DNA of 32,841 bases from a virus. The notes beneath the pieces are model-generated. The model had not been told where the DNA came from. It saw only the letters and a program-made list of their open reading frames with translations, and searched no databases. Positions 1 through 32,841 of the stretch are shown here, piece after piece; position 1 is the stretch's first letter; every line of letters starts with the position of its first letter. A program made the translations under genes and the position numbers. The stretch covers positions 1-32,841 of IMG/VR virus record IMGVR_UViG_3300009481_000055; one strand, 5' to 3'.

Positions 1-581
1 AAGCTGCTGACAATGTTATGAGCATTGTTGGTCGTCAGCTTGGTGATGGTATGGCACGAAAGAAAGATACAGATGTACATGCTTTGTACTCTGGTCTAAA
101 TGGTGGAACTACACTTGGTGCAACAGGTGCAACAATGAAACTTGCCAATGTGGCAGCTGCAATTGCTTACACTAAAGCTAACAAGTTTGGTACTCAGACT
201 TATATACTTCAGCGTCCAAATGCAGTATTCGACATAGCTAACACTGCTGTTACAGCTTCTCAGACTTATCCAGTACCAGCAGGTTGGTCTGAAGATTTGC
301 TTGGTAACTTCTTTAGTGGACTACGACCACTAAATGGAGTTCCAATATTTGAAGACGGAAACCTTTCAGTTGACTCAGATGATGATGCTGTTGGTGTAAT
401 AGCTGATAAGTCTGCACTTGCTGTACTCAAGTCTGTAGATACCAGAACTGAAAGGCAGAGAGATGCTTCTCTCAGGGCTACAGAACTGGTTATGACTGCC
501 GACTATGGGGTATTTGAACTTGATGATAGTAGAGGAGCACCATTAACATTTGATGCTGCTGCTCCTGCTAGCAACACTTAA
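1..581 (+). CDS. Major capsid protein, C-terminal part (5' truncated by window edge)
   Basis: The reading frame is open from the first bases of the window (codons AADNV precede the first internal Met at 18), so the true start lies upstream and about 192 residues are visible. The C-terminal pattern, a loop with GVPIFEDGNL, then a strand with VGVIADKSALAVL, then RTERQRDASLRAT and a final YGVFELDDSRGAPL, is what I expect from the P-domain and A-domain end of HK97-fold capsid proteins. Its place matches a head-gene order of terminase, portal, other head genes, capsid if the right edge joins the left. It would form the icosahedral shell. The assignment rests on pattern and context, not on a search. 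Other virion proteins are possible but less likely. Confidence 0.72.
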   Translation, partial: AADNVMSIVGRQLGDGMARKKDTDVHALYSGLNGGTTLGATGATMKLANVAAAIAYTKANKFGTQTYILQRPNAVFDIANTAVTASQTYPVPAGWSEDLLGNFFSGLRPLNGVPIFEDGNLSVDSDDDAVGVIADKSALAVLKSVDTRTERQRDASLRATELVMTADYGVFELDDSRGAPLTFDAAAPASNT

Positions 582-610
582 TCTAGATAGGGAAACCTAT
601 GGAGGACTAG

Positions 611-1033
611 ATGGTTAATTTAAGTGATAGGCAGAGGATGCGTCAGGAGTTGGTGGCAGTAGGGTATTCTTGGGAATACATTGATGAGTGGCAACCCAAG
701 ACGACTCTCTATCGCCATGCTCCGGGTCTGGATATCAATGGGAACGAGGTCTTCCCGGTTGGCTCTTCTATAAAGGGCGTACCGGGAAGTCCCGATTATG
801 TATTAAAGAAATCTAGGATAGGGATGTTCCCATTCCTACCGGGTGATACTTGCGAATGCAGGTGGTGTAAGGCTAGAAGTGTTAATGTTGAAATACCTAC
901 AGAGCCAAAGAAGGTAGAACCACAGGAAACTGTGATGTGCCAAGAATGCGGTGAAGAGGTATCAGCAGTCACTAAGGCTGGAGCATTATCAAGATTGAGA
1001 GTTCATACGAAGTCTCATCAGGGAACTGAATAG
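611..1033 (+). CDS. Hypothetical protein with C2H2-like zinc finger
   Basis: A 140-residue protein behind a GGAGG site ending 7 bases before ATG. The N-terminal 75 residues are rich in Trp, Tyr and Pro and match no family I know. Cysteines C81, C83 and C86 form a tight cluster, and the C-terminal part has C110-x2-C113 with H132-x3-H136, the spacing of a C2H2 zinc finger. It lies directly after the capsid gene. Proteins there are often head completion or decoration factors, but the zinc finger could equally bind DNA or a host protein. Function unknown. Confidence 0.8.
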   Translation: MVNLSDRQRMRQELVAVGYSWEYIDEWQPKTTLYRHAPGLDINGNEVFPVGSSIKGVPGSPDYVLKKSRIGMFPFLPGDTCECRWCKARSVNVEIPTEPKKVEPQETVMCQECGEEVSAVTKAGALSRLRVHTKSHQGTE

Positions 1034-1042
1034 TTGTAACGA

Positions 1043-1072
1043 TTGACCGTGGCTATTCAGAAAATTTATAAC
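1043..1072 (+). promoter_or_regulatory. Sigma70-like promoter for the 1129 gene
   Basis: TTGACC (1043-1048) and TATAAC (1067-1072) are separated by 18 bp, each 5 of 6 to consensus. The 95-bp gap also holds two similar 13-mers, TAACGATTGACCG and TAACGGTTGATCG, about 33 bp apart, and a short stem GCAGG/CCTGC (1082-1099) followed by an A run. The gap is larger than other late-gene junctions, which fits an internal promoter boosting an abundant structural protein. No transcript data. Confidence 0.45.
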
Positions 1073-1128
1073 GGTTGATCGCAGGGCTTAGAACCTGCTC
1101 AAAAAAATTACCTTGAAGGAGGTATGTT

Positions 1129-1884
1129 ATGGCATTCCCATTATCGGTGAACTTGTCGTATGGAATGGAGAAACAAGAAACTTCTGACCAGAGACATAAA
1201 CTAGGTACAAGGGCAACCACCCCAGATGGTAGAGTATTCTACTATGTTGAGAATAGCGGAACAGCTATTGGTACTGGTGGACAAATAGTAGATGGCATTG
1301 CTGCTGTAGCAGCACATGACATGGACTTGGCAGCTACCGCTACATCTGCTGGAGCCACATCTTTTACGAGTGGTACATCTCTTACTGTTACAAAAAACCA
1401 GTATAAAGATGGATACGTCTATTTTAATGATGGGCCGGGACAAGGCGAAATATATAGAGTTAAGTCTAATACGGCAGTATCTAGTGCTACTGGACTCTCA
1501 ATTACCATTGATGAAGAAGATGGATTAGCAACTGCTTTAACCACATCCTCTCTCTTTGGTCTTATGTATAGTCCTTATAAAGATGTAAAGATTCTTGATG
1601 GGGATGGCACTATGACTACTGGCCCTATCGGGGTAACTGCTGCACCTCTTACAGCAGACTACTTTGGGTGGGTTCAGACATCTGGGCCAGCATCAATACT
1701 AATAGGAGCACAGGTAGGTGTAGTTGGAGATGCAATAGCAGTATCTCAGGCATCAGGTGAGTCTGGTACTGCTGAAAGAACTGACTACTCAGATGAAGCT
1801 GATATAGTTAACATTGGTACTGCTATGGGAATACCAGCAGTAGCAACTGATTACCAATGGGTCATGTTAGATATTAGAAGCTAA
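1129..1884 (+). CDS. Probable head decoration or minor capsid protein
   Basis: 251 residues with a strong AAGGAGG site ending 7 bases before ATG. The protein is rich in Gly, Ala, Thr and Ser, has no membrane segment and looks almost entirely beta. Residues about 60-140 (SFTSGTSLTVTKNQYKDG, YFNDGPGQGEIYRVKS) resemble small beta-barrel units seen in phage head and tail proteins; a similar YRV motif recurs in the 2516 gene. The last third (GWVQTSGPASILIGAQ) is hydrophobic beta. A dedicated promoter upstream and a position right after the capsid suggest an abundant virion component such as a decoration protein. This is inferred from context. Confidence 0.6.
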   Translation: MAFPLSVNLSYGMEKQETSDQRHKLGTRATTPDGRVFYYVENSGTAIGTGGQIVDGIAAVAAHDMDLAATATSAGATSFTSGTSLTVTKNQYKDGYVYFNDGPGQGEIYRVKSNTAVSSATGLSITIDEEDGLATALTTSSLFGLMYSPYKDVKILDGDGTMTTGPIGVTAAPLTADYFGWVQTSGPASILIGAQVGVVGDAIAVSQASGESGTAERTDYSDEADIVNIGTAMGIPAVATDYQWVMLDIRS

Positions 1885-2261
1885 TGGTAGCTACTCCTGA
1901 AGAAACAGAACTGTGGACTCCACAGGGGGTAACCCATAAAAGGGTTGTCCCTGTGGGGTATAACTATGAAACTGGTGGTCAGATATTTGAGTACCAGTTT
2001 CTAGTACATGATGAAGTTACTAACAGGAAGCAGCAGTTTAGAGTTCTGGTTGATGACCAAACATCTAAGGCTCACATTGAAGAGATGGTGGGCAATGCGT
2101 TTGATAGATGGCTGACTGATGTAAGGATGAGGCACAACAAGCCAGCTCCAACTCCAGAACAAAGAAAAGAAATAGGAAGAATCCTAGAACAAATTAGAGT
2201 TAATAGAAACAAACGTAAAGAAAGTAGTAACAATAAAATATACTACAAAGGTCTACGATAA
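1884..2261 (+). CDS. Hypothetical protein, virion-associated by context
   Basis: 125 residues; its ATG overlaps the previous stop by one base (TAATG), so translation is probably coupled. The N-terminal half is beta-rich with aromatic residues (VPVGYNYETGGQIFEYQFLVHD); the C-terminal half is charged and helical, ending in a basic Arg/Lys tail. No recognised domain. Location between capsid and connector genes suggests a head or connector accessory role. Confidence 0.6.
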   Translation: MVATPEETELWTPQGVTHKRVVPVGYNYETGGQIFEYQFLVHDEVTNRKQQFRVLVDDQTSKAHIEEMVGNAFDRWLTDVRMRHNKPAPTPEQRKEIGRILEQIRVNRNKRKESSNNKIYYKGLR

Positions 2262-2272
2262 GGAGGACATCT

Positions 2273-2440
2273 ATGACCACAGAGATTACAATAACATCAG
2301 AAGATATAGCTTCAGAATTGCAAGATAAGATTAGTGAGAATACTAATCTGAAGTTACAGAATAAGGCTCTAGTACGTACAATAGCAGAGCAACAAAAGAT
2401 TATAGATCAAAACGAATTGGAGTCAACTGAAGATGCCTAG
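2273..2440 (+). CDS. Small acidic helical protein, 55 aa
   Basis: A 55-residue frame with an AAGGAGG site 6 bases before ATG. The sequence alternates hydrophobic and charged residues (ISENTNLKLQNKALVRTIAEQQ) and should form a single amphipathic helix or coiled coil. Its end overlaps the start of the next mini-gene by 8 bases. Tight packing and a good ribosome site support it as real; function unknown. Confidence 0.65.
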   Translation: MTTEITITSEDIASELQDKISENTNLKLQNKALVRTIAEQQKIIDQNELESTEDA

Positions 2441-2504
2441 CGGTAAAGGTACTTACGGAAAAAAAGTAGGAAGACCACCTAAGAAAAAGAAACCTAAGAA
2501 ATAG
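2433..2504 (+). CDS. Lys-rich 23-residue mini-protein with AT-hook-like GRP motif
   Basis: A 23-residue frame starting inside the end of the previous gene and finishing 11 bases before the next. It has a Gly/Tyr N-terminus (MPSGKGTYG), then VGRPPKKKKPKK; 11 of 23 residues are Lys or Arg. The GRP core flanked by basic residues looks like an AT-hook, which binds the minor groove of A/T-rich DNA. I recall similar mini-proteins in other phage head-tail regions but cannot cite one. DNA condensation or packaging is plausible but unproven. Confidence 0.6.
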   Translation: MPSGKGTYGKKVGRPPKKKKPKK

Positions 2505-2515
2505 AGGTGTAACCA

Positions 2516-3778
2516 ATGGCTATAGTTCAAGGTCGCACAAGGGCTCAACTACGTCAGTCCATTGGGTATAACCTTGGTGCTACTCAGGTGTCATCTGCCA
2601 GCGGTACTGGTTCTACTACTACGATAGTAGACAATACTTTGGTTGGTGGTGACGATAACCACATAGGTAAGTGGGTGGTATTTAATGATGTCTCTGCATC
2701 TACAGTAGAGATTAGTAGGGTATCTGACTATGTGGCTAGCACAACTACATTAACTGTATCTCCTGCATTTGCACAGACAACTGTAGCTAATGATACATAT
2801 GAGTTGTGGGATGATATCTATCCACCTCTAAGGGTAGAAGACTTTATTAATCAAGCTATACTTGATGCTACTGGTCATGCCTATGATCCAGTAGAAAGTC
2901 TAGCTCTACACACAGATGGAAAGACTCAAAGGTTTGATATACCTTCTGGTCTTTCCATGATTCAGAATCTTTACTACCGATCTAAGGTAGACTACACACG
3001 CCTTCTGTCCTGTAATACAGCCATGGATGAGAACGTAGACTCTGACTTTACTGTTACTGCTGATACCAAGATGAAGAAGCAAGGTACTGCCAGTAATAGA
3101 ATAGTTATTGCCTCTGGTGCTAGTGCTGGAGATATAGTTACTGACTCTATTACCAGTAAAGATATTAGCGAATACGACTACTTAGAGTTTTGGATTAGAA
3201 GTTCTGTTGCTACATCAGCAGGTAATCTAAAGATATTACTGGATGATACTGCTAACTGTGCATCTCCATTAGAAACTCTTAATGTTCCTGCCCTATCAGT
3301 AGACACATGGACATTCTGTAGGGTGGCTCTGTCGAACCCAGAGAGCGACACAGCGATCATCTCTGTAGGTTTGGAGTACGATTCTGATTTAGGAGCCTGT
3401 ACGGTCTGGCTAGACGATATCAGTGTAGTTAAGAATGACTCAGCACAATGGGACAAGCTTCCCAGAAATCTATGGAAGATAGATAAACAGGAACAAGATA
3501 TAGTTATTGATAACTATGCTCATGGTATTGCCAGATACAATCTATTAAAGATTGTAGGTGGAGATAAGCCAACATTACTTACTGCTGATACTGATACATC
3601 AGAATTAGATGAACAGTATCTTATATCTACAGCTACCGCTCTTGCATTTGCTTCAGCATCTGGTGGCCCTAATACTGATCCAGATAATAAGAACAACATG
3701 GCAGGATTCTGGATGGCTAAATCAGCACAGGCTAAGAGGCAGATACCGTTACTGACCGATGTTAGATTGGTGCAATAG
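2516..3778 (+). CDS. Probable head-tail adaptor (connector) with an inserted beta-sandwich domain
   Basis: 420 residues. The N-terminal part (AQLRQSIGYNLG, then LRVEDFINQAILDATGH at about 105-121) and C-terminal helices (ARYNLLKIV; LISTATALAFAS) resemble short-tailed phage adaptor proteins that sit below the portal. Between them, residues about 170-305 form a separate all-beta module (YDYLEFWIRSS, KILLDDT, WTFCRVALS, CTVWLDDISVV) with the look of a galactose-binding or carbohydrate-binding jelly roll. The next gene overlaps its stop by one base and looks like a nozzle, which supports the adaptor-nozzle pairing. The family assignment is inferred. Confidence 0.55.
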   Translation: MAIVQGRTRAQLRQSIGYNLGATQVSSASGTGSTTTIVDNTLVGGDDNHIGKWVVFNDVSASTVEISRVSDYVASTTTLTVSPAFAQTTVANDTYELWDDIYPPLRVEDFINQAILDATGHAYDPVESLALHTDGKTQRFDIPSGLSMIQNLYYRSKVDYTRLLSCNTAMDENVDSDFTVTADTKMKKQGTASNRIVIASGASAGDIVTDSITSKDISEYDYLEFWIRSSVATSAGNLKILLDDTANCASPLETLNVPALSVDTWTFCRVALSNPESDTAIISVGLEYDSDLGACTVWLDDISVVKNDSAQWDKLPRNLWKIDKQEQDIVIDNYAHGIARYNLLKIVGGDKPTLLTADTDTSELDEQYLISTATALAFASASGGPNTDPDNKNNMAGFWMAKSAQAKRQIPLLTDVRLVQ

Positions 3779-5691
3779 TGGTAGCAAAAGTAACAGGTCG
3801 TAATGAGATATCACTTAATGGTGTGTACTATCCATTAGCACAGCCTGTACAAAGTTCTCTTGCCTCTATATATCCGGGGAAGATAGTCATAGGAGATACC
3901 ACTAAAGACTCCCAGACTCGTACATCTATTATTGCTTGGGATAACTTTAAGGGCGGTATAGGTATCAACCGAATGGAAGGAGCACAGGATGTAGGTAGAG
4001 CGTGGTGGTCTACTTGTCAGCTACGATATAAGAATCATCTGGTACTACCATCCCTAGCTACACAAACAGCAGCCGTATCTCATGGATTAGCACAGAACAG
4101 TATAGGTGCTATGGAAGAACTAGATGAAGAAGTGTATGCCGTATGGAATGGAACAGCTTCTGAGAACCCAAAGCTATACAAGTATGCTGATGCATCAGAC
4201 TCATGGGGTTCTGAGATTACATCTGGTATTCCAGATCAGGTAACTGATTCTGTTAAATGGACGGCATCTAATGGCACTACTTATCTTGTCTTTGCTCACT
4301 ACGATACTGCTGGCTCTGGGTATTCTTATTCATCCAATGGATCAAGCTGGTCAAATGACACTACTGATACCAAGTATTTAACTGTATGGGACGATAGGTT
4401 GTGGGGGATCAGCCATACTGGTCAGCTATGGTGGTCAATCACACCGGGTACAGAAATCAATGATGCAAAGATTTCTATACCTAATGGATATGTCACCAGT
4501 ATGTTTACTGCCAGAGATGCAGCAGGAGAGTTAATCATATACGTGGGTACTCAGGAAGGATTATTTGCTCATGATGCAGCTAATAATAAATTCATACAGA
4601 CTGAGGTTGTTTATTCTTTCCATCCTGATAGTGCTAGAGGGGCATTAAGATGGAGAGACAGTTCATATATACCTTCTGGGTTAAGTATATATAGATACAT
4701 TAGTGGGGCATCTCAATCAATCATAACTACTATGGGTCTGGATAAAGATGATGGTATACCTACTGATAACCGTGGCTCGTTTACTGAAATGGTAGCTACA
4801 AATAATGAATTGATTGGAGCAATAGATGCTTCAAGATCACCTACTGCTGTAGGTAGTACCGACATAGCATTTCAATGGGGTAGTAGCCAAGGCTCTGATG
4901 TTATTGATCCTGATACTGGTATCAGTTCTATAGTAGGTTGGGACGAGTCAGGATGGGAAGTTAAATGGACGGCAACAGATGCTGGTAAAGGCATAGATGC
5001 TATGGCAGTTAACTATGCCTATCAGGACTACAGGTTATGGTTTGCTTTTGATAACAGGATTTACTGGATAGGACAACCAACTAATATAATTAATCCATCT
5101 CTCCTTAATGACTTTGATTATGCTGAGTCAGCTACTCATGAAACTCCTTGGGTAAATGCTGGTCAGTCTGAAGTAGATAAGTTGGCATTAAAACTTAAAG
5201 TTGAATGCCAAGACACATCCAGTACTGAGACTGTATTAGTGGAATATGCTACAGATTACTCAGAGTCATATACATCTATGGGTACTATTACATCCGATGG
5301 TGTTACTACATACTCATTTGCATCAGGAGTAGGTACAACATTTAGGGCTATCAAGTTTAGGTTAACACTTAGTCGTGATACAGGCACAACTAATAAGCTA
5401 CTATCACCTGACGTAGTATCTATGACTTTAGAATTCAGAAAGAAACTTCCTGCTAAGTATGGTCATCAGGCTAGAATAAATTTAAATAAAAAATATAAAG
5501 GTAAATCTCCTAAAGATTTACGATCTGCTCTTGTGACTGCAATAGAATCCACTACTCTTGTAGAGTTTACCTTTAGAGATGACTCAGGTGGTACACGTAA
5601 CTACTACGTAGACGTAGTGTCTGCCAGTGGTATAGAGGGTACTGGGTATGATGAACGAGGCATGTCAACAATCAATCTGGTAGAGCCATGA
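3778..5691 (+). CDS. Probable tail nozzle / tail tube protein
   Basis: 637 residues from a GTG that overlaps the upstream TAG by one base. The protein is almost entirely beta with repeated Trp-containing blades (WDNFKGGIGINRM, VYAVWNGTASENPKLYKY, YLTVWDDRLWGIS, QLWWSI, IYVGTQEGLFAHD), as in a beta-propeller. The C-terminal part (about 470-620) is a beta domain with a YATDYSESYTSMG stretch. Large propeller-like proteins right after an adaptor are typical nozzles of short-tailed phages. No enzymatic motif is visible. A receptor-binding or hub role cannot be excluded. Confidence 0.55.
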   Translation: MVAKVTGRNEISLNGVYYPLAQPVQSSLASIYPGKIVIGDTTKDSQTRTSIIAWDNFKGGIGINRMEGAQDVGRAWWSTCQLRYKNHLVLPSLATQTAAVSHGLAQNSIGAMEELDEEVYAVWNGTASENPKLYKYADASDSWGSEITSGIPDQVTDSVKWTASNGTTYLVFAHYDTAGSGYSYSSNGSSWSNDTTDTKYLTVWDDRLWGISHTGQLWWSITPGTEINDAKISIPNGYVTSMFTARDAAGELIIYVGTQEGLFAHDAANNKFIQTEVVYSFHPDSARGALRWRDSSYIPSGLSIYRYISGASQSIITTMGLDKDDGIPTDNRGSFTEMVATNNELIGAIDASRSPTAVGSTDIAFQWGSSQGSDVIDPDTGISSIVGWDESGWEVKWTATDAGKGIDAMAVNYAYQDYRLWFAFDNRIYWIGQPTNIINPSLLNDFDYAESATHETPWVNAGQSEVDKLALKLKVECQDTSSTETVLVEYATDYSESYTSMGTITSDGVTTYSFASGVGTTFRAIKFRLTLSRDTGTTNKLLSPDVVSMTLEFRKKLPAKYGHQARINLNKKYKGKSPKDLRSALVTAIESTTLVEFTFRDDSGGTRNYYVDVVSASGIEGTGYDERGMSTINLVEP

Positions 5692-5996
5692 GATTCCACG
5701 CTAATAGATCAAGAGTATCCACATCAGGAACTTCAGTTGCTTTATCAGCAGCAACTGGTGCACCTGATGCTACTAGCCGTGTCCAGTGGATTAAGATATC
5801 TGCACGTACAGGTAACAGTGGAGTGATTTATGTAGGAGACTCTTCTGTATCTAGCACACTTGGATATGAACTGTCTGCTAATGACAGCATTGAGATTAAC
5901 TTTCAAGATGCTGGTGGAACTGTAACCTTAAATACTATATATGTTGATGCTAGTGCTAATAATCAAGATGCAGACTGGGCCGTAATACTAGAGTAA
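5688..5996 (+). CDS. Small beta-rich structural protein
   Basis: 102 residues, starting in an ATGA overlap with the nozzle gene. Short beta strands (SVALSAATGAP, RVQWIKISART, GVIYVGDSSV, DSIEINFQD) suggest a compact beta-sandwich. This pattern of a Gly-Asn-Ser turn followed by IYVGDSSV is common in small phage head-tail and fibre-attachment proteins. Specific role unknown. Confidence 0.6.
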   Translation: MRFHANRSRVSTSGTSVALSAATGAPDATSRVQWIKISARTGNSGVIYVGDSSVSSTLGYELSANDSIEINFQDAGGTVTLNTIYVDASANNQDADWAVILE

Positions 5997-5997
5997 T

Positions 5998-6357
5998 ATG
6001 ACTCAAGGTAATATGCCGGGATGGTGGAGAGGAACAGAGCCAGAGTGGGTAGTATTTAGAGGCTTAGAATCTGTAGGTAAACAACACAACAGGGACTTTG
6101 TCTTCGATTCTACTGCTGAAGATGGTGTAGCTTTTAGGTTTTTAAATCCAAATGACTTAGCAATTAATGTCACAGGATTAATGCACAATTATGAAGCTGG
6201 TAAAGATGGGGTTTCTACTACGTTGTTATCTAAGCAACAGATGATTGGTCTAGGTATATACTTAATATTTATAGAAGACGTTGATTTGCAACAAGACGCA
6301 AACTATTATATCAATGAGGCATTAGCTTACAGGGATCACTCTCACATGGGAGGGTAA
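5998..6357 (+). CDS. Hypothetical tail-region protein
   Basis: 119 residues, one base after the preceding stop. It has an aromatic N-terminus (MPGWWRGTEPEWVVFRG) and a mixed alpha/beta body, ending HSHMGG. No domain recognised. Its place between nozzle and fibre genes suggests a fibre attachment or tail accessory protein. There is no clear ribosome site, so translation is probably coupled to the gene before it. Confidence 0.55.
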   Translation: MTQGNMPGWWRGTEPEWVVFRGLESVGKQHNRDFVFDSTAEDGVAFRFLNPNDLAINVTGLMHNYEAGKDGVSTTLLSKQQMIGLGIYLIFIEDVDLQQDANYYINEALAYRDHSHMGG

Positions 6358-6358
6358 C

Positions 6359-9300
6359 ATGGCAACAGTTTATTTTTCTGGATACGTGTTTCGGGACAAC
6401 GGTACAGCCCTTAGTGGTGCTACCGTTGCTTTGCTTGAGGCAGGTACTACTACTGAAGAAGCATCCACTACTACTAATAGTGATGGGTTCTGGTCGTTTA
6501 ATGAGACAGATGACGACCGATATGATGTGAAGATTACTAGTGGTAGCCAGATACGCTATCGCAAATGGGCTGACGAGATACAGGTTAAGACTCTTGATGT
6601 CAGAAATAATGAAGGTGAGACTGTACCAGTTGCAACCTTTACCAACCTAGCCAACGCTGACGATAACGAGATAGTTCATTACCGTAGCTTACGTGGTACT
6701 GGTGCTGACAATGATGAGATGTACTTCAGGTACTACATGGATGATGCCAGTAGTAATACAACTGAAGTAGCAAGGATGACCGTTAAGTTAATTAGTGCAT
6801 CTGCTGCATCAGAAGATAGTGAGATCAGATGGGGTGTTGCTGTAGGTGGAAGCATCGTTGATGTGTTTACTATAAGTAATACATCTGGTGGTGCTACTGA
6901 CATGACTGTGGATGTGGCTGGTGACATCAGCCTTGATGCTGATGGTGGGGATGTATTCTTTAAAGATGGTGGCACTACCTTTGGCTCTGCTACTAATAGT
7001 AGTGGAAACCTCATACTTAAATCAGGTACTACTACTGCTCTTACGTTCTCAGGTGCTAACTTAACTGCTGCTGGAACTATAGGTTCTGGGGCTATCACTT
7101 CTACAGGAAGCATAACGTCAGGGGGTTCGTTCATTATAGGTAGTGCATCTATAGCTGAAGCAGAACTGGAAATGATAGATGGAATTACTGCTGGAACGGC
7201 AGCAGCAAGTAAGGCTGTAGTACTAGATGGTAGTAAGAACATTGCAACCATAGGGACTATAGGGTCTGGTGCTATCACATCAACAGGTACTAGTTCATTT
7301 GGTTCAGGCACTACTATAGGTAACCTTACCCTAGCCAATGGAAGTATTACCGACTCTGGTGGAGCGTTAGATTTTGGCGATGAAACCCTGACAACTACAG
7401 GAGTTGTTACTGCTGGTGGATTCACGATTGGTAGTGCAGCTATCGTAGAAGCGGAACTTGAAACCATTGATGGTGTAACTGCTGGAACAGTTGCTGCCTC
7501 TAAGGCTGTAGTTGTTGACGCTAATAAAGATATAGGTGATTTCCGAAACGTAACAGCTACCACATTTATTGGCAATATTGATGCTGTTGATGGAGACTTT
7601 GATGGTACGTTAGAAGCTGATGCCTATACAGTAGACGGCACAGCACTAAATGAATACATAGCAGATACCGTTGGGGCTATGACCACTAGTAATACTGAAA
7701 CTGGTATTACTGTTACTTACCAAGATGCAGATAACACCATAGACTTTGTTGTAGGTACATTAAACCAAGATACTACTGGTACTGCTGCTATCGCTACAAC
7801 TGTAACTATTACAGATAATGAAAGTACAGATGAAGACAATGCCATAATCTTTACGTCAGGTGGGGACGTAGATGGGGGCAACATAGGGTTAGAGTCAGAC
7901 GGCACTCTAACTTATAATCCAAGTACAGGAAAGATTACAGCTACTGGTTTTATAGGTGCGGTAACAGGTGATGTAACAGGTGATGTAACAGGTACATCAT
8001 CATTGGTTACAGTTGCAGACAGTACAGCAAACACAAACTTCCCTGTTGTTTTCCATAATGAATCAAACGGACTACTAGATGACACAGGTGCATTACGATA
8101 CAACCCAAGCACAGGACAATTACTAGTTCCTAACTTAACTGTTGCAGGTACTACAACTACTGTAGATACAGTTACTATGGAAGCCTCTAATGCAATCGTA
8201 TTTGAAGGTGCAACAGCAGACTCAAACGAAACAACTCTTAGTATTGTTGACCCAACCTCAGACCATACACAGTATTTAATTAACCAAGGTGGGTATATAC
8301 CACTATTGGCAGCAGCGACAACAACTGCAATCTCTGCTACACCAGCAGAAATAAATCTTATTGATGGTGGTACAGCAAGAGGAACTACTGCGATAGCAGA
8401 TGGCGATGGTGTTCTTATCAATGACGATGGAACTATGCGTATGACTACAGTTCAAACACTAGCTGCTTATCTTGATGATGAGATAACTGCCATGCCTAAC
8501 TTAGTTACTACAGGAACTATAGGTACTGGTGTATGGCAGGGTACTGCTATAGCCTCTGGGTATATAGCAGCCGATGCTATTACTGGAGCTAAGATTGCCG
8601 ATGATGCTATTGGTAGTGAGCACATAGCAGATGACGCAGTAGTATCCGCAGCAATAGCTGACGATGCTATCACCACCGCATTAATAGCGGACGATGCCAT
8701 CACTACTGCGTTAATAGCTGATGACGCTATTACAACTGCCCTAATAGCCGATGATGCTGTAGTAACAGCATCTATAGCTGATGATGCCATTACAAGTGCA
8801 TTGATTGCTGATGACGCTGTAGGGTCAGCAGCCATAGCAGATGGTGCTGTAGATACGGCTCGACTAGGAGCAGATGCAGTAACAGGTGCAAAGATAGCTG
8901 ATGATGCGATTGGGAACGAACACATAGCAGATGATGCAATACGAACAGCACACATAGAAGATGGACAGATAGCCCTAGCTCATATGGGTAGTCAGTCTGT
9001 AGATGAAGATAACTTATATATCTCTAACGCTGGTACTAATGGTGAGTTTCTTAGTAAGCAGTCAGGTAATAATGGTGGTCTAACTTGGGCAACACCTACT
9101 GATACCAACACTACTTACTCAGCAGGAACACTACTTGACCTATCAAGTACTACATTTAATGTTGACCTTACAGAAGCCAGTGAAGCAGCAATAGCTAATG
9201 GTGACTACATACTGTTCTTAGATGGTGGTGCTACTGGAGATACTAAGAAAGAAGCCTTTGCAGATGTAGCTACATTACTTGCAGGTAGTGGATTGACTGC

Positions 9301-10303
9301 TACTAACTCTGTACTTGCAGTAGATACACTCAACCAAGACACAACAGGCACGGCTACAAATGCTACCAATGCTACTAATGTAGTAGCAGCAGCTAATAGC
9401 ACTTCTGCTGATCAATATGTAGCATTTTTAGATAATGCGAATACCACGGCTCAACAAGTTCTTTATGATGCAGGGATAACTTATAACCCAAGTTCTAATA
9501 ATTTAAGTACGACAACATTTACAGGAGACTTAACTGGAGATGTAACAGGTACTGCTGATGTTGCTACAGCATTCACAGTTAGTGCAAACAACAGTACATC
9601 AGAGTGGGTATATCCTATATTTGTAGATGGAACTACTGGAACACAAGGAGCAGAAACTGACTCTGGTCTTTATTACAATCCATCTCCCGGTGACTTCTAT
9701 ATTGCTGGAAGGATGTCTTCTGGTTCTGCTTTAGTTACAGGTAGCTTACAGGTATCAACCATCGACTGGACTGATGGAGACTTAGCTATGACGATAGCTG
9801 ACGGTGGTGGAGTTACCTTTGCACAAAATATAAGTATGGGACAAGACAAGAGTATCAACTTAGCAGAAGGAGCAAACATAAAGTTTACTGACGCAATCAC
9901 TAATGATTCCATCAATGACCACGATGCACAGGGAATCATAATGACTTTTACCGCAGGGTCTACTGTCACCCCATTCAGCCCAGTATATTTACATACAGAC
10001 GATGAGGTACATGAATGTGATGCTGATGCTATAGCATCAATGCCTTGTATTGGAGTATCTATAAATACATCTAATGTAACTGACGGTAACTCTATTGAAG
10101 TAATGGTGTTGGGTTTGATAAGAGATGAGAGCTTTACAGACTTTGGTACAAATGGTGCACCTGTATATGTATCTACTACGGCAGGAACTATGACAAATAC
10201 AGCACCATCAGGGACTGATGACGTAGTACAGGTTATAGGACACTCTATCGGTGAGAAACTACTATTCGTACAACCATGTCTAACAACTATTGAGCATGCA
10301 TAA
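6359..10303 (+). CDS. Long repeat-rich tail fibre
   Basis: 1314 residues behind a GGAGGG site. Residues about 4-60 (VYFSGYVFRDNGTALSGATV, YDVKITSGSQIRYRKW) look like a carboxypeptidase-regulatory or Cna-B type beta-sandwich, probably the virion anchor. Next come beta repeats such as GTIGSGAITSTG, IGSAAIVEAELETIDGVTAG and VTGDVTGDVTGTSS, then a run of ten-residue IADDAITTAL repeats (about residues 735-876), more beta repeats, and a C-terminal head (about 1180-1314, FSPVYLHTDDEVHE, IGHSIGEKLLFVQPC). Such repeats are common in trimeric phage fibres. It should recognise the host surface. Fibre tips vary quickly, so the receptor cannot be predicted. Confidence 0.82.
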   Translation: MATVYFSGYVFRDNGTALSGATVALLEAGTTTEEASTTTNSDGFWSFNETDDDRYDVKITSGSQIRYRKWADEIQVKTLDVRNNEGETVPVATFTNLANADDNEIVHYRSLRGTGADNDEMYFRYYMDDASSNTTEVARMTVKLISASAASEDSEIRWGVAVGGSIVDVFTISNTSGGATDMTVDVAGDISLDADGGDVFFKDGGTTFGSATNSSGNLILKSGTTTALTFSGANLTAAGTIGSGAITSTGSITSGGSFIIGSASIAEAELEMIDGITAGTAAASKAVVLDGSKNIATIGTIGSGAITSTGTSSFGSGTTIGNLTLANGSITDSGGALDFGDETLTTTGVVTAGGFTIGSAAIVEAELETIDGVTAGTVAASKAVVVDANKDIGDFRNVTATTFIGNIDAVDGDFDGTLEADAYTVDGTALNEYIADTVGAMTTSNTETGITVTYQDADNTIDFVVGTLNQDTTGTAAIATTVTITDNESTDEDNAIIFTSGGDVDGGNIGLESDGTLTYNPSTGKITATGFIGAVTGDVTGDVTGTSSLVTVADSTANTNFPVVFHNESNGLLDDTGALRYNPSTGQLLVPNLTVAGTTTTVDTVTMEASNAIVFEGATADSNETTLSIVDPTSDHTQYLINQGGYIPLLAAATTTAISATPAEINLIDGGTARGTTAIADGDGVLINDDGTMRMTTVQTLAAYLDDEITAMPNLVTTGTIGTGVWQGTAIASGYIAADAITGAKIADDAIGSEHIADDAVVSAAIADDAITTALIADDAITTALIADDAITTALIADDAVVTASIADDAITSALIADDAVGSAAIADGAVDTARLGADAVTGAKIADDAIGNEHIADDAIRTAHIEDGQIALAHMGSQSVDEDNLYISNAGTNGEFLSKQSGNNGGLTWATPTDTNTTYSAGTLLDLSSTTFNVDLTEASEAAIANGDYILFLDGGATGDTKKEAFADVATLLAGSGLTATNSVLAVDTLNQDTTGTATNATNATNVVAAANSTSADQYVAFLDNANTTAQQVLYDAGITYNPSSNNLSTTTFTGDLTGDVTGTADVATAFTVSANNSTSEWVYPIFVDGTTGTQGAETDSGLYYNPSPGDFYIAGRMSSGSALVTGSLQVSTIDWTDGDLAMTIADGGGVTFAQNISMGQDKSINLAEGANIKFTDAITNDSINDHDAQGIIMTFTAGSTVTPFSPVYLHTDDEVHECDADAIASMPCIGVSINTSNVTDGNSIEVMVLGLIRDESFTDFGTNGAPVYVSTTAGTMTNTAPSGTDDVVQVIGHSIGEKLLFVQPCLTTIEHA
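8562..8985 (+). repeat. 30-bp coding repeats for IADDAITTAL-type decapeptides in the fibre
   Basis: About 14 tandem units of 30 bp encode ten-residue repeats with consensus (I)ADDAI(T)(T)AL, with variants DAVGSAAIADG and DAIGNEHI. The codons are scrambled between copies (GCT, GCC, GCG and GCA for Ala; GAC and GAT for Asp), so DNA identity is much lower than protein identity. This indicates selection on the protein and against homologous slippage. Comparable motifs occur in many phage fibres. Confidence 0.85.
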
Positions 10304-11256
10304 TGGCTAATAATGTAAAGAAAGTAAACGGCATAGCTATTGCCAGTATAGAAAAGATTAACGGTCAGTCTGATTCTGATTTAGCTAAACTAAATGGTGA
10401 GGAGTTCTCAGGGGCTAAAGCTACTGGTGGAACTATAACTACTAGTGGGGGAAAGACGATACATACATTTACTTCCTCTGGTAACTTTGTAATTCTTGCA
10501 GATATAGACGTAGATACTCTAGCTATTGCTGGTGGTGGAGGTGGAGGATCATGTAGAGCATGGAGGCATGGTGGTAAAGGCGGTGGCGGTGGTGCTGGTG
10601 GTTATGTAGAAGGAACAAAATCTAGTCTAGATGCTAGAACAGTAGCTGTTGTTATAGGTGCTGGTGGTGCTGGTCAAACAGATGAATTTTATGAGCAACT
10701 ACATGGGTCTGGAACAAGTCAGGTTGCCACTAACGGCAGTAACACTACTGTAACATGGGCATCTGGAGGAGGCTCAAACCTTCTTGTCTGTACTGGTGGA
10801 GGAGAGGGTGGAGACAATGTAGATTGGTATAGTGATCCAGCAGACGGAGGTTCTGGAGGTGGTGGTGGAAGAGAAGGGCCGGATCATGACGATGTAACTT
10901 CTGGGGCATCAGGGACACAGGGAAATACTGGTGGTTTAACTGGATATGGTAATGATGGTGGGGATGGTGGAGATGTATTTGGTGGAGGTGGTGGAGGTGC
11001 TGGTGGTGCTGGTGGGTCTGCTGTTGAAGGTTCTGGTAAAGCAAGTAGTATTAGTGGTTCTTCAGTAACATATGCAGTTGGTGGAGATGCGTATAGTGGG
11101 AATGTTGTAGGATCAGGAGCAGACGGTACTACTAACAGAGGTAATGGAGGAGGTGGAGGTAGTGCTGACTATACTACTAATGCAGCTAATAACTCAGGAA
11201 GACAGAAAGGAGGAGAAGGAGGTAGCGGAATTGTTATCTTCAGTTACGATACATAA
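10303..11256 (+). CDS. Glycine-rich adhesin-like tail protein
   Basis: 317 residues, starting in a TAATG overlap with the fibre gene. Residues 1-35 (KKVNGIAIASIEKINGQSD, DLAKLNGEEF) form a short repeated beta motif typical of the N-terminus of phage fibre-tip proteins. From residue about 80 the protein is dominated by polyglycine runs (GGGGGGS, GGGGGAGG) between short hydrophobic strands (VAVVIGAGGAG, NLLVCTGGG), ending IVIFSYDT. This layout matches glycine-rich domains such as T4-type adhesins, where polyglycine II helices carry receptor-binding loops. It probably sits on the fibre tip and helps decide host range. Confidence 0.72.
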   Translation: MANNVKKVNGIAIASIEKINGQSDSDLAKLNGEEFSGAKATGGTITTSGGKTIHTFTSSGNFVILADIDVDTLAIAGGGGGGSCRAWRHGGKGGGGGAGGYVEGTKSSLDARTVAVVIGAGGAGQTDEFYEQLHGSGTSQVATNGSNTTVTWASGGGSNLLVCTGGGEGGDNVDWYSDPADGGSGGGGGREGPDHDDVTSGASGTQGNTGGLTGYGNDGGDGGDVFGGGGGGAGGAGGSAVEGSGKASSISGSSVTYAVGGDAYSGNVVGSGADGTTNRGNGGGGGSADYTTNAANNSGRQKGGEGGSGIVIFSYDT

Positions 11257-11621
11257 TGGCACACTTTGCAGAGTTAGATAGTAACAACATAGTTCTTAGG
11301 GTCATAGTTGTTTCCAATGATGACATTAAAGATAGTGATGGTAATGAGAGTGAAGCATTAGGTATAGCTTTCTGTAAGAATCTTATAGGTTCTGATACCA
11401 ACTGGGTTCAGACAAGCTATAACAGTAATATGCGTGGGGTATATGCAGGTGTTGGGTATACCTACGATAGTGAGTTTAATATATTTATATCTCCTCAACC
11501 TCATGAAAATTGGACATACAATAGGAGTACAAAAAAATGGGAAGCTCCAGTTGCTTATCCTAATGATGGCAAGTTATACACATGGGATAGAGATAACCAA
11601 CGATGGAATGAAGTAAGTTGA
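11256..11621 (+). CDS. Conserved fibre-associated phage protein (MAHFA family)
   Basis: 121 residues, in a TAATG overlap. The N-terminus MAHFAELDSNNIVLRVIVVS, the middle GYTYDSEFNIFISPQP and the end KWEAPVAYPNDGKLYTWD match a short protein that I recognise from tail-fibre loci of cyanophages and other marine phages, where it is an uncharacterised virion or fibre-associated protein. Context after the adhesin-like gene agrees. Its role is unknown; a fibre tip or assembly factor is plausible. Confidence 0.7.
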   Translation: MAHFAELDSNNIVLRVIVVSNDDIKDSDGNESEALGIAFCKNLIGSDTNWVQTSYNSNMRGVYAGVGYTYDSEFNIFISPQPHENWTYNRSTKKWEAPVAYPNDGKLYTWDRDNQRWNEVS

Positions 11622-11630
11622 TAAATTTAA

Positions 11631-11942
11631 ATGACAACATCAAGAACATCGGAACTAGAACAAGAACTTCTTGAAGCTAAACAAGAAATAGTAGAACTTA
11701 AAGCTGCCACTCGCACTACCCTCTCTGGGGCTGAGTTCCTTACGATAGTTTTAGTAGGGCCGTTGTTCCTAGCTTTCGTGGCCCTAGGTGTGATCATAGT
11801 TTGGAAGGTGACATCCAAACCTGCGGAGGTAGCTCCCCATCTTGACATAATTCTGGTAGCATTTGCAATATTCGCAAATCCTGTTACCGCTGCTGCTGGT
11901 GTTATAGTAGGCAGAATGAAGGAAGGGGAGAAGAAAGAATGA
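11631..11942 (+). CDS. Two-helix membrane protein, possible holin
   Basis: 103 residues. Residues 5-27 form a coiled coil (ELEQELLEAKQEIVELKA). Two hydrophobic segments follow at about 36-59 and 71-93, ending in a charged tail (GRMKEGEKKE). Size, two transmembrane helices and charged C-terminus fit a class II holin, which would permeabilise the inner membrane late in infection. Its stop overlaps the next start (ATGA). The ribosome site is weak, which fits a timed lysis gene. It could instead be a different small membrane protein. Confidence 0.5.
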   Translation: MTTSRTSELEQELLEAKQEIVELKAATRTTLSGAEFLTIVLVGPLFLAFVALGVIIVWKVTSKPAEVAPHLDIILVAFAIFANPVTAAAGVIVGRMKEGEKKE

Positions 11943-12814
11943 AGAATCGTGAAGTTAAAACTCCAAGAGTAAGATTCGGTGTCCCAAACCTAACCACTAA
12001 AATACCTAGGTTCTGGCATTTTAAAATTCCACTCCCCGGTGGTGTCTATATGGGTGGCGGTAAACTTATCGTGGCATCCCTAAGTACAGTAGCTCTGGGA
12101 TTTGTTGCGTCCCTATTTCTTTTGGTTTCATCTGGTGACCAACAGATTACATTCCCTATGCTTGGTGCTGAGTACACCGCACCTAACATGATAGGTAATC
12201 CTATAGTAGATCGTGAGTTCCCTGCTGACAGATCACAAACCTTGCAGATTAATATTCCTGCACAAACTAGGCTGGATGAAATAACCCTGAAGAATATAAG
12301 TCTTGGTAAGTCAGGGCTTACTGATAGCTTTGAACTAACTGGAACAAGTACATCTGATGTTCTAACCATCGATGAACTTGTCATTAAGAACTCTGAATTC
12401 CCCTCAATGGATTGGGCTAATGGGGATATATACCTGATCAATGCAACAACCAGTGTGGTTGCTGCTGGTCATACCTTCAGTCCAACTATGGCTAGCACGA
12501 CTAACGATGTAGTCGTGGGTTCTGGTCGTGGTGCTACCAGTTATATAGCAGAAGATATGGTCGTTGACCGAATTATTATTCGGCAGTCAACTACAGGTGG
12601 TGACGTAATCATAGGCAAGCTGATACTCGATGGAGTAAAAGCTTGGACAGGTGGTTTCGATGCGGACTATTTTGAAGTGGGTACTCTTACTCTTGAGAAT
12701 GTTCGTATTGGTGATGATGGTGATATCAACTCTGCTGATCTGGTTATCAACTCATCTGTAAATGCAAACACAATTAATGATGGCGTTCAAGAAGAGCCAG
12801 TATTTATCAGATAA
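11939..12814 (+). CDS. Membrane-anchored beta-rich protein
   Basis: 291 residues with a GGGGAGAAG ribosome site inside the upstream gene. A basic N-terminal 40 residues precede one transmembrane segment (about 43-64, LIVASLSTVALGFVASLFLL), followed by a long extracytoplasmic beta region (FELTGTSTSDVLTIDELVIKN, VIIGKLILDGVKAW, FEVGTLTLENVRIGD) whose evenly spaced strands suggest a beta-helix or solenoid. No lysozyme, amidase or peptidase motif is visible. It may be a host-envelope or virion membrane component, or take part in lysis like a spanin. Function unknown. Confidence 0.6.
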   Translation: MKNREVKTPRVRFGVPNLTTKIPRFWHFKIPLPGGVYMGGGKLIVASLSTVALGFVASLFLLVSSGDQQITFPMLGAEYTAPNMIGNPIVDREFPADRSQTLQINIPAQTRLDEITLKNISLGKSGLTDSFELTGTSTSDVLTIDELVIKNSEFPSMDWANGDIYLINATTSVVAAGHTFSPTMASTTNDVVVGSGRGATSYIAEDMVVDRIIIRQSTTGGDVIIGKLILDGVKAWTGGFDADYFEVGTLTLENVRIGDDGDINSADLVINSSVNANTINDGVQEEPVFIR

Positions 12815-12843
12815 AAAAATTTATTTTTTTTTAAGGAGGCAGT

Positions 12844-13017
12844 ATGTTAAAAGCAATTCGGATGGCAATGAAGTACTCTCATCTTATGGATGACATCGTA
12901 CAGTTCATAGTTCTTGTCCAGAACACAGGCAGTGACGGCAAGCTTACCAAGCAAGAGAGAGGTAAGTTAATCTCTGGATCGTCTAAATTAATTAAAAAAA
13001 TTCAGGCAGTAAAATGA
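12844..13017 (+). CDS. Small helical protein, 57 aa
   Basis: 57 residues with an AAGGAGG site 4 bases before ATG. It follows an A/T-only tract (12815-12832) after the previous stop. The chain is helical and basic (MLKAIRMAMKYSHLMDDIVQ, then KLISGSSKLIKKIQAVK) without a full transmembrane segment. Its TGA overlaps the next start (ATGA). Short and unassigned; the strong ribosome site and overlap support it. Confidence 0.6.
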   Translation: MLKAIRMAMKYSHLMDDIVQFIVLVQNTGSDGKLTKQERGKLISGSSKLIKKIQAVK

Positions 13018-13217
13018 AACCACCATCAAGAACTGATGTTGCATACGATCTAATTGTTCAGAGATTAGATCGCATAGAAAAGAATCACCTTAAACACATC
13101 GAGTCTAGATTAAACAAACTTGAAGTTAATCAATGGTGGTTAATGGCAATCGGACTTAGTACCCTTGGGTCACTCTTCGCAGCCGTAATAGGCATACTTG
13201 TAACGAACAACGTATAA
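13014..13217 (+). CDS. Small coiled-coil plus single-TM protein, XhlA-like holin or lysis accessory
   Basis: 67 residues. An amphipathic coiled-coil stretch (about 8-40, LIVQRLDRIEKNHLKHIESR) leads into one transmembrane helix (41-63, WWLMAIGLSTLGSLFAAVIG). Coiled coil plus C-terminal membrane helix at the end of the late operon is the architecture of XhlA-type haemolysin/holin accessory proteins. It is the last gene before the convergent early operon. Confidence 0.5.
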   Translation: MKPPSRTDVAYDLIVQRLDRIEKNHLKHIESRLNKLEVNQWWLMAIGLSTLGSLFAAVIGILVTNNV

Positions 13218-13254
13218 ATAGAAGGGGTCTGTGTGCCCCATAGAGAAGAGTAAA

Positions 13255-13288
13255 ACACCTCGGCAATACCTTTGTACTACCGAGGTGT
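13255..13288 (-). terminator. Terminator of the minus-strand replication operon
   Basis: ACACCTCGG (13255-13263) and CCGAGGTGT (13280-13288) form a 9-bp stem with a 16-base loop. Read on the minus strand the stem is followed by TTTTACTCTT, a loose U tract, so it should stop leftward transcription. On the plus strand no U tract follows. A smaller GGGG/CCCC stem at 13224-13239 lies just after the last late gene. Confidence 0.5.
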
Positions 13289-13310
13289 AGAAATCACACC
13301 TGCTGGAACA

Positions 13311-13418
13311 TCCCCTCACTAAAGTTCACAGGATTTGGGCTTTTGGAGAAGCCATATCGGGAGGAAACTAAAACCCGATATGGGTCAGGGGAGAACGAAA
13401 TTCAAAATCCCCAGTGAG
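13311..13418. ncRNA. Candidate structured RNA between convergent operons
   Basis: Nested complementary segments occupy this gap: CTCACT (13315-13320) with AGTGAG (13413-13418); GGATTT (13331-13336) with AAATCC (13405-13410); GGCTT (13338-13342) with AAGCC (13349-13353); and CATATCGGG (13353-13361) with CCCGATATG (13374-13382). Together they make a closed fold with two inner hairpins. Strand is uncertain: it may be the 3' untranslated region of the leftward operon (upstream of the terminator at 13255) or a separate RNA. It matches no RNA family I know. Confidence 0.35.
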
Positions 13419-13435
13419 TTTTGCCCTAGTGATAT

Positions 13436-13813
13436 TTATTTCCATGTTAGACTACCATCTTCGTCAAGCACTCTGATTACGTGTTTGTTAGAGCATTCGT
13501 ATTTGAGTAACCACCTTAACTTTTCTTTCATAACTTCAGTGCAGAAGGGACAGTCAACGACATACCCGATACCACCCTTGCTATTCTGCAAGCTGGCTGA
13601 TATTACTCGCACTGTAATTTCTTTCCCCTGATAAGCAGGAGCTACACCAGTGTAAGGAACTTGATACGAAACCCCATCGGTTTCGTACTTCGGTCTTTTG
13701 TATGGCTTGGTATAGTCTTGATATCCACAGTACACACAGATCGGGAACTGGTCATCGTAGTCTCGTACATCCCAGCCGTTGTTACGGTTGCACTTAGGGC
13801 ACGATGAGGTCAT
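13436..13813 (-). CDS. Zinc-ribbon protein
   Basis: 125 residues starting in an ATGA overlap. Two Cys pairs at the N-terminus (C5-x2-C8 and C26-x2-C29, with CPKC and CVYCG) form a zinc ribbon. A second possible site is C88-x2-C91 with C107 and H111. The middle is beta-rich. It is the last gene of the leftward replication operon, next to a resolvase-like nuclease. Phage zinc ribbons here are often nucleic acid binding or transcription modulating, but no specific function can be assigned. Confidence 0.7.
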   Translation of the reverse strand: MTSSCPKCNRNNGWDVRDYDDQFPICVYCGYQDYTKPYKRPKYETDGVSYQVPYTGVAPAYQGKEITVRVISASLQNSKGGIGYVVDCPFCTEVMKEKLRWLLKYECSNKHVIRVLDEDGSLTWK

Positions 13814-14121
13814 AGAAGCGTGATCTCCTTAATGAGAAATGCTCTGGCTTTTTGTCCCTTGGTATAGACTTTCACGACACCGCCCTGCCTCTTTCCAGTT
13901 TCTTCTGATGCGAGTTCTAATTGTCCAAGAGCTTTCAGTAACCATGCAGGTGGCTTGGTCTGGGTAGACTTAACTTCATATACAGCATCGGAAGTTTCCA
14001 CATCTGTATGGGGCTGACTGTTATTAACATTCCTCATCCCACCAAATGAGGTGGCTACCTTTCTCTCCCACACTTTGCCTCGTTGTTTATTGTTGCGACC
14101 AATCTTTTTAGCGTCACTCAT
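13810..14121 (-). CDS. PD-(D/E)XK nuclease, Holliday junction resolvase-like
   Basis: 103 residues from ATG at 14121; a GTG two codons upstream is possible but the AGGA site fits the ATG better. The order E19 (helix GKVWERKVATSFGG), D40 (HTDVETSD), then YEVKS with E49 and K51 is the PD-(D/E)XK active site, followed by a Pro-Trp helix PPAWLLKALGQLELA. Size and order match small archaeal-type or phage Holliday junction resolvases (Hjc-like). Expected role: cutting branched DNA during recombination or before packaging. Neighbouring helicase, exonuclease and SSB genes agree. Confidence 0.65.
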   Translation of the reverse strand: MSDAKKIGRNNKQRGKVWERKVATSFGGMRNVNNSQPHTDVETSDAVYEVKSTQTKPPAWLLKALGQLELASEETGKRQGGVVKVYTKGQKARAFLIKEITLL

Positions 14122-14566
14122 TATCACACTTCCTGCATCTAACTACCCAGTATTCCTGCCTTCTACATGTTCCGATTGGTTCAAGTGGGCAGCCATTATA
14201 TTCTGGATATAACCTGCGTAGCTCATCATCTATTAAGCTCCACTTCAACATGTTCTTAAGCAGTGCATCGATAAGTTCGTTTTCTTTTTCAGGCATCAAA
14301 CGTGCAGCTTCTAAACGCTTCGTGGCTTCACTTAGCCAATCAGCTCCAGCACGTAATCGGGAAAGATACTGATCTTCAACTACCCTTGGGACATTATTGA
14401 TGGCTGTGATTATTAAATTTTTATTTTTTTTAATTTCCATATACAGATCGGTACGTTCTTTACCACCACGTACATCCAGCTTATTGTCCTTCACCCTGAT
14501 CTCAATGCCAGCCTCTCTACAGCTCAGTAACAAATGCCTGATCGTCCTGCCTACATCGACTGCCAT
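14114..14566 (-). CDS. TubC_N-like small replication-associated protein
   Basis: 150 residues behind GGAGGTGATTC-ATG. Residues about 8-57 (HLLLSCREAGIEIRVKDNKL, DVRGG, then a helix IKKNKNLIITAINNV) follow the pattern of the TubC N-terminal docking-like domain, often fused to phage and plasmid primases or polymerases. Here it stands alone. The C-terminal part has GCPLEPIGTC and VVRCRKC, a four-Cys zinc site. It overlaps the ATPase gene by 16 bases, so the two are made together and may form a complex. I find no primase or polymerase catalytic residues. Confidence 0.55.
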   Translation of the reverse strand: MAVDVGRTIRHLLLSCREAGIEIRVKDNKLDVRGGKERTDLYMEIKKNKNLIITAINNVPRVVEDQYLSRLRAGADWLSEATKRLEAARLMPEKENELIDALLKNMLKWSLIDDELRRLYPEYNGCPLEPIGTCRRQEYWVVRCRKCDNE

Positions 14567-15843
14567 GAATCACCTCCTTCACTTGATTGAGTGACCAGTG
14601 TTAATACGCCATCTGATTCGGTTACATTACCATCTTTCTTTTGTTTAGATACTGCTGACTCTACGTTACGTTCACTCCTGTCAGTCGGAATGTCTCTACC
14701 CCTAGCATCTCGTGGCTTGAGTTCCCTGATGCGTTCCTTCAGGTTGTTCCTATCGCTTGAGCCTTCTGTTTTTAATACGTTGTATACCAATTGATAATAG
14801 GATAACTCTCCAACGTCATCGGTATCGAACACATCCTTTCTTGAATACACAACGCCCCCATCTTTAAACTCAACGCCCCAGCTCTGGGGCTGCTGCATCG
14901 GTACGTTGTTTGCTTTACGGCAGAACAACGAGAAGTCCATACCAGCCTCCGAACTACTCGATCTCTTTGCCTCCCAGACAAGTCGTGCACTGTTATTGGT
15001 AAAGGCAGATCCGAATAAATCTCCCTGTTTATTAGCATGGGATATCAGGAGCACAGTTGTTTTAAGTTTTTCAACTGTGGCAAAGAAAGGAATGACTGAC
15101 TCTTCTGAATTTAATTCACCGCTGATTGCTCTACCCATACTGTCAATGACTACCATGTTGATATCGTTTTCATAGATAAGATCACGAACATAATCTTCGT
15201 GATCTGTTAGATTACCTACTAGTTTTTGGTAGGTGATATTACTGGTAGTATGTTCTATGTCAGGAGAATCTATACCAAGACCAGCATGGATCATACGTAC
15301 CCGATTACCTATCTCGTTTGCATTAGTTTCAAAGTCTAGGTACAGCACATTAGAAGGCTCTATCACCAGCCCATGCTGAGAGTAATCCATGTATGCTTGC
15401 TGTGCTAACACTGACAGGAAGGTTGCGAACATTGACTTACCAGTACCACCGTCAGCCCATATCAGCGTACAGGAATTTTCTACCACCACATTGTCTATCT
15501 TCCACGCTACGCCGTCCGATAAATCTATGTCACGTATCTTAATGGCAGCGTCTGCTTTCCTTACAGTGTCAATCACTATACCTGACATGTCTTCTACTAA
15601 CTGTTCCCAGTCCACACCATAATCTTCTGGTGGCCTACGCTTATTCAGTTTCCTGATGAAAGCATCCAGCCCACTCACTGAATTAAAAGTAGGATTGCTT
15701 CGGTGTACTGGCTGGTCATTTAATAAGACTGCTACCTGTGCCTTGAATCCTTTCGGCTTGATGTCTTTTATCTGCATCACTACATTCTGGGAGGGCCACG
15801 TTACTACGTAGCCCGATCCCTTTTCTTCTATCGTTAGTTCCAT
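14551..15843 (-). CDS. RecA-fold replicative helicase/ATPase (RepA/AAA_25 type)
   Basis: 430 residues. Walker A is WADGGTGKS (GGTGKS 132-137); LYLDFET (167-173) carries the catalytic Glu; Walker B is MVVIDS (230-235); LLISHANK (265-272) is the sensor segment; ARLVWEAKR follows. This is the RepA/DnaB-like RecA fold used as phage and plasmid replicative helicases. The N-terminal 115 residues are a separate domain, the last 80 a charged linker region. The start overlaps the upstream coiled-coil gene by 10 bases. With the SSB and nuclease genes it forms a replication module; no polymerase gene is visible, so host polymerase is probably used. Confidence 0.82.
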   Translation of the reverse strand: MELTIEEKGSGYVVTWPSQNVVMQIKDIKPKGFKAQVAVLLNDQPVHRSNPTFNSVSGLDAFIRKLNKRRPPEDYGVDWEQLVEDMSGIVIDTVRKADAAIKIRDIDLSDGVAWKIDNVVVENSCTLIWADGGTGKSMFATFLSVLAQQAYMDYSQHGLVIEPSNVLYLDFETNANEIGNRVRMIHAGLGIDSPDIEHTTSNITYQKLVGNLTDHEDYVRDLIYENDINMVVIDSMGRAISGELNSEESVIPFFATVEKLKTTVLLISHANKQGDLFGSAFTNNSARLVWEAKRSSSSEAGMDFSLFCRKANNVPMQQPQSWGVEFKDGGVVYSRKDVFDTDDVGELSYYQLVYNVLKTEGSSDRNNLKERIRELKPRDARGRDIPTDRSERNVESAVSKQKKDGNVTESDGVLTLVTQSSEGGDSWQSM

Positions 15844-16082
15844 TTATAGCCTTCTCCTGTGGGTTTAGGTTGTTTAGGTTTTACAGGTTGCCGTGGCCTA
15901 CCTGTAAACATATTGACAAGATCAACCAGATCACCAAGCTTGATATTAATATCTATCTCTCTCTCTCGATCACGTAGCTGCTCGTTCTCTTTATGAACCG
16001 CAGCGTTCTCTTCTCGATAGATATCATTACGTTCCTGAAGGAACTTAATCATCTGGTTGGCCCTGTCCAGATCATCGATCAT
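15834..16082 (-). CDS. Coiled-coil protein in replication operon
   Basis: 82 residues starting in an ATGA overlap with the nuclease gene. Residues 5-50 are a strongly charged coiled coil (LQERNDIYREENAAVHKENE, LRDREREI), followed by a short hydrophobic helix (LGDLVDLVNMF) and a Pro/Lys tail (RQPVKPKQPKPTGEGYKWN). Likely a dimeric adaptor or scaffold for the nuclease or helicase it sits between. No enzymatic residues. Confidence 0.65.
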   Translation of the reverse strand: MIDDLDRANQMIKFLQERNDIYREENAAVHKENEQLRDREREIDINIKLGDLVDLVNMFTGRPRQPVKPKQPKPTGEGYKWN

Positions 16083-16912
16083 ATAGTTTTCCTGCTCTGG
16101 TACATACTCTTACCAGCACTCAATGAGCAGAGGTAGTCGAATGTCCTGCCCCAGTGGGTTACGTCCACATCAGCGAACTGTACCTTACCGTTAAAAACCT
16201 TTGGTTCATCACGTAATTTTTTATTGTTCTTATCTCTGGGGTAATCGTTAACAAGTCGCACCACCATGGCATCACATTCAATTAACCTGTTCTGGCTAAT
16301 TCCAGTGTCCTGTTCGTCTTGCCTCATATCCTCAAGAGCTTGAGCGTATGCTGCTACCTGCATGAAAGAGGACTCAAACAAACCACTGGTAGTCTTCCAG
16401 TCCACTACTACATACCTGTCGATGTCTGTTTGAAAGAGAGCATCTACTTGACCAGCATATTTAAGACCGCCAATAGAACCATAAACACCCACCTCAGTAC
16501 CCACCAGCTTCCAGTCTATATGTTCCTGCCTCCACTTGAGCCACGCTCGTATAGCTGGCTCAAGCTGGTCATCCAGTGTGGAGAAATCAACCTCTTCATC
16601 TTTCAATAGGCGTTCAATAATACTGTGTACTTCAGTACCGATCCTTGCTGATTCGGCAGCCTCTTGGTTTGCTGCTGTTACTATCATATTGGCAAGAGCC
16701 TTGGTTAGTTTCCTGCCGTTAAACTTTGCAAGCTGGGTATCTATCCACCCAGCTCTCCATTTCTCTATGCCATAGGCTCGTATAGTACCGTCAATCAATG
16801 AGGTTATTGACTGGTGCTGCTCACCATTTACTAGATAGTAGCGACCATTATTTTCTGTAACCTGTGTTATGTATTTTGGTGACAGGGCTACAGGTATATC
16901 TACAATTGTCAT
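16079..16912 (-). CDS. RecB/Cas4-like PD-(D/E)XK exonuclease
   Basis: 277 residues from ATG at 16912, with GGAG six bases upstream; a TTG further upstream overlaps that ribosome site and is unlikely. Motifs in order: IGTEVHSIIE (H96), VGTEVGVYG (E140), GQVDALF (D157), YVVVDWKTTSG (D171, K173), then FMQVAAYAQALE (Q185, Y189). These are the RecB-family nuclease signatures H, GxxD, DxK and QxxxY. It probably resects or processes DNA ends during phage recombination. A full Cas4 would have an iron-sulphur cysteine cluster; none is present, so a PDDEXK_1-type exonuclease fits better. Confidence 0.8.
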   Translation of the reverse strand: MTIVDIPVALSPKYITQVTENNGRYYLVNGEQHQSITSLIDGTIRAYGIEKWRAGWIDTQLAKFNGRKLTKALANMIVTAANQEAAESARIGTEVHSIIERLLKDEEVDFSTLDDQLEPAIRAWLKWRQEHIDWKLVGTEVGVYGSIGGLKYAGQVDALFQTDIDRYVVVDWKTTSGLFESSFMQVAAYAQALEDMRQDEQDTGISQNRLIECDAMVVRLVNDYPRDKNNKKLRDEPKVFNGKVQFADVDVTHWGRTFDYLCSLSAGKSMYQSRKTI

Positions 16913-16939
16913 AAGCTTCTCCAAAAAAAAATTATTTTT

Positions 16940-17464
16940 TTATATTTCTGTATTTATAAACTCGTCATCAGCATCTGGCTCTGGTATGTAAGTCCCAAGG
17001 ATTACAGATGCATAGAGATTAGTCAGGTAATCTAATTGATTTGGAGTTAGACCACCTTTATTTTCAATGTTGTAAAACGCAACCTGCCTGACTATAAGAA
17101 CATCCTTGTCTGAATAATTATGGGAACTTACTGGTGCTACTGATCCTTCTTGAAGTGCTGGAGCTGGGGCTACATGCCCTGCTTCAAAGTCTAGGTAACT
17201 CTTGCAGTTAACCACATCGTTAGATGTTGAAGTCTGCCCATCTCTACGTTGCCACTCTTTAACTTTATACTCAACTGTCCACGCACTACCAACACCACCC
17301 TTCTCTAGCATAGCCTCCCCCACCTTATCGAACCATGAATACCAAGCAGTCTGGTTATTCTGATCCTTCAATTCAAAACGGTACGGCCCTTTACCTGAAT
17401 CCCCATGACTATTGTCAGTCTTCTCAATCGTACCTGTTACTGTATGTATCTGTTGTTGTGTCAT
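16940..17464 (-). CDS. OB-fold single-stranded DNA binding-like protein
   Basis: 174 residues in an ATGA overlap. Residues 1-95 form a beta-rich fold (THTVTGTIEK-like start, YRFELKDQNNQTAWYSWFD, AWTVEYKVKEWQRRDG) consistent with an OB fold. A flexible Ala/Pro linker follows, then a helical segment (DKDVLIVRQVAFYNIENKG) and an acidic tail (EPDADDEF), a typical C-terminus of SSB proteins that recruits partners. Its place between the excisionase-like protein and the exonuclease supports a replication or recombination role. After its stop the sequence becomes a short A/T-only tract before the nuclease ribosome site. Confidence 0.62.
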   Translation of the reverse strand: MTQQQIHTVTGTIEKTDNSHGDSGKGPYRFELKDQNNQTAWYSWFDKVGEAMLEKGGVGSAWTVEYKVKEWQRRDGQTSTSNDVVNCKSYLDFEAGHVAPAPALQEGSVAPVSSHNYSDKDVLIVRQVAFYNIENKGGLTPNQLDYLTNLYASVILGTYIPEPDADDEFINTEI

Positions 17465-17742
17465 TCGTTCTCCAATGGGTATAGCTGGACTATATCTCCA
17501 AGTGTTACATAGGTATCTGTGTCTTCAAATTTGTAGCCAAGTTTCTCAACGTCATCTTCAGAAAGATAAACACCACCAGTTACTCTGCGTCCTACCTCTG
17601 GGTTGTCATTGACTGCCCTTCGGATAGTTTCACTATGGACACCGTCAACAGGCATGTCCCATTTGTTCTTGGTGATCTTCTTAGCTACCTCTGGTACGGT
17701 GTAGTACCGCACCTCCTGCCCATCCACTTTAATTAATATCAA
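17461..17742 (-). CDS. Excisionase-like winged HTH protein
   Basis: 93 residues starting at TTG, with a very strong AAAGGAGG site five bases before it; no ATG is available nearby. The central stretch (VHSETIRRAVNDNPEVGRRV, then GGVYLSEDDVEKLGY) matches MerR/excisionase-type winged helices: recognition helix, wing, and a start-of-next-helix Tyr. First gene of the leftward replication operon, so it may autoregulate it. No integrase is present, so a recombination directionality role is unlikely. Confidence 0.6.
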   Translation of the reverse strand: MILIKVDGQEVRYYTVPEVAKKITKNKWDMPVDGVHSETIRRAVNDNPEVGRRVTGGVYLSEDDVEKLGYKFEDTDTYVTLGDIVQLYPLENE

Positions 17743-17939
17743 GGTTGCCTCCTTTAATGATTACTGTAAGGGGTTCGGGACTTTCACCCTATTGTCTAAT
17801 TTTTAAAACTAAGCTGACGACATTGTAAGTAAGTCTGTGCGGAGGACGAATAGGAAAGCCTACCGCTGTCGATCAAGGTCGGACAAGTCAACGACCACCC
17901 CTAACTATTAACTGTGCTGTGTCTGCACACAACACATGC
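17743..17939. other. 197-bp intergenic region with weak stems
   Basis: Non-coding. On the minus strand a stem TGTG/CACA-type inverted repeat (17912-17936) directly follows the stop of the 17940 gene and may end that operon, though no U tract follows. Further on, GGTCG/CGACC (about 17870-17895) could pair. The strong ribosome site of the excisionase-like gene is at 17748-17755. I found no convincing promoter, although one is expected here. Confidence 0.4.
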
Positions 17940-18332
17940 CTAGTTTACCACATTCTGCCTGTGCATATACCTCTTCGCACACCTTAAATTACAGAAGTCT
18001 TTATCAGGTTCTTTCTTACGCTTTTTAGTGTACCGTCTATTACTAGCATCACGGCCCTCGACTACACTGAATTCACCACAGTCAGCACACTGAAACTCAT
18101 ACACGAATGCTAGGTAACGGTGTTCTTTACACAGCCCTGCCTTGTTCTTCTTACTGATTCTCTTCTTACAGAAGTCACATAACTTGATCGGTGATTGTCG
18201 TGGCACACGCATAGTCTTGGCATGGTAAGAGACTAGCTGTCTTGATAGACCAAGAGCCTTCGCTATCTGTGAGTTAGACAGGGTGGAATCAAAGTTAATC
18301 AGGCTGAGTATCTTGTCTCTGGTTTTACCCAT
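17940..18332 (-). CDS. HTH plus zinc-binding regulator-like protein
   Basis: 130 residues from ATG at 18332: GAGGAG lies seven bases upstream, while the alternative TTG start would contain that ribosome site. Residues 5-42 (KILSLINFDSTLSNSQIAKA, LGLSRQLVSYHAKTM) are a clear helix-turn-helix. Cysteines C52-x2-C55 with C68 and H71, and C82-x2-C85 with C114 and C118, make two zinc sites. A basic stretch (RRYTKKRKKEPDK) may touch DNA. It probably regulates early genes or acts as an HNH-like DNA-binding remnant; no His-Asn-His catalytic order is visible, so a transcription factor is preferred. Confidence 0.65.
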   Translation of the reverse strand: MGKTRDKILSLINFDSTLSNSQIAKALGLSRQLVSYHAKTMRVPRQSPIKLCDFCKKRISKKNKAGLCKEHRYLAFVYEFQCADCGEFSVVEGRDASNRRYTKKRKKEPDKDFCNLRCAKRYMHRQNVVN

Positions 18333-18780
18333 AGATATTCTCCTCAAATACTCCTGCCTGTAAGATCACATTGGCACAGATTGCATCAATGAGGCCAGCG
18401 TCTAAGTCTTTCTCGGCTTCTCTACATGCCTTAACTATCCAGTCAGATGCCTTCATTTCCCCAGAGAGGACTTTATTTAGTCCTCTCCTTATCAGGTTAT
18501 GGTCAACGTAAACACGCTTCTCTTTGGTCAGGTCACCTGCACGATCAACCCCGAACTTAAACACCTCCTGCATTGGAGCTTTCACGTACTCAGGATGATC
18601 GGGTACAAGTTCAGCACTGGCTATGATGTAGTTAGTGCCATTGTCTTGGTCTTTCCACTCATAGTTTCTGACATAAGCCCATCCTCCTACCGCACCACTC
18701 TCGATAGCATCAACGAGAATGCCAGAGTAGAAACCAGTACGCTCTGCTGTTTTTCTTTCAACCCAATTTAATTTAGTCAT
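18325..18780 (-). CDS. Hypothetical protein, 151 aa
   Basis: Alpha/beta protein of 151 residues, overlapping both neighbours by 8 bases. Beta strands (GGWAYVRNYEWKDQDNGTNY, IIASAELVPD) are followed by helices (LIRRGLNKVLSGEMKASDWI, KACREAEKDLDAGLIDAICA). The YVDHNLIRRGLNKVL segment is well formed but fits no family I know. Overlaps suggest it is co-translated with the HTH/zinc gene. Function unknown. Confidence 0.7.
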   Translation of the reverse strand: MTKLNWVERKTAERTGFYSGILVDAIESGAVGGWAYVRNYEWKDQDNGTNYIIASAELVPDHPEYVKAPMQEVFKFGVDRAGDLTKEKRVYVDHNLIRRGLNKVLSGEMKASDWIVKACREAEKDLDAGLIDAICANVILQAGVFEENIYG

Positions 18781-18997
18781 AGTATCCCTGTGCCTCCAGC
18801 TCTGCCATTGTCTCGTAGTCTATCTTTATATCTGTAACAGTTGTTTCCCCAGCAAGCAGGTAATCACTCACATGAAAGTGCTCATCCTGCACACCTCTAG
18901 TTCTAAACTTTTCCTTTGCTTCTTCTTCCGAATCAGCAGAAATTTTTACCTCCCATGTCATGTTCTCTTGTACTGTAAGTAAATATTCTTTTCTCAT
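18773..18997 (-). CDS. Hypothetical small acidic protein
   Basis: 74 residues with a GGGGAG site 6 bases before ATG. Pattern YLLTVQENMTWEVKISADSE followed by EEAKEKFRTRG, and a final acidic helix, recalls small phage proteins with a ferredoxin-like beta-alpha-beta core (DUF-type EEAxEKF motif). The stop overlaps the next start by 8 bases. No specific function. Confidence 0.65.
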   Translation of the reverse strand: MRKEYLLTVQENMTWEVKISADSEEEAKEKFRTRGVQDEHFHVSDYLLAGETTVTDIKIDYETMAELEAQGYYD

Positions 18998-18999
18998 AC

Positions 19000-19686
19000 T
19001 TATCTCCCCACTATTTCTGTGTCTCTATCTAACACATCGTTACCTTTTCCTACACCATCCCAGATTGTCTGACGGTCTGGCGATACCCACTTCCTATACT
19101 CACGATCCCAGACATAATCGTCAGGTAATGTGTTACCTGACTTATCTGGTAAAACCTCAATGAATCCATACCCAGCACTGTTATATCTTTGGGTGTAGAA
19201 GGAAGAGTACTGAACTTTCTTTCTTTCCACATGGTAATTACTGTTGCAATGGGTAGGGTCAACACATTTGGTAGACTTTAAATACCAGCCCTTATGCTGC
19301 ATAAAATAACTACGGTATTTCTTTACCATCTTCTCGTCTGCGTCATAGTAATCTCTCATCGAGACATTAATACCCTCGCTATAGCCATCGGCATGGTAAC
19401 GCAACACATTCTCAGCTTCGTTGAATGCATCTCTGACACCAAGAATAAGTTCATTGTCTGGATCGAGATCATGATTGTTACCGTAGCCGTTGTAGTTTAC
19501 GATCTTCCTTAGTACAGGTGTGAATGTTCCCAAGCCTTCATTGCCTATCTTCTGCATCTCATACTGAGGACTCATCGCACTGTATAGCCCAGCCAATGCA
19601 TGTCTCACTTTCTTTTGTTCCTCCTCATTTCTTTCAAGGGCATGGATTAAGTCAGCTTTCTTCATACTTTTATATCGATCATCCAT
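19000..19686 (-). CDS. Hypothetical protein, 228 aa
   Basis: I place the start at ATG 19686 (MDDRYKSMKK); the longer TTG start would contain the only GGAG site, which lies 12 bases before this ATG. Residues 8-30 are a charged helix (KADLIHALERNEEEQKKVRH). The rest has many Tyr and Trp (YRSYFMQHKGWYLKS, SSFYTQRYNSAGYGF) and one CVDPTHC pair that could bind a metal. No known domain. A/T-only DNA and a stem separate it from the VWA gene upstream, so its expression may be partly independent. Confidence 0.65.
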   Translation of the reverse strand: MDDRYKSMKKADLIHALERNEEEQKKVRHALAGLYSAMSPQYEMQKIGNEGLGTFTPVLRKIVNYNGYGNNHDLDPDNELILGVRDAFNEAENVLRYHADGYSEGINVSMRDYYDADEKMVKKYRSYFMQHKGWYLKSTKCVDPTHCNSNYHVERKKVQYSSFYTQRYNSAGYGFIEVLPDKSGNTLPDDYVWDREYRKWVSPDRQTIWDGVGKGNDVLDRDTEIVGR

Positions 19687-19728
19687 ATTTAAATTGTTCT
19701 CCAAATTAAAAAATATTTTTATTTTTAT

Positions 19729-19756
19729 TTCCCCCCTGCCCTAGAGCAGGAGGGAA
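19729..19756 (-). terminator. Intercistronic stem after the VWA gene
   Basis: CCTGC (19735-19739) pairs with GCAGG (19746-19750), and TTCCC (19729-19733) with GGGAA (19752-19756), with small internal mismatches. On the minus strand it comes just after the VWA stop and is followed by an A/T-rich stretch of mixed A and T runs. It could be an attenuator or an RNA end-stabilising hairpin. A clean U tract is lacking. Confidence 0.35.
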
Positions 19757-19763
19757 TCCCGAA

Positions 19764-20876
19764 TTAATTAATGCTGCTCACCTCCTGTATTACGATCCGA
19801 TTCAGTACCTGTGACAGCACCTGATCGTTCACTTCTTTCCTGCCCATCTTGTCCACAATGCAATTCACTGGGACTACCCTGAATTCATGGGGTAAAGGCA
19901 GGTTGTTGTCCATCTCTTCAGGTACTAGGTTGAGGACATAGGTGGTGACGTTAGGGCCACGCCTACGCTGCCACTCAACTGCCTGTTTAAAATCTCTGGC
20001 ACTTTCAAACTCACCATCACAGAGGATGATATCGATACGAGGCTCACCTATTTTGTTTCGCCTTACCTCGTTGTTGTACATCTGCTCAAGTAGGGGAGCG
20101 AGGTTAGTCTGGATCGCATCTCTTTTTAATGGGTCAGCTACACGAATCCCCTGAAGAGACTTGTACGTCATCTCCTTCCTTGCCTCTCGACCATACTCTC
20201 CAGTGTGTTGCTGGGTAATACGATTGAACGTGAAGGCATCATATGTCAGGTATGGATACTGCCTACCTACGATATGCAGTTTGTGCAATAGACTGTTAGA
20301 AACTATACGCATAGGTCGTGAACAGAAGCCTGTCTCTGGCATATGGGTAGAGCCAGAGTCATCCACCGCCAAGTTCAAGTGCTTGCGTACCTCCAGCCGT
20401 CCCTTAGTCTCATCACCCCAGCCCTGCCCATCTACGATGAGGTTAACTGGATCGTCCAGTAACTCACCGTCATCTAGGTCAGTCCTTTCCTTGGCCTTGG
20501 TTGCTGAGTACAGGGCATCCAGTAATACTGACGCTGACTGTAATTCAATTGTGTCCCAAAGAGCATCATAACCCTGTCTGGTATCTTTTGCGTTATCATT
20601 CTTTGCTGATTCCCAGAGCTGATCTATCTCAGCTTTAGTCATACCCTTTAACTCATCCTCTGCCAGCTTCACAATCTGCATACGCAGGTCTTCGTTATCA
20701 TGCTGGCGAAGTGGATCGAGAATACCGCTGACTCTTGTCCTGATATACATGTCAGTGAACTCATCCTTGGTAGTTTGTTTGAGGAAAGTTTTCTCACTCA
20801 TCCCACGACCACCACCAACACTGACGCTACTCCTTCCTGAACTTACCTTCCTGTATCCTGCATCATTCTTAGCCAT
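19764..20876 (-). CDS. VWA-domain protein (CobT-like partner of the MoxR ATPase)
   Basis: 370 residues behind AGGAGG. The MIDAS metal site is intact: VDDSGS (D172, S174, S176), T257 in AIQTNLAPLL, and D287 in IILCDGEFE. The N-terminal 160 residues are mostly helical and acidic. VWA proteins with a DxSxS site coordinate Mg2+ or Mn2+ and bind partner proteins; next to a MoxR/CobS-type AAA+ ATPase they form chaperone-like machines, as in CobS-CobT magnesium or cobalt chelatases. Here no tetrapyrrole gene is present, so metal chelation is unlikely. The target protein is unknown. CobS-type ATPases are known in T4-like cyanophages. Confidence 0.78.
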   Translation of the reverse strand: MAKNDAGYRKVSSGRSSVSVGGGRGMSEKTFLKQTTKDEFTDMYIRTRVSGILDPLRQHDNEDLRMQIVKLAEDELKGMTKAEIDQLWESAKNDNAKDTRQGYDALWDTIELQSASVLLDALYSATKAKERTDLDDGELLDDPVNLIVDGQGWGDETKGRLEVRKHLNLAVDDSGSTHMPETGFCSRPMRIVSNSLLHKLHIVGRQYPYLTYDAFTFNRITQQHTGEYGREARKEMTYKSLQGIRVADPLKRDAIQTNLAPLLEQMYNNEVRRNKIGEPRIDIILCDGEFESARDFKQAVEWQRRRGPNVTTYVLNLVPEEMDNNLPLPHEFRVVPVNCIVDKMGRKEVNDQVLSQVLNRIVIQEVSSIN

Positions 20877-20877
20877 A

Positions 20878-20952
20878 CTAGTTTGCCTCCTGTAATTTAA
20901 ACTTCGGTGTCTGGTTTTCCCTGATCTTTATTCGTCTGTCAGTCTTAGTCAT
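20878..20952 (-). CDS. Possible 24-residue basic ORF between moxR-like and VWA genes
   Basis: ATG at 20952 with GGAG seven bases upstream opens a 24-codon frame (MTKTDRRIKIRENQTPKFKL then QEAN) that closes two bases before the VWA ATG. Nearly a third of residues are Lys or Arg. It sits in an otherwise 108-bp gap. Ribosome site and exact fit between genes suggest translation, perhaps coupling VWA expression. Too short for homology by eye. Confidence 0.45.
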   Translation of the reverse strand: MTKTDRRIKIRENQTPKFKLQEAN

Positions 20953-20984
20953 AACTTATCTCCAAAAAATATTTTTTTATTTTT

Positions 20985-22058
20985 TTATTCTGCTTTGGCA
21001 TCTGGGTCTATACTGAGTGCTCGCCATGCAGTCTTGATGATGACATCGACTGCGTCTATGTCATGCTGGGCATCGATCTTAGTGAGGATAGATTTCCTCA
21101 TGAGTCCTCTGAATCCCACGACTGATCTGCGTGACTTCATAGCGGATGCCATCTTGGCAGCAGCCAGCCCCCTTCGGGGGGATATCTGGTAACCAATACG
21201 GTTATCCTTCCATGATTTGTAGAGGGTGTCAGTCAGGAACACTGCATCGTTAATGAATGTCTTCGCCATGCCATGTGCTTTGAACATGGCAGCCAGTGAT
21301 TCCCCTGAAAGGGGAGGTACTTCGATAGACCAGAACCTGTCACGCAGTGCCTCGTTCATTCGCCTAGTACCAACGTAGTTGGGGTTCCTAGTCATGAAGC
21401 ACCTGAACTCTGGGTGTACCTCGATTGTCTGACCAGCTACCTGAAAGGTAGACCCCACTTGGGCAGGGCGGTCAGTCATGCCGTTGATGAATGACATAGC
21501 CTCTGGCTCTGCCATGTTGGCCTCATCGATCAAGGCCCAGTCTCCCTGCTTCGCAGCAGTAGCAAACTCTGCTGCTGTGAAGACAGTCGAGCCAGCTATC
21601 AACTCTCGTTGACCTACTAGGTCACGCTTCCTGAGTCCACCGTCAGCAGTTACCACTGCTAGGTTCTTGCCTAGCTTCGCTGCGAGGTGATGTATAGCTA
21701 GAGTCTTACCGCTACCTGCTGGGCCCATCAACTCAACGTGTCCAATCATGGCAGCAGCATCGAGTTCTTCCAGCCATGGTGGGGTGACGTAGTCACCGTT
21801 CACTTCGGATGTTGCCTTCGGCACATCGGGCCAGATGATTGACTCGCCCTGTTCAGGCGGTGACTGTGGTGCTGACTCTACCTTCGGTGAGTTGACCACT
21901 ATCCTCGCTGGGGTATCACTTATCCCACCGCATGGCTTGCATTCACAGTCAGCCAGTGCCAAGACAATCTTCGATTTAATCTTGGTCGGCAGCTTATGTG
22001 TCTTAGCCAGCTTTCGTAGCTGATCTATCTCTAGATTCTCCAGTTCAATCGCTCTCAT
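20985..22058 (-). CDS. MoxR/CobS-type AAA+ ATPase
   Basis: 357 residues with GGAG seven bases before ATG. Walker A is GPAGSGKT (112-119), Walker B ALIDEA (175-180), sensor 1 is in MTRNPNY (N225 region), and the arginine-finger region is LRDRFW (239-243). LVGQRELIAG and the helix after Walker B fit the MoxR/CobS clade. The first 35 residues (LENLEIDQLRKLAKTHKLPT) look like a SAP or HeH DNA-binding helix pair, and a Pro-rich linker follows. It probably works with the VWA protein to remodel a target complex. The coding DNA already contains several of the short hairpins that crowd the next 3 kb. Confidence 0.82.
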   Translation of the reverse strand: MRAIELENLEIDQLRKLAKTHKLPTKIKSKIVLALADCECKPCGGISDTPARIVVNSPKVESAPQSPPEQGESIIWPDVPKATSEVNGDYVTPPWLEELDAAAMIGHVELMGPAGSGKTLAIHHLAAKLGKNLAVVTADGGLRKRDLVGQRELIAGSTVFTAAEFATAAKQGDWALIDEANMAEPEAMSFINGMTDRPAQVGSTFQVAGQTIEVHPEFRCFMTRNPNYVGTRRMNEALRDRFWSIEVPPLSGESLAAMFKAHGMAKTFINDAVFLTDTLYKSWKDNRIGYQISPRRGLAAAKMASAMKSRRSVVGFRGLMRKSILTKIDAQHDIDAVDVIIKTAWRALSIDPDAKAE

Positions 22059-22111
22059 TTTACTTCTCCAAAGTAACTAGTAATCGCTGTGCAAATGCAC
22101 AACGCAAGGTA

Positions 22112-22141
22112 ATTAAACCACACCCTTTAGGGTGATGTCAA
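22112..22141 (-). promoter_or_regulatory. Sigma70-like promoter for the moxR-VWA operon, with palindromes
   Basis: On the minus strand TTGACA (22136-22141) and TTTAAT (22112-22117) are 18 bp apart. The spacer contains the inverted repeat CACCC-TTTA-GGGTG (22121-22134). Just past the expected start site lies TGTGCA-AA-TGCACA (22088-22101). Both palindromes are placed where a repressor or a 5' RNA hairpin would act. It would drive the MoxR gene, whose ATG is at 22058. Confidence 0.6.
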
Positions 22142-22158
22142 AGAAATATTTTTACTGC

Positions 22159-22167
22159 ACCTCCTTT
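22159..22167 (-). promoter_or_regulatory. Orphan ribosome binding site
   Basis: AAAGGAGGT on the minus strand has no usable start codon with an open frame behind it: the nearest, GTG, is followed by CAG and then TAA. It may be the remnant of a lost mini-gene or simply chance. Confidence 0.25.
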
Positions 22168-22187
22168 GTTTTAAATTACAGCTGGTA

Positions 22188-22238
22188 TTCACTACTCCTC
22201 CTTTAGGAGGAGGAGTAGTGAAACAGTCTAAGACTGTA
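22188..22238 (-). terminator. Double hairpin at the end of the early operon
   Basis: TTCACTACTCCTCC (22188-22201) pairs with 22206-22222 around a TTTA loop, with a 3-base bulge. Beside it CAGTC-TAA-GACTG (about 22225-22237) overlaps the stop codon of the 22228 gene. Read on the minus strand these hairpins come right at the end of that gene and before the moxR promoter. No good U tract follows, so they may block RNA decay rather than end transcription. Confidence 0.45.
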
Positions 22239-22872
22239 GTTTTTTACAGGCTCTGCAATCCTCATGCCTTGGGTCTGAAGTTTTCACCACCCAGCTAGCT
22301 TTGACTGGGAAATTCCCAGCGTAGCTGACATTCCCCTGCTCAGTTATCCTGTGCTCAGCTTGGGTAGTGTCATACACTTTGATCTCAGCAGGGGCGTAGC
22401 CCTGTATTCCACGTGCTGCCCAGTAGCTCTGGCCTTGGTACTTGAGTGTGATGTGAGTATCAGTGTGATCCAGAATCTTAGCTGGTTTGGTAGTGACTCC
22501 ATCGAATGTGACTACGTCACCTTTGACATACATCCTCATGAATGTTCCCTGTCGTATGATCGGTGTCCTGTCTGAGCCGAAGCTATCGAACCTCGTTTTG
22601 TAGTCAGGGATACGATCTAAATATTTCTTCCACTCTGTACGGTCTTCGACCGTATACCCCCACAGTACTCGTATCTCTACATCTACCAAGTTTTTAGATA
22701 ACTTGATTAAGGTGTGTTTTATTACGACTGCACACTCAGTACCATTCGTATCTACGATACGAAACTTGTTGCCTAGAGACTTCAGTGTCGAGCTTTCCAG
22801 CTTAGTTACTGTGTCTTCGACACGCCTGATTTCATCATCGCTATAATCGGCTACGGTAAGTAGTAATTCCAT
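22228..22872 (-). CDS. Hypothetical early protein, 214 aa
   Basis: Start at ATG 22872 (MELLLTVADY); an ATG 15 bases upstream exists but contains the GGAG site. An N-terminal helical region (SDDEIRRVEDTVTKLESSTL) precedes beta segments (KNLVDVEIRVLWGYTVEDRT, GDVVTFDGVTTKPAKI, THITLKYQGQSYWA). GDVVTFDG resembles a KOW/SH3-like barrel strand. The C-terminus has DCRACKKLQS, half a zinc site. No family assigned. The coding DNA holds at least eight short inverted repeats, one (TAGTAAT-TCC-ATTACTA, 22861-22877) across its own start codon. Confidence 0.62.
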   Translation of the reverse strand: MELLLTVADYSDDEIRRVEDTVTKLESSTLKSLGNKFRIVDTNGTECAVVIKHTLIKLSKNLVDVEIRVLWGYTVEDRTEWKKYLDRIPDYKTRFDSFGSDRTPIIRQGTFMRMYVKGDVVTFDGVTTKPAKILDHTDTHITLKYQGQSYWAARGIQGYAPAEIKVYDTTQAEHRITEQGNVSYAGNFPVKASWVVKTSDPRHEDCRACKKLQS

Positions 22873-22921
22873 TACTAATTTCTCCATTGTTCGTCCCTTC
22901 GGGACGGCTTGTATGTTCGAC

Positions 22922-22945
22922 CTAGTTGAGGGTCATATTGACCAT
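22922..22945 (-). CDS. Possible seven-codon leader ORF
   Basis: A perfect AAGGAGGT (22951-22958) five bases before ATG opens a frame of only seven codons (MVNMTLN). The small hairpin GGTCA-TAT-TGACC (22931-22943) lies inside it, and a second hairpin lies just upstream of the site. It precedes the 22872 gene by about 50 bases. It may be a leader peptide that regulates that gene through ribosome position, or a decayed gene. Confidence 0.35.
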   Translation of the reverse strand: MVNMTLN

Positions 22946-22976
22946 AAGCAACCTCCTTCCTAGCCTTCGGCTAGTG

Positions 22977-23903
22977 TTAATTTGAATACCCAGAGTCCAC
23001 CCCCCTAGCCTTTAGGCTAGAGAGGGCTTTGGCTGACTGGCTGCCCTTCGGCTGTGTCCCATGTATCAAGAGTCCGAAGGACTCTTTGCCGAACACTGCA
23101 TGACTATCGTCATGGTCTATCTCCAGTCCTTCGGACTGTGCTTGCTCTAGGCTGAACACTACCTTGGCAGTCTTCAGTCCCTTTAGGGACTGGATCAGGT
23201 GGTCGTACTTCCCACCTTCACTGGCTGTGAGAACGAAGTTCTCAGGCAGTGGCTGCCATGCCTGACGTAGCTTTGCTACGTGTTGCAGTGACTTGGTATA
23301 GGCGTAGCCTATAACTCTAGGCATCGGCTGGTTTTGTGGCAGGGTGGTGGCCCGAAGGGCCATCGACCAGCCTTCTAAGTACTTCGTACTGTAGAAGTCA
23401 CCGCCGACATGAATTCTTATGATGACTACGTCATCAGGCTTGAACTTCTTCGTAGCATCTTTGATGCTATCGAGGATCAGTGCAGCGATAGCATACGCTG
23501 CATTTTCTCCAGTTAACTTACGTAGTAAGTTAAAGTTGTGCCAGTTTTGCTGTCTGACGTTCTCGTATCTCTCAGCACTAGCCTCGAAACACCTGAACTT
23601 TAGTTCAGGACTGTCCCAGATTTTGCCAGTCACTGGATCGGCGAATGCTAAGCATTCGTCAGCTCCGGGACAGCTCCAACCTGCTGGGAGTGTCAGGGTT
23701 AGTATCCTAACCCTAGACACTGGCACATTCAGCTCCGCTGCTGCTGCTTTTCTCAAAGCTTTCAGCTTTGAATTGCCATTGCCGAAGCTGAGCAACTCGC
23801 CTTTCTTCGGATCGATCCCACCTTCGGTGGGTATGTCCGATGTCCAGCTCTGAGTAGCCTTGTCGTACTGCACCTTCGGTGCACTGTATGGGTTGCCGTT
23901 CAT
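22977..23903 (-). CDS. GP88-like phage protein
   Basis: 308 residues from ATG 23903 (AAGGAG six bases upstream); the GTG starts further upstream contain that site. Key motifs are LTLPAGWSCPGADEC (about 70-84), ERYENVRQQNW (111-121), IRIHVGGDFYS (162-172) and IGYAYTKS (198-205). This order, CPGAxxC, RYxN, RIHxxGDFYS, YTKS, is that of the GP88 family found in mycobacteriophages and many environmental phages; its biochemical function is not known to me. The Cys pair and histidine suggest a metal site. About twenty-five perfect hairpins lie within this coding sequence, more than in any other gene here. Confidence 0.75.
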   Translation of the reverse strand: MNGNPYSAPKVQYDKATQSWTSDIPTEGGIDPKKGELLSFGNGNSKLKALRKAAAAELNVPVSRVRILTLTLPAGWSCPGADECLAFADPVTGKIWDSPELKFRCFEASAERYENVRQQNWHNFNLLRKLTGENAAYAIAALILDSIKDATKKFKPDDVVIIRIHVGGDFYSTKYLEGWSMALRATTLPQNQPMPRVIGYAYTKSLQHVAKLRQAWQPLPENFVLTASEGGKYDHLIQSLKGLKTAKVVFSLEQAQSEGLEIDHDDSHAVFGKESFGLLIHGTQPKGSQSAKALSSLKARGVDSGYSN

Positions 23904-23933
23904 GTTTTTCTCCTTCACCACGTAGTGGTGTAC

Positions 23934-24128
23934 TTATTTTTTCCCCAGTTCTGGACACCAATTCTTGGTGTCACCGCAAACTTCGCATTTTTCCAGAGTC
24001 TTATCTTCGATAAGAATCTGGTCGTACCAGTCATCAAGCTCAGCTACGCTGCTGATTCTCGGCACAGGGTAAACCCTCGAACATTCAATTTCGCCAGTCG
24101 TCACATCTTCGATGTGTATGTATTCCAT
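23934..24128 (-). CDS. Small Cys-containing early protein
   Basis: 64 residues from ATG 24128, with AAGGAG six bases upstream that directly follows the hairpin TCACCCC-TTC-GGGGTGA (24140-24156). An acidic chain (IHIEDVTTGEIECSRVYPVP, LDDWYDQILIEDKTLE) ends in CEVCGDTKNWC, a possible knuckle for zinc. Function unknown. Confidence 0.6.
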   Translation of the reverse strand: MEYIHIEDVTTGEIECSRVYPVPRISSVAELDDWYDQILIEDKTLEKCEVCGDTKNWCPELGKK

Positions 24129-24166
24129 CGTCTTCTCCTTCACCCCTTCGGGGTGACTTGTTTAAT

Positions 24167-24868
24167 TTAGCCTAGCTTCGCTAGGGTGACTGGCTTCATC
24201 TCTCCAGTCTTGGCGACTTGAGCTTCCAGCTTCGCTGCTTGAGGGCCAGTCAGTGAAATACCTTCGGTATTTCTAGCTGCCTCGACGGCTTCTCGCTTGG
24301 TACTAGCGTAGCTAGTCTCGCCGTTGTCACCGTTGGACATCGTGACTACCGTTGTCCACTTTCCCCTGTAAGGGGAATCTGGGTAAGTGTCCTTGAAAAT
24401 TTCCAGCTTGCTAATCCACACCTTCGGTGTGGACTTGGCCTTGGATTTCTTGGACTTCGTCACCTTCGGTGACGGCTTGATGCCAATCTCCTCGGCTGAC
24501 ATCGTGGACTTCGTCACCTTCGGTGACGATTTGGCCTTGGCTTTGGCCTTGGCCTTGACTCCGAAGGAGTCACAGCTTCGGATTTTCTTGGCTGCTGCAA
24601 GAGCTTCGCTCTTGTCAGTCTCGAAGTGGTCGGCTGGGAAGTAGCGTTTTTCGTTTATGTAAACATAAACGCAGTACTCCTCGAACTCACTGTCGTAGAC
24701 AACCCTAGTACCTACGGTACTAGCTGGTTCCCAGTCAGCGATAGTGGCGAATTTCTTAGAGTTACGTAGTAACTCTCTACCCTTGACCCACTTGACGAAC
24801 AGTGTCCCTCTCAATCCCTTCGGGATTGAGTTGTGCTGTACCTTCTCGACTGTTTTTGGTGTTCCCAT
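24167..24868 (-). CDS. Lys/Ala/Pro-rich early protein with hairpin-encoded repeats
   Basis: 233 residues, first gene of the leftward early operon, with AGGAG directly after a hairpin. The N-terminal domain (about 1-95) is mixed alpha/beta (TRVVYDSEFEEYCVYVYINE). The middle is a low-complexity basic linker, KAKAKAKAK, then SPKVTKS twice and STPKVWISK, resembling the histone H1-like tails of some bacterial DNA-binding proteins. The C-terminal domain (about 165-233) has WTTVVTMSNGDNGETSYAST. The repeated SPKVTKS units are encoded by nearly identical 23-bp copies holding the same hairpin. DNA binding is plausible; no search was done. Confidence 0.58.
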   Translation of the reverse strand: MGTPKTVEKVQHNSIPKGLRGTLFVKWVKGRELLRNSKKFATIADWEPASTVGTRVVYDSEFEEYCVYVYINEKRYFPADHFETDKSEALAAAKKIRSCDSFGVKAKAKAKAKSSPKVTKSTMSAEEIGIKPSPKVTKSKKSKAKSTPKVWISKLEIFKDTYPDSPYRGKWTTVVTMSNGDNGETSYASTKREAVEAARNTEGISLTGPQAAKLEAQVAKTGEMKPVTLAKLG

Positions 24869-25191
24869 TTTCTTCTCCTTGCCCCTTCGGGGCAGCTTGT
24901 GTTTGTGGCGATAGACTCGCCGATTAGTTGGGACGTAGTCCCATTTCAGCTCTTGGATTTACCCTTCGGGTAGAGCTGGCCTCCGCTGCCTATCTTACGT
25001 AGTAAGACGGCCGATGTCAAATCCTAGGCACGACAGGTAGGATAATCAACATTCTGGACACCTGAAAAAGGAGATCAGGTCAGACAGCAGAGCTGTCTGC
25101 GGTCAGATCGGCCTGAAAAGGTCAGCAGCGGAGCTGCTGGCGGTTCGACTGGACTGAGGCCGAAGGGGGCATAGCTTAGCTTTCTCTCTCT
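24869..25191 (-). other. Structured untranslated leader of the early operon
   Basis: No gene fits here. If transcription starts near 25192, this is a 320-base leader. Stems include TGCCCC/GGGGCA (24880-24894), TGGGAC/GTCCCA (24929-24943), TACCC/GGGTA enclosed by AGCTC/GAGCT (24948-24977), TCTTAC/GTAAGA (24993-25007), ACCTGA/TCAGGT (25060-25080), CAGACAGC/GCTGTCTG (25081-25099), CAGCAGC/GCTGCTG (25123-25139) and CGGCCT/AGGCCG (25109-25114 with 25157-25162). The last ones form two similar units each starting CCTGAAAA. Confidence 0.5.
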
Positions 25192-25198
25192 AAGAGTG

Positions 25199-25228
25199 CT
25201 TATACCCTTGACAGAATTTTTTTGCTAA
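25199..25228 (-). promoter_or_regulatory. Candidate early promoter (leftward)
   Basis: On the minus strand TTAGCA (25223-25228) and TATAAG (25199-25204) lie 18 bp apart, 4 and 5 of 6 to consensus, with an A-run at the start of the spacer. It would start RNA near 25192 and read through the four hairpin-rich genes to 22228. The TTGACA seen on the plus strand at 25209-25214 has no matching -10. Confidence 0.4.
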
Positions 25229-25249
25229 AAGGTCGTTCTGATCACGTTC

Positions 25250-25325
25250 TGTTTCTTTGAAACATCTTGAAATTTCTCCGAAACAACCCCTCTGTTTCAC
25301 TGAAATTTCTTCTGTTTCAGTGAAA
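25250..25325. promoter_or_regulatory. Operator or iteron array: TTTCA-N-TGAAA repeats
   Basis: TGTTTC-TTT-GAAACA (25250-25264), GAAATTTC (25269-25276), TTTCA-C-TGAAA (25295-25305) and TTTCA-G-TGAAA (25315-25325) lie in a row. The last two share the 8-base lead TCTGTTTC and are exactly 20 bp apart, about two helix turns. Further half sites lie in the palindrome at 25337-25385. The array separates the leftward early and rightward late genes. It suits a dimeric repressor or a replication initiator. Confidence 0.6.
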
Positions 25326-25336
25326 GTAAGACAGTT

Positions 25337-25385
25337 GTGTTTCACCCTTATACCCCTTTAGGGGGTATATAAGGGAGTGAAACAC
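25337..25385. repeat. 49-bp compound palindrome at the divergent junction
   Basis: Outer arms GTGTTTCAC (25337-25345) and GTGAAACAC (25377-25385) match 9 of 9. Inner arms CCTTATACCCC (25346-25356) and 25361-25374 match with small bulges around a TTTA loop. TATATAAG at 25366-25373 inside the right arm could be part of a rightward promoter. The outer arms repeat the TTTCA/TGAAA motif of the array to the left. Probably a control site or origin cruciform. Confidence 0.7.
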
Positions 25386-25415
25386 TCTTACTGTCAGATA
25401 CTGTATGATGTTGGA

Positions 25416-25637
25416 ATGAATGAGAAAAGACCTACTGCATTTGGAGGACTCTCTAGGAGGCAAGATAGTCCAATGGAAAAGTTTATAGGAAAATTAAGAC
25501 CCCAGATATTTCTGAGTATTATATTGCTCGGCATTGTAGCTTTTGTTGGAATGTTTAAAGGAATGACAGAGGTGACAGTTGGATGTGTCGCTGGTATTAT
25601 CGCTTTAGCTAAAGATGTACTTCAGAGTGATAGTTAA
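25416..25637 (+). CDS. Small membrane protein, possible holin-like
   Basis: 73 residues from ATG 25416; a GTG at 25377 would start inside the palindrome and is less likely. Two hydrophobic segments, about 30-48 (QIFLSIILLGIVAFVGMF) and 52-68 (EVTVGCVAGIIALA), follow a basic N-terminus. The ribosome site is poor, so the start is uncertain and the transcript could be nearly leaderless (TATGAT ends 7 bases before the ATG). It opens the rightward operon and overlaps the next start (TAATG). Similar two-helix proteins near terminase genes are sometimes holins. Confidence 0.55.
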   Translation: MNEKRPTAFGGLSRRQDSPMEKFIGKLRPQIFLSIILLGIVAFVGMFKGMTEVTVGCVAGIIALAKDVLQSDS

Positions 25638-27073
25638 TGCCACATGTACCAGAACATATATACGGTGGATGGACTAATTTACCTGTAGGAACAAGAAGCC
25701 CTGATGTATATTGGGACGTAAATAATCCCAGTGGGACAACAACACTCCCTATGGGTACATCAAGTCCGGGTATGCATGTGCAACCCGGAGGCTCAACTAA
25801 CCTACCTATAGGATTCTCTGGTACTACTACTGCTGCTAATTGGTTAACCCCAACTCCTGAAGACCCTGTTAATGTACTAAGGGGAACATTTGCATCCCCA
25901 GCTCCGTATGGACATTCCACTGGTTCAGTATTGGGAGACTTACAGGCAAATCCCTTTATTGACTTTGTGCCCGGTGTAGGTACGGCTGTTAATTGGAACC
26001 AGATGGGGCCATATGGAAAAGCTTTCTCTTTAGGATTAGACGCTGTAGATTTGGCAACCTTTGGATTAGGTAAATCGGGTACAGCTCCACTTAGACAACT
26101 AGTTTCTAACCTACCTTGGAGTAGTATAAATCGTGCTGACGATATAACTATATCTCCTGAACGAGTTGAAAAAGCCACAAATGCAGTTGAAGAGATGCTG
26201 AAATCCAACCGAATGATACAAGAAAGTGTAGAAGATATAGAAGACCGAATGGCTATGGTGGGACAATTAAAACAATCTCAAACCGCAGAACGAATTCCTG
26301 TAATGAAAGATTTTGAGATAACCGAAACAGGGGAACGAATGTTTCCTGTAAAACCATACCAAGATAACTACCCGATCCTTCAGGGGTATGCACATTCAGA
26401 TACTCCATCTCTTGAAAGATTGATACAGACTGGCGGTCTAGAAGGCCATCAAGCGTTATATGGTGGTTTGTATAGTGAAGAACCACTACTTCCCTTTTTG
26501 AACCAGAATGGAGAAATAGTTTATTTAAGCAGGAACGCAGACGTTGATAGGTCAATAGATGACATGATGCTTAGTGGTGCAAATTGGCCCGAAATACAAA
26601 AACCAAATATAGACGTTTATGGTGGGCCGTTCTCTTATCCTGAGTTTGGTGTATATACCAACGACAAAAATATCTGGCCCGGTACTCAGGGGTACTTAAC
26701 AGCACAAGACGAACCCTTTAGTTGGTTGTCTCCTTCTTCGAGGCAAAGAATTGAATATCCTACTCACAGTACTTTAAGTGACCCTGTTGATATAGGTCGT
26801 GAATTAGTGACAAGAAGGCAATCATTTGAAGATCAATTACAAGAAATAAGGAATGCTAGAGCAAGGCCTTTACCGACCTTGAAAGAAACCGATCCTCTAT
26901 TGGCAGATTTTGTTCAAACTGGGAAATGGGATACTAGGTTAGAAGCCGATCCTTCGTTCCCTGTACCAACAAGTCCATTAATCCCTTACCCATATCAGCT
27001 TCCATTGCAGCTTGGAATTCATGGATTAACTGGAGTCGGCAGAGGAATAAATCAACGTGGTTATCCTTATTAA
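25637..27073 (+). CDS. Unknown 478-residue protein, possibly packaged with the head
   Basis: Starts in a TAATG overlap. The N-terminus has three copies of a Pro/Gly motif: TNLPVGTRSP (13-22), TTLPMGTSSP (35-44) and TNLPIGFSG (54-62). Residues about 95-160 contain PFIDFVPGVGTAVNW and helices. Residues about 240-345 (YAHSDTPSLERLIQTGGLEG, then EIVYLSRNAD) loosely recall ADP-ribosyltransferase-type folds, with a Y-x-S/T start and a helix ending in G-G-L, but the catalytic Glu cannot be placed. The end is Pro-rich. Position just before terminase suggests a late virion protein. Function unknown. Confidence 0.55.
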   Translation: MPHVPEHIYGGWTNLPVGTRSPDVYWDVNNPSGTTTLPMGTSSPGMHVQPGGSTNLPIGFSGTTTAANWLTPTPEDPVNVLRGTFASPAPYGHSTGSVLGDLQANPFIDFVPGVGTAVNWNQMGPYGKAFSLGLDAVDLATFGLGKSGTAPLRQLVSNLPWSSINRADDITISPERVEKATNAVEEMLKSNRMIQESVEDIEDRMAMVGQLKQSQTAERIPVMKDFEITETGERMFPVKPYQDNYPILQGYAHSDTPSLERLIQTGGLEGHQALYGGLYSEEPLLPFLNQNGEIVYLSRNADVDRSIDDMMLSGANWPEIQKPNIDVYGGPFSYPEFGVYTNDKNIWPGTQGYLTAQDEPFSWLSPSSRQRIEYPTHSTLSDPVDIGRELVTRRQSFEDQLQEIRNARARPLPTLKETDPLLADFVQTGKWDTRLEADPSFPVPTSPLIPYPYQLPLQLGIHGLTGVGRGINQRGYPY

Positions 27074-27084
27074 AGGAATAAAAA

Positions 27085-27567
27085 ATGAAGAAACCAGAAG
27101 AAACAAAAGCTAAACAGGACGCTTTCCTTACTGCTTATGGTGAACTGGGAACTATAACTTATGCTTGTAAAGCTGTAGGTATGTCACGATCTACTTATTA
27201 CAACTGGCTTGAAAATAATCTTTATAATTTTAAAGAGAAGCAAGCTGTAGCACATGAAATATTCGGAGAATCTATACGAAATATAGCTTTAGAAAGAATA
27301 AAATTACAAGGCCCAAAAGATAACCCTGTACTTCTTATGGCTTTTCTTAATGCTTTTGCTCCTCAATACTTTAAACGTGATAGTTCTACTGCTAATGATG
27401 CTGCAAAAGAGTTAATGATAGAGCTTAAAAAGCTACGAAACATGCAGCAAGAGTTACGTGATGATAAAAAAGGAGTAATTGAAGAAGATGATTCTAAGAA
27501 AAGGGCTATGGATGAGGTAGAAAAGATACTGTCAAGGCAGATGGAATCTGATGACAACAGAGATTAA
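27085..27567 (+). CDS. terS: Terminase small subunit
   Basis: 160 residues with an AAAGGA site. The N-terminal part (KQDAFLTAYGELGTITYACK, then AVGMSRSTYYNWLENN) is a helix-turn-helix of the type used to recognise the packaging site. The middle has PVLLMAFLNAFAPQYFKRD, and the C-terminal half is an acidic coiled coil (ELMIELKKLRNMQQELRDD) that would oligomerise and touch the large subunit. The next gene, the large terminase, overlaps by 17 bases. Role: recognition of viral DNA and start of packaging. Confidence 0.8.
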   Translation: MKKPEETKAKQDAFLTAYGELGTITYACKAVGMSRSTYYNWLENNLYNFKEKQAVAHEIFGESIRNIALERIKLQGPKDNPVLLMAFLNAFAPQYFKRDSSTANDAAKELMIELKKLRNMQQELRDDKKGVIEEDDSKKRAMDEVEKILSRQMESDDNRD

Positions 27568-28897
27568 TCCAGATGTAACAGATTATATCTTCTCTAAGTT
27601 GGACTTTACTCCAACAGAGAAGCAGGAACCAATACTCAACTGCCGTAAGCGTTTCATATTGGTAGCTGGTGGTGAACAAGCTGGTAAATCTATGGTGGCT
27701 TCCAAGTATCTGGTGTCACGATTCCTAGAAACTGATGAAGCTGGACTATATTGGCTGGTAGCTGCTGACTATGAAAGGACTAGAGCTGAGTTTGAGTACC
27801 TTACACAGGACTTTGCAGCACTGGGAGTACTGGCTGAAGTAACTAAACGAGTTGACCCCGGCAGAATTGTACTGGCTGATGGCACTAGAATAGAAACCAA
27901 GTCAGCTAAAGACCCAAGAACTCTGGCTATGAGAGCACCTAATGGCATTATCGGGTGTGAGGCTAGCCAGTTAGACCTTGAAACCTTCCATAGATTACGA
28001 GGTAGGTGTGCCCCAAAGCGTGGGTGGATGTTCCTTGGTGGTACATTTGAAGGTTCACTGGGGTGGTATCCACAGTTATTTCAACAATGGCAACATGGTG
28101 GAGATGATGAACAGTCGTTCTCTCTGCCTAGTTATTCCAATCAGTACCTATATCCGGGTGGTAGGCAAGACCCTGAGATACTCAGGCTTCAAGCTGTAGC
28201 CTCTGACGACTTCTTTATGGAGCGTATTGAAGGTATACCTACACCACCACAGGGATTAGTATTCGGAGAGTTCAGGCCTGATATACATATCAGTGATGAA
28301 GCCAAGTGGTCAGCAGGTGATCCTGTTTATTTATGGATAGACCCCGGTTATGCTGGTGGTTATGCGGTAGAAGTAGTACAGGATATCAATGGTCAGATAT
28401 GTGTAATAGACGAGATATACGAACAAAACCTCATCACAACAGAAATGATCGACATTGCAAAATCTCGACCATGGTGGAAAGATGTCCAAGGTGGGGTAAT
28501 CGACATAGCTGGATACCAGCATCAGGCTATGTCTGCCCCAGCAGAAATATGGTTAGAGGAAACTGGGGTATATCTTGCTGCTCAGAAAGTTAGAATTAAC
28601 GAGGGAACTGAAAGACTGAAGTCATTTTTAAAGCCCGATCCTATTTCTAACATGCCAAAAATAATATTTAACCCAAGTTGTCGTGGGATTCTGTCAGAGT
28701 TTGGGGCAGAACCAAATCCATTTACAGGACAAACCCAAGCCTATCGCTGGAGAACTGATCGAGATGGTAATATAGTGGGAGAGACTCCTGAAGATAAATA
28801 CAATCACGGCGTTAAAGCTGTAGTTTATGGACTTGTAGATAGATTCGGGTACGGTCATTTACGCAACAACTCGTTCATTAAGGTTAAGAGGTGGTAG
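27551..28897 (+). CDS. terL: Terminase large subunit
   Basis: 448 residues. The ATPase domain has Walker A GGEQAGKS (40-47), an IIGCEA Walker B with E137, and the coupling motif FLGGTFEGS (161-169). The nuclease domain has LWIDPGYAGGYA (D264), VIDEIY (D287) and GVIDIAG (D318), the three acidic residues of an RNase H-like active site. These are the two engines of phage DNA packaging: translocation and cutting. Length is near the usual 430-600. Packaging mode (headful or cohesive ends) cannot be read from this. Confidence 0.93.
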   Translation: MTTEINPDVTDYIFSKLDFTPTEKQEPILNCRKRFILVAGGEQAGKSMVASKYLVSRFLETDEAGLYWLVAADYERTRAEFEYLTQDFAALGVLAEVTKRVDPGRIVLADGTRIETKSAKDPRTLAMRAPNGIIGCEASQLDLETFHRLRGRCAPKRGWMFLGGTFEGSLGWYPQLFQQWQHGGDDEQSFSLPSYSNQYLYPGGRQDPEILRLQAVASDDFFMERIEGIPTPPQGLVFGEFRPDIHISDEAKWSAGDPVYLWIDPGYAGGYAVEVVQDINGQICVIDEIYEQNLITTEMIDIAKSRPWWKDVQGGVIDIAGYQHQAMSAPAEIWLEETGVYLAAQKVRINEGTERLKSFLKPDPISNMPKIIFNPSCRGILSEFGAEPNPFTGQTQAYRWRTDRDGNIVGETPEDKYNHGVKAVVYGLVDRFGYGHLRNNSFIKVKRW

Positions 28898-30742
28898 GTG
28901 GCTAGAAGAAAAGTAGAAGATATTATTAGTTTAGTAGATTCGCATTATGATGCTACTGAACCACTCCGATCTCGCATGGATGCTGATCATAATCTGTATA
29001 GATTGTCACCATTTGATGCTGGAGATGGGTATCAATCATATACTTCAAACGAACCACAGACATATGCAGACAAGATAATATCTTGGTTGGCAGGATCGGA
29101 CATGATTGTTCGTATACCCCCTGCTGGTAATCCACGAAACTCCAGAGAAGTTAACAACGATAAAGAAAGATTTATTATTGGGGCATTAAAGTCTGCCAAT
29201 GAACGCCTTATGAAAAGGCTTCAACCATGTTTACAGGATCAACTATCGTGGTATACAACTCTTCGTGGTTGGTATGCAGGTAGAGCATTACTCGTTAAAA
29301 GAGATGACAGTGATACATTCATTGACATTACACCATGGGATCCGATGCACACATACTGGGGAACAGATGGTGATGGGATGTCATGGGCATGTTACAAGGT
29401 TAAAAAAACCAGACATGAAATAGAATCCCAGTACAATGTCAAACTTGGCACTGAAAGGATGGATGAAGATGGAATAGAAGTTTATGACTTTTATGATCGT
29501 GAAGATAACTATGTAGCTATACCACATAGATATATCAAGAAAAGAACAGCACATGGAGGTACTGGAGTCCCGGTATTCCTAGGCCCAGTAGGTGCTAACC
29601 CATTAATACAGTCACTGGAGTGGTCATCGATAGAAGATACAGTCGAGGACTATGGTGAATCAGTATTTAAATCTACAAGAGAGTTATACGAAAAGCATAA
29701 CTTTATGATGTCTACAATGCTTGAGCTTACCGCAAGGTCACGCAAGCAAGGAATAGTAATAACTTCCAGAGATGGACAGAAGACACTGGAAGAAGACCCT
29801 TATAAAGAAGGAACTGAGATATCCCTAGCACAGGGAGAAGAGGTAAAGCCCCTAGGATTATTAGAAGTAGCCAGAGAAACTGGTGTTTATATGGGGATGG
29901 TATCAGGAGAGTTGCAACGTGGTTCAATACCACACTCAGTATATGGGGAGCTGCAATTCCAGCTATCTGGATTTGCGATAAATACTCTAAGGCAGGGCGT
30001 AGAATCTGTATTAGGCCCACGGATTGAGGCGTTGGAACACGCCTATATGCAGATATGTAATCTTTTATGTGACCAGTACTCCAGTGGAGCTTTCACCGCT
30101 ATGGAGTTGTCGGGTCGTGATAACAACAGGATGTATTTTTCAGAAACAATTACACCTCAGAGAGTCAAAGAGGGCGGTTCTATAGAGATATCTATAGTCG
30201 CCAGACTACCTCAAGACGATATGTCTAAGTACTCTATGGCACAGATTGCTAGAGAAGGCCCAACACCACTGATGCCTGATCTTTGGATCAGGGACAACAT
30301 ACTCGGAGTTCAGGATGCTGACCAGACAGACGATGCAATTAAGGAACAAATTGCAGAAAGAACCTTGCCAGAAGCAGGGCTATGGAGTTTATATCAGGCA
30401 GCTATGAAGCAGGGACGAGATGATCTTGCTCAATTTTACCTTGGTGAATTGATGGCAGTAATGTTGAGTAAGGCTAAGATGTTGTCAGATAATCTCGGTG
30501 GTGGAGTACCGCCAGCCCCATCCGCTGGTGCATTGCCTCCGATGCCTCCGGGTGCTCCACCACCCGGTGGCCCACCGGGAGTACCACCGGGTGTAGCTCC
30601 TCCAGCTATGATGAGTGGAATGCCACCTCCTGCACCTACGCCACAGGCTGGGCCTAATGTGCCACCGGGACAACCTAGGCCGGGAGCACAGAGTGATGCA
30701 ACACGATTAGGAAATATTGGCCTTGTCGGGCCGGGAGGATAA
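28898..30742 (+). CDS. Portal protein
   Basis: 614 residues from a GTG immediately after the terL stop. N-terminal helices (LVDSHYDATEPLRSRMDADH), a wing with GWYAGRALLVKRDDSDTFID and TPWDPMHTYWGTD, and a long crown-side helical region (KSTRELYEKHNFMMSTMLEL) are what I expect of a portal. The last 90 residues are a low-complexity Pro/Gly tail (GGGVPPAPSAGALPPMPPGA), unusual for portals and probably disordered. Placed after terL, it would form the 12-mer through which DNA enters and leaves. The tail may guide packaging or contact the scaffold. Confidence 0.78.
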   Translation: MARRKVEDIISLVDSHYDATEPLRSRMDADHNLYRLSPFDAGDGYQSYTSNEPQTYADKIISWLAGSDMIVRIPPAGNPRNSREVNNDKERFIIGALKSANERLMKRLQPCLQDQLSWYTTLRGWYAGRALLVKRDDSDTFIDITPWDPMHTYWGTDGDGMSWACYKVKKTRHEIESQYNVKLGTERMDEDGIEVYDFYDREDNYVAIPHRYIKKRTAHGGTGVPVFLGPVGANPLIQSLEWSSIEDTVEDYGESVFKSTRELYEKHNFMMSTMLELTARSRKQGIVITSRDGQKTLEEDPYKEGTEISLAQGEEVKPLGLLEVARETGVYMGMVSGELQRGSIPHSVYGELQFQLSGFAINTLRQGVESVLGPRIEALEHAYMQICNLLCDQYSSGAFTAMELSGRDNNRMYFSETITPQRVKEGGSIEISIVARLPQDDMSKYSMAQIAREGPTPLMPDLWIRDNILGVQDADQTDDAIKEQIAERTLPEAGLWSLYQAAMKQGRDDLAQFYLGELMAVMLSKAKMLSDNLGGGVPPAPSAGALPPMPPGAPPPGGPPGVPPGVAPPAMMSGMPPPAPTPQAGPNVPPGQPRPGAQSDATRLGNIGLVGPGG

Positions 30743-30745
30743 TCA

Positions 30746-32413
30746 GTGGCAATAGGAGATAACCTACCCGGAATATTTGGAAACCTAGTCCAGTCTGTTA
30801 TGAAGTCTGGTGGTGATCCTATGTATATGGTCGATCTGTTTGAAGGTCGTGATGCTGATAGGGAACAGGGATTAAGACTAGAAACAATGATGGGTGGCCC
30901 ACCCCCATTTGAAGATATACCAGCATTTGAACAACACTTTCAAATGACTGGTGACCCTATGATTGCTGCCGATATGGCATTGCAAGATACGCTATCTATG
31001 GAATCGATAGAACCTGATACAACAGGATTAACTTCTGGAATAGGGGCACAGGCTTTATTTAATTTTTCTCCGGGTACTGTAGATGAATCTTTATTTGATT
31101 CGTATTCAGAAAATCTTGGAGTTACTAGAGATCAGTTAGCATCTGCATACAATGACATAAATCAAGATATGTTATTACAAGATGCAACTATGTATGGAAC
31201 AGGAGAAGTGAATTTTGATCCTTTGCCCATGATGGGAACTGGTGATATACCAAGTGAGGATATTATGAACCCACCTGCTCAACAGGTACTGGCAGCAGGT
31301 CTTCCTGATATACCGTGGGGAGGTATGCCTAACTTTGGCAAAATAGGCAGTGCAATAGAGCATATAGCTCCTCTTTTTACTGGTGTTGATCCATCGGGAG
31401 TATATGGAGATAAGTCTGATGAAGATACTAAACCACCAGTTATCGTAGAATCTGCTAGATCAGAAATAGAAGACATAAGGAATCAGTGGGATCAAGGGAC
31501 ATTAACTACAGATGAAAGAAATCAAAAACTAGAAGACTTTGTTGTATCTGGAATGGACGCAAATTCCAAAGCAAGATTTGATCAAGGTGACATGTCTATT
31601 GTTGGTCAGGTTAATAATACTATTAATCAATATGTCCAGAGTTTTGGTGACCCACAGGGATTAACAGAATCAGATAGTGCCTTTGAAGCTAGAATGGTTT
31701 CAGGAGAAGGTGCTCCTGTTTCTATGGATATTGAAACTACTCGTTTCCAAAATCCAGACTTAAACCCTACAAATATAATGACATCACAGATACCAGAACA
31801 GTTAACTACTGGGCAACCTATGGGGCTTCCTGAATATCAGGGGACTGAATCTCCTGCGGAAATGTTTGAGGCGTATGGTGCTACCAATGTTCCTAATTAC
31901 TATGGAGGAATGGGTGCTTCTTTAGGTAGGCAATATAGACCATTGCTTGGTGCTCATCTTTTACAGCAGTCTGGCTTTGGATTTGGTGCTCCTCAAGCAG
32001 GACGCACATACGGTGCATTTTTAGAAGATGTAAGACCAGAAACATATACTCCATTAGACTGGAATAAACTTGCACCATCATGGGAAAAGTTAACAGGATA
32101 CGTAACAGCTCAAGCAAGTAGTGGTGGTACTGATCCTGATGCAGCAGAACAAATTGCCACAGGGAATCCTGTAATGGCAGAAGCATTAACTGAAACAGGT
32201 AGTGCAGGTAAAAGAAATGCAATTGCATTAGCATTAGCTAGATATCATGCAGGTAAGCCTGTGCAGAGTTCTTATGCTAATAGAGCAGTTGCCAGTTCTT
32301 TAGAAGATATCTATGATAGAACTGCTGCGGATACAATAAGATATGGTGGTGCTAATACTACTATTAAGTTTTTAGATAACTTGATTAAGTTGAATCCTGA
32401 AAGGTTTGGATAA
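30746..32413 (+). CDS. Unknown 555-residue head-region protein
   Basis: GTG start three bases after the portal stop, with GGGAGG 8 bases before it. The chain is acidic, with many Met, Gly and Pro residues and no transmembrane segment. Helical stretches near 240-270 (SEIEDIRNQWDQGTLTTDER) and 455-545 (NAIALALARYHAGKP, TTIKFLDNLIKL) flank loops of Gly/Pro. A position between portal and capsid is where scaffolding or internal virion proteins are usually encoded, but the sequence is not a typical scaffold coiled coil. Function unknown. Confidence 0.6.
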   Translation: MAIGDNLPGIFGNLVQSVMKSGGDPMYMVDLFEGRDADREQGLRLETMMGGPPPFEDIPAFEQHFQMTGDPMIAADMALQDTLSMESIEPDTTGLTSGIGAQALFNFSPGTVDESLFDSYSENLGVTRDQLASAYNDINQDMLLQDATMYGTGEVNFDPLPMMGTGDIPSEDIMNPPAQQVLAAGLPDIPWGGMPNFGKIGSAIEHIAPLFTGVDPSGVYGDKSDEDTKPPVIVESARSEIEDIRNQWDQGTLTTDERNQKLEDFVVSGMDANSKARFDQGDMSIVGQVNNTINQYVQSFGDPQGLTESDSAFEARMVSGEGAPVSMDIETTRFQNPDLNPTNIMTSQIPEQLTTGQPMGLPEYQGTESPAEMFEAYGATNVPNYYGGMGASLGRQYRPLLGAHLLQQSGFGFGAPQAGRTYGAFLEDVRPETYTPLDWNKLAPSWEKLTGYVTAQASSGGTDPDAAEQIATGNPVMAEALTETGSAGKRNAIALALARYHAGKPVQSSYANRAVASSLEDIYDRTAADTIRYGGANTTIKFLDNLIKLNPERFG

Positions 32414-32841
32414 TGGCTACTCCTGTTGGAACATTACAACAATTCGGTGGTGATACCTATAGATGGGATGGTACAGGATGGCAATATGTCCCTATGTCAC
32501 TCAATGTAGGTGGAACTGGTGATGACCCTTCAAATGCACCAGTTGTTACATCTGGTGGCATTGTACAACCAAATAATGGGACACAGATAGCCAGTGGTAT
32601 TCATGCAGGTACTGGTACGGGTACTGATACTGGTACTGGTACTACAATAGCAGGTGGTAATGATCCAGTAGATATGTCTGCTGGTGGTGATTTAAGTTTA
32701 GTGGATCAAGGAGCAAATAATATGGCAACCACATGGGAAGATTGGTCACCTGTATTTGGTGAGTATAGTCCAGAACAACAATATACATCATTGATGTCTA
32801 CAGCTATGCCTAACTACTATACCCCTAGGTATGGTCAGATG
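32413..32841 (+). CDS. Head-region protein, 3' truncated by window edge
   Basis: TAATG overlap with the previous gene; 143 codons are visible without a stop. It opens MATPVGTLQQFGGDTYRWDG, a short beta motif seen at the start of some virion proteins, then has a Gly/Thr linker (AGTGTGTDTGTGTT) and an acidic-aromatic segment (WEDWSPVFGEYSPEQQYTSL). It runs off the right edge, toward the missing DNA before the capsid gene. Too little to assign a role. Confidence 0.6.
   Translation, partial: MATPVGTLQQFGGDTYRWDGTGWQYVPMSLNVGGTGDDPSNAPVVTSGGIVQPNNGTQIASGIHAGTGTGTDTGTGTTIAGGNDPVDMSAGGDLSLVDQGANNMATTWEDWSPVFGEYSPEQQYTSLMSTAMPNYYTPRYGQM

Follow-up and report, generated by a model that had tools for sequence, protein, structure and literature searches.

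A three-part control site between early and late genes recurs in a group of related uncultured phages

A linear virus record of IMG/VR (32.8 kb; the window, that is, the whole stretch of DNA analysed here, comprises 32,841 nt) carries a three-part control site between its early and late genes, and this site recurs in dozens of related phages. The element spans positions 25166-25392 and is composed of a conserved bipartite core (block A), a palindrome array (block B) and an irregular hairpin (block C). Most likely it is the replication origin of the phage, placed in the gap between divergent early and late genes; we would put the probability of this reading at roughly 45%. The original prediction, an operator or iteron array joined to a palindrome at the early-late divide and serving as origin or switch, fits the evidence, although origin, switch and packaging functions are inseparable by sequence. 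It had overlooked the 64-bp core at 25166-25229, the fact that relatives conserve the whole element, and a comb of mini-hairpins that lies further to the left.

Position and gene layout

Leftward genes occupy 13.4-24.9 kb and rightward genes extend from 25.4 kb onward, the latter in the order small membrane protein, 478-aa protein, terS, terL and a protein in the portal position. Gene maps and PHROG hits place the element between a leftward early block and a rightward terminase-side block, in agreement with the original prediction. The parts of the element and the rightward genes referred to below are:

25166-25229, + strand: block A, with left arm GGGGCATAGCTTA at 25166-25178, a variable spacer, right arm TACCCTTGACAGAATTTT at 25203-25220 and TAAA at 25226-25229
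25252-25262, no strand: array site 1, TTTCTTTGAAA, matching the looser TTTC-NNN-GAAA only (TTTCAAAGAAA in the close relative L003)
25273-25283, no strand: array site 2, TTTCTCCGAAA, matching the looser TTTC-NNN-GAAA only
25295-25305, no strand: array site 3, TTTCACTGAAA, a perfect TTTCA-N-TGAAA
25315-25325, no strand: array site 4, TTTCAGTGAAA, a perfect TTTCA-N-TGAAA
25325-25392, + strand: irregular stem-loop, with foot AGTAAGA/TCTTACT, lower stem TGTTTCAC/GTGAAACA, bulges and tip CCCC-TTTAG-GGGG
25416-25637, + strand: first rightward gene, for a small, putatively holin-like membrane protein (open reading frame and relatives)
27085-28897, + strand: terS (27085-27567) and terL (27551-28897), from PHROG hits and gene maps

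The product of 25416-25637 is, in our own reading of its sequence, probably a membrane protein of the holin-like kind; an upstream GTG of this open frame, at 25377, falls within the hairpin. Between this gene and terS (25637-27073) lies a large gene, in place of which relatives have other genes, of 269-715 aa, or none, so that the position appears to be a variable slot. On the early side, a CobS-like AAA_5 ATPase and a protein of the GP88 family are encoded at 20985-22058 and 22977-23921.

A bipartite core linked to terL

Block A follows a pattern of fixed length, GGGGYATGKCTTR-N~22-TACCCNTGMCAGAMTTTT-N6-AAA, and was found in more than 80 IMG/VR contigs (this and the following counts are of contigs, not of independent lineages; many are fragments and some are near-duplicates). 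The full pattern, with both arms specified, matched 58 IMG/VR stretches, all except one exactly 55 bp long. Because this first pattern had fixed both arms, a rescan specified the right arm and AAA alone and returned 81 stretches with 59 distinct sequences. At the same distance, positions 1-4, 6-8 and 10-12 of the left arm were conserved in 48-59 of these 59. The AAA at +62 to +64 was likewise present in 46-49 of 50 sequences of a scan in which it had been left unspecified. Furthermore, terL lies within 5 kb downstream of block A in all 77 contigs of sufficient reach, and the remaining four end too early. The left-arm conservation in the scan by right arm, together with the 77/77 association, indicates that block A is a genuine motif of two parts, linked to this family of terminases. 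It was found in none of 84,980 species genomes.

Block A, we infer, offers a conserved protein a contact that does not vary; this protein would be either the terminase, in which case the site may double as a packaging start, or a host factor. Its interpretation as a sigma-70 promoter was rejected, since by eye the hexamers and their spacing do not fit and the predicted promoters lie elsewhere.

The palindrome array and its re-coding in relatives

The predicted TTTCA-N-TGAAA inverted repeats, two of them exactly 20 bp apart, are indeed present as sites 3 and 4, which are reverse complements of each other. With the two looser sites they form a row of four, spaced 21/22/20 bp. The sequence TTTCNNNGAAA occurs just four times in the whole 32.8 kb, every time in the array, whereas shuffled sequences contain 0.47 on average and 0 of 100 reach four. 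The spacing amounts to nearly two turns of the helix, so that all four sites probably lie on much the same side of the DNA. The spacer between site 4 and the hairpin is 60% AT in the window, near the average of the element, and 56-79% in relatives.

The bacterial centromere site parS, bound by ParB, has a 16-bp consensus of the TGTTTCACGTGAAACA type. This 16-bp type is absent here, the array sites being odd-centred as opposed to the even 16-bp palindrome, and the proteins scanned gave no match to the ParB family at the curated cut-off.

A TerL search returned 41 related loci. In most of the nearer loci reaching far enough upstream, the same motif is clustered at a phase of about 21 bp just before the late genes, with its central three bases varying freely. 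In whole records of relatives the TTTC motif is almost confined to one locus, and the control pattern read backward gave 0-2 matches. The original prediction was to fall if the motif were absent from relatives that keep the gene order and if neither phage nor host proteins bound it; the motif is present in such relatives, in similar geometry.

Behind the same block A, however, the letters of the array differ from lineage to lineage. By classes assigned by eye, with a palindrome count as an aid, there are TTACATGTAA palindromes in L147, L157, L158 and L168; GTAATATTAC in L141, L155 and L171; TTTAC/GTAAA in L142, L150, L156 and L176; GCAATTGC in L163, L167 and L175; and ATAACATGTTAT-like palindromes in L236 and L252, and further types exist. 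The array has thus been re-coded by lineage, while the layout is kept where it can be measured: the spacings are 20/22/20 in L158 (a TACATGTA array) and in L173, 21/23/21 in L187 and 21/12/21 in L174. Several lineages, e.g. the GCAATTGC and TAGCTA groups, do not have the clean four-site geometry. A geometry kept with other letters is what would be expected of an initiator and its iterons drifting together. A search for longer phages with the TACATGTA array, aimed at their early genes, gave L158 alone in this family. Three TTTCNNNGAAA in a row were also noticed in L051, L053, L054 and L058; these proved to be plain tandem repeats in unrelated contigs and were discarded.

A hairpin conserved in fold

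The 49-bp palindrome of the original prediction exists at 25336-25384, but it is imperfect, being interrupted by small bulges, and the stem continues beyond it on both sides to cover 25325-25392. This longer stem-loop folds at -20.5 kcal/mol (z -6.5). In relatives, most of the folded elements form a stem-loop with a C-run/G-run tip and mostly a TWWA loop, the z-scores being negative and in most cases between about -3 and -7.6. The arms differ between lineages and bear asymmetric bulges near the tip, while the fold is retained. The palindrome therefore behaves as an irregular hairpin, conserved in fold rather than in sequence, and not as a plain operator. Its lower stem repeats the array half-site in many TTTC-type phages but not in L015 and L078, so that sharing of the half-site is not essential.

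Both strands fold about equally well and the G-U pairs (33/635 versus 20/604) show no clear strand bias, which does not favour a role as RNA. In Rfam no match was obtained at the gathering score and the two sub-threshold matches are attributable to chance; the reading as an RNA leader was accordingly set aside.

Two pairs of phages, L015/L048 and L078/L083, have near-identical hairpins with an apparently inverted tip (C7-TAAA-G6 versus C6-TTTA-G7). This is suggestive of a TTTA/TAAA flip-flop by inversion, or else of template switching or drift in the TWWA loop.

Candidate proteins for reading the array

A replication-type operon in the leftward block is headed by two genes that encode the best candidates for a protein reading the array:

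17940-18347, - strand: candidate reader 1, a winged HTH protein (Pfam HTH_24, 3e-6; alignment; model pLDDT 86.7) with zinc-ribbon-like cysteine pairs
17461-17742, - strand: candidate reader 2, a MerR/excisionase-like winged helix protein (alignment; model pLDDT 80; weak MerR/BldC/Xis fold matches)
13810-17464, - strand: replication-type operon after the HTH pair, with putative OB-like (16940), PD-(D/E)XK nuclease (16079), AAA_25/RepA-like helicase (14551) and nuclease-like (13810) products

The designations of 16940 and 13810 are our own reading of sequences that have no family match. The predicted model of the 17940 product, whose recognition helix is SRQLVSYHA, resembles winged-helix regulators of the MarR/AsnC-like type, and that of 17461 resembles MerR/BldC/excisionase folds; none of these matches is significant. 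The original prediction named these two HTH proteins as possible binders. They are an adjacent pair at the head of the operon in the relatives compared, including every TTTC-type phage in which the operon has been sequenced, and 17940 homologues occur in all of the latter (the window, G006, G007, G009, G013 and L180). A search of the GCAATTGC group revealed none. Common ancestry of the TTTC phages confounds this correlation, and the co-occurrence of 17940 is therefore a lead only. Neither a phage DNA polymerase nor a known initiator family was recognised in the window.

The terminase itself is probably not the reader. The TerS proteins of L158 and L161 are 83% identical and have the same recognition helix, SRSTVYRW, while their arrays are of the TTACATGTAA and TTTCNNNGAAA types, respectively; an identical recognition helix beside different arrays suggests that another protein reads them. 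This falls short of proof, since the TerS of SF6 reportedly shows little preference for particular sequences when it binds DNA, and the TerS proteins of SPP1 and SF6 may be non-specific (PMC4737164). As array reader, TerS is thus not supported by the comparison of L158 and L161.

Replication origin as the preferred reading

If the element is an origin, an early-made dimeric HTH protein, for which 17940 and 17461 are candidates, would occupy the four palindromes in a cooperative manner, all from one face of the DNA. The hairpin-bearing stretch would be opened as a result and would receive the RepA-like helicase that the phage itself encodes (14551), and the hairpin, once extruded, would give the host polymerase a site for priming or for strand opening. 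Several observations are consistent with this model: the position between divergent blocks, the near-confinement of the TTTC motif to one locus, the conserved fold of the hairpin, and the presence of a phage helicase and of the operon behind the HTH pair. In five genomes the detrended cumulative GC skew, proposed earlier as a check, reaches its minimum at 4-278 bp from block A; this is confounded by gene direction, so that replication and transcription are inseparable here. Several points speak against an origin. Above all, block A invariably accompanies the terminase genes, a link that would not be required of an origin. Moreover, some 7 kb separate the array from the genes of the candidate initiators, no initiator family was recognised, and several lineages lack the clean set of four sites.

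Known origins offer partial parallels. Ceduovirus (c2) origins, which are of three sequence types, occupy the non-coding gap that separates the divergent early and late blocks (PMC7150918). The Lactococcus phages c2, bIL67 and 923 share with the present element the divergent-gap position, palindromes and repeats, and different sequence types at the same place (PMC7150918). However, c2-type origins drove plasmid replication without added phage proteins, and a block A or a four-site array is not described there; a search of 50,697 phage records found no DNA match to the c2 group or to other cultured phages. The origin of lambda consists of four imperfect-palindrome iterons and an AT-rich tract, with iteron number differing among its relatives (PMC7466680). 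A row of four imperfect-palindrome sites is common to both, the DNA beside it being AT-rich in lambda and perhaps here, and several copies of a short palindromic site at a phase of about 20 bp are found here as in a lambda-type iteron origin. The lambda iterons are located inside the initiator gene O, in contrast to the intergenic array described here; an O homologue was not recognised, and the hairpin and block A are additional. Hairpins are used by the origins of RSF1010 and pRN1, and that of pRN1 is conserved in fold and not in sequence (PMC4234260). RSF1010 oriV combines iterons and hairpins with a RepA-type helicase, and pRN1 has its fold-conserved, sequence-variable hairpin between conserved flanks (PMC4234260). 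Here there is a single large hairpin, and a RepC/RepB' primase homologue was not recognised. As far as tested, none of the Ceduovirus, lambda and RSF1010/pRN1 origins is homologous to the element.

Alternative functions

Somewhat unlikely, in our estimate, is an operator or late-gene switch, in which an early repressor or activator dimer on the four palindromes and the hairpin foot would govern the promoter of the rightward terminase-capsid genes and perhaps also that of the leftward early genes. In that case the hairpin would belong either to the leader RNA of the late genes or to the operator. Palindromic sites at a divergent gap suit a dimeric HTH protein, and both candidate readers resemble, in weak matches, transcription-factor folds (MarR/AsnC-like and MerR/Xis-like). 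A -10-like TATGAT is seen by eye just past the hairpin, one leftward promoter is predicted at 25020-24992, and the repetition of the half-site in the lower stem of many but not all relatives would also agree with this function. On the other hand, these genomes have the motif almost nowhere else, a leader RNA is marked neither by G-U strand bias nor by an Rfam match, and such a switch needs neither block A nor a conserved irregular hairpin.

The strict association of block A with terL is better explained by a packaging (pac) site than by an origin. TerS would wrap the phased array, TerL would cut at block A, and packaging would proceed into the late genes. The association holds although the early genes are almost wholly different between lineages. 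The pac site of SPP1 is similar in its logic: at the start of terS, repeats that vary are combined with a cleavage box that is better conserved, and the TerS is weakly sequence-specific (PMC4737164). The pac sites of SPP1 and SF6 resemble the element in their position at the terS gene and in this combination of repeats and box (PMC4737164), and the element adjoins terS as an SPP1-type site does. The repeats of SPP1 are direct, however, while those found here are palindromic, and their strict two-fold symmetry suits an HTH dimer over a TerS ring. The replacement of the array beside an unchanged TerS helix (L158 versus L161) leaves sequence-specific binding by TerS unsupported, and the conserved hairpin, which is additional here, would be left without a reason. 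Near-complete contigs start at unrelated points, as in circular permutation, and among 49 contigs there are 11 with an end that falls 30-400 bp upstream of block A; these ends are a scattered excess, none of them sharp, and were rejected as proof of packaging ends. Taken as a whole, we consider this function unlikely, block A being the part to which it would especially apply.

A mixed site, with origin and packaging start together, is compatible with all observations. A more elaborate version, which we regard as quite improbable, is a modular address made up of an invariant terminase-linked core, a rapidly re-coded array and a fold-conserved hairpin, in which replication and packaging starts are coupled and the array is a lineage compatibility code. 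Were this the case, co-infecting relatives would not use each other's initiators.

In phage lambda, cos has the order core, repeats, terS. The same order is found here, and block A could correspond to cosN and the array to cosB. About 20 contigs that were picked by TerL alone run through block A and 0 end inside it (one begins in the array), which, as indirect evidence on virion ends, disfavours cos; nor are a hairpin of conserved fold and sites of two-fold symmetry characteristic of cos, and a cos site is thus very improbable. Chance or a compositional artefact, with nothing of weight in its favour, is refuted by the shuffles, the reversed-pattern controls and the recurrence in dozens of contigs.

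Whichever function applies, the element is a concrete place at which origin, switch or packaging can be tested. Its fixed geometry with rewritten binding-site letters forms a natural series that would be useful for studying how the specificity of initiators or regulators evolves.

Possible hosts

The closest terminases of cultured phages are only about 26% identical to that of the window. Among the matches listed, the only TerL relatives in species genomes are L226, L227 and L228, at 56% identity; these are lone terL-like genes in Chloroflexota/Dehalococcoidia MAGs, without phage genes around them. The restriction of these relatives, among the matches listed, to Chloroflexota MAGs is a hint that the viruses may be phages of deep-sea Chloroflexota, for which, to our knowledge, few if any phages are known. 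The samples are presumably from the deep ocean, going by the IMG sample numbers. Block A may be used as a recognisable signature of this large group of uncultured, apparently deep-ocean phages.

A comb of mini-hairpins upstream of block A

Perfect mini-hairpins are spread over 22188-25139, with stems of 7-9 bp and loops of 3-5, mostly of the TTC/TACG/GAA type. Their number is 47, versus 1.0 in shuffles. Each stem is different; the hairpins are often 42-54 bp apart, and the comb passes through coding genes. It coincides with a region (21-25 kb) of about 50% G+C, compared with about 42% elsewhere, and of strongly negative AT skew. In an imperfect alignment, 17 stem pairs (against L012) and 14 (against G007) were changed on both sides and still pair, and 28 and 29, respectively, were broken. 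The comb was absent in G006, G009, G013 and G073. In the window and in G002, G007, L012, L034, L174, G060 and L172 the comb is dense over the final 2-2.5 kb ahead of block A. Among the near relatives, the phages with the comb are the ones whose GP88 gene belongs to this type (cluster 8); the distant G060 and L172 have it too.
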